Assembly: GCF_028882275.1 (NCBI RefSeq)
Contig: NZ_JARBUT010000018.1
Coordinates: forward strand, 1-64,000
DNA: 64,000 bases
Source: Nocardiopsis sp. N85
GTDB lineage: Bacteria > Actinomycetota > Actinomycetes > Streptosporangiales > Streptosporangiaceae
Reading direction: 5' to 3'
Within the stretch, counting starts at the first letter, position 1. Every line of letters begins with the position of its first letter. Positions 1 through 64,000 of this stretch are shown here, in pieces. The notes under the pieces are model-generated. The model ran no database searches. It was given only the letters and a program-made list of their open reading frames with translations, and had not been told where the DNA came from. The position numbers were made by a program, and so were the translations under genes.

Positions 1-129
1 CGAGGTGATCAGGTACATGTACCCGATGACCTTGTGGTCGGTCGACGTCAGCCAGCTGACGATCTTCGAGCCCTTGTGGGTCGTCGCCCCCTGGCCTTCG
101 GTGTGTGTCGGGGTGGTGGTCGTGCTCAT
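1..129 (-). CDS. ctaD: Cytochrome c oxidase subunit I, N-terminal part (cut by window edge)
   Basis: Only the first 43 codons are present, from the ATG at 129. The N-terminus is a short Thr-rich tail followed by KIVSWLTSTDHKVIGYMYLI, the invariant start of actinobacterial heme-copper oxidase subunit I just before its first membrane helix. The protein is the catalytic heme a/a3-CuB subunit of the aa3 oxidase in the cytoplasmic membrane. The ATG shares one base with the TAA of ctaC (TAATG), so the two subunits are translationally coupled. The product is clear; the remainder lies outside the window. Confidence 0.93.
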   Translation of the reverse strand, partial: MSTTTTPTHTEGQGATTHKGSKIVSWLTSTDHKVIGYMYLITS

Positions 130-1076
130 TACTCGTTGGTCTCCTCGGCCTCGTCGGCGCCGGAGCCCGTGCCTTCGGCATTGGAACCCTCGGCGCCGGT
201 GTCCTCGCCGGAGTCCGGGGTGTCGGGGGTCTCGGCGGCCTCGGTCTCGGCGGCCTCGGTCGCCTGCTCCTGCTCGGTGGCCCAGGACTCGTAGTCGCCC
301 TCGGACAGGACCTGGACGTTGAAGAGCATGCGGGTGTGGTCCACACCGCACAGCTCGGCGCATCGGCCGATGTACTCACCGGCGGTGTCGTCACCCAGGT
401 TCACCTGGAACGCGTTGTCCCGGCCGGGGATGACGTCCATCTTGAACCCGAACTCCGGGACCCAGAACGAGTGGATGACGTCCGGGGAGTGGAGGTCGAA
501 GTGGACGACCGCGTTCTCCGGAAGCACCAGGGTGGCCTGGGTGGAGGGGTCGGCGGTGCCGTCCGGGTTGGGGATGCCCACCTCGGAGAACAGCACCTGC
601 CCGCCCTCCTCCTTGGGGGCGTCCAGGTAGTTGAACTGCCAGGCCCACTGGAAGGCGACGACCTCGACGTGGACGTCGGCCTCCTGCTCGGTGTCCAGCA
701 GGTAGTTCTGATCGCGCGCGGTGAAGTAGAAGAGCACCGCGACCACGACGATCGGAAGAACGGTGTAGAGCGCCTCGATGGGCATGTTGTAGCGCACCTG
801 GGGCGGCAGCTGCTCAGAGCGCTTGCGGTGGAAGATGACCGACCAGATGATCAGTCCCCACACGAGAATGCCGACCGCGAAAGCCGCCACCCAGGAACCC
901 TGCCAGAGCGAGAGAACACGCTCGGCCTGCTCGGTGATCGGCTCCGGCATGCCCAAACGAGTGAGCTCGTTCGACGCGCAGCCGGTCGCGGCCAGCCCCA
1001 ACACGGCGAGCGCGGCGCCGCGTGGTGCCCATCGGCGCAGACTTGAACGCCGATTTTCTTGGCGGGTCGGACTCAC
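129..1076 (-). CDS. ctaC: Cytochrome c oxidase subunit II, lipoprotein, CuA site
   Basis: A 315-residue subunit II of the aa3 oxidase, which takes electrons from cytochrome c through a binuclear CuA centre. A probable lipobox ends at Cys33 (LAATGC). Two membrane helices follow at about residues 62-82 and 102-120, then an extracytoplasmic cupredoxin domain. The CuA ligands are visible as C239-x3-C243-x3-H247-x2-M250. The last 50 residues or so are a low-complexity Glu/Ala/Thr tail unlike the core and probably dispensable. The GTG start at 1076 has GGGAAGG upstream. It overlaps ctaD by one base as the first gene of a ctaC-ctaD operon. Confidence 0.95.
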   Translation of the reverse strand: MSPTRQENRRSSLRRWAPRGAALAVLGLAATGCASNELTRLGMPEPITEQAERVLSLWQGSWVAAFAVGILVWGLIIWSVIFHRKRSEQLPPQVRYNMPIEALYTVLPIVVVAVLFYFTARDQNYLLDTEQEADVHVEVVAFQWAWQFNYLDAPKEEGGQVLFSEVGIPNPDGTADPSTQATLVLPENAVVHFDLHSPDVIHSFWVPEFGFKMDVIPGRDNAFQVNLGDDTAGEYIGRCAELCGVDHTRMLFNVQVLSEGDYESWATEQEQATEAAETEAAETPDTPDSGEDTGAEGSNAEGTGSGADEAEETNE

Positions 1077-1518
1077 GGATTGCCTTCCCAGCGGTGTAGC
1101 CCGTGGATCTCCACGGGCGGCCTAAGTATCCAAAGCTTGTCAGGGGGAAACATTATCGCGAACCGCCCAGGGTCCCGTTCATGGGCTTGCCTGGTCAGCG
1201 TGTTGCCGAAGGCCCGTGTACGGGACACTCGGTGGTCCGTGGAGCCGGGCCCGTCGGCCCCGTCGGGGATGACCCCTCCCGGCGGACGGCGAGGCGCGGC
1301 CCGGCGTTCCCCCGGGCCCTCCTCCATGAGGTCGCCGACCCGCCTGAGCGGGTCCCGGGCGGTGCCCGCGTCCACTGCGGGGGCGGCCCGGAGGCGTCTC
1401 ACGAGGAGAGAACAAGGTGAGCGTATCGCTGGGTTCACGACACCCTTAACCGGGTTCGCCTTACCGCGCGGGACGGGTCAAGATTGGGACACGGAACGAC
1501 AACGCACAGGGGGTTCCC
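1077..1518. other. 442-bp divergent intergenic region between ctaC and the TusA-like gene
   Basis: No convincing gene is seen. It must hold the ctaC promoter (minus) and the TusA-like gene promoter (plus). A perfect 8-bp inverted repeat, CCCGTGGA-TC-TCCACGGG, lies at 1100-1117 just upstream of the ctaC ribosome-binding site. It would form a hairpin in the ctaC leader or serve as an operator. The other open frames here have no ribosome-binding site or recognisable protein. Confidence 0.5.
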
Positions 1519-1779
1519 GTGTCCGATCGACGGCCGATCCCGCGGCCGACGGCGCCGTCGGTGATCGTGGAGGCGGTGGGCCGCAAGTGCCCGATCCCGA
1601 TCATCTGGGTGGCCCGGCGGCTGCACGAAGTGCCCATCGGAGGGGTCATCGCGGTCACCGCGGACGACCCCGCCGCCAAGGCGGACATCCCGGCATGGTG
1701 CCGGATGAAGATGCACGAATTCGTCGCGGAGGTGCCCCTCGCCCGGGGTAGCGCGTTTCACATCCGCCGCATGTACTGA
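1519..1779 (+). CDS. TusA/SirA-family sulfur-carrier protein
   Basis: An 86-residue TusA-like protein. The family carries persulfide sulfur on a Cys in a CPxP motif for tRNA thiolation, molybdopterin or other sulfur transfer. Here the motif is KCPIPI at about residues 24-29, followed by the family's amphipathic helix. The GTG start at 1519 follows an AGGGGG ribosome-binding site. It is monocistronic, facing rpsD across a hairpin. The specific sulfur pathway cannot be told from the context. Confidence 0.82.
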   Translation: MSDRRPIPRPTAPSVIVEAVGRKCPIPIIWVARRLHEVPIGGVIAVTADDPAAKADIPAWCRMKMHEFVAEVPLARGSAFHIRRMY

Positions 1780-1850
1780 GCCGTTCCCGGTTCCGGTTCC
1801 GTTGGCGTAACGATTAGGACACGCCGAATTCCGGGATGACGCGGACACGG

Positions 1851-1887
1851 CGAAGGCCGCGCGGACACGGGGTCCACGCGGCCTTCG
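1851..1887. terminator. Hairpin between convergent TusA-like gene and rpsD
   Basis: Perfect 11-bp stem CGAAGGCCGCG / CGCGGCCTTCG with a 15-nt loop, lying between the two convergent stop codons; likely bidirectional. Confidence 0.7.
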
Positions 1888-1928
1888 CGTGCTCGCACGG
1901 GACACCCGCGAGGGCGTCCACGGGGGTG

Positions 1929-2540
1929 CTAGCGGGCGTAGAACTCGACGACGAGCTGCTCGTCGAAGGGCACCGGGATCTGCTCACGCTTGGGGCGGTC
2001 GACGACCGCGATGCGCAGGTCCTTGTGGCTGACCGCCAGGTAACCGGCGATCTTGTCGTCGGCGTGGACGCCCTCGGCGGCCTCGACGAACGGCACCATG
2101 CTGCGGGACTTCTCCCGCACCGCGATGATCTGGCCCGGCTTGACCTGGTACGACGGGATGTCGACCTTCTTGCCGTCCACGGTGACGTGACCGTGGTTGA
2201 TGAACTGACGCGCGGCGTAGATCGACGCGGCGAGACCGGCGCGCAGAACGACCGTGGCCAGACGCAGCTCCAGCTCGGCGAGCATCTCCTCACCGGTGCG
2301 GCCGGTGCGCTTCTTGGCGTTCTCGTAGATCCTGAGCAGCTGCTTCTCGGTCAGGTCGTAGTACCAGCGCACCTTCTGCTTCTCGGCCTGGCGAACGGCG
2401 AAGTCGCTGCTGTTGCGGCGAACGCGACGGCCGTGCTCACCGGGCGGGTAGGGGCGCTTCTCGAAGTAGCTGACCGCCTTACGGGTCAGCGGCATTCCGG
2501 CGCGCCGCGACAACCGCACCTTGGGTCCGGTGTAGCGCAT
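1929..2540 (-). CDS. rpsD: 30S ribosomal protein S4
   Basis: 203 residues starting MRYTGPKVRL, a full-length S4 that nucleates 30S assembly on 16S rRNA. The S4 RNA-binding domain is in the second half (HVTVDGKKVD). The protein contains no cysteine, so it is the zinc-independent (C-) form. The ATG at 2540 is preceded by AAAGGACA; an upstream in-frame extension has no such support and is not family-like. The gene stands alone, away from the alpha operon, as usual in actinomycetes. Confidence 0.96.
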   Translation of the reverse strand: MRYTGPKVRLSRRAGMPLTRKAVSYFEKRPYPPGEHGRRVRRNSSDFAVRQAEKQKVRWYYDLTEKQLLRIYENAKKRTGRTGEEMLAELELRLATVVLRAGLAASIYAARQFINHGHVTVDGKKVDIPSYQVKPGQIIAVREKSRSMVPFVEAAEGVHADDKIAGYLAVSHKDLRIAVVDRPKREQIPVPFDEQLVVEFYAR

Positions 2541-2841
2541 GCAATGTCCTTTCACGGGGAATGCGGGGAATCCCAGGTAAGGCTGACCTAGAACTGGGAG
2601 GCGTCCCGTGGACGCCCGGGCTCCGGGCACGTCCGTCGGACGTGGACCGGAGCGGGTTCCCCACCGTCGCGGTGACCCTGCGCTGACGGTTCGGGCGATA
2701 CACCGACACGCGTTTCAGCGCATCGGCGGGCACGGAGGATCCACCGAACGAGGCGGTGGGGATCCGTGCGAATCGTGTCCCGGGCACGCGAGTGCTCGGG
2801 ACACGGGGTCACGACGATCTACTCTACGGGGTCCGGACGAC
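2541..2841 (-). other. rpsD leader and promoter region (301 bp)
   Basis: No gene seen. It should contain the rpsD promoter and 5' leader, and the 3' end of the upstream kinase transcript. I could not assign a specific S4-binding structure. Confidence 0.4.
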
Positions 2842-3813
2842 CTAGACGAACGGGCGGACCTCAGCGGCGACCTCCGCACCGTAGGAACGCTCCAAACGCT
2901 CCAACAGGGAGGCGCCGGTGAGCATGTACTCCTGAGGGCCGTCGACCTCCAGGCAGTGGACGGCGGTGGCGTTGCCCACCTGGGCGGCGCGCTCCAGGGC
3001 CAGGCCCCAGGAGTGGGCGGCCAGGAAGCCGGCGCGGAAGGCGTCGCCCATGCCGGTGGGGTCGACCAGGTCGCCGACGGCGGCGGCGGGCACGTGGACG
3101 CTCGGCTCGCCCTCGCGGTCGATCCGGGCGCCCTTGGCGCCGAGGGTCGTGATGCGGGTGCCGACCTTGGTCAGGACCTCGGTGTCGGACCAGCCGGTCT
3201 TCTGCTCGGCCAGAGCCTTCTCGTACTCGTTGGTGAAGAGGAAGGTCGCCCCCTCGATGAGGGTGCGCACCTGCGGCCCCTCCATCCGGGCGAGCTGCTG
3301 GGAGGGGTCGGCGGCGAAGGCGATGCCCCGGGCCCGGCACTCCTCGCTGTGGCGGACCATGGCGGCCGGGTCGTCGGCGCCGATGAGCACCAGGTCCAGT
3401 CCGCCCAGGCGATCGGCGATCGGCTGGAGCTCGATGTTGCGGGCCTCGGCCATGGCGCCGGCGTAGAACGACGCGATCTGGTTCTGGTCGCGGTCGGTGG
3501 TGCAGATGAACCGGGCGGTGTGCCGAAGCTCGGAGATGTAGACGTGGGAGGTGTCCACGCCGTGGCGGTCCAGCCAGGCGCGGTAGTCCTCGAAGTCGGC
3601 ACCGGCCGCGCCGACCAGGACCGGGGACAGCCCGAACCCGCCCAGTCCGAAGCAGATGTTGGCGGCGACGCCGCCGCGTCGGACGTCCAGCTCGTCGATG
3701 AGGAAGGAGAGGGACAACTGCTGGATCTGCTCGGGGATGATCTGCTCCGCGAACCGCCCCTCGAAGGACATCAGGTGATCGGTGGCGATGGATCCGGCAA
3801 CCGCGATACGCAC
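2842..3813 (-). CDS. PfkB/ribokinase-family carbohydrate or nucleoside kinase
   Basis: 323 residues with the PfkB fold: an N-terminal GG-type motif (RRGGVAANICFGL) and the C-terminal anion-hole/catalytic motif DPTGMGDAFRAGF, whose Asp is the catalytic base. The family phosphorylates sugars or nucleosides with ATP in the cytoplasm. Actinobacterial homologues near ctaC are annotated as carbohydrate or adenosine kinases; substrate is not determinable here. The start is GTG at 3813 (VRIAVAGSIATD) with AAGGAG upstream. A 90-codon upstream extension is Arg/Pro-rich and unlike the family, so it was discarded. Confidence 0.85.
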   Translation of the reverse strand: MRIAVAGSIATDHLMSFEGRFAEQIIPEQIQQLSLSFLIDELDVRRGGVAANICFGLGGFGLSPVLVGAAGADFEDYRAWLDRHGVDTSHVYISELRHTARFICTTDRDQNQIASFYAGAMAEARNIELQPIADRLGGLDLVLIGADDPAAMVRHSEECRARGIAFAADPSQQLARMEGPQVRTLIEGATFLFTNEYEKALAEQKTGWSDTEVLTKVGTRITTLGAKGARIDREGEPSVHVPAAAVGDLVDPTGMGDAFRAGFLAAHSWGLALERAAQVGNATAVHCLEVDGPQEYMLTGASLLERLERSYGAEVAAEVRPFV

Positions 3814-3958
3814 GGGACGGGGGCTCCTTGCTCGGGACGCACCGGTCGGGGACCGGACGTGGTTCCGGGCACGTCGACGACGCGCCCGCTCGGACCGACC
3901 CAGGGTATCCGGCCCCTCACTCCCGCCGGAAGGAGGGACCGCGCCCGGGCACGACGAA

Positions 3959-4027
3959 GGGAGGGCGGACCGGGTCCGCCCTCCCTCACGGGCCCACCGG
4001 CCGGCCGCGGGCCGGCCGCGGTGGGCC
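3959..4027 (-). terminator. Two strong hairpins downstream of erpA
   Basis: A 12-bp stem at 3959-3985 (GGGAGGGCGGAC / GTCCGCCCTCCC) is followed by a GC-only dyad at 3991-4027 whose outer arms are GGCCCACCG / CGGTGGGCC. They lie between erpA and the kinase gene. Confidence 0.65.
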
Positions 4028-4090
4028 GGGGGCGTGTCCTGCGCGGACGCCCACCCCGCCGCACGACGGGGGACCTCCACGGAGAGCGCC

Positions 4091-4438
4091 CTAGTTGAAC
4101 GAGTCGCCGCAGGCGCAGGAACCGGTGGCGTTGGGGTTGTCGATGGTGAAGCCCTGCTTCTCGATGGTGTCGACGAAGTCGATGGTCGCGCCGATGAGGT
4201 AAGGGGAGCTCATCCGGTCGGTGACGACCTCGACGCCGCCGAAGTCGGTGACGACGTCGCCGTCGAGCTCGCGCTCGTCGAAGTAGAGCTGGTAGCGCAG
4301 ACCGGAACAACCGCCGGGCTGGACCGCGACGCGAAGGCGCAGGTCGTCCCGGCCCTCCTGCTCAAGCAGAGCCCGGATCTTGTTGGACGCGTCGTCCGTG
4401 AGGTTGATCCCCTCGGTGGTCTCGCTCTGAACCGTCAT
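4091..4438 (-). CDS. erpA: Iron-sulfur cluster insertion protein ErpA (HesB/IscA family)
   Basis: 115 residues of the A-type Fe-S carrier family, which delivers clusters to apo-proteins. The three ligand cysteines are present in the standard arrangement: GGCSGLRY in the middle and GSCACGDSF at the C-terminus. The ATG at 4438 has AGGAG nine bases upstream. It lies close to the cytochrome oxidase genes, as in Streptomyces. The lipA downstream in this window is one enzyme class that needs such clusters. Confidence 0.94.
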   Translation of the reverse strand: MTVQSETTEGINLTDDASNKIRALLEQEGRDDLRLRVAVQPGGCSGLRYQLYFDERELDGDVVTDFGGVEVVTDRMSSPYLIGATIDFVDTIEKQGFTIDNPNATGSCACGDSFN

Positions 4439-4873
4439 CGTGTAAAGCTCCTCATGGAAAGGGGTTGCGGCCCGCTTGCGCCCGCGGCCCCGGACTGGCC
4501 CCGTCCTAAGAACGGATGTCCTCTTCAACGGATGCCAACGCCCGGCGCCGGCGCCGCATTCCAACGCGCCGCCACCGTGTCCGTCCGACCTCGCGGACCC
4601 TGGCGAGGGTCCGGTACGGGCTGACTTGCGCGTGTTCCACCAGGGTACCCATCCGGCCCGGCCACCACACCGCGCGTCGGGGCCGATCAGCGCGCCCGGC
4701 GGACCACGCCGGCGGCCGGAGAGCGCGGTTCCTCGGCGGGGCGTTCCATCGCCGCCGCCACCGATCCGGCCGGCTCGGCGAGGACGTGGGTCTCGGTGCT
4801 CCCCGAGGCGGCGGCCCGTGCCGGGAGCGAGGTCGACCCCGTCGGCTTCCACCGGGGCTCCGCCGTCCCAAGA
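4439..4873. other. 435-bp region upstream of erpA without a recognisable gene
   Basis: Holds the erpA promoter and probably further decayed sequence from the glycerate kinase remnant at 4874-5060. Open frames here on either strand are Arg/Pro/Gly-rich, with no motif. Confidence 0.4.
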
Positions 4874-5060
4874 GGGGATCGGCGGAGGCGGCGCCCTGGG
4901 CGGCGAGCAGCCCGGTGCCGGCGTCGTTGGCGGAACCGACACCCGGGCCGACCACGACGGTGCGGGCGCCGTCGGCCCGGGCGGCCTCCGAGGCGCTCAG
5001 GGTTCCGGCGAACGTGTCCGGTGCGATCACGATGCGCACGTGCTCGGTGTGCTGCGTCAC
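4874..5060 (-). pseudogene. Glycerate kinase remnant (internal deletion)
   Basis: Minus-strand translation begins HVRIVIAPDTFAGTLSASEA, the conserved N-terminus of GarK/GlxK-type glycerate kinases. It jumps directly to ARTVVVGPGVGSANDAGTG, which matches the glycine-rich ATP-site segment normally more than 80 residues further on. After AAQGA the frame loses similarity. The gene therefore has an internal deletion and a missing C-terminal half and cannot encode an active kinase. A GTG near 5060 could have been the original start. Confidence 0.6.
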
Positions 5061-5093
5061 GTGGCCCGGCACCAGGGTTCGGTATCAAAAAAA

Positions 5094-5127
5094 TTCACAT
5101 TATGGATTTTTAATTCCATTATGTGAA
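5094..5127 (-). promoter_or_regulatory. AT-rich 13-bp inverted repeat with T-tract (terminator or operator)
   Basis: Arms TTCACATTATGGA (5094-5106) and TCCATTATGTGAA (5115-5127) pair at 12 of 13 positions. Read on the minus strand, the dyad begins two bases after the pspAB stop codon and is followed by seven T residues: an intrinsic terminator for pspAB by position. It is also directly upstream of the glycerate kinase remnant and could have been its repressor site. Its AT-richness stands out against surroundings that are around 70% GC. Confidence 0.65.
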
Positions 5128-5129
5128 AA

Positions 5130-5726
5130 TCAGAGACCGGGTGCCCCGTACACCGGGAACCAACGCGACCGATCGGCCTCCATCGGCAGGTCCCCGCCGA
5201 TGGCCGCCTCCGCCTGGAGCTCCAGGGCGTTGTCCCGCCGCTGCCCCGGCAGCGGTGCGAACGGGTAGAAGGTACCGCGCTTGTAGAGGTAGACCAGGGC
5301 CAGCGAACGTCGCCCATCGGTGAACCCCAGCAGCGAGCACAGCAGCGAGGGCCCGTACCCGTTCTCCTCCAGGGTGGAGTTGACCGCGTGGAGTGAGGTG
5401 ACCAGCCCCGTGATGTCGGGATCGGTCACCTCGCCCTGTTCCGCCGGCGGGTGGTCGGAGCGCACCACCAGCCACGTGTACCCGTACTCGTCGGTGACCT
5501 GACCGACCGGCGGCCCGTCCCCGACGTCGAGGAGCGCGGTGATGTCCTTCTCCAGATCCGCGAAGGCCGCGCCCTCCGCCGAGCGGAAGGCCACCGACCC
5601 GGTCCCGGTCGGCCGGAATCCGGCCGAGGCGCGCAGGGTGACCGCGGCCGACGGCAGCCCGAACAGGGCGTCCAGGTCGGGCTCGACCGGCTCGGATCGG
5701 CCCAGCAGGGCCCGCCAGAAACTCAC
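5130..5726 (-). CDS. pspAB: PspA-associated protein PspAB
   Basis: 198 residues matching the actinobacterial PspAB family found beside pspA, pspAA and htpX. It starts MSFWRALLGRSEP with a conserved DLDALFGLPSAAVTLRA segment. No membrane helix or catalytic motif is obvious and the biochemical role is unknown; the association with PspA implies envelope-stress function. It is the last gene of the psp block, 31 nt after htpX. The ATG at 5726 follows directly on htpX. Similar length to relatives, no sign of decay. Confidence 0.82.
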   Translation of the reverse strand: MSFWRALLGRSEPVEPDLDALFGLPSAAVTLRASAGFRPTGTGSVAFRSAEGAAFADLEKDITALLDVGDGPPVGQVTDEYGYTWLVVRSDHPPAEQGEVTDPDITGLVTSLHAVNSTLEENGYGPSLLCSLLGFTDGRRSLALVYLYKRGTFYPFAPLPGQRRDNALELQAEAAIGGDLPMEADRSRWFPVYGAPGL

Positions 5727-5757
5727 GATGTCTCGACTCCCATCGGGATCGTTGTGC

Positions 5758-6678
5758 TCAGGCCCCCCGGCCCAACTGGCGGGAGATCTCCGAGAGCTGC
5801 TCCAACCGCTTCTCCACCGGGGGGTGGGTGGCGATCAGGCTGTTCAGACTGAACCCCTTGGCGAAGGCGGGGGCGAAGAAGAAGGCGTTGAACGGTTCCA
5901 CCTGCCGCAGGTCCCGGCTCGGGATGCGGGCCATGTCGCCGGTGATCTTGGTGAGGGCGCTGCCCAGCGCCGACGGGCGGCCGGTGAGGTGGGCGGCGGC
6001 GCGGTCGGCCGCCAGCTCCCGGTAGCGCGACAGCGCCCGGGTGAGAAGGAAGCTCAGCCCCCAGGCGATGGCGCTGACCACTACCACCAGCAGGGCGACC
6101 ACGGCCGGGGCGGGTCCGTTGTTGTTGCCACCGCGGCTCGCGCCGGCGAAGACGGCGAAGCGCAGTCCGGCCTGGGTGAGGAACCCGGCGACGATGCCCA
6201 GGAACCCGGCGACCGTCATGACCGTGACGTCGCGGTGCGCGACGTGGGACAGCTCGTGGGCCAGGACCGCCTCCAGCTCCGGTCCCTCCAACCGACGCAG
6301 CAGCCCGGTGGTGACGCACACGACGGCGGTCTTCTGGCTGTGCCCGGTGGCGAAGGCGTTGGGGACGTCGGTGTCGGCGATGCCGACCCGGGGCTTGGGC
6401 ATGTCGGCCATGGCGCACAGCCGGTCGATGAGGGCGTGCAGCTGGGGGGCCTGCTGGGGGGTGACCTCCTTGGCGCCCATCGCGAACATGGCGATCTTGT
6501 CGGAGGAGAAGTAGCTGAACAGCGCGAACGCGGCCACGATGATCAGGACCAGCCAGATGTTCAGCCCCACCGCGACGAGACCGACGATGAACGCCACGTA
6601 CACCAGGACCAGCAGGAACATGGTGAGGGCCATCCGACCCGTCAGTCCTCGGTCCGGTGCGAATCTGGAACCCGCCAT
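5758..6678 (-). CDS. htpX: Membrane zinc metalloprotease HtpX
   Basis: 306 residues of the M48B family, which degrades misfolded membrane proteins. Two N-terminal membrane helices lie at about residues 15-35 and 40-60. The zinc motif HELSH sits at about residue 140, the third zinc-ligand Glu region follows (ELAADRAAAHLTG), and a third hydrophobic stretch with long Gly/Asn-rich loop precedes it. It is located between pspAA and pspAB and separated from pspAA by a strong hairpin, so it may have its own promoter. Together these genes form an envelope stress and quality-control block. Confidence 0.93.
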   Translation of the reverse strand: MAGSRFAPDRGLTGRMALTMFLLVLVYVAFIVGLVAVGLNIWLVLIIVAAFALFSYFSSDKIAMFAMGAKEVTPQQAPQLHALIDRLCAMADMPKPRVGIADTDVPNAFATGHSQKTAVVCVTTGLLRRLEGPELEAVLAHELSHVAHRDVTVMTVAGFLGIVAGFLTQAGLRFAVFAGASRGGNNNGPAPAVVALLVVVVSAIAWGLSFLLTRALSRYRELAADRAAAHLTGRPSALGSALTKITGDMARIPSRDLRQVEPFNAFFFAPAFAKGFSLNSLIATHPPVEKRLEQLSEISRQLGRGA

Positions 6679-6760
6679 GCGTTACGTCCTCCCCTGGTCG
6701 GGACGATTCGGAGTCTAGTTCGCGAAGGTGAGAAAAGGGTGAAGAGAAGACGTGAACACG

Positions 6761-6800
6761 CCGGGGCCGCCACGACGCGGAAAGGTCGTGGCGGCCCCGG
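6761..6800 (-). terminator. Strong terminator after pspA-pspAA
   Basis: Perfect 16-bp stem CCGGGGCCGCCACGAC / GTCGTGGCGGCCCCGG with an 8-nt loop, in the gap between pspAA and htpX. Confidence 0.75.
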
Positions 6801-6905
6801 TGCGATGTGCGCGCGCAGGAACCGGGCCGGTCCCGCCCGGACGGTGGAGGCGGGCCCGGTCGGTCGGTCCGGGTACGGGGGTCGGACCGCGGGGGTCCGG
6901 GTCCC

Positions 6906-7184
6906 CTAGCCCGGGATGAGGCCGTCGTCCTGCAACATCTGACGGACCTCGTCCATGCCGGCTTCGGCGTGCGGAAGGATGAACTGCGAGGGCTCCAGCG
7001 CGTCGGGCGGCAGCGGTGTGCCGTGCTCGCGCACCTTGGCCAGCAGGTCGTGCAGCGCCTTGCGGAAGGTGTCCTCGTCGCCCGCCTCGATCGCCGACTC
7101 CAGGGCGGAGTCGAAGGAGTTGAGCAGGTCGAGGTCGGCGTCGGTGAGGTCGAGCTGTCCCTCACCCATGATGCGGACGATCAC
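6906..7184 (-). CDS. pspAA: PspA-associated protein PspAA
   Basis: 92 residues, the actinobacterial PspAA family: begins MIVRIMGEGQLDL and is acidic. The ATG at 7184 overlaps the pspA stop by four bases (ATGA), so it is translationally coupled to pspA. The family is encoded next to pspA in Streptomyces and Mycobacterium-related genomes and is assumed to modulate PspA; the mechanism is unknown. Confidence 0.88.
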   Translation of the reverse strand: MIVRIMGEGQLDLTDADLDLLNSFDSALESAIEAGDEDTFRKALHDLLAKVREHGTPLPPDALEPSQFILPHAEAGMDEVRQMLQDDGLIPG

Positions 7185-7945
7185 GCGCCCTCCCCACGAC
7201 CGGTGGTGCCGTTGCCCCGCTCGATCTGCGGGGTGGCGCTGCCGCCGCCCAGCTCCATCCTCATCCGTTCCAGTTCGGCCTCGACACCGGTGGTGCTGGC
7301 CATGCGGTCGAGCTCGGCCTGGATGTCGTCGCGGGGACCGGAGCCGGTGACGTCGTCGAGCGCGCCGGAGGCGAGCAGTTCGTCGACGGCCCCGGCACGG
7401 GCCTGGAGCTCCGCGGTCTTGTCCTCGGCCCGCTGTATCGCCATGCCGACATCGCCCATCTCCTCGGAGATGCCGGTGAAGGCCTCGCTGATCTGGGTCT
7501 GGGCCTGGGCCGCGGTGTAGGTGGCCTTGATGGTCTCCTTGCGGGTGCGGAACGCGTCCACCTTGGCCTGGAGGCGCTGGGCCGCCAAGGTGAGCTTCTG
7601 CTCCTCGCCCTGGAGGTTGGAGTGCTGCTGACGCAGGTCGTCGATCTGCTGGCTGAGACCGGAGCGACGGGTCAGGGCCTCGCGGGCGAGGTCCTCCCGC
7701 CCCTGCGTCAGGGCGGCACGGCCCTGGTTCTCAAGCTTGGAGGACTGCTGCTCCAACTGCTGTATCTGCAATTCGACCCGCTTGCGGGAGGTCGCGACGT
7801 CGGCCACACCACGTCGGACCTTCTGCAGGAGTTCGAGTTGTTTCTGGTACGAGTAGTCGAGGGTCTCCCTGGGGTCCTCGACCGAGTCCAAGGCCTTGTT
7901 GGCCTTGGACTTGAAGATCATCGAAAGTCGCTGAAACACGCTCAT
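7181..7945 (-). CDS. pspA: Phage shock protein A (PspA/IM30 family)
   Basis: 254 residues, an almost entirely alpha-helical coiled-coil protein beginning MSVFQRLSMIFKSKANKALD, the amphipathic membrane-binding helix of PspA/Vipp1. The family are ESCRT-III-like proteins that polymerise on stressed membranes and block proton leakage. Heptad-rich helices cover residues 25-220; the tail is Gly/Thr-rich and disordered. GAAGGGG precedes the ATG at 7945. First gene of the pspA-pspAA unit and divergent from the DUF3043 gene. Confidence 0.94.
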   Translation of the reverse strand: MSVFQRLSMIFKSKANKALDSVEDPRETLDYSYQKQLELLQKVRRGVADVATSRKRVELQIQQLEQQSSKLENQGRAALTQGREDLAREALTRRSGLSQQIDDLRQQHSNLQGEEQKLTLAAQRLQAKVDAFRTRKETIKATYTAAQAQTQISEAFTGISEEMGDVGMAIQRAEDKTAELQARAGAVDELLASGALDDVTGSGPRDDIQAELDRMASTTGVEAELERMRMELGGGSATPQIERGNGTTGRGEGA

Positions 7946-8050
7946 CGGCGTGGCCGTCCCCTTCTCGGTGCGTACATCGGCTGTTCCCAGCGGGCGCTTC
8001 GCCCAACCCTACGCGGTCTGGCCCGCGGTCGCCATAAAGCTGTGACCGGC

Positions 8051-8056
8051 TACCCT
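8051..8056 (+). promoter_or_regulatory. -10 hexamer TACCCT, leaderless start of DUF3043 gene
   Basis: TACCCT ends six bases before the GTG at 8063, with no ribosome-binding site between: the leaderless pattern of actinobacteria. Confidence 0.55.
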
Positions 8057-8062
8057 GTGGGT

Positions 8063-8707
8063 GTGTTCCGACGTCGCTCCGCTTCCGCAGACACGGATTC
8101 GCAGTCCACCGAATCCGCCAGCCCCGAGGCCTCTGAGGCCACCCAACCTAAGGGATATACCCCCAAGAAGGGTGTCCCCACCCCAAAGCGCAGGGAATCA
8201 GAGCCCAACCCGCGCAAACCGATCAAGGCCCCGGAGACCCGCAAAGAGGCCTACCAGGCTTACCGCGCCCGTCTCGATCGTCAACGAGGCGTGAGCAAGG
8301 TCAGTTCCGGGGGCCTGAAGGGCGTTCCGCAGGACGAGGCCCGGTTCTACCGCCCGGCCGACCTCGGCCCGGCCCGCCGGTACGCCCGTGACCTGGTCGA
8401 CTCGCGCCGTTCGGCCAGCGAGTTCTTCCTGCCGTTCTCGATCGGCATCATCATGTTGCTCTTCATCCCCAACCCGATCTTCCAGATCGGCGTCGCCTAC
8501 GTCGCGTGGCCGCTGATGATGGTGACGCTGGTGGCCGAGGGCGTCTTCACCTCGCGGCGGGTCAAGCGCCTGACCGCCGAGCACTACCCGAACGACGATC
8601 TGCTGCGCGGCATCGGCTGGTACGCGACCATGCGCCAGCTCCAGTTCCGCCGGCTGCGTCTGCCCAAGCCCAAGGTGAAGGTCGGCGAGGCGCCCGTCCC
8701 GCACTGA
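8063..8707 (+). CDS. DUF3043 membrane protein
   Basis: 214 residues. The first half is a basic, Pro/Ser/Lys-rich cytoplasmic segment. Two adjacent membrane helices at about residues 125-165 (FLPFSIGIIMLLFIPNPIF then VAYVAWPLMMVTLVAEGVF) are followed by a basic tail with RRLRLPKPKVKVG. This is the actinobacterial DUF3043 family, function unknown. The GTG at 8063 is favoured because of the -10 hexamer; GTG at 8057 is an alternative. It is divergent from pspA, so the two share a 117-bp promoter region and possibly envelope-related control. Confidence 0.85.
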   Translation: MFRRRSASADTDSQSTESASPEASEATQPKGYTPKKGVPTPKRRESEPNPRKPIKAPETRKEAYQAYRARLDRQRGVSKVSSGGLKGVPQDEARFYRPADLGPARRYARDLVDSRRSASEFFLPFSIGIIMLLFIPNPIFQIGVAYVAWPLMMVTLVAEGVFTSRRVKRLTAEHYPNDDLLRGIGWYATMRQLQFRRLRLPKPKVKVGEAPVPH

Positions 8708-8740
8708 CCACGGGTGTTCGCATCCCCCTACGGCCACCCG

Positions 8741-8773
8741 GGGCCGGCGCCGAGCGCCGGCCCCCGACCTTTT
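8741..8773 (+). terminator. Intrinsic terminator after DUF3043 gene
   Basis: Perfect 10-bp GC stem GGGCCGGCGC / GCGCCGGCCC with a 3-nt loop, followed by TTTT at 8770-8773. Confidence 0.8.
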
Positions 8774-8854
8774 CCCGGCTTCCCGGCCCGCCGGAGGCAC
8801 GGGAGCGTTCCCAACGCGATCGGACGAACCTCGCGAACGGACACGATCTCCCAC

Positions 8855-8860
8855 TAGAGT
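8855..8860 (+). promoter_or_regulatory. -10 hexamer TAGAGT, leaderless start of aldo/keto reductase gene
   Basis: TAGAGT ends seven bases before the ATG at 8868; no ribosome-binding site in between. Confidence 0.55.
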
Positions 8861-8867
8861 GCTCGCC

Positions 8868-9872
8868 ATGGACTTTCGCCATCTGGGCACGAGCGGTCTC
8901 GTCGTCAGCGAGATCGCCTACGGCAACTGGATCACGCACGGTTCCCAGGTCGAGGAGGACGCGGCGGTCGCCTGCGTTCGCGCCGCCCTGGACGCCGGCA
9001 TCACCACGTTCGACACCGCGGACGTCTACGCCCGCGGCAAGGCCGAGGAGGTCCTCGGCCGGGCGCTGAAGGGCGAGCGCCGGGACGGTCTGGAGATCTT
9101 CTCCAAGGTCTACTGGCCGATGGGCCCGGGCAAGAACGACCGGGGCCTGTCCCGCAAGCACATCATCCGCGGCGTGGAGGACACCCTGCGCCGCCTGGGC
9201 ACCGACTACCTGGACCTGTACCAGGCCCACCGGTTCGACCACGGGGCCCCGCTGGAGGAGACCCTGCGCGCCTTCGAGGACCTGGTCCGCCAGGGCAAGG
9301 TGCTGCACGTGGGCGTCTCCGAGTGGAACGCCGAACAGATCGAGCGGGCCCTGAAGATCGCCGACGAGTCCGGGTTCGACCGCATCGTCTCCAACCAGCC
9401 GCAGTACAACATGCTGTGGCGGGTCATCGAGTCGGAGGTCGTCCCCCTGTCCCGCCGCGAGGGTCTGGGCCAGGTCGTGTGGTCGCCCATCGCCGGCGGC
9501 ATCCTCACCGGCAAGTACAAGCCGGGCGCGCCGCTGCCCGAGGGCACCCGGGCCACGGACCCCGACAGCAAGCACTTCATCGCCGACCGCGTCGACGACC
9601 GGGAGCTGCTGGAGCGGGTGCAGAACCTGGCCCCGATCGCCGCCGAGGCGGGTCTGAGCCTGCCCCAGCTCGCGGTCGCCTGGGTGTTGCAGAACGACAA
9701 CGTGTCCACCGCCATCATCGGCGCCTCCCGGCCCGAACAGGTGCAGGACAACGTCAAGGCGGCCGGGGTGACGCTGGACGCCGAACTGCTCGCCCGGATC
9801 GACGAGGTCCTCGGTGACAGCGTCGACCGCGACCCGACGCTCACCCGCAGCCCCGAGGACATCCGCGCCTGA
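8868..9872 (+). CDS. Aldo/keto reductase family protein
   Basis: 334 residues with the aldo/keto reductase (beta/alpha)8 barrel. Catalytic elements are in order: DTADVY with the Asp and Tyr (about residues 50-57), the Lys in IFSKVYWP, and the His in YLDLYQAHRFD. The C-terminal NADPH-binding segment is IIGASRPEQVQDN. Closest in style to AKR enzymes of the KvB/YghZ group, which reduce aldehydes and ketones; substrate unknown. A single-gene unit with terminators on both sides. Confidence 0.9.
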   Translation: MDFRHLGTSGLVVSEIAYGNWITHGSQVEEDAAVACVRAALDAGITTFDTADVYARGKAEEVLGRALKGERRDGLEIFSKVYWPMGPGKNDRGLSRKHIIRGVEDTLRRLGTDYLDLYQAHRFDHGAPLEETLRAFEDLVRQGKVLHVGVSEWNAEQIERALKIADESGFDRIVSNQPQYNMLWRVIESEVVPLSRREGLGQVVWSPIAGGILTGKYKPGAPLPEGTRATDPDSKHFIADRVDDRELLERVQNLAPIAAEAGLSLPQLAVAWVLQNDNVSTAIIGASRPEQVQDNVKAAGVTLDAELLARIDEVLGDSVDRDPTLTRSPEDIRA

Positions 9873-10023
9873 GGCCTGTTCTTCGTGTGCTCTTCCGTGG
9901 CCTGAGGTCGCGAGGCCGCCCACGGGGTTCTGGAGGCCGGCGGAGTGACCGTCCGAGGAACGAGGACGTTCACGCAGCGGCCGAAGGTTCCCGTTCCACG
10001 GGCACCCGAGACGACACGCGAGC

Positions 10024-10060
10024 ACGAAGCCCCGGCCCTCTCGGAGGGCCGGGGCTTCGT
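10024..10060. terminator. Bidirectional terminator between convergent genes
   Basis: Perfect 17-bp inverted repeat with a 3-nt loop (arms begin ACGAAGCCCCGG and end CCGGGGCTTCGT), between the aldo/keto reductase gene and the convergent 68-residue gene. Confidence 0.85.
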
Positions 10061-10066
10061 GTCATC

Positions 10067-10273
10067 TCATTCGGCGGGCTCCAGGGACATCGTGTAGACC
10101 TTCTGGTCGTCCTCCAGCAGGACGACCCGGTCCACCCCGCCCTCGGTGAGCTCCTGCCAGTTCTCGCCGAGCCAGCTCTCGGCGTCCCCGCGCGAGGTGA
10201 ACGACTCGGAGGGGAGGTCCCCCGCGAGCGCGTCGGCACCGTCGGCCTCGTGGTACCGCCAGGTCCACGCCAT
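10067..10273 (-). CDS. Small conserved actinobacterial protein
   Basis: 68 residues, beginning MAWTWRYHEADG, acidic and Trp-rich (ESWLGENWQEL), without membrane helix or cysteines. I recognise the MxWTWRYE-type start from small proteins encoded near cobU in other actinomycetes; no function is known. GAAAGGG precedes the ATG at 10273. It is convergent with the aldo/keto reductase gene and divergent from cobU across a 104-bp gap. Real gene judged by codon use, start context and conserved look. Confidence 0.75.
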   Translation of the reverse strand: MAWTWRYHEADGADALAGDLPSESFTSRGDAESWLGENWQELTEGGVDRVVLLEDDQKVYTMSLEPAE

Positions 10274-10377
10274 CGTCGAACGCCCTTTCCGTCGAGGAAG
10301 GTCGCGGCCTACGGGTCGCCGCGATCCCGTGCCGAGCTTAACCAAGCCTGGGCGGGGCATGCGGTTTACTTCTTCAG

Positions 10378-11475
10378 GTGCGAATCCGATTCTCGGGAAC
10401 GGCGGGCCACGCCGGTTGGCCCGCCCCTCAGTGCACCTGCTCCTCCTGCAACAAGGCCCAGGGGGAACGCCGGCTGCCCTTGCGCGTGACCGTCGACGAC
10501 CGGTTCCGGCTGCGCGAGAACGGCGCCGTGGGCCCGGTACCCCGGGAGTACTCGGTCAGCCGGACCTCCGACGGCGTCCTGGTCGAGAGCGCCGGCGGCG
10601 GGCGTCTGCTCTACGCCCGTTCCGTCCCCGGGCCGCTGCCCGCGGTGCCGCCGGTGGAGGCCGCCTCGGCCGGTCACGGGTTCGCCTCGGCCCCGCCCCA
10701 GCGGGTGGACATGGTCATCGTGGACGCGGCCCAGCGCCCGGAGACCATCGGCGAACTGCGCCGCAGCGGCGTGATCGGGGTGACCACCGCCGTCGTGGCG
10801 GTCGGGGGCGACCATCGGGTCCGATCCCCGCAGGAGTTCGCGCGGCGGGCCCTCCTGTGGGGCGCGTTCGCCCCAGGGGACGGTCACGTCATGTCGTGTC
10901 CGCCGGCGGTGTGGCCCGGGTCCCGGCCGCACGGCCCGCACCGGGTGCTCATCACGGGCGGGGCCCGCTCGGGCAAGTCCGTCGAGGCCGAACTGCGCCT
11001 GCTCACCGAACCGCAGGTGTCCTACGTGGCGACCGGGGAACCCTCGGACCCCGGCCGCGACGCCGAATGGGCGGAACGGGTGTCCGCGCACGTCGCCCGA
11101 AGACCCTGGTGGTGGACGACCGAGGAGACCCGTGATCTGTCCTCGCTGCTCGAACGGAGCCGGGGCGCGGTCCTCATCGACTGTCTGGGCACCTGGCTGA
11201 CCGCGATCATGGGGAAGCACGGCCTGTGGGAGGAGGACCCGCCGGTCGACGCCGAGGAACGGGTCGAGGCCGAGGTCCACTCCCTGTTGGAGGCCTGGCG
11301 GGCCACCCGGGCCTACGTGGTGGCCGTGACCAACGAGGTCGGTTCGGGCGTGGTGCCCGCGACCCGGTCGGGCCGCCTGTTCCGCGATCACCTGGGACGG
11401 CTCAACCAGTGGGTGGGGGCCGAGTCGGAGGAGGTCGTCCTGGTCACGGCCGGCCGTGTACTGGAGTTGCCGTGA
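10378..11475 (+). CDS. cobU: CobU-type adenosylcobinamide kinase/guanylyltransferase with long N-terminal extension
   Basis: 365 residues. The C-terminal 175 or so are CobU, which phosphorylates adenosylcobinamide and transfers GMP to it during B12 nucleotide-loop assembly. The P-loop GGARSGKS is at residues 194-201, and the family motifs VSYVATGEP and IDCLGTWLTAIM are present. The first 190 or so residues resemble the N-terminus of PhnP-like metallo-beta-lactamase proteins (SGTAGHAGWPAPQCTCSSC) but lack the HxHxDH zinc motif. The start is GTG at 10378. The stop overlaps cobS (GTGA), so both steps of the same pathway are coupled. Confidence 0.88.
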   Translation: MRIRFSGTAGHAGWPAPQCTCSSCNKAQGERRLPLRVTVDDRFRLRENGAVGPVPREYSVSRTSDGVLVESAGGGRLLYARSVPGPLPAVPPVEAASAGHGFASAPPQRVDMVIVDAAQRPETIGELRRSGVIGVTTAVVAVGGDHRVRSPQEFARRALLWGAFAPGDGHVMSCPPAVWPGSRPHGPHRVLITGGARSGKSVEAELRLLTEPQVSYVATGEPSDPGRDAEWAERVSAHVARRPWWWTTEETRDLSSLLERSRGAVLIDCLGTWLTAIMGKHGLWEEDPPVDAEERVEAEVHSLLEAWRATRAYVVAVTNEVGSGVVPATRSGRLFRDHLGRLNQWVGAESEEVVLVTAGRVLELP

Positions 11476-12260
11476 GGGGTGCCGTCGGTGCCGGGGCCCG
11501 TCTGGCGGTGGGGACGCTCACGGTGTTCCCGGTCCGGGTGGAGCGGGTGGATCGCGTCACGGCCGGGTCGGCGATGCTGTGGGCGCCCGGGGTGGGGGCC
11601 CTGCTGGGGGCGCTGACCGGTGCGGTGGCGGTGCTCGGGACGTGGTCGGGACTGCCGACCGCGCTGGCCGCGCTGCTGGGGGTGGGCGCGGCCGCGCTGC
11701 TCACCCGGGGGCTGCACCTGGACGGGTTGGCCGATCTGGCCGACGGTCTGGGCAGTGCCCGGCCGGCCGAGGGGGCGCTGGAGGTGATGCGCCGTTCCGA
11801 CATCGGGCCGTTCGGTGTGATCACCCTGCTCGTGGTGCTGGGCGCGCAGACGCTGGCCCTGGGCGGGTTGGCGGAGGCCTCTCCGTGGGCGGCCCTGGCG
11901 GGCGCGACGGTGGCGGGCGCCGCGGGACGGTTGGCGATCACGTGGGCGTGCACGCCCGGGGTGCCCGCGGCACGGCCGGAGGGACTGGGCGCGTTGGTGG
12001 CCGGGACGGTCCCGGTGGCGGGCGCCGTGGCGGCGAGCGCGGGCGCGGTGGCACTGTGCGCCCTGGGACTGGTCCGCTCCCCCGGTTTCGCGGTGGCCTG
12101 CGCGGTGGCGCTCGCGGTCGGTTCGACGGCGGCGGTCCTGTTGCGACGGCGTGCCGTGCGCCGGTTGGGCGGTGTCACCGGGGACGTGCTGGGCGCGTTG
12201 TCCGAGACGGGGGCGACGGCGACGCTGATCGTGGCCGCGGGGGCCGTCGCGTGGGTGTGA
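11472..12260 (+). CDS. cobS: Adenosylcobinamide-GDP ribazoletransferase
   Basis: 262 residues, a polytopic membrane enzyme that joins alpha-ribazole to adenosylcobinamide-GDP to make cobalamin. The signature HLDGLADLADGLG is at about residues 78-90, and the sequence is otherwise Ala/Gly/Val/Leu-rich membrane helices (about six). The GTG start at 11472 overlaps the cobU stop by four bases. No cobT follows; a 299-bp gap without a clear gene separates it from pepA. Confidence 0.93.
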   Translation: MRGAVGAGARLAVGTLTVFPVRVERVDRVTAGSAMLWAPGVGALLGALTGAVAVLGTWSGLPTALAALLGVGAAALLTRGLHLDGLADLADGLGSARPAEGALEVMRRSDIGPFGVITLLVVLGAQTLALGGLAEASPWAALAGATVAGAAGRLAITWACTPGVPAARPEGLGALVAGTVPVAGAVAASAGAVALCALGLVRSPGFAVACAVALAVGSTAAVLLRRRAVRRLGGVTGDVLGALSETGATATLIVAAGAVAWV

Positions 12261-12546
12261 GTCCGGAGGCGGCGCCCCACCGGGCTTTTTGTACCGATGG
12301 GTAGCATCAGCACGCGCACAATGTAGCCATCATCACATTTCTTCACACGAGGTTTCACCGATACCCACCTCGGGCACCGCGCCGCCCTCCCCGCGCCCCC
12401 GTGCGACACCTCCGGTCGGCGTCCAGAGGCGCCCTCTCGGCCCGGCCGGACCGGGGCCGATCCCGGACACCCCCGGAGTCCGCGCCGCACCCGGGGGCGC
12501 TCTCGCACCCCGGGGTGCCACGTCACCGAGCGGAGCACGAGGCGAC

Positions 12547-12552
12547 TAGCAT
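12547..12552 (+). promoter_or_regulatory. -10 hexamer TAGCAT, leaderless start of pepA
   Basis: TAGCAT ends seven bases before the GTG at 12560. Confidence 0.5.
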
Positions 12553-12559
12553 CGTGGAT

Positions 12560-14074
12560 GTGAGCACGACGTTGTCAGTACACACGGAGTCCCCCAGTTC
12601 GCTCGACGCCGACGCCCTCGTCGTCGGTTACCACTCCGGGGGCGACGCCCCGGAACCCGCGTCGGGCGCTCATGACGTCGACGCCGCCTTCTCCGGCGGC
12701 CTCGCCCGGACCCTGTCGCTCCTGGGAGCGAGCGGCGCCGCCGAGGAGGTGCGCACCCTCGCCTCCCTCGGAGCCGTCACGGCCCCGGTGATCGTCACGG
12801 TCGGTCTCGGCCCCGCGCCCGCCGACGGTCCGGTCGACCCCGACGTCCTCGCCCGCGCCGCGGGCGCGGCCCTGCGCGCCCTCAACGCCCGACCGGAGGG
12901 TGCCGGGCGCGTCATCCTGGCCCTGCCCTCCGACACCGCCGCCGAGGCCGGAGCCGTCGCGGTCGGCGCCCGCCTGGGCACCTACTCCTTCGACCGGTAC
13001 CGCACCGGTGAGAAGGCCGAGAAGAAGGCCGCCCGCCCCGACGTCGAACTGCTCCTCGTGAGCGGTGCCGAGGACGCCCCGGCCGCCGTCGAGCGCGCCG
13101 CCGTCCTGGCCGACGCGGTCGACCTGACCCGCGACCTGGTCAACACCGCGCCCTCGGACCTGGTCCCCGAGGACCTGGCCGCGGCCGCCCAGGAGATCGC
13201 CAAGCAGGCCGGTCTGGACATCGAGGTCCTCGACGAGCAGGCGCTCGCCGAGGGCGGCTACGGCGGCCTGACCGGTGTCGGCCAGGGTTCGGCCAACCCG
13301 CCGCGCCTGGTCCGCCTGTCCCACACCCACCCGGAGGCCACCCGCACGATCGCCTTCGTCGGCAAGGGCATCACCTTCGACTCCGGCGGCCTGTCCCTCA
13401 AGCCGGCCGGCGGCATGGACGCGATGAAATCCGACATGGCCGGCGCCGCCTCCGTGCTCGCCGCCATGCGGGCCATCTCCTCCCTGGGCCTGAAGGTCGA
13501 TGTCGTCGGTTACCTGGCCGTCGCCGAGAACATGCCCAGCGGCAACGCCCAGCGTCCCTCCGACGTCCTGAGCATCTACGGCGGCAAGACCGTCGAGGTC
13601 CTCAACACCGACGCCGAGGGCCGCCTGGTCATGGCCGACGCCCTGGTCCGCGCCCAGGAGGACGACCCCGACCTGGTCGTGGACATCGCCACGCTGACCG
13701 GCGCCCAGATGGTCGCGCTCGGCACCCGCGTGTTCGCGGTCATGGCCAACGACGACGACGCGCGCGAGCGGATCGTCGCCGCGGCCGGCGAGGAGGGCGA
13801 GGCCGCCTGGCCGATGCCCCTGCCCGCCGAGCTGCGCGCCGGCCTGGACTCCTCGGTCGCCGACATCGCCAACGTGGCGGGCGAACGCTGGGGCGGCATG
13901 CTCTCCGCCGGTGTCTTCCTCAAGGAGTTCATCGGCGAGAACGTCACGTGGGCCCACCTGGACATCGCCGGCCCGTCCTTCAACCAGGGCGGACCGCACG
14001 GGTACACCCCCAAGGGCGGCACCGGCGCCGGCACCCGGACCCTGATCCGGATCGCCGAGACCTACGCCGAATAG
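12560..14074 (+). CDS. pepA: Leucyl aminopeptidase (M17)
   Basis: 504 residues, cytoplasmic dizinc aminopeptidase that releases N-terminal residues from peptides. The M17 signature NTDAEGRL is at about residues 354-361. The metal and substrate site KGITFDSGGLSLKP lies at about residues 269-282. The start is GTG at 12560 rather than earlier in-frame codons, because a -10 hexamer sits just upstream and the N-terminus then matches family length. In Streptomyces the same gene precedes lpd. Confidence 0.94.
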   Translation: MSTTLSVHTESPSSLDADALVVGYHSGGDAPEPASGAHDVDAAFSGGLARTLSLLGASGAAEEVRTLASLGAVTAPVIVTVGLGPAPADGPVDPDVLARAAGAALRALNARPEGAGRVILALPSDTAAEAGAVAVGARLGTYSFDRYRTGEKAEKKAARPDVELLLVSGAEDAPAAVERAAVLADAVDLTRDLVNTAPSDLVPEDLAAAAQEIAKQAGLDIEVLDEQALAEGGYGGLTGVGQGSANPPRLVRLSHTHPEATRTIAFVGKGITFDSGGLSLKPAGGMDAMKSDMAGAASVLAAMRAISSLGLKVDVVGYLAVAENMPSGNAQRPSDVLSIYGGKTVEVLNTDAEGRLVMADALVRAQEDDPDLVVDIATLTGAQMVALGTRVFAVMANDDDARERIVAAAGEEGEAAWPMPLPAELRAGLDSSVADIANVAGERWGGMLSAGVFLKEFIGENVTWAHLDIAGPSFNQGGPHGYTPKGGTGAGTRTLIRIAETYAE

Positions 14075-14082
14075 TTCCACCC

Positions 14083-14123
14083 CGGGGCGGGCGGCGCTCC
14101 ATGAGCCCGCGCCGCCCGCCCCG
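14083..14123 (+). terminator. Hairpin after pepA
   Basis: Perfect 15-bp stem CGGGGCGGGCGGCGC / GCGCCGCCCGCCCCG, 11-nt loop, between pepA and lpd. Confidence 0.7.
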
Positions 14124-14203
14124 ACCGCGGACCCCGCAGGGACTCCCCGATCCGCGGTCCCACCACCTGAATCACCAGCCACCACAACAAGGAGTTCGTT
14201 CCC

Positions 14204-15580
14204 GTGAGTGAGAGCGGCGGCACCTTCGACCTCGTCGTCCTTGGCGGCGGCAGCGGCGGCTACGCGGCGGCACTGCGCGCCGCGGAGCTCGACATGAGCG
14301 TCGTGCTGATCGAAAAGGACAAGCTCGGCGGCACCTGCCTGCACCGTGGCTGCATCCCCACCAAGGCCCTCCTGCACTCGGCCGAGGTCGCCGACTCCGC
14401 CAAGGAGAGCGAGAACTTCGGTGTCAAGGCCACCTTCGAGGGCATCGACATCGAGGCCGTGCACAAGTACAAGGACAAGGTGATCAACGGCCTGTACAAG
14501 GGCCTCAGCGGGCTGATCAAGTCCCGCAAGATCACCGTCGTCGAGGGCGAGGGCCGCCTCACCGGCAAGGACGAGGTCACCGTCGGCGACGCCGTCTACA
14601 AGGGTGGGAACATCCTCCTCGCCACCGGCTCCAAGCCCAAGACCCTGGGCCTGGACATCGACGGCGAGAAGGTCATGACCAGCGACCAGGCCCTGGGCCT
14701 GGACCACGTCCCCGCCTCCGTGATCGTCCTGGGCGGCGGCGTCATCGGCGTGGAGTTCGCCAGCGTGTGGCGCTCCTACGGCGCCGAGGTCACCATCGTC
14801 GAGGCCCTGCCGCACCTGGTCCCGGTCGAGGAGGAGTCCAGCTCCAAGCTGCTGGAGCGCGCCTTCCGCAAGCGCGGCATCAAGTACGAGCTGGGCACCC
14901 CCTTCGAGTCGGTCAAGACCACCGACTCCGGTGTCACCGTCACCCTCAAGGGCGGCAAGACCCTCGAAGCCGAGGTGCTGCTGGTCGCCATCGGCCGCGG
15001 CCCCGTCTCCGAGGGCCTGGGCTACGAGGAGCAGGGGATCACCCTGGACCGCGGCTTCGTCACCGTGGACGAGAACCTGCACACCGGCGTCGGGAACATC
15101 TACGCCGCCGGCGACCTGATCCCCACCCTCCAGCTGGCCCACGTCGGCTTCGCCGAGGGCATCTTCGTCGCCGAGCACATCGCCGGTCTCAACCCGGCCG
15201 CCATCGACTACGACGGCGTCCCCCGCGTGACCTACTGCGAGCCCGAGGTCGCCTCCGTGGGCCTGACCACCAAGGCCGCCGAGGAGCGCGGTCTGGAGGT
15301 CGTCGAGATGAACTACAACCTGGCGGGCAACGGCAAGAGCCAGATCCTCCAGACCCAGGGCGCCGTCAAGGTCATCGCCGAGAAGGACGGCCCCGTGCTG
15401 GGCGTCCACATGGTGGGCAGCCGCGTCGGCGAACTCATCGCCGAGGGGCAGCTCATCTACAACTGGGAGGCCCTGCCCTCCGAGGTGGCCCAGCTCATCC
15501 ACCCGCACCCGAGCCAATCGGAGGCGCTGGGCGAAGCGCATCTCGCGCTGGCGGGCAAGCCGCTCCACGTCCACGACTGA
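14204..15580 (+). CDS. lpd: Dihydrolipoyl dehydrogenase (E3)
   Basis: 458 residues, the FAD disulfide oxidoreductase that re-oxidises dihydrolipoyl groups of 2-oxoacid dehydrogenases. The FAD-binding [15 protein letters not shown] is at the N-terminus and the redox-active disulfide is in [15 protein letters not shown]. The NAD-binding motif is [15 protein letters not shown], and the C-terminal active-site HPHPSQSEA supplies the catalytic His. The GTG at 14204 has AAGGAG upstream. It sits directly before the lipoylated E2, whose lipoyl arms are its substrate. Confidence 0.96.
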
Positions 15581-15587
15581 CCGCACC

Positions 15588-15614
15588 CGGGGGCGGGCCC
15601 ACGGCCCGCCCCCG
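15588..15614 (+). terminator. Hairpin between lpd and sucB
   Basis: 12-bp GC stem CGGGGGCGGGCC / GGCCCGCCCCCG in the 104-bp lpd-sucB gap. It may attenuate rather than fully stop transcription, since the two products act together. Confidence 0.55.
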
Positions 15615-15684
15615 TCGCCGTACGACCGCGCTGCCCATCAACGGGATCGGGCAGAACACCGCGCCCATATCCAACGAGGAACCC

Positions 15685-17457
15685 ATGCCGACATCCGTTT
15701 CCATGCCCGCCCTGGGTGAGAGCGTCACCGAGGGAACCGTGACCCAGTGGCTGAAGAACGTGGGCGACACCGTCGAGGTCGACGAGCCGCTCCTTGAGGT
15801 GTCCACCGACAAGGTGGACACCGAGATCCCGTCCCCGGTCGCGGGCGTGCTCACCAAGATCCTCGTCCAGGAGGACGAGACCGTGGAGATCGGCGCGGAG
15901 ATCGCCGTCATCGGCGGTGAGGGCGAGGACGCCGAGGCCCCGGCCCCCGCCGCCGAGGAGGAGCAGGCCGAGCCCGAGCCGCAGCCCGAACCCGAGCAGA
16001 AGGCCGCCGAGCCCGAACCCGAACCCGAGCCGGACCCCGAGGCCGCCGCCCCCGACGCCCCGGTCGCCACCGGACCCGAGACCTCGGTGACCATGCCGGC
16101 CCTGGGTGAGAGCGTCACCGAGGGTACTGTCACCCAGTGGCTGAAGAACGTGGGCGACGCCGTCGAGGTCGACGAGCCGCTCCTTGAGGTCTCCACCGAC
16201 AAGGTGGACACCGAGATCCCGTCCCCGGTCGCGGGCGTGCTCACCCAGATCCTCGTCCAGGAGGACGAGACCGTGGAGATCGGTGCCCGGATCGCCGTCA
16301 TCGGCGGTGAGGGCGGCGAGGGGGCCGCTCCCTCCGAGACCCCGGCCGAACCGCCGACCCCCACCACCTCGGAAGCGGCGACCACGGCCAAGGCCGCCGA
16401 GCCCGAGCCCGAGCCCGCACCGAAGCCCACCCCTGAGCCGGCGCCCGCCGCCCACGGCACCGGGGACGAGAGCCCCTCGGTGGACATCGGGACCCTGAGC
16501 GGGACCGGCCCCTCGGGGACCGACGCCGGCGTCGAGGGTTACGTGACCCCGCTGGTCCGCAAGCTCGCCGCCGAACACCGCGTGGACCTGGGCCGGGTGC
16601 GCGGCACCGGCGTCGGCGGTCGCATCCGCAAGCAGGACGTGCTCAAGGCCGCGGAGGAGCTCAAGGCCGCCTCCGCGCGCGCCGCCGCTCCCACCACGCC
16701 GTCCTCGGCTCCGCGCGAGCAGGCCGATGACGACCTCGCGCTGCGCGGTCGTACCGAGAAGCTGAGCCGGCTGCGTCGGTACATCGCCGACAGCATGGTG
16801 GAGTCCCTGCACGTCTCGGCGACGACCACCCAGGTCACCGAGGTGGACGTCACCAAGATCGCGCGACTGCGCGAGCGGGCCGCCGAGCACGGCGGATCGG
16901 CCCCGGACTTCTTCGCCTTCTTCGCCCTGGCCACCGTGGAGGCGCTGCGCGCCCACCCCAAGCTCAACGCGGTGATCGACGCGGACGGGCAGGAGGTGAC
17001 CTACCACGACGTCGAGAACCTGGGCGTGTCGGTGGACACGGAGCGCGGTCTGCTCGTCCCGGTGGTCAAGGACGCGGGCAAGCTGAACCTCGGCGGTCTG
17101 GCCGGCAGCATCGCCGACCTGACCGAGCGGGCCCACACCGGCCGGCTGGGCCCGGACGAGCTGGGCGGGGGCACGTTCACCCTCACCGAGACCGGTGGTT
17201 CCGGGGCGCTGTTCGGCACCCCGATCATCAACCAGCCCCAGGTCGCGATCCTGGGCACCGGCGCGGTCGTCAAGCGGCCGGTCGTGGTCGAGGACCCGGC
17301 CATGGGCGGTGAGGTGATCGCCGTGCGTTCGATGGTGTACCTGTCGCTGGCCGTCGACCACCGTCTGATCGACGGGGCCGACGCCGGCCGCTTCCTCCAG
17401 GCGGTGAAGAGCCGGCTGGAGGAGGGCGAGTTCGAGACCGAGATCGGTCTGGGCTGA
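15685..17457 (+). CDS. sucB: Dihydrolipoamide acyltransferase (E2) with two lipoyl domains
   Basis: 590 residues. Order: lipoyl domain 1 (about residues 3-80), a Pro/Glu/Ala-rich linker, lipoyl domain 2 (about 133-210), a second linker, the E3-binding domain ([12 protein letters not shown]...[12 protein letters not shown], about 285-325), then the CoA-acyltransferase core with the catalytic [11 protein letters not shown]. Each lipoyl domain has the DKVDTEI acceptor lysine. Actinobacterial annotations call it SucB (2-oxoglutarate) or DlaT (pyruvate); in mycobacteria the homologue serves pyruvate dehydrogenase, so the substrate is uncertain. GAGGA precedes the ATG at 15685. Confidence 0.94.
15703..15925 (+). 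repeat. Direct repeat copy 1: first lipoyl-domain coding segment
   Basis: 223-nt segment encoding lipoyl domain 1. It is nearly identical at DNA level to the segment 390 nt downstream (about 11 differences). Confidence 0.9.
16093..16315 (+). repeat. Direct repeat copy 2: second lipoyl-domain coding segment
   Basis: 223-nt segment encoding lipoyl domain 2; partner of 15703-15925. Differences cluster at the two ends and the middle is almost unchanged, including synonymous sites. Confidence 0.9.
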
Positions 17458-17471
17458 GTCGCCGCCGCATC

Positions 17472-17515
17472 ACGCCGAAGGGCCGGACGCCGTACGGTGT
17501 CCGGCCCTTCGGCGT
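17472..17515 (+). terminator. Terminator after sucB
   Basis: Perfect 17-bp stem from ACGCCGAAGGGCC to GGCCCTTCGGCGT, 10-nt loop. Confidence 0.8.
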
Positions 17516-17533
17516 CGGTGAGATCACATCCAC

Positions 17534-17564
17534 TTGACCTCTACCGCTGTTGAGGTCTTAGCGT
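17534..17564 (+). promoter_or_regulatory. SoxR/MerR-type promoter-operator of the FMN reductase gene
   Basis: The -35 TTGACC (17534-17539) and -10 TAGCGT (17559-17564) are separated by 19 bp, the over-long spacer used by MerR-family activators. An 18-bp element with CCTC and GAGG ends (17538-17555) fills the spacer, the same length and ends as the known SoxR box. The extended arms GACCTC / GAGGTC are also symmetric. No soxR gene is in the window, so the regulator is inferred. Confidence 0.65.
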
Positions 17565-17599
17565 TGGTGCATCTACAGCACGGCACGAGGACCTCATAC

Positions 17600-18187
17600 A
17601 TGGACAACCTTCGGATCGCGGTGATCCTGGGCACGAACCGGAACGGACGCACGGGGCCGGCGGTCTCCCGCTGGTTCGTGGACCTGGCCCGGACCCGGGC
17701 GGACATGGAGATCGACGTCCTGGACGTCGCCGACCTCGCCGACCTGGCCGACCTGGCCGCCGAAGAACGGTACGGACACGGGCACGGCGCCCCGTTGGCG
17801 GACTTCGGCCCCCGGGTGGCGGCGGCCGACGGGTTCGTGGTGCTCACCCCCGAGTACAACCACGGATACCCGGGACCGCTCAAGAGCGCGATCGACTCGG
17901 CCCGCCGGGAGTGGTTCGGCAAGGCGGCGGGGTTCGTCTCCTACGGAGGGATGTCGGGCGGCCTGCGCGCGATCGAACAGTTACGGCTGGTCTTCTCCGA
18001 GCTGCACGTGGCGACGATCCGGGACACGGTGAGCCTGCACAACGCGAGCGCGATGTTCGCCGATGACGGGTCCCCCACCGGAGACCTCTCGGGGGCCGAG
18101 TCCGCGGTGAAGCTCCTGTTGGACGAACTGCGCTGGTGGGCCCTGGCCCTGCGCGAGGCCCGCGAACGACGCTCCTACCCCGCCTGA
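17600..18187 (+). CDS. NADPH-dependent FMN reductase family protein
   Basis: 195 residues with a flavodoxin-like fold. The N-terminal GTNRNGRTG binds the FMN phosphate, and TPEYNHGYPGPLKSAID is the family signature. These enzymes reduce flavins, quinones, chromate or azo dyes with NAD(P)H. A small DLADLADLAD tandem repeat near residue 45 is unusual. The ATG at 17600 lies 36 nt after the -10 hexamer of the SoxR-like promoter. That promoter predicts induction by redox-cycling compounds, as reported for similar Streptomyces SoxR targets. Confidence 0.88.
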   Translation: MDNLRIAVILGTNRNGRTGPAVSRWFVDLARTRADMEIDVLDVADLADLADLAAEERYGHGHGAPLADFGPRVAAADGFVVLTPEYNHGYPGPLKSAIDSARREWFGKAAGFVSYGGMSGGLRAIEQLRLVFSELHVATIRDTVSLHNASAMFADDGSPTGDLSGAESAVKLLLDELRWWALALREARERRSYPA

Positions 18188-18213
18188 GGCGCGCGGAGGG
18201 GCCGGGAACGGTG

Positions 18214-18248
18214 GACGGGGCGGCGCCTCACGGCACCGCCCCGTCTTT
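18214..18248 (+). terminator. Terminator after FMN reductase gene
   Basis: Stem GACGGGGCGG...CCGCCCCGTC (one internal mismatch further in) followed by TTT. Confidence 0.7.
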
Positions 18249-18504
18249 CTACCCCACCAATCACCATCCCCTGATGATCCCCATCATCAAAGGTCTGTTG
18301 GGTGGACGCGACAGCCAGCCCGACAGCGCGTCGCCCACGGTAGCCCCGCACTGACGCGGAGTTCCATGTCCCACGTTCAAAGTAGAAGACCCCGGGCCCG
18401 CTCCGCAGGACTTTGGCGAAAAACCCCGAGAAAAAAATCCCGGCGCACCGGCAAGGGCACCCCGGCACCCGGTACTCGCTCCCGTGGGGGGTAGACACCA
18501 GAGC
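18249..18504. other. Intergenic region before the TIGR01777 gene (256 bp)
   Basis: No supported gene. It holds A-rich patches (GAAAAACCCC, GAGAAAAAAA near 18420-18440) unusual for this sequence, presumably part of the downstream promoter. Confidence 0.35.
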
Positions 18505-19437
18505 ATGAAAGTGGCGATCACGGGCACTTCGGGACTCGTCGGCAGGGTACTGGTCGAGTCGTTGCTCGCCGACGGGCACACGGTCGTGCGCATGGTGCGG
18601 CACGCGCCCCGACCCGTCTACCGTTCACGGCTGGAGGAGGCGGAGTGGCGTCCGGAACAGGGGCGCGTGGACACCGTGGCCCTGCACGGGGCCGACGCCG
18701 TGGTGCACCTGGCCGGCGCGCCGTTGGGCCCCTCCCTGTGGACCCGGCAGCGGCGGGCGCTCATCCGCCGCAGCAGGGTGCGCGGAACCAGGACCCTGGC
18801 CAAGGCCCTGGCCGGGATGGACACCCCTCCCCCACGGCTGCTGACCGCCTCCGGGATGCAGTACTACGGGGACACCGGCGGCCGGGTGGTCACCGAGGCG
18901 GATCCGCCGGGCGCCGGCTTCCTGGCGGACATCTGCCGGGACTGGGAGGGGGCGGCCGCCCCCGCGGTGGCCGCCGGCATCCCCACCGCCCACCTGCGGT
19001 TGGCGGTGGTGCTGGACCGCTCCGGCGGCTACCTCAGATCGGTGCTGCCGCTGTACCGGGCGGGACTGGGCGGCCGGATCGGATCGGGGGCCCAGTACAT
19101 GACGTGGATCGCGATGCGCGACGCCGTGGGCGTGATCCGGTTCCTGCTGGAGCGCCCCGGGATCACCGGTCCGATCAACACCTGCGCGCCCGAACCGGTG
19201 AGCAACGCCGCCTTCACCGAGGCGCTGGCGGGCGTCCTGGACCGGCCGGCGATCCTCCGGGTGCCGGCGACGGCGCTGCGGGCGACCCTGGGCGACTACG
19301 CGGAGGAGACCGCCCTCCTCGATCTGAGGGGGCGTCCGGAACGTCTGCTCCAGGCGGGTTATTCCTTCACACTTCCCACCATCGACAGTGCGCTATCCGA
19401 CATCCTGGCCAGACCGGTGTCCTCGCCCGGCGCGTAA
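18505..19437 (+). CDS. TIGR01777-family NAD-dependent epimerase-like protein
   Basis: 310 residues of the extended SDR superfamily, TIGR01777 (YfcH-like). The dinucleotide motif GTSGLVG is at the N-terminus (MKVAITGTSGLVGRVL), with VVHLAGAPL, the SAxxYYG-like ASGMQYYGD motif and a C-terminal region ending in LLQAGYSFTLP typical of the family. The biochemical role is not established. It lies between sucB and lipB, a neighbourhood shared with other actinomycetes. The stop codon TAA is part of the lipB -10 hexamer. Confidence 0.88.
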   Translation: MKVAITGTSGLVGRVLVESLLADGHTVVRMVRHAPRPVYRSRLEEAEWRPEQGRVDTVALHGADAVVHLAGAPLGPSLWTRQRRALIRRSRVRGTRTLAKALAGMDTPPPRLLTASGMQYYGDTGGRVVTEADPPGAGFLADICRDWEGAAAPAVAAGIPTAHLRLAVVLDRSGGYLRSVLPLYRAGLGGRIGSGAQYMTWIAMRDAVGVIRFLLERPGITGPINTCAPEPVSNAAFTEALAGVLDRPAILRVPATALRATLGDYAEETALLDLRGRPERLLQAGYSFTLPTIDSALSDILARPVSSPGA

Positions 19438-19440
19438 AGT
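19435..19440 (+). promoter_or_regulatory. -10 hexamer TAAAGT, leaderless start of lipB
   Basis: TAAAGT contains the TAA stop of the preceding gene and ends six bases before the lipB GTG at 19447. Confidence 0.55.
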
Positions 19441-19446
19441 GAGTGT

Positions 19447-20154
19447 GTGAGTGATCTCGTTTACGCATGGCTCGGCGACACCCCCGTCCCTTACCACCAG
19501 GGCTGGGACCTGCAAAAGCGGCTCCACGAGCGCCGCGTCGCCGACGAGGTGGCCGACACCGTCCTGCTCTTGGAGCACGAACCGGTGTACACGGCGGGCA
19601 AGCGCACCGGGAAGTGGGATCGTCCCATGTCCGACCCCGGCGCGCCGGTCGTGGACATCGACAGGGGCGGCAAGATCACCTGGCACGGACCCGGCCAGCT
19701 CACGGTGTACCCCATCGTGCGGCTGTCGGACCCCATCGACGTGATCGCCTACGTCCGGATGCTGGAGGAGGCGATCCTCCGCACCATCGCGGAGTACGGC
19801 CTCACCGGCCGGCGGGTCGAGGGGCGCACCGGGGTGTGGCTGGACGCCGACCCCGAGCGCGGCCTCGCCGAACGCAAGATCGCCGCGATCGGCTGCCGGA
19901 TCGCCCGCGGGGTCGGGATGCACGGGCTCGCCGTGAACTGCAACAATGACATGTCGTGGTTCGACCGGATCGTCCCCTGCGGTATCTCCGACGCCGGGGT
20001 CACCTCGCTCACCGCCGAACTCGGCCGTGACGTCACGGTCGCCGATGCGCGGCCGCTGATGGAACGCCACCTGGCGGACGTCTTCGGTGCGAAGGAGTAC
20101 GGCCACATCGACGGCGCCGGACTGTTGGCCGGTCCCGTCACCGCCCGAGGATGA
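19447..20154 (+). CDS. lipB: Octanoyl-[acyl carrier protein]:protein octanoyltransferase
   Basis: 235 residues. LipB moves octanoate from ACP to the lipoyl-domain lysine, the first step of lipoate formation. The signature [17 protein letters not shown] is at about residues 74-90, the catalytic Lys lies in AERKIAAIG and the catalytic Cys in [11 protein letters not shown]. The GTG at 19447 sits immediately after a -10 hexamer, so it is probably translated leaderless. It is followed by lipA; the nearby E2 gene product is the likely recipient. Confidence 0.96.
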
Positions 20155-20239
20155 CACACCACACCATGAGCCGGTCCCCGCACCCCGCCCTCACGAAGGG
20201 CATCCGGGTCCGCGGGGCACAGAAGGGAACGGGTTCACG

Positions 20240-21187
20240 TTGACCATCGCTCCTGAGGGTCGCCGCCTGCTGCGCGTGGAGGCGCGCAACAGTGAGACCC
20301 CCATCGAGAAGAAGCCGCCGTGGATCAAGATCAAGGCGCACATGGGGCCCGAGTACACCGAGCTGCGCTCACTGGTGAAGACCGAGGGTCTGCACACGGT
20401 GTGCCAGGAGGCCGGCTGCCCCAACATCTACGAGTGCTGGGAGGACCGCGAGGCCACCTTCCTCATCGGCGGCGACCAGTGCACCCGTCGCTGTGACTTC
20501 TGCCAGATCGCCACCGGCAAGCCCAGCGCGCTGGACCGCATGGAGCCGACCAAGGTCGCCGAGTCGGTCAAGACCATGGAGCTGCGCTACGCCACCATCA
20601 CCGGCGTGGCCCGGGACGACCTGGAGGACGGCGGCGCCTGGCTGTACGCCGAGACGGTCCGCAAGATCCACGAGCTGAACCCGGGCACCGGCGTCGAGTT
20701 GCTCATCCCGGACTTCAACGCCGACCCCGACCAGTTGGCCGAGGTCTTCGGGTCCCGCCCGGAGGTGCTGGCGCACAACGTGGAGACGGTGCCGCGGATC
20801 TTCAAGCGCATCCGCCCCGGCTTCCGCTACGAGCGCTCCCTGGAGGTCATCACCAAGGCGCGCGAGGACGGTCTGGTCACCAAGTCGAACCTGATCCTGG
20901 GCATGGGCGAGACCCGTGAGGAGATCGGCGAGGCGATGCGCGACCTGCACGAGGCCGGCTGCGACCTGCTGACCATCACCCAGTACCTGCGTCCCTCCAA
21001 GCTGCACCACCCGATCGACCGGTGGGTCAAGCCGCAGGAGTTCGTGGAGCTGGGCGAGGAGGCCGAGGAGATCGGCTTCGCCGGGGTCATGTCCGGTCCG
21101 CTGGTGCGCTCCTCCTACCGCGCCGGACGCCTGTACCAGCAGGCGCGTGAGAAGCGTGACGCCGAGGCCGCCGCACTGACGAAGTAG
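20240..21187 (+). CDS. lipA: Lipoyl synthase (radical SAM)
   Basis: 315 residues. LipA inserts two sulfurs into the octanoyl chain on lipoyl domains. The auxiliary cluster motif [12 protein letters not shown] (C-x4-C-x5-C) and the radical-SAM motif CTRRCDFC are both present; the C-terminal [10 protein letters not shown] is also family-typical. The likely start is TTG at 20240 (TTG-ACC-ATC), preceded by GAAGGG, giving the length of Streptomyces LipA. Frames further upstream overlap lipB and are unlike the family. Acts directly after LipB. Confidence 0.95.
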
Positions 21188-21224
21188 CACGTAACGGGCT
21201 TTCCGCCCGAGTCGTGACCAAGCT

Positions 21225-21252
21225 GGAACGGTGGCCCCAGGGCCACCGTTCC
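21225..21252 (+). terminator. Terminator after lipA
   Basis: 13-bp perfect stem GGAACGGTGGCCC / GGGCCACCGTTCC. Confidence 0.75.
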
Positions 21253-21410
21253 GCGCACCCGGGTCCCGACGCATATCCTGGTGGTCCGGAGGCGCCCGAA
21301 AGTGGCGCCGGAGGGCGCCGCACGAGGTCGACCGCGTAGAAGGAGGCAAGGCAGCTTCGGGATCTCCGTCCCCGCCGACCGTACGTCGGTGCGCGCTGCC
21401 TGAGAGCACG

Positions 21411-22130
21411 ATGGCGAAAAAGGGTTCCGAGAGCACAGCACCCGCAGAGGGCAAAGAGAAGAAGGAGCCCGGTCGGCTCAAGCAGATCGGCATGGTCGCC
21501 AAGGTCGTCCATCGCCAGAGCCCCCGCAGCATTCCGCTCGCCGCCGGCGTGGCGGCCGTCATCCTCGCGGTGTTCGTCGGCATCGGCATCTGGACCGGCT
21601 CCTGGATCCTGTGGCCGCTGACCGGCCTGCCGATCGCCCTGCTGGTCGGTTTCATCATCTTCACCCGTTCGGCACAGCGCGTGCAGTACCAGATCCTGGA
21701 CGGCCAGCTGGGCGCGGGCGCGGCGATCCTGGACAACATGCGCGGCAACTGGGTGACCGAGTTCGCCGTGAACGCCAACCGCCAGCAGGACGTGGTGCAC
21801 CGTGTGGTGGGCCGCCCCGGCATCATCCTGATCGGCGAGGGCGAGCCCGGCCGGCTCAAGTCGCTCATCGCCGCCGAGAAGAAGCGCGTCTCCCGGGTGG
21901 CCTACGACATCCCCATCTACGACTACAAGGTGGGCAACGGCGAGGATCAGATCCCGCTGTCCAAGTTGCAGCGCACGCTGGTCAAGCTGCCGCGCAACCT
22001 GGACAAGAAGGAGGTCACACAGCTCAACTACCGGCTGCGAGCGCTGCCCGCCAAGATGCAGATGCCCAAGGGCCCGCTGCCCAAGAACGCCAAGATGCCC
22101 CGCGGCATGCGCGGTCAGATGGGCGGCTGA
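21411..22130 (+). CDS. DUF4191 membrane protein
   Basis: 239 residues. Basic N-terminus, then two adjacent membrane helices at about residues 45-65 (LAAGVAAVILAVFVGIGIW) and 67-88 (WPLTGLPIALLVGFIIF). A cytoplasmic domain (VQYQILDGQLGAGAAILDNM) and a basic, Met/Pro/Lys/Gly-rich tail follow. This is the actinobacterial DUF4191 family, usually found next to lipA; function unknown. The ATG is at 21411. Terminators flank it on both sides. Confidence 0.87.
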   Translation: MAKKGSESTAPAEGKEKKEPGRLKQIGMVAKVVHRQSPRSIPLAAGVAAVILAVFVGIGIWTGSWILWPLTGLPIALLVGFIIFTRSAQRVQYQILDGQLGAGAAILDNMRGNWVTEFAVNANRQQDVVHRVVGRPGIILIGEGEPGRLKSLIAAEKKRVSRVAYDIPIYDYKVGNGEDQIPLSKLQRTLVKLPRNLDKKEVTQLNYRLRALPAKMQMPKGPLPKNAKMPRGMRGQMGG

Positions 22131-22152
22131 GCGCCCCCGGCCTCGCGGTTCG

Positions 22153-22190
22153 AAGGGGGCGGCGCACCGGTTCCGGTGCGCCGCCCCCTT
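22153..22190. terminator. Bidirectional terminator between convergent genes
   Basis: Perfect 18-bp stem from AAGGGGGCGGCGCACC to GGTGCGCCGCCCCCTT with a 2-nt central gap. Lies between the DUF4191 gene and the convergent XRE gene. Confidence 0.85.
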
Positions 22191-22210
22191 CCGTGTGCCC
22201 CCGGACGGCC

Positions 22211-22444
22211 TCAGGACCGTTCGGCGGGCGCGTAGTCGATGAGGTCGCCGGGGCGGCAGTCCAGTTCCCGGCACAGGGCGGCCAGGGTGCTGAACCGGAT
22301 CGCCTTGGCCCGCCCGTTCTTGAGCACCGACAGGTTGACGACGGTGATCCCGACGCGGGCGGCCAGTTCGGTGAGGGTGATCCCGCGCTCGGCGAGCAGT
22401 TCGTCGAGGTGGACGACGATGCCCTCGGCCTCCTCCGGAGGCAT
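22211..22444 (-). CDS. YozG-like XRE-family helix-turn-helix regulator
   Basis: 77 residues, a stand-alone Cro/C1-type DNA-binding domain (LDELLAERGITLTELAARVG then LSVLKNGRAKAIRFSTL). The Cys-rich-like CRELDCRPGDLI ending is typical of YozG regulators. The ATG at 22444 shares one base with the stop of the upstream DUF2975 gene (TGATG), so they are co-translated. Pairs of DUF2975 and YozG-like genes recur in bacteria. It likely autoregulates through the dyad at 23112-23146. Confidence 0.87.
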   Translation of the reverse strand: MPPEEAEGIVVHLDELLAERGITLTELAARVGITVVNLSVLKNGRAKAIRFSTLAALCRELDCRPGDLIDYAPAERS

Positions 22445-23097
22445 CAGACCAGCCCTTGCACGTCGTCGCGCATCAGGGTGCCGCGTCGGAAGATCTCGGC
22501 CAGTCCGGCCAGCAGCAGCCCGACGAAGACGAAGGTGAACCGGATGCCGCCCTCGCCGACGAGGACCACGGAGGCCTCCAGGGTGCCGCTCCCCAGCGCG
22601 GCGGCCGTGAGCACGTCGTTCCGGAACATCTCCACCACCGGGACGAGGATCGCCCCGAGGAGGACGGTGAAGGCGATGATCCGCAACCGGCGGACGTTGG
22701 CACGGACGAAGGGGTCCCCCGCGTCGAGGCTCCGGACGATCCCCAACAGGCCGGCCATCACCACGAGGGTGGCGATCATGGCCAGCAGCGAGGGGAGCAC
22801 CAGGAGGAGCCGCTGCGCCGTCGTGGGGTCGTGGAAGACGAGGGTCATGGTCCCGGCGGCCTCGACCGTGTGGTCGGCGTCGGCCGTGCTGACGGGGGGT
22901 GCGGTGTCGGGGACGCCGTCGGGGATCGGAACGGTGATGGCGTTGATCGGCACGCCGCCCCCGGCGGGCAACAGCGGGGTGATCCACACCAGGGCGTAGA
23001 GGGTGGCCAGGCCGGCGAACACGAGGCCGATGACGAGAACGCATCGAGTGATGACCGCATCGCTGCGGCTCCATCGGAGAGGCGACCTCTCGGACAT
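22444..23097 (-). CDS. DUF2975 membrane protein
   Basis: 217 residues with about four membrane helices: residues 16-40, 95-118, 140-158 and 185-205. The loop between helices 1 and 2 is extracytoplasmic and Pro/Asp/Thr-rich. The family DUF2975 is usually encoded with a YozG-type regulator; its role is unknown. GGGAG precedes the ATG at 23097. First gene of a two-gene operon. Confidence 0.84.
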   Translation of the reverse strand: MSERSPLRWSRSDAVITRCVLVIGLVFAGLATLYALVWITPLLPAGGGVPINAITVPIPDGVPDTAPPVSTADADHTVEAAGTMTLVFHDPTTAQRLLLVLPSLLAMIATLVVMAGLLGIVRSLDAGDPFVRANVRRLRIIAFTVLLGAILVPVVEMFRNDVLTAAALGSGTLEASVVLVGEGGIRFTFVFVGLLLAGLAEIFRRGTLMRDDVQGLV

Positions 23098-23111
23098 GCC
23101 CCACTCCCTTT

Positions 23112-23146
23112 CTTATCGTTTTTCGATATTAACGATAAACGATAAG
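23112..23146 (-). promoter_or_regulatory. Operator dyad upstream of DUF2975-XRE operon
   Basis: Perfect 10-bp inverted repeat CTTATCGTTT / AAACGATAAG, with a nested ATCG/CGAT dyad (TTCGATATTAACGAT) in the 15-nt spacer. That makes four related half-sites in 35 bp of AT-rich DNA immediately upstream of the ribosome-binding site. Expected target of the XRE protein. Confidence 0.7.
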
Positions 23147-23233
23147 TGGAGTGGTCGCCACCCCCGGACACGGACGAGGCCCCCGGAGCGTCCGTGGACG
23201 CCCTGAGGGCCTCGATCGTGCTGGGGAGGGGCG

Positions 23234-24694
23234 CTATCCGCAGTCGACCCTCTCCTCGGCCGAGGTAACGCCCAGGCCGGCCAACGGGTCCTCCTCGGAC
23301 TCCTCGTCGTCACCGCCGCCGGAGTCCGCACCGTCCGGTTCGACGCTCTGCCAGTCGGAGCCCATCACGAGTTCCAGCGAGCCGGAGAGGTCGGTGGCCT
23401 CCTCGATCGCGGCGCCGCTGACGAGCACGTCGGCGAGGGCCGCGGCCTTCGCCTCCTCGCCGGGAGCGTGGTAGACCGTGGTCTGCCCCGGGGCCCGCGT
23501 CGTGGGGTTGCCCGATCCGGTGACCGTGAAGCCGAGGCCGGCCAGGAGCGGCTCGACCTGGGCGGCCAGCCCCGGGGTGCCCTCGTTGTTGACGATGTGC
23601 ACCGACACCTCGGAGGGGGAGACGGACTCCTCGGCGGATTCTCCGGCCTCCTCCCCGCCCTCGTCCTTCTCCTCCGGATCGGAGGTGGCCTCTCCGGCGG
23701 CGATCGCCCCGAACAGCTCCGACGCCTCCGGTTCCCGGAGCTGGACCTTGTCCCTGTTGTTGACGTAGTCGTCGACGGGGACCATCACCATGTTCATCCG
23801 GCCCAGGTCCACGTCGCGCATGGCGATGGCCAGCTCGCCCATCTCGTCGACGGTGAACCCGTCGTCGGTGATGAGACTGTCGGTGACCGAGGCGAAGAAG
23901 TCGTAGAGCGTGGTGGGGCTGGACATGATCTCGCCGGTGGTGACCTTGCGCAGGATCGCCCCGATCATCTCCTGCTGGCGCTTGATGCGGTCGAGGTCAC
24001 TGCCGTTCTCGGTGGTGTCCCGGGAGCGGGCCAGGGCCAGGGCCTGTGTGCCGTCCAGGGTCTGCTGACCGGCCGGGAGGTCGAGCTTGGCGTTCCTGTC
24101 CTGGAGCGGCTCGGGGATGCACATGTCGACCCCGCCGATGGAGTCCACGATGGCCTGGAAGCCGGCGAAGTCGACGATCACCATGTGGTCCAGGTGGACG
24201 TGGGTGATGTCCTCGATGGTCTTGCCCTGACAGTCCAGTCCGCCGAAGAACATGGCGTGGTTGAGCTGGTCCACCGTGCCGGCGGTGACACCGGGCTTGT
24301 CCTCGGCGGGATCGCAGCCGGGGCTCGTGACCATGAGGTCGCGGGGCAGGTTGACCATGGTCACCCCGCCCTTGTCGACGTCGATGTTGACCAGGATCAG
24401 CACGTCGGGCCGGATGCCGTTGGCCTCGTTGAACGCGGCGTCCTCGCCCGCCCGCTCGTCGGTGGCCAGCAGCAGGATGTTGCGGATGCCCTCCACCTGC
24501 GCGGGGCGGTCGCCCCAGGCGTCGGTGTTGATCTGCTCCGTCTGCACCGCCAGGGCGTCGCGGTAGCCGACGTATCCGGTCAGGCTCGCGGCGATGACCA
24601 CGCCGGTCATACCGCAGGCCACCCACTGGCCCGGGGACATCTTCGCCTTCGCGGCCTTCGACCTCGCGGCTTTGGACACGTGTCTGGGAGCCAA
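23234..24694 (-). CDS. LytR-CpsA-Psr (LCP) family cell-wall ligase with LytR_C domain
   Basis: 486 residues. One membrane helix lies at about residues 25-45, then the LCP domain (DVLILVNIDVDKGGVTMVNLPRD motif region about 96-118, with IDSIGGVDMCIPEPLQD and ALALARSRDT). A Glu-rich linker leads to a C-terminal LytR_C domain (VSVHIVNNEGTPGLAAQVEP). LCP enzymes attach teichoic acid-like polymers or glycans to peptidoglycan from polyprenyl-phosphate donors. The start is uncertain: TTG at 24694 or GTG at 24679. It is the downstream member of a tandem pair. Confidence 0.9.
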   Translation of the reverse strand: MAPRHVSKAARSKAAKAKMSPGQWVACGMTGVVIAASLTGYVGYRDALAVQTEQINTDAWGDRPAQVEGIRNILLLATDERAGEDAAFNEANGIRPDVLILVNIDVDKGGVTMVNLPRDLMVTSPGCDPAEDKPGVTAGTVDQLNHAMFFGGLDCQGKTIEDITHVHLDHMVIVDFAGFQAIVDSIGGVDMCIPEPLQDRNAKLDLPAGQQTLDGTQALALARSRDTTENGSDLDRIKRQQEMIGAILRKVTTGEIMSSPTTLYDFFASVTDSLITDDGFTVDEMGELAIAMRDVDLGRMNMVMVPVDDYVNNRDKVQLREPEASELFGAIAAGEATSDPEEKDEGGEEAGESAEESVSPSEVSVHIVNNEGTPGLAAQVEPLLAGLGFTVTGSGNPTTRAPGQTTVYHAPGEEAKAAALADVLVSGAAIEEATDLSGSLELVMGSDWQSVEPDGADSGGGDDEESEEDPLAGLGVTSAEERVDCG

Positions 24695-24789
24695 AAGGGC
24701 ACCTGCGATCCGTTCAGGGACAAGGGAGGGGGGCGACCGAGACCGGCGCGCAGCGGGGGATCACGCCGAGATCACGGTCGAGCGCTAGC

Positions 24790-24819
24790 ACGGTACGCCT
24801 TGGGACAGGTTTCGGTCAA
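24790..24819 (-). promoter_or_regulatory. Sigma-70-type promoter for the downstream LCP gene
   Basis: On the minus strand TTGACC and TACCGT are 18 bp apart, about 95 bp upstream of the LCP start. This implies the second LCP gene can be transcribed independently of the first. Confidence 0.6.
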
Positions 24820-24861
24820 GTGAGGGCAATGAGCCCCAATGACCGGAACACCCCTCGCGGG

Positions 24862-26286
24862 TCAGCAGACGCTCTCCGGCTCCTCCTCCGCGGTGATCCC
24901 GCCCAGGTCCTCGGTGACCGAGAGCCCCGGTCCCGTCGCGTCGCCCTTGAAACCGCTCCAGTCCGGGCCGATGACCAGCTCCAGGGTCCCGGTCAGCCCG
25001 GAGGCCTCCTCGGTGACCGCGTTCTCCAGCGACTTCGCCAGCAGGTCGGCGGCGGCCTCCTGGCCGGTCGCGTAGTAGACGGTCGTGACCGAGGGGAAGC
25101 GCACCTCGGGGTTGCCCGTGCCGGTGACCACGTAGCCGTCGGAGGTCAACCGATCGGCGGCCTGGCCGGCCAGGCCCTCGATGTCGGTCCCGTTGAGCAC
25201 CTGCACGGAGGTCTCGGCGGGAGCGGGCGCCGCGGGCGCGTCATCGCTCTCCTCCTTCTCCTCCTCGCCGACGTCGGAGAGGTCCGTTCCGGAGTTGATC
25301 GCCTGGAAGAGCTCGGTGGCCGCCGGCTCGCTGAGCGCCAACCGGTTGGGGTCGGCCGGGTGCTGACCGTTGGGCACGGTGACGAACTGGACCTTCTTCA
25401 GATCGACCTCGCGCATGGAGATCGCGAGGTCGGTCATCGTGTCGATGGTGAGCCCGTCGTCGGTGGTGACCGAATCGGTGACCGCGCCCAGGAAGTTGGT
25501 GATCGTCAGCGGGCTGGTCATCACCTCGCTGCTGAGGACCTGGCGCAGCATGGCGCCCATGAACTGCTGCTGGCGCTCGATGCGGGACAGGTCGCTGCCG
25601 TCGCCCTGTCCGTACCGGGAGCGCACGTACCCGAGGGACTGCTCGCCGTCGAGGGTCTGCTCACCGGCTTCGAGCGTCAGGTGGGCCTTGGGGTCGTCGA
25701 TCGGCCCGGGGATGCACATGTCGACGCCGCCGAGGGCGTCCACCATGTCCTTGAACCCGGTGAAGTCCATCATCACGAAGTGGTCCAGGTGCACCTCGGT
25801 GACCTGCTCGACCGCGTTCCACTGGCAGCCCACGCCGCCGAAGGTCATCGCCGAGTTGATCATGCCGCTCTGGGCGACCATCCCCTCGTAACCCTCGGTC
25901 GCCTCACAGCCGGGCAGGTCCACGACCAGGTCGCGGGGCAGGTTGACCATGGTGACGGTGCCGTTGTCGACGTTGATGCTGGCGATGAGCATCATGTCGG
26001 GGCGCGCGCCCTCGACCACCCCGTAGTTGGCGTTCTCCCCCGAGCGCACGTCGGAACCGATGACGAGCAGGTTCATCACGCCCTCGACGCTGGTGGGCCG
26101 GTCCCACTCGTCGGTGTCGACCTGCGTCGTGGTGATGTTGTTGACGATGCCCTGGTACCACATGTAGCCGCCCAGGCTCGCCATGATCGACAGCGCGGTG
26201 ACGGCACAGGCGACCCACTGGCCCGCGGACAACCGGATGGTGTCGAGCACGCCGGCGGGGCGGGGGGCGGAACGTTTTCCAGCCAT
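24862..26286 (-). CDS. LytR-CpsA-Psr (LCP) family cell-wall ligase with LytR_C domain
   Basis: 474 residues with the same architecture as its neighbour: short cytoplasmic tail, one helix at about residues 22-44, LCP domain (TVTMVNLPRDLVVDLPG; DALGGVDMCIPGPIDDP; LGYVRSRYGQGDGSDLSRIERQ), acidic linker, LytR_C domain. Conserved Arg residues in the LCP pocket are visible. It presumably arose by tandem duplication with the 23234-24694 gene. Both proteins should be extracytoplasmic. The ATG is at 26286. Confidence 0.9.
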   Translation of the reverse strand: MAGKRSAPRPAGVLDTIRLSAGQWVACAVTALSIMASLGGYMWYQGIVNNITTTQVDTDEWDRPTSVEGVMNLLVIGSDVRSGENANYGVVEGARPDMMLIASINVDNGTVTMVNLPRDLVVDLPGCEATEGYEGMVAQSGMINSAMTFGGVGCQWNAVEQVTEVHLDHFVMMDFTGFKDMVDALGGVDMCIPGPIDDPKAHLTLEAGEQTLDGEQSLGYVRSRYGQGDGSDLSRIERQQQFMGAMLRQVLSSEVMTSPLTITNFLGAVTDSVTTDDGLTIDTMTDLAISMREVDLKKVQFVTVPNGQHPADPNRLALSEPAATELFQAINSGTDLSDVGEEEKEESDDAPAAPAPAETSVQVLNGTDIEGLAGQAADRLTSDGYVVTGTGNPEVRFPSVTTVYYATGQEAAADLLAKSLENAVTEEASGLTGTLELVIGPDWSGFKGDATGPGLSVTEDLGGITAEEEPESVC

Positions 26287-26438
26287 GCGAACCTTCGAGG
26301 GTGCGGTGAGGCCCGGGAGGGAGCGGACGCGCGGCGCCCGATGAGGGGGTTCACGACCGTCCCGGCACGATGTGACCGAATTCGGATGCTAACAGCACCG
26401 GAGGTGCCGTGAATCCACTCGTGACCTGGGTCGGTACC

Positions 26439-26909
26439 TCAGAAACGGACGGAGACGGTACCGGCGGCACGGTCGTGCAGCCCGCGGGTGTCGCGATCGT
26501 AGATGACGGCGGGGATGACCAGGCAGAGCAGGAGGGTGCGAACGGTCATCGACACGAACCACGGCCAGGAGCGCTCTCCGGTGGCCTTGACGCCGACCCC
26601 GACGAGGCGGCGGCCGACCGAGGTGCCGAACAGGGTGAGCAGCAGGATGTTCGACACCGCGAACACGACCATCGCCATGTTGCTGATCAGGGTCGTGGCC
26701 TGCTGCTCGTCGGTGACACCCGCGCCGATGAGGCCCGCGCGGTACAGTCCCCAGGCGATGAGCAGGGCGAGCGTCCAGTCCAGGATCAGCCCCACGAGGC
26801 GACGGCCGACGCCGGGCACCGATCCGGAGCCGTTCTCGGGCAGGCCGAGCCGGTTGCCCCGGTATCGGAAGTCGTCGGTCGCGGCCGCTCCGCCCCTGTC
26901 GTCGCTCAT
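26439..26909 (-). CDS. RDD-family membrane protein
   Basis: 156 residues. The RDD signature is partially conserved: [20 protein letters not shown] at the first helix, then two more hydrophobic helices and a terminal [16 protein letters not shown] proteins are small membrane proteins of mostly unknown role, some linked to ion transport. The ATG at 26909 has a TACCGT hexamer seven bases upstream (26917-26922), so the message may be leaderless. It points away from glnA, with a 400-bp intergenic region between them. Confidence 0.86.
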
Positions 26910-26916
26910 GTCCTCA

Positions 26917-26922
26917 ACGGTA
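26917..26922 (-). promoter_or_regulatory. -10 hexamer TACCGT, leaderless start of RDD gene
   Basis: Ends seven bases before the ATG at 26909. A GAGG in the same gap could also act as a weak ribosome-binding site. Confidence 0.5.
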
Positions 26923-27159
26923 GCGACCCTCGTGAGCGTTTCCGACCCGCCCCACCCGTCATCCCGGGGCCTTCGGGCACGCCCCTCCCCGAGCCGTCGC
27001 CCTCGACGGGGCGTCCGGGCGCGGTTCCCGGGCGAACACGACCGACTCCACCGGAACGGTGGCGCGGAACACATTCGACTTCCCTGATGTCCGGTTTTCG
27101 CCCTGAACACGGTGGAATCACCGGGTCAGGCGGGGTGGTCTGCGAAAACACCGGGCTCC

Positions 27160-27197
27160 GTAACATACAGGAAACAATGGAGACATGGCACGGAAAT
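27160..27197 (+). promoter_or_regulatory. GlnR box upstream of glnA
   Basis: Four pentamers spaced by 6 nt: GTAAC (27160), GAAAC (27171), GACAT (27182), GAAAT (27193). The first pair fits the actinobacterial GlnR a-site/b-site consensus gTnAC-n6-GaAAC exactly; the second pair is weaker. It lies about 110 nt upstream of the glnA start. Confidence 0.7.
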
Positions 27198-27308
27198 CAC
27201 CCGCTCCTAGCTTCGACACCGAAGCCGGGAGACGCCGCGATGGTCCGACGTGGCCGCGATGGAGCGGGCGCGGACCCGTCGTCTCAGCCACCTGCACGGA
27301 GGTTCGTT

Positions 27309-28733
27309 TTGTTCAGCAGCGTCGACGAGGTGCTCGCTTTCATCCGAGATGAGGACGTCAAGTTCCTCGACGTCCGTTTCACGGACCTGTTCGGAGGCGT
27401 GAACCACGTTACCCTCCCGACCGAGAACGTCGACGCCTCGACGTTCACCGACGGTCAGATGTTCGACGGTTCGTCGATCCGTGGCTTCCAGGCCATCCAC
27501 GAGTCCGACATGCTGCTGCTCCCCGACCTGAGCACCGGCGTCCTGGACCCGTTCCGCAAGTACAAGACGCTGAACATGACGTTCTTCGTCCACGACCCGC
27601 TCACCCTGGAGTCGTACAGCCGCGACCCGCGCAACGTCGCCCGCAAGGCCGAGGCGTTCCTGCGCGGCTCCGGTGTCGCCGACACCGCCTTCTTCGGCCC
27701 CGAGGCCGAGTTCTACATCTTCGACGACGTCAAGTTCGAGACCCGGTCCAACACCGGTTTCTACGAGATCGACTCCATCGAGGGCGCCTGGAACACCGGC
27801 TCGGCCCTCGAAGGCGGCAACCGCGGCTACCGCCCCCGGTACAAGGGCGGCTACTTCCCCGTCGAGCCGGTCGACCACTACAGCGACCTGCGCTCCACCA
27901 TGGTCCGCACGCTCATCGAGTCGGGCATCGAGGTCGAGCTCCAGCACCACGAGGTCGGCACCGCCGGCCAGGCCGAGATCGGCATCAAGTTCGGCACGCT
28001 GCTCCAGCAGGCCGACCGCGTGCAGCTGTACAAGTACATCGTCAAGAACGTCGCCAACGAGGCGGGCAAGACGGCGACCTTCATGCCCAAGCCGCTGTTC
28101 GGTGACAACGGCTCCGGCATGCACTGCCACCAGAGCCTGTGGAAGGACGGCGAGCCGCTGTTCTTCGACGAGTCCGGCTACGGTCAGCTCTCCGACACGG
28201 CCCGCTACTACATCGGCGGTCTGCTCAAGCACGCCCCGGCGCTGCTCGCCTTCACCAACCCGACGGTGAACTCCTACCACCGCCTGGTGCCCGGCTACGA
28301 GGCCCCGATCAACCTGGTCTACAGCCAGCGCAACCGCTCCGCGTGCATCCGCCTGCCGCTGACCGGCTCCAACCCCAAGGCCAAGCGCATCGAGTTCCGC
28401 GTGCCGGACCCGTCGGCCAACCCGTACCTGGCCTTCTCCGCCATGCTGATGGCCGGCGTCGACGGCATCAAGAACAAGATCGAGCCGCCGGAGCCCATCG
28501 ACAAGGACCTGTACGAGCTGCCCCCGGCCGAGGCCAAGGCCATCAAGACCGTCCCGGCCTCGCTGGACGACGCGCTCAACGCGGTGGAGGAGGACCACGA
28601 GTTCCTCCTGGAGGGCGGTGTGTTCACCAAGGACCTCCTGGAGACCTACGTGGACTTCAAGCGCACCGAGGAGATCGACTCCCTGCGTCTGCGTCCCCAC
28701 CCGCGCGAATTCGAGCTCTACTACGACATCTAG
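27309..28733 (+). CDS. glnA: Glutamine synthetase type I-beta
   Basis: 474 residues. It makes glutamine from glutamate, ammonia and ATP as a dodecamer. It has the beta-Grasp N-terminus with [12 protein letters not shown], the catalytic barrel with [12 protein letters not shown] and the ATP site [16 protein letters not shown]. The adenylylation loop contains DLYELPPAE with Tyr402, target of the GlnE enzyme encoded just downstream. The start is a TTG at 27309 with a GGAGG six bases upstream; it gives the standard family length. GlnR-type regulation is predicted from the upstream box. Confidence 0.96.
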
Positions 28734-28786
28734 GTCGTAGGCACAGCTCCTCGGAGTGACGCGCCCGGTGGGCGCGCCCTCCTCCT

Positions 28787-28818
28787 CGGGGCCGGTATCC
28801 GCTCGGATACCGGCCCCG
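28787..28818 (+). terminator. Terminator after glnA
   Basis: Perfect 14-bp stem CGGGGCCGGTATCC / GGATACCGGCCCCG, 4-nt loop. Confidence 0.8.
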
Positions 28819-28913
28819 AACCGGTTCCGGACCATCCCCTGGCGAACCCAACGGCGGGAGCGTGTGGAGGTGTTCCGGCCCGCCACCGTGCGGTCCACCA
28901 TCGGCCGTGCGGC

Positions 28914-28919
28914 TACCGT
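28914..28919 (+). promoter_or_regulatory. -10 hexamer TACCGT, leaderless start of glnE
   Basis: Ends six bases before the GTG at 28926. Confidence 0.5.
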
Positions 28920-28925
28920 TGACGC

Positions 28926-31900
28926 GTGGCAAGGGACGGAAGAGACACCATGACGGCAGGCGCGCTCGCTCGGCGCGGGTTCAGTGACAGTCCGCGGGCT
29001 CTACGGCTGCTGTCGGGGGCGGGGCTGGACGCCTCCTCCGACACGGTCGTCATCGACTCCCTGGGGGCGGCCCCCGATCCCGATCAGGCCCTGCTGGGGC
29101 TGATACGGATCCTGGAGACCGACCCCGACCCGGCGGGGCTGCTCGACGACCTGCGCGAGGACCCCGCCCTGCGGGACCGCCTGTGCCGGGTCCTGGGCAC
29201 GGGAACCGCCCTCACCGACCACCTCGTGCGCCACCCCGGCGACTGGCGGGAGCTGCGCGGCGCCGACGCCGCCCGCACACCCGAACCGGAGGAGCTGCGC
29301 CGAGGGCTGATGCACACCGTGGGCGCCGACCCCTACGCGTCCACCCCCGTCGCCGCGCTCTCCGACGCCGACCCGCGCCATGCGCTGCGCGTCGCCTACC
29401 GCCGCCGGGTCCTGCGGCTGGCCGGGCGCGACCTGACCGGCCTGGTCAGCATGGAGGCCGTCGCCGCGGAGCTGTCCGACCTGGCCGCGGCCCTACTGGA
29501 CGCCGCCCTGGCGGTGGCCCGCGCCGAACACCCCGAGGACGCCGCCCGGTGCCGGTTGGCGGTCATCGGCATGGGCAAGTGCGGCGGCCGCGAGCTCAAC
29601 TACGTCAGCGACGTGGACGTCGTGTTCGTCGCCGAACCCGCCGAGGTCCCCGAGGGCGACGAACCGGTGGACGACCAGGCGGCGATGCGCTCGGCGACCC
29701 GGTTGGCCACCGCCATGATGCGGGTGCCCGTCGAGACCGACGCCGAGGGCACCCTGTGGGAGGTCGACCCCGCGCTGCGCCCCGAGGGCAAGAACGGACC
29801 GCTGGTGCGGCCCCTGGCGGGGCACCGCGCCTACTACGAGCGCTGGGCCAAGACCTGGGAGTTCCAGGCCCTGCTCAAGGCGCGCCCCATCGCCGGGGAC
29901 GCCGAGCTGGGCAGGGCGTACATGGAGGTCATCACCCCCATGGTGTGGCAGGCCTCGTCCCGCAAGGACTTCGTCGAGGACGTCCAGGCGATGCGCCGCC
30001 GGGTCCTGGAGCACATCCCCGCCGACCAGACCGACCGGGAGCTCAAACTGGGCCCGGGCGGGCTGCGCGACATCGAGTTCTCCGTGCAGCTGCTCCAACT
30101 GGTGCACGGGCGCGCCGACGACCGGCTGCGCTCGGGTACCACCCTGGTGGCCCTGACCTCCCTGTCCGAACACGGGTACGTGGGCCGGCAGGACGCGGTC
30201 GGGCTCGCCGACGCCTACCGGTTCCTGCGCCGCCTGGAGCACCTGTTGCAGTTGCGGCGGCTGCGCCGCACCCACCTGATGCCCGCCGCCGACAGCGCCG
30301 ACGCGCAGTCGGAGCTGCGCCTGCTGGGCCGGGCCCTGGGGTTCACCGCCGACCCGGTGCGGGAGCTGACCGAGGCGCGCCGACGGGTCGCCGCCGAGGT
30401 GCGCCGCCTGCACGAGAAGCTGTTCTACCGTCCGTTGCTCAACGCCGTGGCCAAACTGCCCGGTGAGGAGGCGCGCCTGTCCCCCGAGCAGGCCCGGGAC
30501 CGGCTGGAGGCCCTCGGATTCGCCGACCCGGCCGGGGCACTGCGCCATCTGGAGTCGCTCACCTCCGGGGTGTCGCGACGCGCCGCCATACAACGCACCC
30601 TGTTGCCCGTGATGCTGGGCTGGTTCTCCGACTCCCCCGACCCCGACGCCGGACTGCTCGGGTTCCGTCAGGTCAGCGAGGCGCTGGGGACCACACCGTG
30701 GTACCTGAGGCTGCTGCGCGATGACGTGCGGGTCGCCGAGCGCATGGCGTGGCTGCTGGGCACCAGCCGTTACGTCACCGAACTGCTGCTGCGCGCCCCC
30801 GAGGCGGTGGCGATGCTCGCCGACGACTCCGACCTGGTACGCCGCGATCCCAAGGTCCTGGCCACCGAGGCCGACGCGGCCCTGCGCCGCTACGACACCG
30901 CCGAGGAGTCGGTGTCGGCGGTGCGGGCGCTGCGCCGCCGCGAACTGCTGCGCACCGCCGCCGCCGACCTGTTGGAGGTCTCCAACGTCCAGGAGGTCGG
31001 CGCGGCGCTCACCGACATCGCCGCGGTGACCATCGACGCCGCCCTGCGCGTGGCCGCCGCCCGGGTCCTGGAGTCCGAGGGCGAGTCGCTGACCCGGGTG
31101 TGCGTGATCGCGATGGGCCGCTTCGGCGGCGGCGAGCTGACCTACGCCAGCGACGCCGACGTGATGTACGTGCACTCGCCGCTGCCCGGGGTGGACGGCA
31201 CCAAGGCGACCCGGCAGGCCATGGCGATCGTTCGGGAACTGGCGCGGCTGCTGGAGATGCCCGCCGCCGAACCGCCGTTGAAGGTCGACACCGATCTGCG
31301 CCCGGAGGGCAAGAGCGGACCGGTGGTGCGCACTCTGGACTCCTACGCCGCCTACTACGGTCGCTGGTCCCAGGTGTGGGAGAGCCAGGCACTGCTGCGG
31401 GCCCGGCCGGTGGCCGGCGACCCGGAGCTGCGCACGGCGTTCACGGCGCTCATCGACCCGATCCGTTACCCGTTGGGCGGCGTCGACGCCTCGGCGGTGC
31501 TGGAGATCCGCAAGCTCAAGGCCCGGATGGAGGCCGAACGGCTGCCGCGCGGCGCCGACCCCACCCTGCACACCAAGCTGGGACGCGGCGGGTTGTCGGA
31601 CGTGGAATGGGTGGTGCAGCTGATCCAGTTGCGGCACGCCCACGAGTACCCGGACCTGCGCACCACCGGCACCCTGGAGGCGTTGGGGGTGGCGGTCGCC
31701 CACGGGCTCCTGACCGCCGACGACGGCGCCGTCCTGGAACAGGCCTGGCGGTTGGCCTCGCGGGTGCGCGGCATGGTGATGCTGGTGCGCGGCCGGAGCG
31801 GCGACTCCCTGCCCTCCGACCTGCGGATCCGTGCGGCGCTGGCCAACGCCATGGGCTGCCGCAGCACCCAGGACGAGGAGGGCGTGTGGGAAGGGCCCGC

Positions 31901-31979
31901 CGAACAGTTGACGGAGGCCTACCTGCGCACGACGCGCCGGGCGCGGGCCGTGATGGAGCGGGTCTTCTACGACGACTGA
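28926..31979 (+). CDS. glnE: Bifunctional glutamine synthetase adenylyltransferase/adenylyl-removing enzyme
   Basis: 1017 residues with two nucleotidyltransferase halves. The N-terminal adenylyl-removase domain has GMGKCGGRELNYVSDVDVVF (about residues 215-235) and the C-terminal adenylyltransferase domain has AMGRFGGGELTYASDADVMY (about 720-740). Both contain the G-G-x(6)-S-D-x-D metal-binding signature. It switches GlnA off and on by AMP attachment to its Tyr. It is separated from glnA by a terminator. The last 13 nt overlap the convergent histidine kinase gene. Confidence 0.96.
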   Translation: MARDGRDTMTAGALARRGFSDSPRALRLLSGAGLDASSDTVVIDSLGAAPDPDQALLGLIRILETDPDPAGLLDDLREDPALRDRLCRVLGTGTALTDHLVRHPGDWRELRGADAARTPEPEELRRGLMHTVGADPYASTPVAALSDADPRHALRVAYRRRVLRLAGRDLTGLVSMEAVAAELSDLAAALLDAALAVARAEHPEDAARCRLAVIGMGKCGGRELNYVSDVDVVFVAEPAEVPEGDEPVDDQAAMRSATRLATAMMRVPVETDAEGTLWEVDPALRPEGKNGPLVRPLAGHRAYYERWAKTWEFQALLKARPIAGDAELGRAYMEVITPMVWQASSRKDFVEDVQAMRRRVLEHIPADQTDRELKLGPGGLRDIEFSVQLLQLVHGRADDRLRSGTTLVALTSLSEHGYVGRQDAVGLADAYRFLRRLEHLLQLRRLRRTHLMPAADSADAQSELRLLGRALGFTADPVRELTEARRRVAAEVRRLHEKLFYRPLLNAVAKLPGEEARLSPEQARDRLEALGFADPAGALRHLESLTSGVSRRAAIQRTLLPVMLGWFSDSPDPDAGLLGFRQVSEALGTTPWYLRLLRDDVRVAERMAWLLGTSRYVTELLLRAPEAVAMLADDSDLVRRDPKVLATEADAALRRYDTAEESVSAVRALRRRELLRTAAADLLEVSNVQEVGAALTDIAAVTIDAALRVAAARVLESEGESLTRVCVIAMGRFGGGELTYASDADVMYVHSPLPGVDGTKATRQAMAIVRELARLLEMPAAEPPLKVDTDLRPEGKSGPVVRTLDSYAAYYGRWSQVWESQALLRARPVAGDPELRTAFTALIDPIRYPLGGVDASAVLEIRKLKARMEAERLPRGADPTLHTKLGRGGLSDVEWVVQLIQLRHAHEYPDLRTTGTLEALGVAVAHGLLTADDGAVLEQAWRLASRVRGMVMLVRGRSGDSLPSDLRIRAALANAMGCRSTQDEEGVWEGPAEQLTEAYLRTTRRARAVMERVFYDD

Positions 31980-33076
31980 GCGCGGCCGGGCAGGCGCACC
32001 GTGACGGTGAGCCCTCCCCCTTCGCGCGGGGTGACGTCGAGCGCCCCCTCGTGGACGTCGACGACCCTGGCGACCAGGGGCAGGCCCAGGCCGTACCCGT
32101 CCCCGTCGCGTCGGGTGCGGCCCTCACCGCGCAGGAAGGGTTCGGTGAGCCGGGCCGCCCCCTCGGCGGTGTGCGCGGTCCCGGTGTTGGTGATCCGCAG
32201 TAGGGCCGAGCCGTCGCGGTCGCGGCCGACCGTGACCGACGCGTTCCCGCCCCGGACGTTGTGGCGGACGGCGTTGCGCACCAGGTTGTCGGTCAGGCGC
32301 AGGAGCAGCTCGTCGTCGCCGAGCACCGGGGCCGGGAAGGCCGTGAGGTCCAGGGCGACGTCGCGCTCGCGGGCCTCCTCCTCCGCGTCGGCGACGGCGC
32401 GGCGGGCGATGCCCGCCAGGTCCACGGGGACGGACGCCGCGGTCACGGCGTCGACGTCGGCCAAGCGCAGCAGCGCCTCGGTGAGTCCGACCGCCCGGGC
32501 GTTGACCGCGCCCAACCGTTCCAGCAGCACGGTGTGGTCGTGGCCGGGGTCGCGGCGGGCGACGTCGATCATGGTGGCGGTGATCGCCAGCGGGGTGCGC
32601 AGCTCGTGGGAGGCGTTGGCGGCGAACCGCTCCTGGGCGGCGAAGGCGTCCTGGAGCCGGTCGAGCATGTGGTCGAAGGCGTCGGCGAGACGTCGGAACT
32701 CGTCGTCGGGGCCGGTCGGGTGGATCCGGTGATCCAGCCGGCCGGCGGCGACGACGCGGACCGCCGCGTCGATGCGGTGCAGGGGGCGCAGCACCCATCC
32801 GGCCAGGAACCAGCCACCGGTCAGGCCGATCACGGCGAGCGCCGCCAGCACCCACAGGGAGATCTCCACCAGTACCCTCAGGATCTCCCCTCGGGCGGTG
32901 ATGGAGACCTGATCGCGCAGGCTGGGATCGTCGGTGGTCAGCGGGTAGGGAGGGATGAACCGCACGACGACGTACACCCCGACCAGGACCGCCAGTCCGG
33001 CCACGACCAGGAACACGGCGTAGCCCAGGGTGAGCCGCGACCGGGCGCTGATCCGCACCCCGGGGCGCCGGTTCAC
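31967..33076 (-). CDS. Two-component sensor histidine kinase (VanS-like)
   Basis: 369 residues. Membrane helices lie at about residues 14-38 and 68-95 around a short extracytoplasmic loop. Then come a HAMP linker, the phosphoacceptor H-box FAANASHELRTPLA, the N-box NLVRNAVRHN and the G-box GDGYGLGLPLVARVV. The GTG start at 33076 overlaps the response regulator stop (GTGA). The short sensor loop and the adjacent VanY-like gene resemble glycopeptide-responsive VanS systems, but the ligand is not known. Its stop lies inside the convergent glnE coding end. Confidence 0.92.
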   Translation of the reverse strand: MNRRPGVRISARSRLTLGYAVFLVVAGLAVLVGVYVVVRFIPPYPLTTDDPSLRDQVSITARGEILRVLVEISLWVLAALAVIGLTGGWFLAGWVLRPLHRIDAAVRVVAAGRLDHRIHPTGPDDEFRRLADAFDHMLDRLQDAFAAQERFAANASHELRTPLAITATMIDVARRDPGHDHTVLLERLGAVNARAVGLTEALLRLADVDAVTAASVPVDLAGIARRAVADAEEEARERDVALDLTAFPAPVLGDDELLLRLTDNLVRNAVRHNVRGGNASVTVGRDRDGSALLRITNTGTAHTAEGAARLTEPFLRGEGRTRRDGDGYGLGLPLVARVVDVHEGALDVTPREGGGLTVTVRLPGRAQSS

Positions 33077-33747
33077 CGTTCCTCCCCGGGGTCGACGAGG
33101 CGGTACCCGACGCCCGGGACGGTGATGATGGGGTCGGGGTCGCCCAGCGCCTTGCGCAGGTGGGACACCGTGACCCGGGGCGCGCTGGTGAAGGGGTCGG
33201 TGTGCTCGTCCCACACCTTCTCCAGCAGGGTCTCGGCGGTGACCACCGCCCCGTCCGCACGCATGAGCAGTTCCAGGACGGCGAACCGCTTGCGGGGCAG
33301 ACGCAGGGGCCGGCCGGCCCGGTGGGCCTCGCGCCGGTAGGGATCCAGGCGCAGGTCGCCGACCCGCAGGACGGGATCGACGGCGGCGGCGGGACGGCGG
33401 GCCAGCGCGCGCAGGCGCATCACCAGTTCCTCCAGCGCGAACGGTTTGGTGAGGTAGTCGTCGGCGCCCAGGGTGAACCCGTCGACCTTGTCGCGGAGCC
33501 GTCCGGCGGCGGTGAGCATGAGCACCCGGGTGCCGGGGTGGTCGCGGACCAGGACGGCGCACACGTCGTCTCCGTGCACACCGGGGATGTCGCGGTCCAG
33601 GACGACGGCGTCGTAGTCGTTGACCGCGATCCGTTCCAGCGCCTCGTCGCCGTCCAGGGCGATGTCGACGGCGATGGTCTCCTGACGCAGCCCCGTCTGG
33701 AGGGCCTCGGCCATGAAGGGTTCGTCCTCGACGACCAGTACGCGCAT
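33073..33747 (-). CDS. OmpR-family response regulator (VanR-like)
   Basis: 224 residues. The receiver domain has an acidic pocket (VVEDE), the phospho-Asp in AVVLDRDIPG and the Lys in LTKPFALEELV. The C-terminal winged-helix domain follows (SAPRVTVSHLRKALGDPD...VPGVGYRLV). Partner of the kinase downstream, with which it overlaps by four bases. The likely target is the 11-nt repeat in the divergent promoter region (33811-33852), which would couple it to the VanY-like gene. Confidence 0.92.
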   Translation of the reverse strand: MRVLVVEDEPFMAEALQTGLRQETIAVDIALDGDEALERIAVNDYDAVVLDRDIPGVHGDDVCAVLVRDHPGTRVLMLTAAGRLRDKVDGFTLGADDYLTKPFALEELVMRLRALARRPAAAVDPVLRVGDLRLDPYRREAHRAGRPLRLPRKRFAVLELLMRADGAVVTAETLLEKVWDEHTDPFTSAPRVTVSHLRKALGDPDPIITVPGVGYRLVDPGEER

Positions 33748-33810
33748 GGATGTCCCCCGTTCGGCGGGCCGCTCCCCCGGCGGTCCGGATCCGAGTCTAG
33801 GAGGACACCG

Positions 33811-33852
33811 TGTTGCGCGAGTGTTGCGCGATCGTCCGACACGGGCGCAACA
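33811..33852. promoter_or_regulatory. 11-nt direct repeats in the divergent RR/VanY-like promoter region
   Basis: TGTTGCGCGAG and TGTTGCGCGAT are tandem at 33811-33832 (10 of 11 identical). An inverted copy, GCGCAACA, lies at 33845-33852. Tandem 11-nt half-sites are the usual OmpR-family operator. These bases overlap an alternative VanY start frame, so they could be coding. Confidence 0.5.
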
Positions 33853-33917
33853 CCCCTCCTGGTGGCCTGGGACCCGTCGACCGGGCACGGGCCCGGTTCC
33901 GGAGCGAGGGGGAGACC

Positions 33918-34517
33918 GTGGGCGCATCGCGTCGGTTCGCGGCGATCGCCGCCGTGGCGGCCGTGCTGGTGTCGGGTGGTTGTGCGGTCGGGACCGCGGA
34001 GGGCCCCGCGGGGGACGCCGGCGGGGAGGGGGCCACGGTGTCGCGGACGCCGGTGACCCGGTTCACGCCGCTGACCGAGGACGACGGGTACGTGCCGGAG
34101 GGCGAGGGGCTCGACGTCGACGCGGACGTGCCCGCCTTGACGGGCCTGGACGCGGATCTGCTGGCGGCGGTGCGCGAGGCGGCCGAGGCCGCGGAGGCCG
34201 CCGGGGTCGAGGAGGTGGTGGTGATCAGCGGCTGGCGCAGCGAGCGGTACCAGGAGTTCCTGTGGGACGCGGCGGTGGACCTGTACGCGAGCGAGGAGGA
34301 GGCCCGCCGGTGGGTGGCGTCCCCGGAGGGGTCCGCCCACGTCACCGGGGAGGCGGTGGACATCGGCCGTACCGAGGCCGCCTACTGGTTCTCACGGTTC
34401 GGCGGCGAGTACGGGCTGTGTCAGACCTACGCCAACGAGGTGTGGCACTACGAGCTGGTGGTCGAACCGGGCGAGGAGTGTCCCCCTCCGGCCGACGACG
34501 CCTCGGTGAGGCGATGA
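33918..34517 (+). CDS. VanY-like D-Ala-D-Ala carboxypeptidase, probable lipoprotein
   Basis: 199 residues. A hydrophobic signal with candidate lipobox VSGGC (about residue 20) precedes a VanY/M15B domain. The zinc motif S-x-H-x2-G-x-A-x-D (SAHVTGEAVDIG) and the second motif EVWHYEL are present. Such enzymes trim the terminal D-Ala of cell-wall stem peptides. The GTG at 33918 follows AGGGGGAG; an alternative GTG at 33810 has AGGAGG upstream but gives a 36-residue extension in front of the signal. Divergent from the VanR/VanS-like genes. Confidence 0.86.
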   Translation: MGASRRFAAIAAVAAVLVSGGCAVGTAEGPAGDAGGEGATVSRTPVTRFTPLTEDDGYVPEGEGLDVDADVPALTGLDADLLAAVREAAEAAEAAGVEEVVVISGWRSERYQEFLWDAAVDLYASEEEARRWVASPEGSAHVTGEAVDIGRTEAAYWFSRFGGEYGLCQTYANEVWHYELVVEPGEECPPPADDASVRR

Positions 34518-34566
34518 GGGGACAGGGGACCCGGTGAACCGCCGGTCCCGACCCGGACGGGGGGGC

Positions 34567-34600
34567 GCCCCCGCGCCGAAGGAGGAGGGAGCGCGGGGGC
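34567..34600. terminator. Bidirectional terminator between VanY-like and amylase genes
   Basis: 10-bp GC stem GCCCCCGCGC / GCGCGGGGGC with a 14-nt loop between two convergent genes. Confidence 0.7.
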
Positions 34601-34619
34601 ACCGGTATCGAGGGGAGGA

Positions 34620-36419
34620 TCAGCCGTTGTTCCAGGTGACGCTGGCGGCGGGGCCGATCCGGTTGGACCCCGACTCCCACTGCGCGTTCCCGGAGCCGTC
34701 GACCTTGACGAGCTTCCACTCGGTGTCGGCTCCGATGGTCACCGTGCCGGCCCAGGTGGGGTAGGTGGTGGCGTCGGTGGACAGTTTCACGCCCTGGTGC
34801 GGGTTCCAGGACCCGAGCGCCGGGGTGGAGCCGACCACGTACACCTCCTGTCCCCAGTTCGTGTAGACCACGGCGGAGAGCTCGCCGCCGGGGACGACCG
34901 GGTCGGTGCCGCCGCAGTCGTCCTCGCACTCGCCGTCGACGTGCAGGGCCACGGCGCCGTTCGCGGGCACCTGGACGGTGACCCGACCCCCGGAGACGGT
35001 GGCGGTGCCGCCGCCGGCGGCGTTGTCGTAGGTGCCGTCGGGCAGTGAGGTGTCGGCGGTCAGGCTCCAGGCGCTCCCGGTGGCGTTGAACGCGGCGAAC
35101 CCGCGGGAGCCCCGGTCGAAGGCGAGGCGGCCGTTGCCGTCGGTGGCCCGCTGGGTCAGCCCGGCGTTCCCCGCGGAGGCGCGGAAGGCGGCCATGCCCG
35201 CGACGGTGGGGTGGCGGTGGGAGCAGACCCACTCACCGGTGGAGCAGTCGGTGTCCTCGGTGATCCAGCCCGCCGGGTTGCCCCCGACGGCGCCGATGTT
35301 GGGCGGGCCCTCGGTGACGTTGGTGCCGAAGTCGTAGCCGGCGGTCACCACGGGGGTGCCGTAGGGGTGGGCCAGCATGAACGCGGTCGCCAGGTGGTAG
35401 CGGTCCCCGTCCTTGTAGGTGAGGGTCGGGTGGTAGCGCTGGGTGTCGTGGTTGTCGATGAACACCGTGGCCTGGTCGGAGGTCAGGCCACCGTGGTTCG
35501 GGATCTGGGCGAGCCCGGAGATGTTCCCGTCCTTGAACTTCCCGGCCAGGTCGCGCTGGTAGTCGAAGTTGGTGACCTCGCCGTAGGGGGCGTAGGCGGT
35601 GTAGGGGACGGTGGCGTCGCCGTAGACCTCGTGGAAGACGCGCGGGGTGCCGCCGAAGCCGGGCACCGTGTTCAGGTCTCCGAAGATGTCGGCGATGTGC
35701 GCCTCGGGGACGTGTTTGGCGGCGTCCACCCGGAAGCCGCCGACCCCGAGGTCGACGAGCCCGTTGAGGTAGCGCTTGATCTGGTCACGGACCCGCGGGT
35801 CGGCGGTGTTGAGGTCGGCCAGACCCACCAGCTGGCAGTTCTGGACCTCCTCCTTGTCGTTCCAGTTCGCGATCTCCTCGTAGCAGGGTCCGAAGTCCGC
35901 GTGGGAGTAGCCGGCGGTGCCGTCGCCGAAGAGATCGGGGTGGTCGTACTTGGCCCACGCGGTGCCGGCGCTGCCCACACCGTCGCCGTCACCGGTCATG
36001 TGGTTGACGATGGCGTCGACGTAGATGCGCACGCCGTTGTCGCGGCAGGTCGCGACCATGTCGGCGAACTCCTCGGCGGTGCCGCGCCGGGTGTTGTCGA
36101 GCTTGTAGGAGACCGGCTGGTAGTCCTGCCACCAGGGGTGGTTGCCGCCTTCGGCGAAGGGGATGACGACGTGTTCCTGGGGCGGGGAGACCTGGACCCC
36201 GGAGAAACCGTTGGGGCCGAGGAACTCCTCGCATTCGGTGGCGACGGAGTTCCAGTTCCACTGGAAGAGCTGGACGAGGGTCTCGTCGTTGGGGGTGACC
36301 GGGGCGGCGCCCGCCTCAGCGGGGACGGGCAGGGGTGCCGCGGACGCGGGGAGGGCGGCCAGTGGCAGAAGAAGGAGGGTCGCGGCGGCGGCCGCTCGGA
36401 GGGGGGTGCGTCGGTGCAT
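34620..36419 (-). CDS. Secreted alpha-amylase (GH13) with C-terminal CBM20
   Basis: 599 residues. The signal peptide is about residues 1-27 (cleavage after LPASA). GH13 regions appear in order: DAIVNH, GFRVDAAKH (nucleophile Asp), the general acid Glu in FHEVYGD, and FIDNHD. A linker rich in Gly/Asp/Glu/Cys (CEDDCGG) leads to a starch-binding CBM20 domain with VVYTNWGQEVYVVGSTPALGSW. It hydrolyses alpha-1,4 bonds of starch outside the cell. The ATG at 36419 has AGGAG five bases upstream. Palindromic sites upstream suggest LacI-type control by maltose. Confidence 0.94.
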   Translation of the reverse strand: MHRRTPLRAAAAATLLLLPLAALPASAAPLPVPAEAGAAPVTPNDETLVQLFQWNWNSVATECEEFLGPNGFSGVQVSPPQEHVVIPFAEGGNHPWWQDYQPVSYKLDNTRRGTAEEFADMVATCRDNGVRIYVDAIVNHMTGDGDGVGSAGTAWAKYDHPDLFGDGTAGYSHADFGPCYEEIANWNDKEEVQNCQLVGLADLNTADPRVRDQIKRYLNGLVDLGVGGFRVDAAKHVPEAHIADIFGDLNTVPGFGGTPRVFHEVYGDATVPYTAYAPYGEVTNFDYQRDLAGKFKDGNISGLAQIPNHGGLTSDQATVFIDNHDTQRYHPTLTYKDGDRYHLATAFMLAHPYGTPVVTAGYDFGTNVTEGPPNIGAVGGNPAGWITEDTDCSTGEWVCSHRHPTVAGMAAFRASAGNAGLTQRATDGNGRLAFDRGSRGFAAFNATGSAWSLTADTSLPDGTYDNAAGGGTATVSGGRVTVQVPANGAVALHVDGECEDDCGGTDPVVPGGELSAVVYTNWGQEVYVVGSTPALGSWNPHQGVKLSTDATTYPTWAGTVTIGADTEWKLVKVDGSGNAQWESGSNRIGPAASVTWNNG

Positions 36420-36457
36420 CGGCGCTCCTGGTTCACTTGTGCGGAGGTCGCGCATGC

Positions 36458-36476
36458 TCTTGCGATAAACGCAAGA
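36458..36476 (-). promoter_or_regulatory. LacI-type operator of the amylase gene
   Basis: Perfect palindrome TCTTGCG-ATAAA-CGCAAGA about 40 nt upstream of the start codon, with a further TTTTGCG half-site immediately beyond. Confidence 0.65.
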
Positions 36477-36785
36477 TTTTGCGTGATGCCGAGCACATTA
36501 CCGACCCGTGTCGGCTTTGTGAATACACCTGAACCCGCGCGTAAAAAAGGGACTCGGTCCCCGGGCCGGCGAGGAACGGTGCCGATTCCAGCGCGTGACG
36601 GCCCGTCACCGGGGTGGATCGCGCAAGAAGTTGCGTCACCCGGCAAAGCGAAAGGCCGGCGGGGCGCGGATCACGGGTTCCGCACCACCACCGGCCTCGA
36701 AGGGGACGTCGCCCCTCGGTTCTCGGGTGTTCCTGTGAACCTCCGCTGCGCTTCGGTTCGTGCGAGGGCGCCCGAAGGACGGGAC
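36477..36785 (-). other. Amylase promoter region with a second operator-like dyad
   Basis: No gene seen. A second dyad CGCAA-GAAG-TTGCG lies at 36622-36635 on the far side of the presumed promoter. Together with 36458-36476 it could permit repressor looping. AT-rich patches near 36480-36530 are the likely promoter. Confidence 0.45.
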
Positions 36786-37127
36786 CTAGCCCCAGAAGAC
36801 GGCGACACCGATGTTGACGATGGCGAGCACGCCGGCGATGATCGCCAGGTTCTTGGCGGGCCTGCGCAGGTTGAGCACACCCAGGACCACGATGGCCAGC
36901 GCGATCACGAGCTTGACCGCGACCTTGATGTGGTCCGGGTCGTAGAGGTCGGCCATCTCGGCCACGCCCACCAGGGCCAGGCCGGTGACGAACTGGAGGA
37001 GGGAGCTGTGCAGCAGGACCTTGGGGGATTTGGGATGGTCGGTCATCAGCTGCATGAGGAAGCCCGCGATGATGCCGGCGAGCCCGAGCATGTGCAGGAA
37101 GACGAGCGCGGAGTAGAAGATGTCCAT
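36786..37127 (-). CDS. Small integral membrane protein
   Basis: 113 residues with four predicted helices and almost no loops: about residues 5-27, 40-58, 68-85 and 92-110. No charged catalytic motif. Similar short membrane proteins exist in actinomycetes; function unknown. The ATG at 37127 has a TACTCT -10 hexamer six bases upstream, so it is probably leaderless. A palindrome overlaps that hexamer, implying repressor control. Confidence 0.78.
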   Translation of the reverse strand: MDIFYSALVFLHMLGLAGIIAGFLMQLMTDHPKSPKVLLHSSLLQFVTGLALVGVAEMADLYDPDHIKVAVKLVIALAIVVLGVLNLRRPAKNLAIIAGVLAIVNIGVAVFWG

Positions 37128-37134
37128 GCGACTA

Positions 37135-37157
37135 GAGTACTACCGCGCGTAGTACTC
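37135..37157 (-). promoter_or_regulatory. Palindrome over the membrane-protein promoter
   Basis: Perfect 9-bp arms GAGTACTAC / GTAGTACTC around CGCGC. The minus-strand -10 hexamer TACTCT (37134-37139) lies inside it. A bound repressor would block RNA polymerase; the regulator is not encoded next to it. Confidence 0.7.
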
Positions 37158-37200
37158 GAATGCTTTTTACTGACACCCTGACGTAACGATCGGGTGGACT

Positions 37201-37848
37201 TCACCGCGTCCCGACACGACGCCGCCACACCGTCCATCCCAGCCCCACCAACAGCACCGCCCCCGCCATCCGGGCCAGGGCCCCGCCGTTCATCGCCTCC
37301 GACATCCGCGACATCACCGTCGGGGAGGCCACCACCACCGTGTCGCTGGCGCACGCCGTCGGGTCGGCGTCCCGCTCCAGCAACAGGCAGGCGGTGCTCA
37401 TCAACCGCTCCGTCCCCTCGGTGTCCTCGCCCACCCGCACCCGCACGGTGTAGACCTGCTCCCCGCCCGCCGGCACGTCGACCCGCCAGTTGACGATGCC
37501 GCCCGCCAGGACGCCCTCGCCGTCCACCTCGACCACCTCCAAGTCGTCGGGCACGTGCTGGGCCAGGTGGGCGCCGCGCACCTCCCCCTCCGGGTCGCCG
37601 TTGGCCACCGTCGTCCGCAGCACCACCTCGTGTCCGGGCAGCGGCGTCCCCCCGCCCTCCGCCACCAGGGAGAGGCCGACGAAGGCCTCCTGCCCCGGCG
37701 CCGCCGCGGACGGGTCCGCCTCCGCTCCCTCCCGGACGGGGTCCGCGAGCGCCGCCGGGGCGACGGCCAGGAGGCCCGCCCCCACCAACGCGGCCACCCC
37801 GGTGGCCCGCCACCGACCGCGTCGATCGTCCTCGATGTTCACCATCAT
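37201..37848 (-). CDS. Cell-surface protein with Ig-like domain and C-terminal membrane anchor
   Basis: 215 residues. Signal peptide about residues 1-35 (ends APAALA). A DUF11/Ig-like beta domain follows (LRTTVANGDPEGEVRGAHLA...DDLEVVEVDGEGVLAG), then a C-terminal helix and RRRVGTR. No LPxTG sorting motif is present, so anchoring is by the helix. Function unknown; such proteins often decorate the envelope or act as adhesins. The first of two adjacent ATGs, at 37848, has GGAGG six bases upstream. Confidence 0.78.
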   Translation of the reverse strand: MMVNIEDDRRGRWRATGVAALVGAGLLAVAPAALADPVREGAEADPSAAAPGQEAFVGLSLVAEGGGTPLPGHEVVLRTTVANGDPEGEVRGAHLAQHVPDDLEVVEVDGEGVLAGGIVNWRVDVPAGGEQVYTVRVRVGEDTEGTERLMSTACLLLERDADPTACASDTVVVASPTVMSRMSEAMNGGALARMAGAVLLVGLGWTVWRRRVGTR

Positions 37849-38007
37849 CCGAGTCCTCCGTCCGTACGGATCCGACACGGATCAAGCCAACTATGAGTAA
37901 GTGTCCGATCGCCTTGAGTGACACGCCCGAAGTGCCCCTCCATCCGCTCGACGAGCCCCCCGAACCCGACTAAGGCGCCCGTGCCCGCCTAAGACCACGA
38001 GAACACC

Positions 38008-38033
38008 CGGAAGCGGGGATTTCTCCCGATGCG
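38008..38033 (+). promoter_or_regulatory. Promoter-like element, copy 1, upstream of the 62-residue protein gene
   Basis: 26-nt element with CGGAA at its start and TTTCTCCCGATGCG at its end. It matches 23 of 26 positions with 38601-38626. Spacing between GGAA and CGATG resembles an ECF sigma promoter. It ends about 78 nt before the GTG at 38112. Confidence 0.6.
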
Positions 38034-38111
38034 CCCTCCCTCGCCTCAGACCGATCGTGGAGGTGAAGGCGGCGGGCGTACCCCGTCGCCGCCCCTCAGA
38101 AGGAGGAGACC

Positions 38112-38300
38112 GTGTACCACGAGGCCCTGTTCCCGACCCACGCCCGATCCCTGACCGAGGAGGACGTCCGCCGCATCGCGCACCGCGCCGCCGCCCGTGC
38201 GGCGCGGGCCAGGGCACGCGCCGAACGCCGCACCGCGCGTCGTGCCGAACGCCGGAGGCGCCGCGAGCGGGATCCGCGCTCCTCCGACCGCGCCGCTTGA
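38112..38300 (+). CDS. Small Arg-rich protein (62 residues)
   Basis: 62 residues, starting YHEALFPTHARSLTEEDVRR and then almost entirely Ala/Arg/Glu (AARAARARARAERRTARRAE). A strong AAGGAGGAG lies just before the GTG at 38112. No known domain. It resembles the 53-residue product at 38707 in length, pattern and an initial short hydrophobic-acidic segment followed by a long basic helix. A nucleic-acid- or membrane-binding role is possible but not shown. Probably expressed as its own unit. Confidence 0.7.
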   Translation: MYHEALFPTHARSLTEEDVRRIAHRAAARAARARARAERRTARRAERRRRRERDPRSSDRAA

Positions 38301-38600
38301 ACCGATGGGGACGAGGGTGCCCACGGCCCTTCTCCCGGCGGCGTTGCGCACACCCACCGCCGCCGCACCGACGGCGTCCCCCGCGCCGGCCGCCGCCGAC
38401 CCGCCGGTCCGGCGAGGTCCCGACCGGTTCCGCGACCCGCCCCGGACCATGGTCGCCCGGATCGCCGCCGAGCGTTCCGGGGGGTCCGGAACCGGCCCGC
38501 GCTCAGGGCGGACCCGTGATGTCTCAGACGCGACCCCGATCCGCCGGGGTCGGGCCCCCGATGTCTTAGACACGGTCCGCGGCGTGCCGGACGCCCCCTG
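38301..38600. other. 300-bp gap between the two small Arg-rich genes, with paired GTCTnAGAC sites
   Basis: No gene. GTCTCAGAC (38521-38529) and GTCTTAGAC (38563-38571) are near-palindromes whose starts are 42 bp apart, four helical turns, in front of the second promoter-like element. Similar GCCTAAGAC is seen at 37987-37995 before copy 1. Confidence 0.5.
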
Positions 38601-38626
38601 CGGAAACAGGGTTTTCTCCCGATGCG
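38601..38626 (+). promoter_or_regulatory. Promoter-like element, copy 2, upstream of the 53-residue protein gene
   Basis: Same 26-nt pattern as 38008-38033, CGGAAAC at the start and TTTTCTCCCGATGCG at the end. It ends about 80 nt before the small protein start, the same distance as in copy 1. Confidence 0.6.
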
Positions 38627-38706
38627 GAGGTGGGGTTCTCAGCGGGATCGTGGAGTCGTCGGTGAGGGACACCGACGGACACCACCGCTTCGAGGAGCAC
38701 CCCGTG

Positions 38707-38868
38707 ATGAACACCGAACTACTCGGTCGGACCGCCCGCGCCATGCACGAGGAGCGTCTGCGCGACGCCGGGATCCGACGTGAGGCCGCGCGTCGCCGCG
38801 ACGAGGCCCGCGACCGGGCCAAGGTCGAGAACACCGGTGGGAAGGGGCGTTTCGGCCGGGCCGCCTAA
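38707..38868 (+). CDS. Small Arg-rich protein (53 residues)
   Basis: 53 residues, NTELLGRTARAMHEERLRDA then RREAARRRDEARDRA. Likely paralogue of the 38112 product. The ATG at 38707 has GAGGAG upstream; GTG at 38704 is an alternative. Ends in a Gly/Lys tail. Followed after 58 nt by the large LuxR-type regulator, with the TAA stop inside a GCCTAAGGC dyad. Function unknown. Confidence 0.68.
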   Translation: MNTELLGRTARAMHEERLRDAGIRREAARRRDEARDRAKVENTGGKGRFGRAA

Positions 38869-38926
38869 GGCGTGTTCCGGCCCGCCCCCGCGTAATTTCC
38901 CGACAAAGTCATACGAGGTTGGCATA

Positions 38927-41926
38927 ATGAGCGATATGCCCCTTCTTGTCGACAACGGGTCGGTGTTCATCGGCCGTGAGGCCGAGCTTCGCGCCTTGAG
39001 CGACCACGCCCACCGCACCCGCACCTCCACCCCCGGCATGGTCCTCGTCGGCGGTGACGCGGGCGTCGGCAAGAGTCGGCTCATCAGCGAGTTCGCCGCC
39101 ACCCTCCCGCAGGGCGCGGTGTACGTCGGCGCCTGTCTCCAACTCGGCGGCGACGGCCTGGCCTACGCACCCTTCACCGCGATACTGCGCCAGCTCCTGC
39201 GCGCACACGGGCCCGAGATCTTCACGGCGGCCGCCCCCGGCGGTACCGGCGAACTCGCCCGTCTCCTTCCCGAACTGGGCGAACTCTCCATCGGCCGGCC
39301 CGAGAACCGGGGCATCCTCTTCGAACAGGTCCTGCGCCTGCTGCACCACAGCGCCGGCGACACCGGCGTCACCTTCGTCCTCGAAGACCTGCACTGGTCC
39401 GACAGCGCCACCCGCGACCTGCTCGTCTTCCTCATCCGCAACCTCGAACTCCCCGGTGTGCAGATCGTCGCCACCTACCGCAGCGACGACCTGCACCGGT
39501 CCCACCCGCTGCGCCGGCTGCTCCCCGAACTCGAACGCGTCCCCGGCGTCACGTCACTGCGTCTGGCCCCGCTCACCCTCACCGAGACCGGCGACCACGC
39601 CACCGCCCTGCGCGGCGGCCGCCCCCTCTCGCCGCACGACCTCGAAGAGCTCTACCGGCGCACCGAGGGCGTCCCCCTGTTCGTGGAGTCCCTGGCCACC
39701 GCTCCCGCCACCGAGGACGACGTGTCCGACCGGTTCCGCGACCTGCTCCTGGAACCCCTCCACCGGTTCGACGACACCGCCCGGGCCGTCCTGCGCACGG
39801 CGTCGGTGGGAGCCGTCTCCGGCGGCATCGACCACGAAGTGCTGCGCCACGCCGCCGACCTGCCCGACCGCGACCTCGAAACCGCCCTGCACACCCTGGT
39901 CGACGCCAACGTCCTCAAGGTCCACGGCGACGGCTACCGGTTCCGGCACGCCCTGCTGCGCGACGCCGTCCACGGTGAACTCCTCCCCGGCCCGCACACC
40001 CGCCTGCACCTGCGCTTCGCCCTGCTCATCGACGAACGGCCCGACCTGTTCCCCTTCGACCGGCGCGCCGCCGAGGAGGCCCACCACTACATGGCCGCCC
40101 GGGAACTGCCCCAGGCGCTGGAGTCGGCCTGGTGGGCCGCCGTCCGCGCCGGCGACATCCTCGCCTACAGCGAGGAACTCGACATGCTGGAACGGGTCCT
40201 GTCCCTGTGGGACAAGGTGCCCGACGCCCACGAACGCGTCCAGGGGCAGACCTGGGCCGAGGTCGTCTCCCGGGCCGCCGGGGCCGCCGTGGAGGCCGGG
40301 CGCGACCGCCGCGCCCTCGAACTCGCCGACGAGGCCCTGGCCACCCTCCCCGAGACGCCCTCCGACGAGCACACCCGCGCCGTCAAGGCCACCCTGCTGC
40401 GCCGCCGCGGCCTGGCCCGCGCCCTGAGCACCTGCGGCGGAGGCATCACCGACCTCGTCAAGGCCCTGGAACTGCACCCGCCCCACATGCCGGGCTACGC
40501 CCCGCTGCTGTCCACCCTGGCCCGCGAGAGCCTGCGCCACCGCGCCGACCGCGTCGTCCCACCCGACCAGGAGCAACTGCGGGACCTGCGCGAGGCGGGC
40601 TACTCGGCCCGCGAACTCGCCGAGAAGGCCATCGCCCTGGCCGAGACCGCCGAGCCCGCGGACCGGTGCGCGGCCGCCGACGCCCGCATCACCCTGGGCA
40701 GCCTCCACATCGGCGACGGCGACATGGACCGGGGGCGCCCGCTCATCGAGGAGGGCATGGAGATCGCCGCGAAGCTCTCCCAACCCTCCCTCCAGGCCCG
40801 CGGCGCCGGCAACCTCGGACACTTCCTCCGCGAACTGGGCCGCCACGAGGAGGGGCTGCGGGTCCTGGAGGAGTCCCTGGCCCGCCACGAGGAGATGGGC
40901 TGGGCCTCGGTCCACAAGACGTTCAACCACCAGAACCGCGCCGAGATCCACTTCGAGCTCGGCGACCTGCGCCAGGCCCGCGAGATCTGCGAGATGATCC
41001 TGCGCACCCGCGCCACCGTCAAGGACCGCTCCTACGTGGACGCGGTACTGGCCCGCAGCGCCGCCGCCACGGGGGACCTGGAGACCGCGCGCAGGGTCTC
41101 CGGCTGGGCGCGCGAGGACCGAGTCCTGGACGCCCAGCGCATGAACGTCGTCCAACTGGACCTGCTGGCCAAACTGGAGACCGGTCTGGCCGAAGGTTCG
41201 GTGGACGCCGTGCTCGTCCTGTCCGAACGGGCCTTGGAACAGCTGGAGCTGGAGGCCTCGCGCGGCTACACCTGGCCCCTCGTCGACGTGATGGTCGAGG
41301 CCGCCCTCCGGGGGATCGAGCCCGGCCGCCCCGAGGAGACGGCGGCCCGCGCCCGCCGTGTCCTGATCCTGGCGGTGAAGGTCGTCGAGGCCATGAAGAT
41401 CACCGGCACCCCCCAGCGCGCCCACCGGGCCCGCGTCCTGGCCGGGGCCGCCGAGATCGACGACACCGGAGCCGCCGAGCGGCTGGAGCTGTGGACCGAG
41501 GCGGTCACCGCGTGGGAGGCCACCCCCATGCCCCTGCACCTGGCCTCCGCTCGGCTGCGGGCCTCCGTCGCCGCGATGAACGCGGGCCACCGCGACCGGG
41601 CCCGCGACTGGGTGCGCGCCGCCCACGCGACCGCCGCCGACCTGGGCGCGGTCCCCCTGGCGGCGTCCGCCGCCGACCTGGCGCGCCGTATCGGCGTCGG
41701 CCCCACCGGCGATACGTCCGCCCCCGCGGCCCCGGCCGGACTGACCGCCCGCGAAGTGGAGGTCGCCCGGCTGCTCGCCGCCGGCGGCACCAACGCGCGC
41801 ATCGCCGAGGAACTGTTCATCTCCACCAAGACCGCGAGCGTGCACGTGTCCAACATCCTGGCCAAGCTGGGCGTACCCAACCGCGCCACCGCCGGTGCCC
41901 GGCTGAGGGAGCTCGGTCTGGGCTGA
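38927..41926 (+). CDS. LuxR-family (LAL-type) ATP-binding transcriptional regulator
   Basis: 999 residues. N-terminal AAA/STAND ATPase with Walker A GGDAGVGKSR (about residues 42-51) and Walker B FVLEDLHWSD. A long TPR-like helical middle spans about 350-900 (for example AEEAHHYMAARELPQALESA). The C-terminal LuxR helix-turn-helix is LTAREVEVARLLAAGGTNARIAEELFIS. LAL regulators bind inducers through the helical middle. The start at 38927 (MSDMPLLVDNG) is chosen on family-like spacing to the P-loop; the second ATG at 38936 is possible. Unlike most neighbours it has few obvious targets nearby other than the small Arg-rich genes. Confidence 0.93.
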   Translation: MSDMPLLVDNGSVFIGREAELRALSDHAHRTRTSTPGMVLVGGDAGVGKSRLISEFAATLPQGAVYVGACLQLGGDGLAYAPFTAILRQLLRAHGPEIFTAAAPGGTGELARLLPELGELSIGRPENRGILFEQVLRLLHHSAGDTGVTFVLEDLHWSDSATRDLLVFLIRNLELPGVQIVATYRSDDLHRSHPLRRLLPELERVPGVTSLRLAPLTLTETGDHATALRGGRPLSPHDLEELYRRTEGVPLFVESLATAPATEDDVSDRFRDLLLEPLHRFDDTARAVLRTASVGAVSGGIDHEVLRHAADLPDRDLETALHTLVDANVLKVHGDGYRFRHALLRDAVHGELLPGPHTRLHLRFALLIDERPDLFPFDRRAAEEAHHYMAARELPQALESAWWAAVRAGDILAYSEELDMLERVLSLWDKVPDAHERVQGQTWAEVVSRAAGAAVEAGRDRRALELADEALATLPETPSDEHTRAVKATLLRRRGLARALSTCGGGITDLVKALELHPPHMPGYAPLLSTLARESLRHRADRVVPPDQEQLRDLREAGYSARELAEKAIALAETAEPADRCAAADARITLGSLHIGDGDMDRGRPLIEEGMEIAAKLSQPSLQARGAGNLGHFLRELGRHEEGLRVLEESLARHEEMGWASVHKTFNHQNRAEIHFELGDLRQAREICEMILRTRATVKDRSYVDAVLARSAAATGDLETARRVSGWAREDRVLDAQRMNVVQLDLLAKLETGLAEGSVDAVLVLSERALEQLELEASRGYTWPLVDVMVEAALRGIEPGRPEETAARARRVLILAVKVVEAMKITGTPQRAHRARVLAGAAEIDDTGAAERLELWTEAVTAWEATPMPLHLASARLRASVAAMNAGHRDRARDWVRAAHATAADLGAVPLAASAADLARRIGVGPTGDTSAPAAPAGLTAREVEVARLLAAGGTNARIAEELFISTKTASVHVSNILAKLGVPNRATAGARLRELGLG

Positions 41927-41970
41927 GGTCCCGCTCCCCGCGGGGCCCCGTCCCCTCATCGCCCGTGTGC

Positions 41971-41999
41971 GCCCCGGCCCGCCGTCCTCGGGCCGGGGC
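41971..41999 (+). terminator. Terminator between the LAL regulator and the membrane partner gene
   Basis: 11-bp GC stem GCCCCGGCCCG / CGGGCCGGGGC, 7-nt loop. Confidence 0.7.
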
Positions 42000-42034
42000 G
42001 GAGAGACGGCCCTCGTTCGAAGGCCCCCTCGCGG

Positions 42035-42943
42035 TCAGGACTCCAGTTCGATGTACACGCCGCCCGGGGACTCCAGGATCACGTCCACCACGATGCGGTC
42101 GTCGCCGACCTCCCCCTCGGAGAGCACCGCCATCTCATTCTCCCCGTACCCCTCGGCGCCCTCCGGCGGGGGCGCGATGTAGAAGCCCACATCGAGACCC
42201 CGTTCGCCCAGTACCGTGCGGATCTCTCCCACGGTGACCCCCTCCAGTTCCACGCCCTCCAAGGGCTCGCCGGGGGCGTTCGCCGCCTGCGACATGGAGT
42301 AGGGCTCGTCCGGACGGGCCTCACGGCCGAAACCGATCACCACCGGCGTCGGGTGCCCCACCGGGATCCGGACGACCGCCGGGCACCCGTCCTCGATCGA
42401 GCACTCCCCCAGGGGTTCCTCGACCTCGATACCGCCGCCCTCCTCCAGGCTCTCGGTCCCGGCGTCGGTGTCCAGGTGCACCAGCTCGCCCACCATGCCC
42501 GGGGACACCGGTTCGAACACGATCCGCGCGTCCACCCCGTACTCGGCGAACTCGGCCCGATAGTCCGCGGGCTCGGCGTCGGCGCGCAGCAGCCTCGCGG
42601 TGACGAACCCGTCCTCGACGACGATGTCCGCCACCGGAGGCCCGGCCGGGGTCAGAGTGCGGATCAGCTCCTGACGCTCATCGGGGGCCAGGACCAGGAA
42701 CGTACCGGCGACCACGGACGCGGCCACCCCCAGGGCGACCGGCATCGCCCACAGCGCCCGACCCCGCCGGGGGCGCCGTGCGAGATCCGGATCCCTCGGA
42801 TCCGCCATGATCAGGGTCGCCAGTTCCCGGGCGCCCGGGGAGCGGGCGGGATCGATCCCGTCCACGCCGCGGACGGTGGGCCGCAGGGCCTCGACCGCAC
42901 GATCGATCGGATGGCCGGGCCGGTGGGACGGAACGGTGTTCAT
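42035..42943 (-). CDS. Membrane-anchored partner of the ECF sigma factor
   Basis: 302 residues. The N-terminal 65 residues are cytoplasmic, one membrane helix sits at about 67-90 (ALWAMPVALGVAASVVAGTF), and the rest is an acidic, Val/Glu/Gly-rich extracytoplasmic domain. Topology fits an anti-sigma or sigma-linked membrane protein. The start ATG overlaps the sigma gene stop (ATGA), the typical arrangement of ECF operons. No zinc-binding HxxxCxxC motif is seen, so it is not a ZAS anti-sigma. Confidence 0.75.
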   Translation of the reverse strand: MNTVPSHRPGHPIDRAVEALRPTVRGVDGIDPARSPGARELATLIMADPRDPDLARRPRRGRALWAMPVALGVAASVVAGTFLVLAPDERQELIRTLTPAGPPVADIVVEDGFVTARLLRADAEPADYRAEFAEYGVDARIVFEPVSPGMVGELVHLDTDAGTESLEEGGGIEVEEPLGECSIEDGCPAVVRIPVGHPTPVVIGFGREARPDEPYSMSQAANAPGEPLEGVELEGVTVGEIRTVLGERGLDVGFYIAPPPEGAEGYGENEMAVLSEGEVGDDRIVVDVILESPGGVYIELES

Positions 42944-43527
42944 CGGGTCGCTCCCTTCAGAGCCGTGGAGGTGGCGGCGCCGGAGGGGACGACGCCCGGA
43001 TCGATATCGGCCCCGCGCAGGGCCTTGGCGAACCGCGACCGGGCCCGGTGCAGCCGCACCCGGGCCGTGCCCCGGGCACACCCGAGCACGACCGCGATCC
43101 GCCCCGCGTCGAGGCGTTCCCACCCCGCCAGGGTGAGGACCTCCCGGTCCTGTTCGGACAGCGACCGGAACACCCGTCCGATCTCCCCCATGCCGTGCTC
43201 CGGGGACGGCGGTGAGACCGTCACCCCCGCCAGTTCGGCGCGCAACCGCATCGCCAGCGCCGACCGGCGGCGGTCCCCGCGCCGGTGGTTGGCGAGCACG
43301 TTGCGCGCCACGCCGAACATCCAGGGCCGGGCCTCCTCGCCCGACGGAACGTCGTCGATCCGGGACCAGACCGCGGTGAACACCTCCGCGACGAGGTCGG
43401 CGGCCCCCTCCGGATCCTGTGTGCGACGCAACAGGTAGCCCAGGACGTCACGGAACGTGGCCTCGTACAGTTCCTCGAACCGGGCGACGTGTTCCTCGCG
43501 CGACCGTGTCCGATGTTGTCGGGGCAA
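42940..43527 (-). CDS. ECF-family RNA polymerase sigma factor
   Basis: 195 residues. Sigma region 2 (FEELYEATFRDVLGYLLRRT...DLVAEVFTAVWSRI) and region 4 (LSEQDREVLTLAGWERLDAGRIAVVLGCARGTARVRLHRARSRF) are both complete. It would direct transcription from GGAA-type promoters in response to an envelope or other signal. The start is TTG at 43527 with AAGAAGGG upstream, the only in-frame start near the conserved N-terminus. Operon with the membrane partner. Confidence 0.9.
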   Translation of the reverse strand: MPRQHRTRSREEHVARFEELYEATFRDVLGYLLRRTQDPEGAADLVAEVFTAVWSRIDDVPSGEEARPWMFGVARNVLANHRRGDRRRSALAMRLRAELAGVTVSPPSPEHGMGEIGRVFRSLSEQDREVLTLAGWERLDAGRIAVVLGCARGTARVRLHRARSRFAKALRGADIDPGVVPSGAATSTALKGATR

Positions 43528-43575
43528 TGGTCGACCCTTCTTCTTCGGTGATCGATCCTTACGACCCCGTACATG

Positions 43576-43610
43576 TCCGGACCCCGCCGTGCGTTACGGC
43601 GGGGTCCGGA
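43576..43610 (-). terminator. Terminator after nadE
   Basis: Perfect 14-bp stem TCCGGACCCCGCCG / CGGCGGGGTCCGGA, 7-nt loop, between nadE and the sigma gene. Confidence 0.8.
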
Positions 43611-43627
43611 GAAAGAGGGAAGGAGGG

Positions 43628-45406
43628 TCAGACCGTCCAGCGGTTGGTGATCGGCAGCCGCCGGTCCCGCCCCAGGTTCCGGGCGCTGATCTTGGTGCCC
43701 GGCGCGGACTGGCGGCGCTTGTACTCGGCCCGGTCCACCAACCGGATCACCTTGCGCACCAGCTCCGGGTCGTACCCGGCGAAGATCAGCTCGGCCTCGC
43801 CCTTGTCGGTGCCGATGTAGGCGTCGAGCACCGCGTCCAACATCGTGTAATCGGGCAGCGAGTCGGTGTCGAGCTGGTCCGGGCGCAGTTCGGCGCTGGG
43901 CGGCTTGCCGATGGAGTTCTCCGGGATCGGCGGGGTCTCACCCTGGCGCGACGCCTCCGCGTTGCGCCACCGGGACAGCTCCCACACCAGGGTCTTCCAG
44001 CAGTCCTTGATGGGCGCGAACCCGCCCACCGAGTCGCCGTACAACGTCGAGTAGCCGGTGGCGGCCTCGCTCTTGTTGCCGGTGGCCAGCACCAGATGGC
44101 CCTCCTCATTGGACAGGGCCATCACGAGGGTGCCGCGCACCCGGGCCTGGAGGTTCTCCGCCGCCAATCCGCCCAGGCGGGCCTCCGCCTTCTCCGTGGC
44201 CGCCTCGAAGGCGTCCACCATGGGCGCGATCGCGATGGTCCGGGCCGCGAACCCCTGCCGCCGGGCCAGTTCCTCGGCGTCGGTGATGGAGTGGTCGCTG
44301 GAGTGCGCGCTGGGCAGCAGCACCCCGTGCACCCGGTCGGCGCCGACCGCGTCGACCGCGATGGTCGCGGCGAGCGCGGAGTCGATCCCCCCGGAGATCG
44401 CCACCAGCACGGACGCGAACCCGTTCTTGGCCGTGTAGTCGCGCAGACCGGTGACCAGTGCCCGGTACACCTCACCGACGTCGGAGAGCGGATCCGGACG
44501 GGGGGTGACGACGTTCTCCAGCGGCTCGTAGGGCTCGACGGTGTCGGCCGACACGGTGTGCCGCACGATGGTCAACCCGTCCACCACGTCGCCGTCCCGA
44601 GCGGCCCGGGGGTCCCGCCCCGCCTCCGGCAGCTCCAGGTCGGCCACCAGCAGGGTCTCGGTGAACTGGGGGGCGCGCGCCACCAGCTCCCCCTCGGCGT
44701 CGACCACCAGCGAGTCGCCCTCGAAGACCAGCTCGTCCTGGCCGCCGACCATGTTCACGTACGCCAGCGCCGCCCCCACCTCGCGGGCGCGCCGCCGGCA
44801 CAGCTCCAGGCGCACGTCGTCCTTGTGCCGTTCGTAGGGGGACCCGTTGAGCGACAGCAACAGCCCCGCCCGGGCCGCTCGGGTGGCCGTGACCGGGCCG
44901 CCCTCCTGCCACAGGTCCTCGCAGACCGCGATCGCCACGTCCACCCCGCGCACCCGCACCACCGGCAGTGTGTCGCCGGGCACGAAATTGCGGAACTCGT
45001 CGAACACCCCGTAGTTCGGCAGATGGTGCTTGGCGGAGGTGAGCGCCACCTCGCCCCGGTACAGGACGGCCACCGCGTTCTGGGGGGCGCCCGCCGGTTG
45101 GCCGTAACGGGCACCGGGCCCTTCCCGCCGCGACAGGAAACCCACCACCACCGGCAGGTCGCCGAGGCCTTCGGCGACCAGGTCGGCGGCCAGTCGGTGC
45201 ACGGACTTGACCGAGGCCGAGACGAAGGAGTTGCGCAGGGCCAGGTCCTCCACCGGATATCCGGTGACGACCATTTCGGGCAGGGCGAGCAGGTGCGCGC
45301 CCCGCTCCCGGGCCTGCCGCGCGGCGTCCACGACGATGGACCGATTGCCTTCCAGGTCCCCCACCGTCGGGTTGACCTGGGCGAGTGCGATTCTCAGCTG
45401 TGCCAC
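43628..45406 (-). CDS. nadE: Glutamine-dependent NAD+ synthetase
   Basis: 592 residues. The N-terminal nitrilase-type glutaminase domain has Glu, Lys and Cys triad segments (LPEMVVTGYP, HHLPNYGVFDE, VAVCEDLW). The C-terminal synthetase domain has the ATP pyrophosphatase P-loop SGGIDSALA and GDSVGGFAPIKD. It amidates nicotinic acid adenine dinucleotide to NAD+. The GTG at 45406 has TAGGCT seven bases upstream, suggesting a leaderless message; the in-frame sequence further up is unlike the family. Divergent from glnA2 across 244 bp. Confidence 0.95.
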   Translation of the reverse strand: MAQLRIALAQVNPTVGDLEGNRSIVVDAARQARERGAHLLALPEMVVTGYPVEDLALRNSFVSASVKSVHRLAADLVAEGLGDLPVVVGFLSRREGPGARYGQPAGAPQNAVAVLYRGEVALTSAKHHLPNYGVFDEFRNFVPGDTLPVVRVRGVDVAIAVCEDLWQEGGPVTATRAARAGLLLSLNGSPYERHKDDVRLELCRRRAREVGAALAYVNMVGGQDELVFEGDSLVVDAEGELVARAPQFTETLLVADLELPEAGRDPRAARDGDVVDGLTIVRHTVSADTVEPYEPLENVVTPRPDPLSDVGEVYRALVTGLRDYTAKNGFASVLVAISGGIDSALAATIAVDAVGADRVHGVLLPSAHSSDHSITDAEELARRQGFAARTIAIAPMVDAFEAATEKAEARLGGLAAENLQARVRGTLVMALSNEEGHLVLATGNKSEAATGYSTLYGDSVGGFAPIKDCWKTLVWELSRWRNAEASRQGETPPIPENSIGKPPSAELRPDQLDTDSLPDYTMLDAVLDAYIGTDKGEAELIFAGYDPELVRKVIRLVDRAEYKRRQSAPGTKISARNLGRDRRLPITNRWTV

Positions 45407-45413
45407 GGCACCG

Positions 45414-45419
45414 AGCCTA
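45414..45419 (-). promoter_or_regulatory. -10 hexamer TAGGCT, leaderless start of nadE
   Basis: Ends seven bases before the GTG at 45406 on the minus strand. Confidence 0.5.
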
Positions 45420-45650
45420 ACCGGAGGGTTCCCTCCGGTCTCGGAGCGGGTAGGCCCCGGGACGGGTCGAAGGACCCCCGCCACCGGCCATAATGCGAGT
45501 ACAGGGGAGGAACCGGACGGCCCGGAGGGCGGCTGCGGAAATACCCCGGAAATATGCGCACGGCACACTGGGGCCGGGACACCCAGCCCGGCCGGGCTCC
45601 GAGAACGTCGGACCGTGACACGGGACGACCGCCATCGAGGAAGGTTGATC

Positions 45651-47012
45651 GTGAATCGACAGCAGGAATTCGTGCTCCGCACGTTGGAGGAGCGCGACAT
45701 TCGGTTCGTGCGGCTGTGGTTCACCGACGTGCTCGGGTACCTCAAGTCCGTGGCGGTGGCCCCCGCCGAGCTGGAGGCCGCCTTCTCCGAGGGCATCGGT
45801 TTCGACGGTTCGGCCATCGAGGGCTTCGCCCGCGTCTACGAGGCCGACATGCTGGCCCAGCCGGACCCGTCGACCTTCCAGGTCCTGCCCTGGCGCAACG
45901 AACCGCACGGCACCGCGCGCATGTACTGCGACATCCTCATGCCCGACGGGTCGCCCTCCTCGGCCGACCCCCGGCACGTCCTCAAGCGCCAGCTCAGCAA
46001 GGCCTCCGACCTCGGGTTCACGTTCTACACCCACCCCGAGATCGAGTTCTACCTGCTCAAGAAGATGCCCGAACTGGGCGAGCTGCCCGTGCCCAACGAC
46101 TCCGGCGGCTACTTCGACCACACCCCGCACAACAGCGCCCACGACTTCCGGCGCAACGCCATCAACATGCTGGAGGCCATGGGCATCTCCGTGGAGTTCA
46201 GCCACCACGAGGGCGGGCCGGGCCAGCAGGAGATCGACCTGCGGTACGCGGACGCGCTGACCACCGCCGACAACATCATGACCTTCCGGCTCGTGATGAA
46301 GGAGGTGGCGATGGAGCAGGACGTGTACGCGACGTTCATGCCCAAGCCGTTCACCCAGTACCCGGGTTCGGGCATGCACACGCACCTGTCGCTGTTCGAG
46401 GGCGACCGCAACGCCTTCTACGAGCCGGGCGCCGAGTACCAGCTGTCCAAGGTGGGACGCGGGTTCATCGCGGGCCTGCTGCGGCACGCCGACGAGATCA
46501 CCGCGGTGACCAACCAGTGGGTGAACTCCTACAAGCGCCTGTGGGACGACCCGGCCGCCTCGGCGGGCATGGGCGGCGAGGCGCCGGCGTACATCTGCTG
46601 GGGGCACAACAACCGCTCCGCCCTGGTGCGGGTGCCGATGTACAAGCCCGGCAAGTCCAACTCCAGCCGGATCGAGATCCGGTCCATGGACACGGCGTGC
46701 AACCCGTACCTGGCGTACGCGGTGATCCTGGCGGCGGGTCTGAAGGGCATCGAGGAGGGGTACGAGCTGCCCCCGGGCGCCGAGGACGACGTGTGGGCGC
46801 TCACCGACTCCGAGCGTCGCGCGCTGGGGATCCGGCCGCTACCGCAGAGCCTGGACGAGGCGCTGCGGTTGATGGAGAACAGCGAGCTGGTCGCGGAGAC
46901 GCTGGGCGAGCACGTGTTCGACTTCTTCCTGCGCAACAAGAAGGCCGAGTGGCGGGACTACCGGCGCCAGGTGACGCCGTACGAGCTCCAGCGGTACCTG
47001 CCGACCCTGTAG
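45651..47012 (+). CDS. glnA2: Glutamine synthetase-like enzyme GlnA2
   Basis: 453 residues. Type I glutamine synthetase fold with GIGFDGSAIEGFARV, the ATP site KPFTQYPGSGMHTHLSLF and HNNRSALVRVPMYK. The N-terminus NRQQEFVLRTLEERDIRFVR closely recalls the Streptomyces GlnA2 sequence I know, which glutamylates polyamines rather than ammonia. In mycobacteria glnA2 sits next to glnE. It contains EGYELPPGAEDD where GlnA has DLYELPPAE. The GTG at 45651 follows AGGAAGG. Confidence 0.92.
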   Translation: MNRQQEFVLRTLEERDIRFVRLWFTDVLGYLKSVAVAPAELEAAFSEGIGFDGSAIEGFARVYEADMLAQPDPSTFQVLPWRNEPHGTARMYCDILMPDGSPSSADPRHVLKRQLSKASDLGFTFYTHPEIEFYLLKKMPELGELPVPNDSGGYFDHTPHNSAHDFRRNAINMLEAMGISVEFSHHEGGPGQQEIDLRYADALTTADNIMTFRLVMKEVAMEQDVYATFMPKPFTQYPGSGMHTHLSLFEGDRNAFYEPGAEYQLSKVGRGFIAGLLRHADEITAVTNQWVNSYKRLWDDPAASAGMGGEAPAYICWGHNNRSALVRVPMYKPGKSNSSRIEIRSMDTACNPYLAYAVILAAGLKGIEEGYELPPGAEDDVWALTDSERRALGIRPLPQSLDEALRLMENSELVAETLGEHVFDFFLRNKKAEWRDYRRQVTPYELQRYLPTL

Positions 47013-47024
47013 GACTTCGCGTGA

Positions 47025-47058
47025 ACGAGGCCCCGTCCCTTCCAGGGCGGGGCCTCGT
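47025..47058 (+). terminator. Terminator after glnA2
   Basis: Stem ACGAGGCCCC / GGGGCCTCGT extended by CCCT/AGGG with a one-base bulge. Confidence 0.75.
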
Positions 47059-47143
47059 CGTTCCGGGCCCGGACCCCGGTGCCCGGATGGGCGGCGCCGT
47101 TCCCCGGACCACCCTCCGGGCCACCCGGAACGGCGCCCCCGGC

Positions 47144-47641
47144 TCACTCGGCCGGCGGACGGGGCGCGGACGCCCGGTGGGCGAGCACGGCGGTGATGAC
47201 GGCACCGACGAGGAGGAGCGCGCTCGCCGACCCGAACGCCATCACCGCCAGGCCGAGGCCGATGTTGGCGCCGATGACCGGCGCCGTGGCGATCATCCAC
47301 GTCACCCCGGCCATCAAGGCGATCGGCACCAGCAGCAGGACGGCCAGCCCACGCAGCGGGGCGATCCTCCGGGTCGCCATTCCCCGGATGAACAGCGCCC
47401 CGGTCGCGACCATGAGCACCGGTGCCCCGATCCCGATCACCGTCTCGGCCCAGCCGGGCAGTGGAAGCGGCCGGATCGCGTAGTCGGCTTCGCTCAGCGG
47501 AAAGCCCTCGGCGGCGGCGACCTTCTCAGGCGGGGTGCGGGAGACCCACCAGGCCGTGATCGCGGAGGTGACCAGGAGCACGAGGCTCTGGAGGGCGAAG
47601 ATCGGGCCGGAGGTGCAGGGGGCGTGCGCCGTCGTGTTCAT
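47144..47641 (-). CDS. Integral membrane protein of unknown function
   Basis: 165 residues with four helices (about residues 14-33, 68-88, 95-117 and 127-152) and a short polar C-terminus. No motif. The ATG at 47641 has GGGGAG directly adjacent, too close for a normal ribosome-binding site, so the true start may be elsewhere, such as GTG at 47692. Expressed alone. Confidence 0.6.
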   Translation of the reverse strand: MNTTAHAPCTSGPIFALQSLVLLVTSAITAWWVSRTPPEKVAAAEGFPLSEADYAIRPLPLPGWAETVIGIGAPVLMVATGALFIRGMATRRIAPLRGLAVLLLVPIALMAGVTWMIATAPVIGANIGLGLAVMAFGSASALLLVGAVITAVLAHRASAPRPPAE

Positions 47642-47913
47642 CTCCCCATGTTCGTGCGCGCGGCGCGCGGGCGCATGAGTGCGGGTACTCACGGGGATCC
47701 GCCGCCCCCGCGCCCGGGTCCACCGTCGATCCCACCGCGCGACGGGGCGGACGGGAGCGGCCCGGACACCGCCCCGGGGTGACCGGGTCGCCGGAGGCTC
47801 CACGGGGAGGCGGCCGCGCCCGGTTCCGCCGAGGCCGGGGAAAGGCCGGTTCAAGCTTGTGCGAGGTGCCCCGTGGCACGCGTGACGCGCCGCGGTCCGG
47901 GTAGCCGACCATC

Positions 47914-48768
47914 ATGAGACTCGGTGAACGCATCCGTGAGATCGAACGCGACGACCGCCTCGACCCGGCGGTCTCCCGCTTGAAGAGGCTCGCCGAACGC
48001 CTGCCGTCCGGCACGGTTCGCGACATGCTGCACGGCGTGCAGCTCGGCCACCCCACTCACCCGATCCTGGTGCAGCTGCCCATCGGTACGTGGACGGCCG
48101 CGACCCTGTTGGACATGCTGCCCGGCGACCACCGCCGCAGCGCTCACGCGCTGATCGACATCGGCCTGTTGACCACCCTGCCCGCCGTGGTCAGCGGCCT
48201 GGCCGACTGGTCGCAGCAGCACGAACGCCAACAGCGCGTGGGGGTGGTCCACGCGGCGACCAACGGTGTGGGAACACTGCTGTTCTGCGTCTCCTCGTTG
48301 GCGCGGGCGCGGGGACGTGAGGGGTGGGGGAGGTTCCTGGCCTTGGCCGGGATGGGCGCCGTCGGTCTCAGCGGATCGTTGGGCGGGCACATCGCCTACT
48401 ACCGTGCGAGCGGCGCGAACAGCGCCGACCACCTCTCCGACCTGGTGCCCCAGGGATGGCACGACCTCGGTCCGCTGAACGGCTTCCCCGACGGGGGGAT
48501 CGGCGAGAGCGAGGTGGGCGGCGTCCCGATCGTGGTGGCGCGTACCGGCGCATCGGCGTCCGCGCTGATGGGCACGTGCCCGCACATGGGCGCGCCCCTG
48601 GCGGAGGGCGAGCGGGTGGACGGGTGTGTGCGCTGCCCGTGGCACGGAAGCGAGTTCCGTCTGGACGACGGGGTGGTGATCCACGGACCCGCGACGGCGT
48701 CGCCGGAGACGTTCGAGACGTCGGTCGTGGACGGCCGCCTGATGGTCCGCCTGCGGTCGCCCGAGTAG
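47914..48768 (+). CDS. DUF2231 membrane domain fused to a Rieske [2Fe-2S] domain
   Basis: 284 residues. The N-terminal half is DUF2231-like: HPTHPILVQLPIGTWTAA at about residues 46-63 and about four membrane helices. The C-terminal 90 residues are a Rieske ferredoxin domain with C222-P-H224 and C241-PW-H244 ligating the cluster. The fusion suggests a membrane electron carrier. Partners are not encoded beside it. Confidence 0.88.
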   Translation: MRLGERIREIERDDRLDPAVSRLKRLAERLPSGTVRDMLHGVQLGHPTHPILVQLPIGTWTAATLLDMLPGDHRRSAHALIDIGLLTTLPAVVSGLADWSQQHERQQRVGVVHAATNGVGTLLFCVSSLARARGREGWGRFLALAGMGAVGLSGSLGGHIAYYRASGANSADHLSDLVPQGWHDLGPLNGFPDGGIGESEVGGVPIVVARTGASASALMGTCPHMGAPLAEGERVDGCVRCPWHGSEFRLDDGVVIHGPATASPETFETSVVDGRLMVRLRSPE

Positions 48769-48788
48769 CGGCGACCTTGCGGCGCGGG

Positions 48789-48828
48789 CCGGGAGGGGGC
48801 CGTCTTCTCAGGGCCGGCCCCCTCCCGG
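48789..48828 (+). terminator. Terminator after the DUF2231-Rieske gene
   Basis: 12-bp stem CCGGGAGGGGGC / GCCCCCTCCCGG with a 16-nt loop. Confidence 0.7.
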
Positions 48829-48939
48829 TCACCTCCCTGCCCCTGCCCCCACGCCCCCGGAGCACCGGCGCCGTCGCGTCCCGCGGTGATACGGGCCCGC
48901 CGGGGCTTGCGGATGCACAGGGGCACGTCTATCTTTCAT

Positions 48940-48959
48940 GTGTAAGTGTTTTCTTACAC
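48940..48959 (+). promoter_or_regulatory. ArsR-type operator over the promoter of the three-gene operon
   Basis: Perfect 7-bp arms GTGTAAG / CTTACAC around a 6-nt spacer, just downstream of a TATCTT -10 hexamer (48930-48935) and upstream of the ArsR-like start at 48973. Expected self-operator. Confidence 0.75.
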
Positions 48960-48972
48960 GCATAGGAAAGAC

Positions 48973-49296
48973 ATGACACAGCGCGATCTCTCCGGCGACG
49001 AACTCGTCGAGTCGCTCGCCGCGCTCGCCAACCCGATCCGCCTGCGGATCATCGCGACGCTCACCGGCGGCCGCGACTACGTGAGCAACCTCGCGCGCGT
49101 CATCGGCATCAGCCGCCCCCTCCTCCACATGCACCTGCAACGCCTCGAAGCGGTCGGCCTGGTCACCGGCTCCCTGGAGCTCTCGGAGGACGGCAAGGCG
49201 ATGAAGTACTTCGAGCTCACCGACTTCGACATCGGTCTCACCCCCACGACGATCGCCGCCGCGGTCGAGACCCTCACACGCAAGGAGAAGAACTGA
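48973..49296 (+). CDS. ArsR-like winged-helix transcriptional regulator
   Basis: 107 residues with a compact winged helix: LAALANPIRLRIIATLTGG, then the recognition helix region RDYVSNLARVIGISRPLLHMHLQRL. No metal-binding cysteines are visible, so it may sense something other than a metal or act with the next protein. An AGGAAAG lies very near the ATG. First gene of an operon whose three genes overlap by 1 and 4 bases. It probably represses itself through the dyad at 48940-48959. Confidence 0.86.
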   Translation: MTQRDLSGDELVESLAALANPIRLRIIATLTGGRDYVSNLARVIGISRPLLHMHLQRLEAVGLVTGSLELSEDGKAMKYFELTDFDIGLTPTTIAAAVETLTRKEKN

Positions 49297-49556
49297 TGGA
49301 CTGGCCAACGGTCATCCTCATCCTCGGCCTGGGCGCGATCGCCACCTTCATCGGTGTCGTGGTCGTCTCCAGCCGGCACGAGTTCCGCAAGACCGCCGTC
49401 GACGCCGCGCGCAACGACGAACTCCGCCGCCTGGTGACGCGGTACGAGGAACTCGCCTCGACCACGCTCGACGCCCAGCAGCGCACCGCGGCCGACGTCG
49501 CCGAGCTGCGCGCTCGCACCACCTCCATCGAAAAACTCCTGAGAACGGTGGAATGA
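49296..49556 (+). CDS. Single-pass membrane protein with coiled coil
   Basis: 86 residues. One helix at about residues 4-25 (VILILGLGAIATFIGVVVVS), then a charged coiled coil (KTAVDAARNDELRRLVTRYE...AELRARTTSIEKLLRTVE). Start overlaps the previous stop by one base, and its own stop overlaps the next gene start (ATGA). No known family. It could tether a partner such as the regulator or the reductase. Confidence 0.75.
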   Translation: MDWPTVILILGLGAIATFIGVVVVSSRHEFRKTAVDAARNDELRRLVTRYEELASTTLDAQQRTAADVAELRARTTSIEKLLRTVE

Positions 49557-50551
49557 CCGCCATGAACCGCACCATGAAGGCGATCGCACACGACGAGTAC
49601 GGCGAGGCCGCCGATGTGCTGGCGCCGCGTGAGGTCCCCGTCCCCGAGCCCGGCCGAGGCGAGGTACGCGTCAAGGTCCACGCCGTATCGCTCAACGCCG
49701 CGGACGTGTACATCACGCGCGGCGAGCCGACCATCGGCCGACTCGCCTTCGGGTGGCCGCGACCGAAACGGACCATCCGGGGACGGGACGTGGCCGGCGT
49801 CGTCGACTCCGTGGGCCCGGGGGTCACCGAGTGGTCCCCGGGCGACCGGGTCGCCGCCGAAGGGGAGGAGTCCCTGGCCGAGTACACCTGTGTGAAGGCC
49901 TCCCTGCTGGCACGCGTGCCCGACGGGGTCCCGCTCACCGAGGCGGCGGCGGTGCCGCTCGCCGGGGTGACGGCCCTCCAGGCCGTGCGCGTCGGCGAGG
50001 TGAAGGCCGGCGACCGCGTTCTCGTCAACGGCGCCTCGGGCGGCGTCGGCACGTTCATCGTCCAGTTGGCCACCGCGGCGGGCGCCGAGGTCACCGGCGT
50101 GTGCGGGGCGGGCAACACCGACCTGGTGCGGTCGCTGGGCGCCGTCCACGTCGTCGACTACGGCGTCGAGGACTTCACCGAGGCGAAGGAACCCTACGAC
50201 GTCGTCATCGACCTGGCCGGCAACCGGAGCCTGCGCGAGCTGCGGAGCGCTCTCGCGCCGGGTGGAACGCTGGTGCTGACCTCGGGCCATGGGAGTCGGG
50301 CCATGGGACCCCTGTGGCGCAACGCCGCGGCGTCCCTCACCTCGCCGTTCGTACGGCAGCGGCTGCGCCCGTTCCTCGCCCGCACCGGGGTGGACGGCGA
50401 GGTCGAAGGACTCCTGGAGCGGGTGGCGGCGGGGACCCTGCGGCCCGCGGTCGGGCGGACGTACCCGTTCGAACGGGCCGTCGACGCGCTCGCGCACGTC
50501 TCTCGGGGGCACGCGCGCGGGAAGGTCGTGGTGGTCCTGCGGGAGGGGTGA
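49553..50551 (+). CDS. Zinc-independent quinone reductase-like (MDR superfamily) oxidoreductase
   Basis: 332 residues, MDR fold. GroES-like N-terminal part, then the NAD(P) motif VNGASGGVGTFIVQLA at about residues 155-170. No zinc-ligand Cys/His set of alcohol dehydrogenases is seen, matching quinone oxidoreductase-type members. They reduce quinones or enones with NADPH. Last gene of the ArsR operon, which predicts induction by its substrate. Confidence 0.88.
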   Translation: MTAMNRTMKAIAHDEYGEAADVLAPREVPVPEPGRGEVRVKVHAVSLNAADVYITRGEPTIGRLAFGWPRPKRTIRGRDVAGVVDSVGPGVTEWSPGDRVAAEGEESLAEYTCVKASLLARVPDGVPLTEAAAVPLAGVTALQAVRVGEVKAGDRVLVNGASGGVGTFIVQLATAAGAEVTGVCGAGNTDLVRSLGAVHVVDYGVEDFTEAKEPYDVVIDLAGNRSLRELRSALAPGGTLVLTSGHGSRAMGPLWRNAAASLTSPFVRQRLRPFLARTGVDGEVEGLLERVAAGTLRPAVGRTYPFERAVDALAHVSRGHARGKVVVVLREG

Positions 50552-50793
50552 GGCGCGCCGCGCGCCGTGACCGCGAGCCCCTCCTCGCGGTCACCCCTCC
50601 CACGCGTCGGGTGGGCCGCGCACCGAGGCGCGCGGCGCGGGCGGCATCGACCGTGGGCGATCCGGGGCCGGCCACGGCCGACGAACACCGGGAGGACCCA
50701 TCACCCCGCCGGGTACGCCCGGATCGGTCGTCGGGCAGAGGACCGAGAGCCCGACCTTTACGTCATAGATCACACATGGGACGAAAAGGACGC
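50552..50793. other. Short intergenic region before the LuxR fragment
   Basis: 242 bp; nothing beyond possible promoter sequences. Confidence 0.3.
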
Positions 50794-51003
50794 TCAGTCG
50801 ACGCCCAGGCCCCTGGCCCGCACCGCCGTCGCGTTGCGGTCGGACACCCCGAGTTCGCCCATGAGGTTCGACGTGTGCACGCTCACCGTCTTCGCCGAGA
50901 TGAACAGCCTCTCCCCGATCTCCCGGTTCGTCAGCCCCCGGGCCACCAGACGCAGCACCTCCGCCTCCCGGGGCGTCAGCCCGGCCGGTGCGGCCCCCTC
51001 CAC
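50794..51003 (-). pseudogene. LuxR-type helix-turn-helix fragment
   Basis: 69 residues, only the C-terminal DNA-binding domain of a LuxR/LAL regulator (LTPREAEVLRLVARGLTNREI...SAKTVSVHTSNLMGELGVSDRNA), with no receiver or ATPase domain. The GTG at 51003 lacks a clear ribosome-binding site. The DNA just upstream has no matching N-terminal part. Most likely the decayed end of a larger gene; a stand-alone regulator is possible. Confidence 0.6.
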
Positions 51004-51066
51004 CGGGACGCGCGGACGGGCCGATCCGTGGCGGTCGCGGACACGGCCGGCGGCGGTGGCGGATCG

Positions 51067-52245
51067 TCAGTCGGTGCCCTGCCACAGGTCGGGGCCGAAC
51101 ACCTCGTAGCGGATACGGCGGGCGGGCAGGCCGGCGGCCGACAGCCGGACGCGCACCCCGCGCATGAACGGGAGCGGCCCGCACAGGAACGCCTCGGCGT
51201 CGACGGGGATGTCGACCCCGGTGAGGTCCATACGGCCGGTGAGGTCTCCGCCGCCCCGTTCGTACCAGGTGAGGGCGCGGGCGTCGGGCAGTCCGGCGAC
51301 CAGGGCGGCGATCTCGTCGCGGTGCGCGTGATCCTCGGGGGACCGGTCGGCGTGCAGGACCAGGACGGGTCGGGTGTCACCGCGTTCGGCCAGGCCGCGC
51401 AGCATGGCGACCATCGGGGTGCAGCCGATTCCGGCGGAGGCGAGCAGGAGCGGGTGGTCTCCGTCGGGCAGGACGACGTCCCCGGCGGGCACCGAGACCA
51501 TGACGGTGTCGCCGGGGCGTGCGGTCTCGTGGAGATGGGTGGAGACCTCGCCGGCGGGCGTGTCCCCCGCGCGCAGGCGTTTGACGGTGATGCGGCGGCG
51601 GGTGCCGTCCCAGCCGGTGAGGGAGTACTGGCGGGCCTGGCGGACGCCGTCGGGCATGCGGACCCGGACACCGACGTACTGGCCGGGGTGGGGGTCGGGG
51701 GCGTCGCCATCGTCGGGTTCGAGGGTGAGGCTGACGGTGTCGGGGGTCTGTTCGCGGCGTTCGGTGATGGTCCAGGGCCGCCACACGTCGTGCCCGGTGT
51801 GCCCGGTGGCGGCGTACAGGCGGGCCTCCAGGGCGATGAGGGCGCCGGCCATGAGCCAGTAGACCTCGTCCCAGGCGGCGACGACGTCGGGGGTGGCGGC
51901 GTCGCCGAGGACGTGGGCGATGGCGCCGAACAGGTACTTGTGGACGATGACGTACTGGTCCTCGGTGACGCCGAGGGAGACGTGCTTGTGGGCGATGCGG
52001 GAGAGGAGGGCGTCGGGCCGCTCGTCGGGGTGGTCCAGAAGGCCGACGGCGAAGGCGGCGACGGCGCCGGCCAGGGCGCGGCGCTGTTCGCCGGAGGCCT
52101 GGTTGCCGCGGTTGAAGAGACCGTCGAGGAGTCCGGGGTTCTCACCCAGCATGGTCCCGTAGAACCGGGCGGTGATGGCGTCGAGGTGTTCGGCGATGAC
52201 CGGAAGGGTGGCCCGAACGGTGGTGGCGGATTCGGTGGAGAGCAA
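51067..52245 (-). CDS. hmp: Flavohemoprotein, nitric oxide dioxygenase
   Basis: 392 residues. The globin domain is about residues 1-135, with the proximal His in SRIAHKHVSLG and the distal region FYGTMLGENPGL. The FAD-binding domain spans about 145-245 (RQYSLTGWDG) and the NAD-binding domain the C-terminus (ASAGIGCTPMVAMLRGL; FLCGPLPFMRGV). It converts NO plus O2 to nitrate. The TTG at 52245 is chosen over the ATG at 52275, because GAGGAGG lies five bases before it and because the ATG lies inside the operator. Confidence 0.94.
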   Translation of the reverse strand: MLSTESATTVRATLPVIAEHLDAITARFYGTMLGENPGLLDGLFNRGNQASGEQRRALAGAVAAFAVGLLDHPDERPDALLSRIAHKHVSLGVTEDQYVIVHKYLFGAIAHVLGDAATPDVVAAWDEVYWLMAGALIALEARLYAATGHTGHDVWRPWTITERREQTPDTVSLTLEPDDGDAPDPHPGQYVGVRVRMPDGVRQARQYSLTGWDGTRRRITVKRLRAGDTPAGEVSTHLHETARPGDTVMVSVPAGDVVLPDGDHPLLLASAGIGCTPMVAMLRGLAERGDTRPVLVLHADRSPEDHAHRDEIAALVAGLPDARALTWYERGGGDLTGRMDLTGVDIPVDAEAFLCGPLPFMRGVRVRLSAAGLPARRIRYEVFGPDLWQGTD

Positions 52246-52266
52246 TGCGACCTCCTCGCACTCGAT

Positions 52267-52289
52267 AATGTGCATCTGAAATGCACATT
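52267..52289 (-). promoter_or_regulatory. NsrR-type operator upstream of hmp
   Basis: 23-nt dyad of two 11-nt half-sites around one base: AATGTGCATCT-G-AAATGCACATT. This is the 11-1-11 layout of NsrR boxes (enteric half-site AANATGCATTT). It ends 21 nt upstream of the hmp TTG. The likely regulator is encoded upstream at 52472-52927. Confidence 0.75.
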
Positions 52290-52471
52290 AGGCGCGGCCT
52301 CACGGCCCTCTCCTCCGGGTCCCGTCCCCGCGCGGCGCGTGATGGACCCCGCTGCCGGATCGACGGCGGCACGGCCAGGGCCCTTCGGTCCCCGCGGGCC
52401 GGGCCCCGGGTCCCGCGCATGGCCGGGAGAGCCCTGCGAGGGGCCGGGAGAAAGCCGGGGAGAGAGGTCGA

Positions 52472-52927
52472 TCACACTTCGGGGCGGGACGTCCGCGGGT
52501 GCGACAGGGTCAGGGTCTCGCGGGCCGGTGCGGAGGCCACCAGGGACTCCACGGACACCTCGTCGAGGGAGGCGTGGAAGGCCTCCCGGGCCCGGTGCAG
52601 AGCGCCCCGCAACCGGCAGGCCGCGCGCAGCGGACAGGGCGGATCGTCCTCGCAGCCGGCCAGGTCTCCCCCGCCCTCCAGTTCCCGGACGATCGACCCC
52701 ACCGAGGCCCGGCGGCCCCGCTCGCTCAGGCGCAGCCCGCCGCCCCGGCCCCGGCGTGCCTCCACCAGGCCCAGGTCGGACAGGCGCGCCACCGCCTTGG
52801 CCATGTGGGTGTAGGGCACGGAGGTCGTCTCCGCCACGGCGCGGGTGGTGAGGAGTTCGCCCTCCCCCGCCACCGCGAGCCGCATGACGAGGCGGAGGGA
52901 GACGTCGGTGAAGGCGGTCAGGCGCAT
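52472..52927 (-). CDS. nsrR: NsrR, NO-sensing Rrf2-family repressor
   Basis: 151 residues. Winged-helix N-terminus (MRLTAFTDVSLRLVMRLAV) and the [Fe-S] cluster cysteines C92-x5-C98-x5-C104, the spacing of NsrR. The cluster reacts with NO and releases the DNA. It lies directly upstream of hmp with the predicted operator between. The ATG at 52927 has TACGCT seven bases upstream (52935-52940), so the gene may be leaderless. Confidence 0.92.
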   Translation of the reverse strand: MRLTAFTDVSLRLVMRLAVAGEGELLTTRAVAETTSVPYTHMAKAVARLSDLGLVEARRGRGGGLRLSERGRRASVGSIVRELEGGGDLAGCEDDPPCPLRAACRLRGALHRAREAFHASLDEVSVESLVASAPARETLTLSHPRTSRPEV

Positions 52928-52934
52928 GTCCGCG

Positions 52935-52940
52935 AGCGTA
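52935..52940 (-). promoter_or_regulatory. -10 hexamer TACGCT, leaderless start of nsrR
   Basis: Ends seven bases before the ATG at 52927. Confidence 0.5.
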
Positions 52941-53023
52941 GTCGGCGGCGGGGGTCGGCCGCGTCGGAGGCCCGAGGCGGGACGGCCGGAGGCGGGACGC
53001 GTCCTCCGGGCCGGGCGGTGACG

Positions 53024-54625
53024 TCAGTTGTGTTCGTCGAGGTCGGGGCTCTGCTCGCGGGGTTCCGCCGCGGCCCGGTGGGCGACGGTGTCACGCGGCA
53101 TCCACACCAGTACCACGATCACCCCGACAAGCCCGCAGCACAACGACACCAGGGACGCGGTGTGCAACCCCGCCAGGAACGCCTCCTTGGCCGGGGCGAC
53201 CAGGACGGCGCCCTGTTCCCCCAGGCCGCGGGCGACCGCCAGGGTGGCCTCGATCGACTCGCCGGCCGTGTGCAACCCGCTCCCGCTCAAGTGGGCGGCG
53301 GCGCCCTCGTCGCTCTCCGCGAACCCCTCCAGGGTGGGCGTGATGTCGGCCCGGTAGCGGAAGGAGATGATCGCGCCGAGGACGGCCACGCCCATCGCCG
53401 TGGCCACCTGACGGACGGTGTTCTGCGTCGCCGAGGCCGCGCCCGCCTTGCCCGGCGGTACCGCCGAGACGATCGCGTCGGTGGAGGGGGTGAGCACCAC
53501 CGCCATCGCGGCGGCCTGGGTGAAGAAGAAGATCAGGATGAGCCAGACCGGGGTGTCCACCTTCAGGAACGAGAAGAACGCGAAGCTCGCGCACACGGTC
53601 CCGATGCCGACGGCGGCGACCGCGCGCGGCCCGAACCGGCGCACCAGGGCGGGGCTCAGCGGGGCCAGGAGCATCTGCCCGACGGCCGCCGGCAACACCA
53701 GCAGCCCCGCGATGAACGGCGAGAACTCCCGGACGCTCTGCCAGTAGAAGCTCAGGAAGAAGATCAGCCCGGACATGCTGAAGAACATCAGCATGATGGT
53801 GGCGATGGCGACGCTGAACCTCGGGTTCTTGAAGAACCGCACGTCCAGTGAGGGTTCGGGGGTGCGCGCCTCGTGGATCAGGAACAGGGTGATGACCGCC
53901 AGGCCGCCCAGCAGCGCGCCCCACACGTCGAGGTCGGCCAGGGAGGAGCGTTCGCCCGCGGTGATGATCCCGTAGATGAGCAGGACCAGCCCGGGGATGG
54001 ACAGCAGCACCCCGAGCACGTCGGGCCGACCGGGGGCCTCGTCACGGGTCTCGGGGATGAGGAAGAACATCAACGCCAGGCCGAGCAGCACGAACGGCAC
54101 GTTGACGAGGAAGATCGACCCCCACCAGAAGTGCTCCAGCAGCAGGCCGCCGGCCGACGGTCCGATCGCCATCGCCAGGCCGACCGAGCCCGACCACAGG
54201 CCGATGGCGCGACCGCGTTCCTCGGCCGGGAAGATGTTGGTGATGATCGACAGCGTCTGCGGCATCACCATGGCCGCTCCGAAGCCCATGACCGCGCGGG
54301 CGGCGATGAGCTGTTCGGGGTTCTGGGAGTAGGCGGACAGGGCCGACGCGGCACCGAACACCACGAGTCCGGCGGTGATCATCCGGCGCCGCCCCCAGCG
54401 GTCGCCCAGGACGCCGAAGGTGAACAGCAGCCCGGCGAAGACGAGGGTGTAGGAGTTGATCGCCCAGGCCAGTTCGGACTGGCCCGCGCCCACTCCCAGT
54501 TCGGGGTCGGACAGGGTGCGCAGGGCGACGTTGAGGATGGTGTTGTCGGCGACGATCACGAGCAGGCAGATGATGAGGACCGCCAGTCCGCCCCACCGCC
54601 GCCGATAAGCCGTCCGCGCGTCCAC
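53024..54625 (-). CDS. DHA2-type major facilitator multidrug exporter
   Basis: 533 residues with about fourteen membrane helices, DHA2 layout. Motif A is GVLGDRWGRRRMITAG, between helices 2 and 3. VADNTILNVAL lies in helix 1 and MGFGAAMVMPQTLSII in helix 4. The C-terminus is hydrophilic and acidic. Such proteins expel drugs using the proton gradient. The GTG at 54625 has GAGGGTG nearby; GTG at 54643 is possible. No adjacent TetR or MarR regulator was found, which is unusual for exporters of this type. Confidence 0.9.
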   Translation of the reverse strand: MDARTAYRRRWGGLAVLIICLLVIVADNTILNVALRTLSDPELGVGAGQSELAWAINSYTLVFAGLLFTFGVLGDRWGRRRMITAGLVVFGAASALSAYSQNPEQLIAARAVMGFGAAMVMPQTLSIITNIFPAEERGRAIGLWSGSVGLAMAIGPSAGGLLLEHFWWGSIFLVNVPFVLLGLALMFFLIPETRDEAPGRPDVLGVLLSIPGLVLLIYGIITAGERSSLADLDVWGALLGGLAVITLFLIHEARTPEPSLDVRFFKNPRFSVAIATIMLMFFSMSGLIFFLSFYWQSVREFSPFIAGLLVLPAAVGQMLLAPLSPALVRRFGPRAVAAVGIGTVCASFAFFSFLKVDTPVWLILIFFFTQAAAMAVVLTPSTDAIVSAVPPGKAGAASATQNTVRQVATAMGVAVLGAIISFRYRADITPTLEGFAESDEGAAAHLSGSGLHTAGESIEATLAVARGLGEQGAVLVAPAKEAFLAGLHTASLVSLCCGLVGVIVVLVWMPRDTVAHRAAAEPREQSPDLDEHN

Positions 54626-54643
54626 GTGAGCACCCTCTTCCAC

Positions 54644-55034
54644 GAACCGGTCCGCACCGGGGGCCGACGCGTCCCGGGGCCGGGAACCGCCATCGTAACG
54701 GCCGCCCGTCCCTGATTCCCGTTTCGCCCCCGATCATCGGATGTGTCCGTTCAGGGCCTCCCCGCGCCGTCCGAGAGATCCGGGTACGGGGGGAAGTTCC
54801 CGGGGCGCGTTCCGGTTGTATCCCGAGGGAAGCGGACGCGCGGGGCCCGTGCGATGATGCTCGCACGACACGCGGACCCGGCCTTCCCATCCGTCGTACA
54901 CGGCGGCCGGATCGTCGACCGTCCTCCAGGTCCCTCGGGGCCACCACGACCGCGTTCGCGCGGCGCACACCATCATTTCGTCCACACGTCCGGGGACACC
55001 CACGCGGTGCTTCGAGACAACGGAGGAAGACATC
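54644..55034. other. 391-bp intergenic region between the exporter and panB
   Basis: No gene seen. GC-rich short repeats, but no operator-quality dyad. The panB ribosome-binding site (GGAGGA) is at its right end. Confidence 0.35.
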
Positions 55035-55880
55035 ATGAGCACCACCGACAAGACCACCGCCGCCCTGTACGGCGGGGTCACCAACCGGCGCGTCACCATC
55101 CGCGACCTGGCCGCCGCCAAGGAGCGCGGCGAGCGCTGGCCGATGCTGACCGCCTACGACGCGCTCACCGCGCGGGTGTTCGACGAGGCGGGCATCCCCG
55201 TCCTCCTCGTCGGCGACTCCGCCGCCAACGTCGTGTACGGCTACGACACCACCGTCCCGGTCACCGTGGACGAACTCCTCCCCCTCACCGCCGCGGTCGC
55301 GCGCTCCACCAAGCGGTCCCTGGTGGTGGCGGACCTTCCCTTCGGCTCCTACCAGGCCTCGCCGCGTCAGGCCCTGGAGACCGCCTCCCGGTTCATGAAG
55401 GAGGGCGGCGCCCAGGCGGTGAAACTGGAGGGCGGCCACGCCGTGGCACCGCAGGTGGAACTGCTGGTGTCGGCGGGCATCCCGGTGATGGCGCACCTGG
55501 GGCTCACCCCCCAGTCGGTGAACACGCTGGGCGGCTACCGGGTGCAGGGGCGCGGTGAGGCCGCCGCGGGTCTGCTCAAGGACGCCAAGGAGCTGGAGCG
55601 GTCGGGCGCGTTCGCGGTCGTGCTGGAGTGCGTGCCGAGTGAGCTGGCCGCGCAGGTCACCGAGCAGCTGAACATCCCGACCGTGGGCATCGGGGCGGGC
55701 AAGGCCACCGACGCCCAGGTCCTGGTGTGGCAGGACATGGCCGGGTTGAGCCCGCGTGTGGCCAAGTTCGTCAAGACCTACGCCAACCTGCACGAGACGC
55801 TGCGCGAGGCCGCGTCGGCCTACGCCGACGAGGTCGTCGGCGGCGCCTTCCCGGAGGAGCGCCACTCCTACGCGAGCTGA
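55035..55880 (+). CDS. panB: 3-methyl-2-oxobutanoate hydroxymethyltransferase
   Basis: 281 residues. PanB makes ketopantoate from 2-oxoisovalerate and methylene-tetrahydrofolate, first step of pantothenate synthesis. Metal and substrate motifs are [14 protein letters not shown] at about residues 55-68, [20 protein letters not shown] and [12 protein letters not shown]. The ATG at 55035 follows GGAGGA. panC and panD are not adjacent. Confidence 0.95.
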
Positions 55881-55892
55881 TCGCCTGCGGAG

Positions 55893-55925
55893 AACGCCGG
55901 TCGGGGCCGTGCCCCGGCCGGCGTT
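55893..55925 (+). terminator. Terminator after panB
   Basis: 15-bp stem AACGCCGGTCGGGGC / GCCCCGGCCGGCGTT with one G-T pair and a 3-nt loop. Confidence 0.8.
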
Positions 55926-56022
55926 CCACGCGTCGTCCCGAATGGAGCGGGCCGGAGAGGGTAAGGGGAGGGGCGTCGGAGTAGCCGACACCCGCTCTTC
56001 CCGCTCACGAAGGGGTCATCCC

Positions 56023-56913
56023 GTGTCCGCTCGCATCGCCCCGGTCGTCGACGCGGCCTGGCTGGCCGCCCACCTCCATGACGGGGACCTGGTGGTGGTC
56101 GACGCCACGACCCTGACGGGCGCCCCGGGCGGGGGGCCGCACGCCGTCGGGTCCGGTCGGGCCGGCTACGAGGCCGAGCACGTCCCCGGTGCGCTGTTCG
56201 CCGACCTGACCACCGACTTCGCCGACACCGAGGCCCCCGAGCCGTGGACGGTGCCCTCCTCGGAGAAGTTCGCCGTCCAGGCCGGGCTGCTCGGCATCGG
56301 CGTGGACAGCCGTGTGGTGGTCTACGACCGGAGCACCGGTTTCTGGGCCACCCGCCTCCACTGGCAGCTGCGGCTGGAGGGGTTCGACGACGTCGCGGTG
56401 CTCGACGGCGGCCTGCGGGCCTGGAAGTCCGCGGGCGAACGGGTGACCGCCGATCCCACGCCCGACCCGATCGCCGCCGCCTTCCAGGCCGAGCGCCGCC
56501 CCGAACTGCTGCGCTCGACCGAAGAGGTGGCGAAGTCGCTGGACGACCCCGGAACGGTGCTGGTCGCCGTGCTGGACCCGGACGCCCGCCGGGGTGAGGT
56601 GCGCGCCTACGCCCGCGAGGGTCACATCCCCGGCAGCGTCGTCCTGCCCCCGGCGGAGATCCTGGACCCCGCGACCGGCGGCCCGCGACCGGTGGGGGAA
56701 CTGCGCGCGACCTTCGAGCGCGCGGGCCTGCTCGACCCGGGGGTGACCCCGGTGGCCTACTCCGGCCACGGCATCGCCGCGACCGGTGTGGCGTACGCGC
56801 TGGTGCTGGCGGGCCGGGACGACGTCGCCGTCTATGACGGTTCGATGGCGGCGTGGGCGGCGGACGACTCGCTGCCGTTGGTCACCGGTGACTCCCCCGG
56901 CGGCGACGCCTGA
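56023..56913 (+). CDS. Rhodanese-like tandem-domain protein lacking cysteine
   Basis: 296 residues with two rhodanese domains: DATTLTGAPGGGP...AEHVPGALFADLTTDF, then RAYAREGHIPGSVVLPPAEIL. Active members (sseA, thiosulfate or mercaptopyruvate sulfurtransferases) carry a catalytic Cys in CGSGVTA. Here the equivalent is YSGHGIAATG with Ser, and the protein contains no cysteine. It may be a non-catalytic or altered enzyme. The GTG at 56023 has AAGGGG upstream. Confidence 0.85.
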   Translation: MSARIAPVVDAAWLAAHLHDGDLVVVDATTLTGAPGGGPHAVGSGRAGYEAEHVPGALFADLTTDFADTEAPEPWTVPSSEKFAVQAGLLGIGVDSRVVVYDRSTGFWATRLHWQLRLEGFDDVAVLDGGLRAWKSAGERVTADPTPDPIAAAFQAERRPELLRSTEEVAKSLDDPGTVLVAVLDPDARRGEVRAYAREGHIPGSVVLPPAEILDPATGGPRPVGELRATFERAGLLDPGVTPVAYSGHGIAATGVAYALVLAGRDDVAVYDGSMAAWAADDSLPLVTGDSPGGDA

Positions 56914-57227
56914 CGGGACCGCCCGGTCGGCGTCCTCCCCGGATGCGTCGAGACCCGCGCTCCCCCTGACGAGGCGAACACGTGGTCGCACCATGCCCGC
57001 CCCGATGCCGCCCGGCATCGGCCGCACGGGGGCGTCCGGCCTCACGGGCCCCGGTCGCGGCGGGAGCGCGGACGGCGCTCCCGCCGGGACCGGTCCGGAG
57101 CACGAGCGCGTGGGACACGGGGCACTCGGTGTGAGGCGGGCCACGAACCGAACCGTACTCGGGAGTAGAGTCACCTCGTACCCAGCACCGACTCGGGCCG
57201 GGGTCCCCGGCCCTCACGGGAGGACGC
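56914..57227. other. 314-bp region before the LLM gene, with hairpin and promoter
   Basis: An 11-12-bp GC hairpin at 57058-57086 (CGGCGGGAGCG / CGCTCCCGCCG) follows the rhodanese gene. A TAGAGT hexamer at 57166-57171 is the likely -10 of the LLM gene, about 57 nt before its ATG, which has GGGAGGA upstream. No gene. Confidence 0.5.
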
Positions 57228-58274
57228 ATGCGCATCTCGATGCCGCTCCAGTACGCGGGCGACCCCAAGGCCGCCGTCGACCAGGTCATCGAACTGGAGA
57301 AGGTCGGCCTGGACACCGTCTGGGTCGCCGAGGTCTACGGCTTCGACGCCCCCACGCTCATGGGCTACATCGCCGCCCGGACCGAGACCGTCCAGATCGG
57401 TTCGGCCATCCTGCCCCTGTACACCCGCACGCCGACCCTCATCGCGATGACCGCGGCCGGGCTGGACGACCTGTCCGGCGGACGGGCGATCCTGGGGCTG
57501 GGCGCCAGCGGACCGCAGGTCATCGAGGGCTTCCACGGCGTCCCCTACGTCAAGCCGTTGGCCCGCACCCGCGAGACCATCGAGATCTGCCGCAAGGTGT
57601 GGAGGCGCGAGGAGCGCCTCACCCACGACGGCGCGGTCTTCCAGCTGCCGCTGCCCGCGGAGAGGGGCACCGGGCTGGGCAAGCCGCTCAAGATCATCAA
57701 CCACCCCGTGCGCTCGGAGATCCCCGTCTACGTGGCCTCCCTCGGCGTCAAGAACGTGGCGATGACCGCGGAGATCGCCGACGGCTGGCTGCCGCACCTG
57801 TTCATCCCCGAGAAGGCCCACACCGTGTGGGGCGAGGCCCTGGCCGAGGGTCGGGCCAAGCGGGACGCCTCCCTGGGCGAACTGGAGGTCTCCGCCGGTG
57901 GCCTGCTCGCCATCGGGGAGGGCGAGGACACCAAGAGGCTGCTCGACCTCGTGCGGCCGATGATCGCCCTGTACGTGGGCGGGATGGGCGCCAAGGGCAA
58001 GAACTTCTACAACACGGTCGCCCGCCGCTACGGCTATGAGGAGGCCGCCGAGAAGATCCAGGACCTCTACCTGGCCGGGAAGAAGGACGAGGCGGCGGCC
58101 GCCGTACCGGAGGAGTTCGTGGAACTCACCAACATGGTCGGCCCCGAGTCCTACGTCCGCGAACGCGTGGAGGCGTTCCGGGCCGCCGGGGTCACCCGCC
58201 TCAACGTGATCCCCGTGGGCGAGGACCCCGTCGCCCTCATCGAGAAGGTCAAGGGCTGGGCCTCGTCGACGTGA
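57228..58274 (+). CDS. LLM-class F420-dependent oxidoreductase
   Basis: 348 residues of the luciferase-like monooxygenase superfamily. N-terminal MRISMPLQYAGDPKAAVDQV, then the barrel with GSAILPLYTRTPTLIAMTAAGLD and LGLGASGPQVIEG. These use reduced F420 (some FMN) to reduce or oxidise diverse substrates. The nearby npdG supplies F420H2 by hydride exchange with NADP, supporting F420 over flavin. The specific substrate is not known. Confidence 0.88.
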   Translation: MRISMPLQYAGDPKAAVDQVIELEKVGLDTVWVAEVYGFDAPTLMGYIAARTETVQIGSAILPLYTRTPTLIAMTAAGLDDLSGGRAILGLGASGPQVIEGFHGVPYVKPLARTRETIEICRKVWRREERLTHDGAVFQLPLPAERGTGLGKPLKIINHPVRSEIPVYVASLGVKNVAMTAEIADGWLPHLFIPEKAHTVWGEALAEGRAKRDASLGELEVSAGGLLAIGEGEDTKRLLDLVRPMIALYVGGMGAKGKNFYNTVARRYGYEEAAEKIQDLYLAGKKDEAAAAVPEEFVELTNMVGPESYVRERVEAFRAAGVTRLNVIPVGEDPVALIEKVKGWASST

Positions 58275-58313
58275 CCCGACCCTGAAGGGCCCCGCGGGCG
58301 TTGACGCGCCCAC

Positions 58314-58353
58314 GCCGGGCGCCCGGTCGGGATGTCCCGACCGGGCGCCCGGC
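58314..58353. terminator. Bidirectional terminator between LLM gene and npdG
   Basis: Perfect stem of 18 bp or more (arms from CCGGGCGCCCGG inward, 2-nt loop) between convergent genes. Confidence 0.85.
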
Positions 58354-58424
58354 CACGGACCGCCGACGGCCGTGTCGCGACGATTCCCGGAATCCGCCGA
58401 CTCCTCCCGGCCCGGCGGCCCCGC

Positions 58425-59120
58425 TCACGGTCCGGTGATCCGGATGCCCGCGTGGGTCTTGTAGCGGCGGTTGATCGCGATGAGGTTCGCGGTGAGCGCC
58501 TCCACCTGGTGGGCGTTGCGCAGCCGCCCTCCGTAGACGCCCCGGACACCCGGGATGAGCTCGGCCAGGGCCCGCACCGTGTCGGTGGCGCCCCGGTCCT
58601 CGCCCAGCACCAGCACGTCCAGGTCCACGCTCTCGACCTGCGGGTCCAGCAGGAGCACGGCGGACACGTGGTGGAACGCGGCGACCACGGTGCTGTCGGG
58701 CAGCACGGCGGCGGCCTGCTCGGCGGCGCTGCCCTCGGGCACGTCCAGCGCGAACGGACCGCGCTTGTCGAAGCCCAGCGGGTTGACGCAGTCCACGACG
58801 ATCTTTCCGGACAGCGGAACGGCCAGATCCTCCAGCAGTTCCTTGTGACCGTCCCAGGGCACGGCGACGATGACGATGTCACCCTCGGCCGCGGCGGCGG
58901 CGTTGTCCAGCCCTCGGACGTCGATCGGAGTGGATTCGGCCTCCACCAGCTCGCGGGCCGCCTTCTCCGCGCGTTCGGTGTCGCGCGAACCCAGGTACAC
59001 GGTGTGCCCGGCCAGGGCGAACCGGCGGGCCAGTCCGCGGCCCTGGTCACCGGTGCCGCCAAGGACGGAGACGGCCCGTCCGGTGATGTCGGTGCTGTCG
59101 GGTGTGCTCACTTCGGTCAT
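58425..59120 (-). CDS. npdG: F420-dependent NADP oxidoreductase
   Basis: 231 residues, NADPH:F420 reductase. N-terminal Rossmann motif VLGGTGDQGRGLARRFA; F420/NADP-site segments VPWDGHKELLE and VDCVNPLGFDKRGPF; HHVSAVLLLDP. It transfers hydride between NADPH and F420. Start ATG at 59120 with AGGATCG. Encoded convergent to the LLM gene, which is likely an F420 consumer. Confidence 0.94.
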   Translation of the reverse strand: MTEVSTPDSTDITGRAVSVLGGTGDQGRGLARRFALAGHTVYLGSRDTERAEKAARELVEAESTPIDVRGLDNAAAAAEGDIVIVAVPWDGHKELLEDLAVPLSGKIVVDCVNPLGFDKRGPFALDVPEGSAAEQAAAVLPDSTVVAAFHHVSAVLLLDPQVESVDLDVLVLGEDRGATDTVRALAELIPGVRGVYGGRLRNAHQVEALTANLIAINRRYKTHAGIRITGP

Positions 59121-59166
59121 GGGCCGATCCTGCCAGAACGCGGTTCGGAACCGGTCGAGCGCCCCG

Positions 59167-59355
59167 TCACCAACGGTCCTCCTCATCGTCGGAGTCCCAC
59201 TCGTCATTGCGCTCGGCCGCGATGCCCAGCGCCCGCGCGGCGGTCGCCTCGTCCGGGTAGGGGCCCATCCGCTCCCGGTTGGGGCAGCCCGCGCCGTGCT
59301 CGACGGTGTTGTGCTTGAGGCAGTACCACCAGGCGTCGTTCTGTACGTCGGCCAC
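59167..59355 (-). CDS. Small conserved actinobacterial protein
   Basis: 62 residues with [21 protein letters not shown], a Cys/His arrangement that could bind a metal, and an acidic Asp/Glu/Trp tail. Similar short proteins precede map in Streptomyces and are annotated as hypothetical or SPOR-like. The GTG at 59355 has AAAGGTGA five bases upstream; an 11-residue longer form from 59388 is less likely. Divergent from map. Confidence 0.72.
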
Positions 59356-59460
59356 CGCGTTCACCTTTCGTCGGTCCTCATCGGGCACCTACCCGCGGCA
59401 CGGATGTTCCTCACACCGGGAGGGGTCCTCGGAGGGCACCGGCGGGTGGGCGCCACGAAC

Positions 59461-59466
59461 TACAAT
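59461..59466 (+). promoter_or_regulatory. -10 hexamer TACAAT, leaderless start of map
   Basis: Ends eight bases before the ATG at 59475, one of the closest matches to consensus TATAAT in the window. Confidence 0.6.
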
Positions 59467-59474
59467 CCGTGTTC

Positions 59475-60326
59475 ATGACTACTCCGCTGGTTCCCGGGCG
59501 CATCTCGCCACAACGTTCGGTCCCCTCCCACATCGTCCGACCGGAGTACGTCGGGCGGAAGCACCCCGTGGAGGGTGTCCTGGGCGACGTGCAGACCCCG
59601 GAGACCATCGAGAGGATGCGCGCCACCGGCCGGATCGCCGCGCAGGCCCTGGAGGAGGTCGGCAAGCACGTCCACCCGGGAGTGACCACCGACGAGCTGG
59701 ACCGGGTCGGGCACGAGTTCCTGCTCGACCACGGCGCGTACCCGAGCACGCTGGGGTACAAGGGTTACCCCAAGTCACTGTGCTCCTCGCTCAACGAGGT
59801 CATCTGCCACGGCATCCCCGACGACAGGGCCATCGCCGACGGCGACATCGTCAACATCGACATCACCGCGTACAAGGACGGCGTGCACGGCGACACCAAC
59901 GCCACCTTCCTCGCCGGGAACGTCTCCGAGGAGCACCGCCTGCTGGTGGAGCGCACCCACGAGGCCACGATGCGCGCCGTCAAGGCCTGCCGTCCGGGAC
60001 GGCGGATCAACGTGATCGGCCGGGTCATCGAGTCCTACGCCAAGCGGTTCGGCTACGGAGTGGTCCGCGACTTCACCGGTCACGGCGTCGGGCCGGAGTT
60101 CCACTCGGGCCTGGTGGTGCCGCACTACGACGACCCGCGCGCGGACACCGTCATGGTGCCGGGGATGACGTTCACGATCGAGCCGATGATCACCCTGGGC
60201 GGCGTCGACTACGACATGTGGGACGACGGCTGGACCGCGGTGACGGCCGACCGCGAGTGGACCGCCCAGTTCGAGCACACCCTGGTCATCACCGACACCG
60301 GCGCGGAGATCCTCACCCTGCCGTAG
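59475..60326 (+). CDS. map: Methionine aminopeptidase (type I, extended)
   Basis: 283 residues. The metal-binding core has [22 protein letters not shown] with two Asp ligands, [12 protein letters not shown] with the His ligand, and [15 protein letters not shown] and the final Glu in QFEHTLVI. Removes the N-terminal Met from nascent proteins. The 38-residue N-terminal extension ([16 protein letters not shown]) is of the kind seen in actinobacterial type Ic enzymes. A leaderless message is likely. Followed by a decayed oxidoreductase gene. Confidence 0.95.
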
Positions 60327-60432
60327 CCGGGGCGGACGCTCCCGTGCCGGGCCGGGGGTCCCGCCCCGGGCGAGACCGCACACCGGCGAGCGCCGGGGAG
60401 GAGGGCCCCACCCGGCGGTCGACGTGATCCGT

Positions 60433-60670
60433 TCAGGGCACCGGGACGACCTTCCCGGTGCCCTGTCGTGTTTCCAGGAGCCGGTGGGCCCGCGCGGCCT
60501 CGTCCGGGGGGACCGGGCGGCGACGGCGGGGGCGATGCCCCCTGCGGCGAGGAGTCCGAGCAGGTGGGCGAGGTCGCGTCGGACCCGTTCCGGATGGCGC
60601 TCGACCGCACGGCCGGAGCCGTGGAACAGCGCGGAGGCCGCGCCGGCCGGTGCCACCGGCGGGTGCGATG
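60433..60670 (-). pseudogene. Quinone oxidoreductase/alcohol dehydrogenase C-terminal remnant, frameshifted
   Basis: The minus strand ends with AHRLLETRQGTGKVVPVP and a stop, a typical MDR C-terminus. Immediately upstream the matching sequence LAHLLGLLAAGGIAPAVAAR lies in a different frame, so one frameshift separates them near 60520. The N-terminal two-thirds of the protein is missing. Not functional. Confidence 0.6.
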
Positions 60671-60795
60671 GGATGAGGCCGTCCAGGGGCCACCGGGATC
60701 CCGCCGGGGCGCACCGCCCGCCGGGCCGCCGCCCGATCTGCGGGCGGGCACGGTCCTGATCCGGCCACGTCTGGCGCGGTCCGGACCGCGACGGC
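60671..60795. other. Short region before the M55 gene
   Basis: Nothing recognisable. Confidence 0.3.
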
Positions 60796-60801
60796 TAGGG
60801 T
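60796..60801 (+). promoter_or_regulatory. -10 hexamer TAGGGT, leaderless start of the M55 gene
   Basis: Ends seven bases before the GTG at 60809. Confidence 0.5.
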
Positions 60802-60808
60802 CGGACCG

Positions 60809-61642
60809 GTGAAGATCCTCATCTCCGCGGACATGGAGGGCGCCACCGGCGTCACCTGGCCCGCCGACTGCGAACCCGGCACCGAGCAGTGGCGGCGCTG
60901 CCGCGTGATGTTCACGAGCGACGTCAACGCCGCGATCGCCGGCCTGTTCGACGGCGGCGCCACCGAGGTCCTGGTCAACGAGGCCCACGCCACCATGCGC
61001 AACCTGCTGCTGGAGGAGCTGGACGAACGCGCCACCATGATCACCGGTCGGCACAAGGAACTGTCGATGGTCGAGGGCGTCCAGCACGGTGACTGCGACG
61101 GGGCGGTGTTCCTGGGCTACCACTGCGGTGCCGGGGAGGAGGGGGTCCTCGCCCACACCTACCTGCCCAACGCCGTCACCGGTGTGTGGCTGAACGGCGA
61201 GCCCGCGAGCGAGGGCCGGCTCAACGCCGCCGTGGTCGCCGAGTACGGCACCCCCGTCATCCTGGTCACCGGCGACGACCGCGCCTGCCAGGACGCCGAG
61301 GCCTACGCGCCGTTCGCCCGGACGGTGGCGGTCAAGGAGTACGTCAGCCGGTACGCCGCACGCTGCCGCCCGCCCGCGCGCACCGCCGAGGAGATCCGGC
61401 TGGCCGCCTCGAAGGCGACGATGCTCGCCGGTCGTCTGGATCCGGCCGAGCCCTCCCCCAAGGCCGTGGAGATCGAGGTGGACGCCGCCCACCTCGCCCA
61501 GGACGCCGCCCTCGTCCCGGGCGTCACCCGGATCGGGGCGCGTCGCGTCCGCTACACCTCACCGGACGCCTACGAGATGATCCGCTGCTTCAAGACCGTG
61601 ACGACGATGATCGCCCGGTCGATGGAGAAGGACTACGGCTGA
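60809..61642 (+). CDS. M55-family D-aminopeptidase (DppA-like)
   Basis: 277 residues. N-terminal motif KILISADMEGATGV with the metal-binding Asp/Glu (DMEG), then DGGATEVLVNEAHATMRN. The family are dizinc D-aminopeptidases, best known as DppA of Bacillus, which release D-residues from peptides. Forms the start of a run of three peptidase genes. The GTG at 60809 is probably leaderless. Confidence 0.9.
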   Translation: MKILISADMEGATGVTWPADCEPGTEQWRRCRVMFTSDVNAAIAGLFDGGATEVLVNEAHATMRNLLLEELDERATMITGRHKELSMVEGVQHGDCDGAVFLGYHCGAGEEGVLAHTYLPNAVTGVWLNGEPASEGRLNAAVVAEYGTPVILVTGDDRACQDAEAYAPFARTVAVKEYVSRYAARCRPPARTAEEIRLAASKATMLAGRLDPAEPSPKAVEIEVDAAHLAQDAALVPGVTRIGARRVRYTSPDAYEMIRCFKTVTTMIARSMEKDYG

Positions 61643-61819
61643 CCGCCCCTTCCTCCCCCGCCCTGCCGGCGCGAGGAGGATCCTTCCCGTTCGTCCGAAA
61701 CCGGGGACGGCACCCCGTCGGAGCAGGTAGAACTATGGCGGAACCCGTGTCGCGCCCGGCCGTCGCCCCGGCCCGGCCGTCCCCGCGCGTCGACCCGCAC
61801 CCCGCAGAAAGGCCGCACC

Positions 61820-63190
61820 GTGGGCCCCATCGCCCCCCTCACCGACACCGCCCGGACCGGTGAGGACGCCGTCGTCCTCACCCGGGAGCTGATCCGCAGG
61901 GACTCCACCAACCATGGCGGGGGTCGGGGTGACGAACGCGCCTCGGCCGAGTACGCGGCCGAGGCGCTGACCGACGCCGGACTCACCCCGGTGGTGCTGG
62001 AGTCAAAGGAGCGGCGGTCCAACGTGGTGGCCCGGGTACCGGGCACCGACCCCGACGCGCCCGCCCTGCTCGTCCACGGCCACCTGGACGTGGTGCCGGC
62101 CGACGCCGCCTCCTGGACGGTGCCCCCGTTCTCGGGGGAGATCGCCGACTGCCCGGTCACCGGGCTGCCCGCCCTGTGGGGGCGCGGCGCCGTGGACATG
62201 AAGAACACCGTCGGCATGGTCACCGCCGTCGTCCGGGAGTGGGCCCGCACCGGGGCGCGGCCGCGCCGCGACATCGTGCTGGCGTTCGTCGCCGACGAGG
62301 AGGACAGTTCCGAACACGGCGCCGAGTTCCTGGTGCGTCGGCACCCCGACCTGTTCGAGGGCTGCGCCGAGGCCATCGGCGAGGGCGGCGGTGAGACCGT
62401 CCACGCCCGCACCGCCACGGGCGGGACGGCGCGGCTGTACCCCGTGGGCGCCGCCGAACGGGGCAGCGCCTGGCTGACCCTGCGCGCCGAGGGCACCGCA
62501 GGGCACGGATCGCGTCCGCCCCGGGACAACGCCGTCGCCGCGTTGGCCGAGGCGATCGTGCGGATCTCCGGGCACCGCTGGCCGCCGCACCCGACCCCGG
62601 TCACGCGGGCGTCCATCGACGGGATCGCCGCGGCGCTGGGGGTGGAGCGCGGTCCCGACGACACCCGCACCGACGAGGCGCTGGAGGCGTTGCTGGCCCG
62701 GCTGGGCGCGGCCGCCCCGCTGGTCTCCCCCGCCGTGCGCAACAGCGCCGCGCCCACGATGCTCTCCGCCGGGTACAAGGTCAACGTCGTGCCGGGTGAG
62801 GCCACCGCCGGGGTGGACGGTCGCGTGTTGCCCGGGGCGGAGAAGGCTTTCGAGGAGACCATGGACGAGCTCACCGGGGACCGGGTGGGCTGGGAGTACG
62901 CGCACTCCTCGCCACCGGTGTCCGCGCCGGTGGACGCACCCGTGTTCGAGGCGCTGCGGGCCGCCCTGCTGGCCCAGGACCCGGACGCGCACGTGGTCCC
63001 GGTGTGTCTGGGGGGCGGCACCGACGCCAAGGTGTTCTCGCGGCTGGGGATCGACTGCTACGGCTTCTCACCGCTGTGGCAGCCGGAGGGGATGGACTAC
63101 GCCGGGCTGTTGCACGGGGTGGACGAACGGGTGCCGCTGGAAGGGCTGCGGTTCGGCGTCCGGGCCTTGGACGTGTTCCTGCGGGCCTGA
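61820..63190 (+). CDS. M20/M25/M40-family metallopeptidase
   Basis: 456 residues. Motifs in order: HGHLDVVPA (metal and catalytic Asp), WGRGAVDMKNTVG, and FVADEEDSS with the catalytic Glu pair. The dimerisation lid contains GTAGHGSRPPRDNAV. Family members cleave short peptides or N-acyl amino acids in the cytoplasm. The GTG at 61820 follows AAAGG. It lies 177 bp after the M55 gene, same direction. Confidence 0.9.
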   Translation: MGPIAPLTDTARTGEDAVVLTRELIRRDSTNHGGGRGDERASAEYAAEALTDAGLTPVVLESKERRSNVVARVPGTDPDAPALLVHGHLDVVPADAASWTVPPFSGEIADCPVTGLPALWGRGAVDMKNTVGMVTAVVREWARTGARPRRDIVLAFVADEEDSSEHGAEFLVRRHPDLFEGCAEAIGEGGGETVHARTATGGTARLYPVGAAERGSAWLTLRAEGTAGHGSRPPRDNAVAALAEAIVRISGHRWPPHPTPVTRASIDGIAAALGVERGPDDTRTDEALEALLARLGAAAPLVSPAVRNSAAPTMLSAGYKVNVVPGEATAGVDGRVLPGAEKAFEETMDELTGDRVGWEYAHSSPPVSAPVDAPVFEALRAALLAQDPDAHVVPVCLGGGTDAKVFSRLGIDCYGFSPLWQPEGMDYAGLLHGVDERVPLEGLRFGVRALDVFLRA

Positions 63191-63272
63191 AACGACCGAG
63201 CGTCGTGGGTGGTGGGCGTGCGCCACGGTGGCGGGCGCCGCTGGGCGATGACCGATGTCCGGAGGGGGACGT

Positions 63273-64000
63273 GTGACGGAATCGATGACGGTGAACGATG
63301 AGGGCGTGGTGGCGGGGGTCCGGCCGCCGCGGCTGCGCGCGGGCGACCGGGTACGGCTGGTGGCACCGTGCAGCCCGGTCCCGGAGCCGATGCTGGAGTC
63401 GGCCGCGGAGGAACTGCGCCGATGGGGGCTGGTCGTGGAGTTCGGGGCGCACGTGCGCGACCGGCATCCGGTGCTGCCCTACCTGGCGGGAGCGGACGCC
63501 GACCGGGCCGCCGACCTCCAGGACGCCTGGTGCGACCCGGACGTGGCCGCGGTGTTCTGCGTACGAGGCGGCGACGGGGCGCACCGGACCCTGGACCTGC
63601 TCGACTTCGCCGCGCTGCGCGCGGCCGCGCCCAAGGCCCTGATCGGTTTCAGCGACGTCACGGCCCTGCACGAGGCCTTCTCGGTGGAACTGGGTGTGGC
63701 GACGGTGCACGGGCCGGTGATCGGCACCAAGTACTTCGTGGGCGACCCGGTGGCGCAGGAGGAGCTGCGGTCGACCCTGTTCGAGCCGGAGCGCCGCACG
63801 GTGCTGACCTCGCCGGGGGCGCACGCCCTGGTGCCCGGACGCGCCGAGGGTGTGCTCTTCGGAGGGAACCTGAGCCTGCTCAACGACGGTCTCGGGACAC
63901 CGCACAGCCGGGCGTCGGCGGCCGGGGGCATCCTCATGCTGGAGGACATCGGCGAGGACGTGGCGCGGCTCGACCGGATGGTCACCCACCTGCTGCGCAC
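63273..64000 (+). CDS. S66-family LD-carboxypeptidase (cut by window edge)
   Basis: At least 242 residues, no stop before the edge. RLVAPCSPVPEPMLESAAEE, then FCVRGGDGAHRTLDLLDF, the nucleophile Ser in LIGFSDVTALHEAF, TVHGPVIGT and GGNLSLLNDG: the S66 fold and its Ser-Glu-His set (the His lies beyond the edge). These enzymes release D-Ala from the L,D-bond of murein tetrapeptides for recycling. GTG at 63273 follows GGAGGGGG. Confidence 0.88.
   Translation, partial: MTESMTVNDEGVVAGVRPPRLRAGDRVRLVAPCSPVPEPMLESAAEELRRWGLVVEFGAHVRDRHPVLPYLAGADADRAADLQDAWCDPDVAAVFCVRGGDGAHRTLDLLDFAALRAAAPKALIGFSDVTALHEAFSVELGVATVHGPVIGTKYFVGDPVAQEELRSTLFEPERRTVLTSPGAHALVPGRAEGVLFGGNLSLLNDGLGTPHSRASAAGGILMLEDIGEDVARLDRMVTHLLR

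Follow-up and report, generated by a model that had tools for sequence, protein, structure and literature searches.

Organisation of the locus

The window (the whole 64-kb stretch of DNA that was analysed) contains two short forward-strand genes, P1 (38112..38300, GTG start) and P2 (38707..38868), which code for Arg-rich proteins of 62 and 53 aa, respectively, and lie upstream of a large LAL regulator gene (38936..41926, + strand). A divergent gene on the minus strand (37201..37878), frequently found at this place in the genus, encodes a 225-aa protein which by eye displays a signal-like start and a terminal hydrophobic segment. The kinship of P1 and P2, suspected earlier from the sequence alone, was confirmed by profile comparison: both match an HMM of the genus orthologues (E 3e-10 and 2e-8, as compared to 0.04 for the best shuffled decoy), in whose small-ORF set the L202 ORF was taken in the wrong frame and some P2-type ORFs have an upstream in-frame start. 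Neither protein gave a match in Pfam or in NCBIfam at E 0.1; among their relatives, two of seven had hits in Pfam, none of which reached E 0.1 or the cut-off, and none of six matched NCBIfam at E 0.1. Binding to nucleic acid, to RNA polymerase or to the LAL itself is the most likely activity of these small basic proteins.

The assignment of the large gene to the LAL class, also made previously, was upheld. Its product carries an N-terminal STAND-type ATPase (AAA_16, PF13191, E 1.9e-27, residues 14-179), a TPR-like middle and a C-terminal GerE/LuxR HTH domain (PF00196, E 3.9e-17, residues 939-989 of 999), and this architecture and its large size are those of the class. Its list of 17 Pfam families contains no SARP/BTAD entry. 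The HTH helix KTASVHVSNIL is largely conserved. The reading frame is 999 aa long from 38927, and ATG 38936 (996 aa) may be the better start. In the window, as in five other genus loci (6 located among 38), GGCATAAT ends 7 nt before this ATG; from this fixed spacing we infer that the LAL mRNA is leaderless, with CATAAT (38924..38929, + strand), found in the same arrangement in the 6 located loci, as the likely -10 of the gene's own promoter.

A composite promoter precedes each small gene

The two copies of the element upstream of P1 and P2 (38008-38033 and 38601-38626) differ at 3 of 26 positions, and the previously noted identity of 23/26 is therefore correct, as is the distance to the genes of about 80 nt (78 and 80 nt to the start codons). 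A Shine-Dalgarno-like sequence lies between element and start codon in both cases. A 24-nt consensus pattern detects exactly these two copies in the 64-kb window and none in 100 dinucleotide shuffles, and a 23-nt pattern with up to 3 mismatches matches only this pair in the 6.5-Mb genome. The 26-nt repeat makes up the left-hand portion of a composite promoter of approximately 57 bp. Its CATC-N5-GATG-like dyad is followed by a CTNAG box, which lies 20 nt beyond the CCC of the element, and by a GAnnnT -10-like hexamer. For P1 (38008..38063, + strand) these are the dyad region 38019-38031, a CTCAG box at 38045-38049 and GATCGT at 38053-38058; judging by the -10 geometry and by the mapped MalT promoters of Actinoplanes, the transcript would start near 38065. 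For P2 (38601..38656, + strand) the corresponding features are at 38612-38624, 38638-38642 (CTCAG) and 38646-38651 (GATCGT), with a predicted start near 38658. In the window the left half of the dyad is degenerate (TTTC). A short ATG...TAG reading frame within the element is in frame in many copies, but it was dropped from consideration because it is lost where the box is CTCAG.

The element plus box does not define a further regulon in this genome: with up to 3 mismatches the pattern gave 13 matches, as did its backwards control. The two matches without mismatch are the window copies, the other 11 having 2-3 mismatches, and no pairs of TCTYAG boxes 14-16 nt apart were found elsewhere in the genome.

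The sequence-only reading had taken the CGGAA and CGATG ends of the element, present in both window copies, as possible -35 and -10 hexamers of an ECF-type promoter, to be read by the sigma factor encoded nearby at 42940-43527. The sigma gene is real, but CGGAA is not conserved, its place being taken by GGACTGGG in many genus copies and by GATARGGC in most order copies among the best matches. The invariant CTNAG at +20, A29 and T33 all lie outside the proposed hexamers and further downstream, and the expected start is therefore about 25 nt further down. Moreover, a homologue of the sigma gene was present within approximately 4.3 kb behind the LAL in just one of eight relatives examined, and the gene does not count as a conserved component of the unit. 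That this factor drives P1 and P2 is accordingly very improbable. Of the regulator-or-sigma circuit that had been proposed, the repeated regulatory element before small basic paralogues beside a LAL stands, whereas the ECF promoter is unsupported.

Control of small-ORF translation by a leader RNA device, formed by the CCTCCC of the element or by a leader hairpin, was weighed as well. CCTCC resembles an anti-Shine-Dalgarno sequence, and a possible hairpin can be read from the sequence where the P2 leader begins (38657..38677, + strand; CGTCGGTG / CACCGACG). Across the copies such hairpins are frequent (mean z -1.37, n=60; z below -1 in 33/60), but they are not universal, being absent or weak in many. 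There is no Rfam match, the predicted start lies downstream of the element, and the phasing of the CTNAG boxes described below is a property of DNA; we give this explanation very little credence.

Spread of the unit among relatives

Searches R1 and R2 include conserved columns, and so the test with a left-half-only pattern is the sole one free of circularity. Run against a collection of 84,980 species, this pattern gave 117 stretches, with 81 matches in 80 loci among those listed. Among these 81 listed matches, CTNAG is found at exactly +20 in 70, a small basic ORF follows in 71 (a few of these being wrong frames or chance), both are present in 66, and a LAL start lies downstream in 48; A29 and T33 are present in all 70 of the listed matches that have the box. 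With a model built from 30 element copies, matches at E 0.01 were obtained in 223 of the 297 genomes from the order (best matches inspected). In a first pattern search, with 3 mismatches, many matches looked chance-like by eye (L003-L008, L010, L011, L013, L014, L016, L017, L020, L021, L023-L028, L030, L031). The circuit had been staked on the element recurring in relatives with small ORFs behind it, and this is what was found. The genera concerned are many and include the known antibiotic producers Nonomuraea, Actinomadura and Streptosporangium.

The promoter anatomy is thus fixed, it is linked to small basic ORFs, and it is frequently linked to one lineage of LAL. A LAL start lies within 900 nt of 49 of 70 strict element copies, a tally in which one LAL behind two elements is counted twice (L209) and one broken LAL (L063) is included. 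In the genus, a LAL with 56% identity or more is present in 28 of the 29 genomes with a P1/P2-family small ORF, as compared to no LAL above 44% in any of the 11 genomes without such an ORF; since the genes adjoin, joint absence may represent a single deletion.

Alternatively, the reader of the element could be a different activator or sigma factor, or a set of several LuxR-type regulators, with the LAL acting as a modulator, carried along as a passenger or simply often located nearby. In favour of this alternative, 21 of the 70 strict copies lack a LAL start within 900 nt (some of these loci cover only about 1.5 kb), one element-bearing genome (G217) has no close LAL (best 35%), and in the window and in G007 the small ORF has outlived its LAL. 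Furthermore, of the 11 genus genomes that lack a close LAL, five (G003, G006, G008, G009 and G034) carry variant elements before a second type of small ORF (MHPDL...AADLYRAE); four of these genomes have only LALs of 38-44% identity and G008 has none at the thresholds used. A strict dependence of the element on this LAL lineage, which we had considered, is weakened by these variants. Against the alternative, seven of eight tested genomes with unlinked copies carry an orthologue of the LAL elsewhere (47-50% identity, no element at that LAL), and of 12 R1-negative genomes eight are without this LAL (although one of these eight, G008, carries a variant element); in the other four, an element is seen in three and a small ORF at a LAL in the remaining one. 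The conserved HTH of the LAL and the precedent of MalT (PMC7567727) also speak for the LAL as the reader, and a different reader is in our judgement rather unlikely. Also speaking against the LAL-centred unit proposed below, an MFS gene follows the element in three g20 genomes, with no small ORF.

Loss of a first LAL at this locus

In the window, 313 nt (38235-38547) occupy the place of approximately 3.1 kb with a first LAL (LAL1) in G021. Within them, 38360..38443 (+ strand) matches the LAL interior of G021 and G016 by blastn (74%, E 2.7e-10), whereas tblastn with the LAL protein gave only E 0.32 there; the segment is probably a relic of the deleted gene. A first LAL has been replaced by a short stretch here, and the P1/P2 pair derives from a duplication and this loss, with P1 as the orphan copy of the small ORF. 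The arrangement of two paralogues before one LAL, as described earlier, is therefore real, but it is a local state left by the deletion.

Helical phasing of the CTNAG boxes

Further boxes lie upstream of both promoters: two CTAAG boxes before that of P1 (37970..37993), of the same class as the phased CTNAG boxes, and a CTCAG (38523) and a CTTAG (38565) before that of P2 (38523..38569), 42 bp apart, the nearer one 73 bp before the promoter box. Across the copies the upstream CTNAG boxes share one face of the DNA (nR2 63.8 vs a 99.9th percentile of 8.75), and CTNAG is the outlier among 16 gapped palindromes in two sets. One reading of the array is as a repressor operator, for instance for the small basic protein or for a nucleoid protein, with the dyad activating and the array repressing. 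A protein bound to the box in the spacer, immediately ahead of the -10, would stand in the way of the polymerase, and boxes on one face over many turns are as expected in looping; the same geometry, however, fits cooperative activation. We consider repression through the array unlikely, and it is an addition to our preferred explanation and does not exclude it.

Proposed mechanism

On balance we hold it somewhat probable that the locus is a single instance of a unit conserved among actinobacteria, composed of a composite promoter, a gene for a tiny basic protein and a LAL gene, in which the LAL acts as the activator. The LAL probably controls the element, and it is best read as a MalT-like activator of tiny genes, with a logic resembling that of AfsR-afsS. 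The LAL would be made from its own leaderless promoter and activated by a signal through its ATPase and TPR part. Its GerE domain would then occupy the CATC-N5-GATG-like dyad, which covers the -35 region and has its centre some 40 bp upstream of the start, corresponding to a class II position, and would recruit the RNA polymerase of the main sigma factor to the weak GAnnnT -10. The phased boxes, one between dyad and -10 and more at about -73, -83, -93, -104 and -114, may be occupied by additional LAL subunits, joined in a cooperative oligomer, or else by a second protein that binds along this face of the helix. Usually one to a few small basic proteins would be produced in response, and in some genomes a transporter. 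A bolder version, which we put forward as possible but doubtful, is a class-wide regulon with nearly a single kind of output, in which a helically phased STAND/LAL oligomer on the CTNAG array and the class II dyad switches on a family of basic proteins of 35-93 residues, which would then work in trans or exert feedback on the regulator or RNA polymerase.

For small proteins which have no Pfam or NCBIfam entry (members tested) and recur across many actinobacterial genera, the unit supplies a promoter that can be predicted, together with a candidate regulator. The function of these proteins could be tested by deletion of one short gene, and the promoter, with its rigid layout and small number of targets, would make a clean model for DNA reading by STAND regulators. 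LAL regulators have been described as poorly studied (PMC3282765). A literature search by title and beginning of abstract, with subscription papers and preprints outside its scope, found no on-point paper that pairs a LAL with a neighbouring small ORF or conserved element.

Comparison with known systems

AfsR is a regulator of about 1000 residues, and afsR and afsS are adjacent genes. The Streptomyces coelicolor protein, which has nucleotide-binding oligomerisation and TPR domains, activates afsS, the gene of a 63-residue protein, from a promoter whose -35 is poor and whose -10, CACTGT, is suboptimal (PMC10936776; PMC2267785). A large NOD/STAND-TPR regulator, a tiny-protein gene and a NAnnnT -10 are common to both systems; in the present one the two genes show linkage and partial co-occurrence, and regulation of one by the other is predicted. 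In contrast, AfsR uses an N-terminal SARP domain on 11-bp direct repeats, whereas here a C-terminal GerE domain is combined with an inverted repeat and a CTNAG array. IniR (NCBIfam NF038181) is likewise an ATPase-GerE regulator, but the match of the LAL to it is weak overall (36.5 bits vs a cut-off of 750), and membership was rejected; MadR and IniR were followed up in the literature and set aside.

The MalT box of E. coli, quoted as GGGGA(T/G)GAGG (PMC7567727), is resembled by the genus form TCCTCCCC, which reads GGGGAGGA on the other strand; however, no maltose genes were seen, and many copies outside the genus have not retained this core. A further parallel is MalT of Actinoplanes sp. SE50/110, a MalT-like LuxR regulator demonstrated with deletion and overexpression strains to activate promoters with TCATCC-N5-GGATGA overlapping the -35, at 34.4 nt before the mapped starts (PMC7567727). 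Shared with it are the type of regulator, the inverted CATC/GATG-type half-sites overlapping the -35 and the strict promoter geometry, with LAL binding predicted in the present case. The half-sites are 5 nt apart here (in the order-wide form) as opposed to 7 in Actinoplanes, which leaves the element outside the MalT-type promoters. In the available text of that source no CTNAG array is mentioned, and the word 'small' is absent from its main text. Actinoplanes MalT serves 17 promoters of a 51-gene metabolic region (PMC7567727), as compared to one to a few tiny genes here; the composite promoter may work like a MalT-type promoter without being one.

Element, small genes and LAL in the window

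Both copies of the 26-nt element (38008-38033 and 38601-38626), the tiny Arg-rich proteins P1 (38112-38300, +, 62 aa) and P2 (38707-38868, +, 53 aa), and the gene behind P2 for a large ATP-binding LuxR-type (LAL) regulator (38936-41926, +) were present as the sequence-only reading had described them. A pattern search with the element consensus returned two copies in the window and none in 100 shuffles; the genome-wide search proposed in that reading found it twice in 6.5 Mb. The suspected relatedness of P1 and P2 was borne out by an HMM of genus orthologues, which matched both (3e-10 and 2e-8; top shuffled decoy, 0.04). Neither protein matched a family in Pfam or NCBIfam; among their relatives, two of seven had Pfam matches, only above E 0.1, and none of six matched NCBIfam. 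An Rfam search gave no match. Leader hairpins were common without being universal (33 of 60 had z below -1; mean z, -1.37). Genes often found next to the unit in the genus encode a divergent 225-aa protein (37201-37878) and a 113-aa membrane protein (36786-37127) with a weak SirB match.

Conservation of the unit

A profile built from eight small ORFs matched in 29 of the 40 genus genomes covered. Directly 5' of the match, 25 of these 29 carried a block with fixed spacing, [AG]ACnGGGATTCCTCCC[CG]ATGnG - 10 nt - TCTYAGnnn[GC]ATCGTnGA, and TCTTAG boxes were seen further upstream of that block in the genus. One genome (G019) had a variant of the block before the small ORF; in three others (G007, G013 and G015) the element sat a few hundred nt farther upstream, in what looks like a position in front of a preceding small ORF. 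Each of the 29 had a LAL match that started 3' of the small ORF (G007 has it broken; in G013 and G019 it is split over two frames). A LAL of at least 56% identity was present in 28 of them; in the 11 genomes lacking this small ORF, no LAL exceeded 44% identity. Because the genes are neighbours, their joint absence may be one deletion. In G007 (locus L063:1500-1900) and G002 (L093) the LAL was found only as fragments, the promoter and small ORF ahead of it being intact; here the small ORF seems to have outlived its regulator. Tandem, more distant LAL genes (~39% identity) lie roughly 10-20 kb off the unit in several genomes (G021:C1:1989456-1995189, G016:C9:102343-108087 and others).

R1, a sequence-only model made from 30 element copies, matched 223 of 297 sampled order genomes and 44 of 62 genera at E 0.01, mostly stronger hits being read. 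The broader model R2, at E 0.001, matched 70 of 345 sampled class genomes, in 40 of 126 genera; 40 of these 70 genomes come from outside the family. Twenty order regions, three of them from the genus, were read; a small ORF with a ribosome-binding site lay behind all 22 element hits read, and a LAL inside the region behind 10. Recurrence in relatives with a small ORF downstream, on which the proposed circuit had depended, was found in the order as in the 25 genus genomes. Among 20 other class regions, a small ORF followed the element in 16 and a LAL start in 13, and one further region had a C-terminal LAL match only. In genus g20, three of four sites read (L180:3749-3860, L189 and L191) had the element directly 5' of an MFS transporter gene, without a small ORF; these adjoin metallo-beta-lactamase-type and dihydrodipicolinate-synthase-type genes (named by eye).

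Promoter anatomy and phased boxes

Independently of R1 and R2, the left half alone, GATARGGCRTCNNCCCSATGTG, was searched in 84,980 species genomes, giving 117 stretches, of which 80 loci with 81 matches were listed. The listed taxa were mostly Nonomuraea, Microbispora, Actinomadura, Planotetraspora, Herbidospora and relatives, with some Nocardioides and a few in other phyla that are probably chance. Counted from the element's CCC, CTNAG stood at exactly +20 in 70 of the 81 listed matches and at any other offset in four; 71 had a small basic ORF as the script defined it (a few being wrong frames or chance), 66 had both, and 48 had a LAL start behind the element. Among the 80 matches with 45 nt of sequence available, all 70 bearing the box had A at +29 and T at +33. 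By sequence, these two bases mark a putative GAnnnT hexamer, which fits the NAnnnT type; taken as a -10 for the main sigma factor, it would place the transcription start near +40.

Across 68 upstream regions that shared less than 80% similarity there were 130 CTNAG boxes, placed at about 55, 64, 74, 86, 95 and 115 as measured from the promoter box; their Rayleigh measure at 10.25 bp was 63.8, where random positions reach 8.75 at the 99.9th percentile. Under stricter conditions (regions at most 60% alike; 16 gapped palindromes compared), the named set of 52 regions held 93 boxes against 19.8 expected from composition (Rayleigh 54.3; runner-up palindrome 15.8) and the other set of 84 regions held 160 against 29.8 (64.9; runner-up 8.4), two sets that are not fully independent since they share taxa. 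The boxes may serve as sites for this same LAL, for a different activator or for a repressor.

Proposed regulation by the LAL

A LAL started within 900 nt of 49 of 70 strict element copies, one LAL being counted behind two elements and one being broken; for P1 of the window and for locus L219 it lay beyond 900 nt. Seven of eight genomes with stand-alone copies (G200, G296, G090, G188, G316, G238 and G077) had a LAL of 47-50% identity elsewhere, and no element was found in the 900 nt upstream of those seven unlinked LALs. G217, also with a stand-alone copy, had no close LAL (best, 35% identity). Twelve R1-negative genomes were inspected: eight had no such LAL at E 1e-60 and four did. Of these four, G103, G088 and G096 showed the element near a LAL, which in G096 was the one at 39% rather than the best match; G097 showed just a small ORF. 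The GerE helix KTASVHVSNIL was largely kept while LAL identity dropped to about 35%.

Against the LAL as reader stand variant elements with small ORFs in genus genomes lacking a close LAL. R2 gave 7 matches in 11 such genomes: five (G003, G006, G008, G009 and G034) had a variant element followed by a second small-ORF type (MHPDL...AADLYRAE), G014 had the element with no clear ORF, and the G036 match looks like chance. No LAL was found within about 1.5 kb of these matches, nor anywhere in G008 at the thresholds used. The variant might have more distant regulators as its readers, or else some factor other than the LAL reads the element. The best reading is that the LAL would act as a class II activator of the element.

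ORFs of the MHPDL/MHADL...AADLYRAE type behind variant elements in the genus (L370-L374, L376 and L140-L142) stand alone, also in the absence of a close LAL; at two such loci a 407-aa amidohydrolase-like gene adjoins the small ORF. Stand-alone small ORFs of the MIRPEFS type and alike (L128, L129, L134 and L135) lie near an aldehyde dehydrogenase gene; at three of the four loci, genes for a GMC oxidoreductase and a cobalamin adenosyltransferase-like protein are close by as well (all named by eye). In several of the loci L347-L353, unlinked LAL genes begin right after a GGCATGCTG-like block, which suggests that LAL mRNAs may be leaderless outside the genus too.

Origin of the P1 copy

The gene order in the related genome G021 is P1-LAL1-P2-LAL2. 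Its match with the window runs at 79% until close to the P1 end and resumes at 84% shortly ahead of the P2 promoter; between these two blocks, 313 nt of the window replace about 3.1 kb. An 84-nt stretch of these 313 nt resembles the LAL interior (nucleotide E 2.7e-10; protein only 0.32). Given this layout and the LAL-like remnant, P1 most likely represents the orphan left from a unit that had been duplicated.

Comparison with known systems

In Actinoplanes, the MalT-like LuxR regulator MalT is reported to activate promoters whose TCATCC-N5-GGATGA motif overlaps the -35 and lies 34.4 +/- 1.0 nt upstream of mapped starts (PMC7567727). The order-wide element, CATC-N5-GATG, resembles the motif so described, with half-sites two nucleotides closer; adding the 34 nt of MalT spacing to the element end puts the start near +40, which matches the estimate from the -10. 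In AfsR-afsS, a large NOD-TPR regulator is reported to activate a gene for a very small protein from a weak promoter (PMC10936776, PMC2267785). Its DNA-binding domain and operator are unlike those of the LAL unit. In arrangement the LAL unit would work like AfsR-afsS, with predicted start sites and binding, a presumed direction of control and a putative role for the small proteins.
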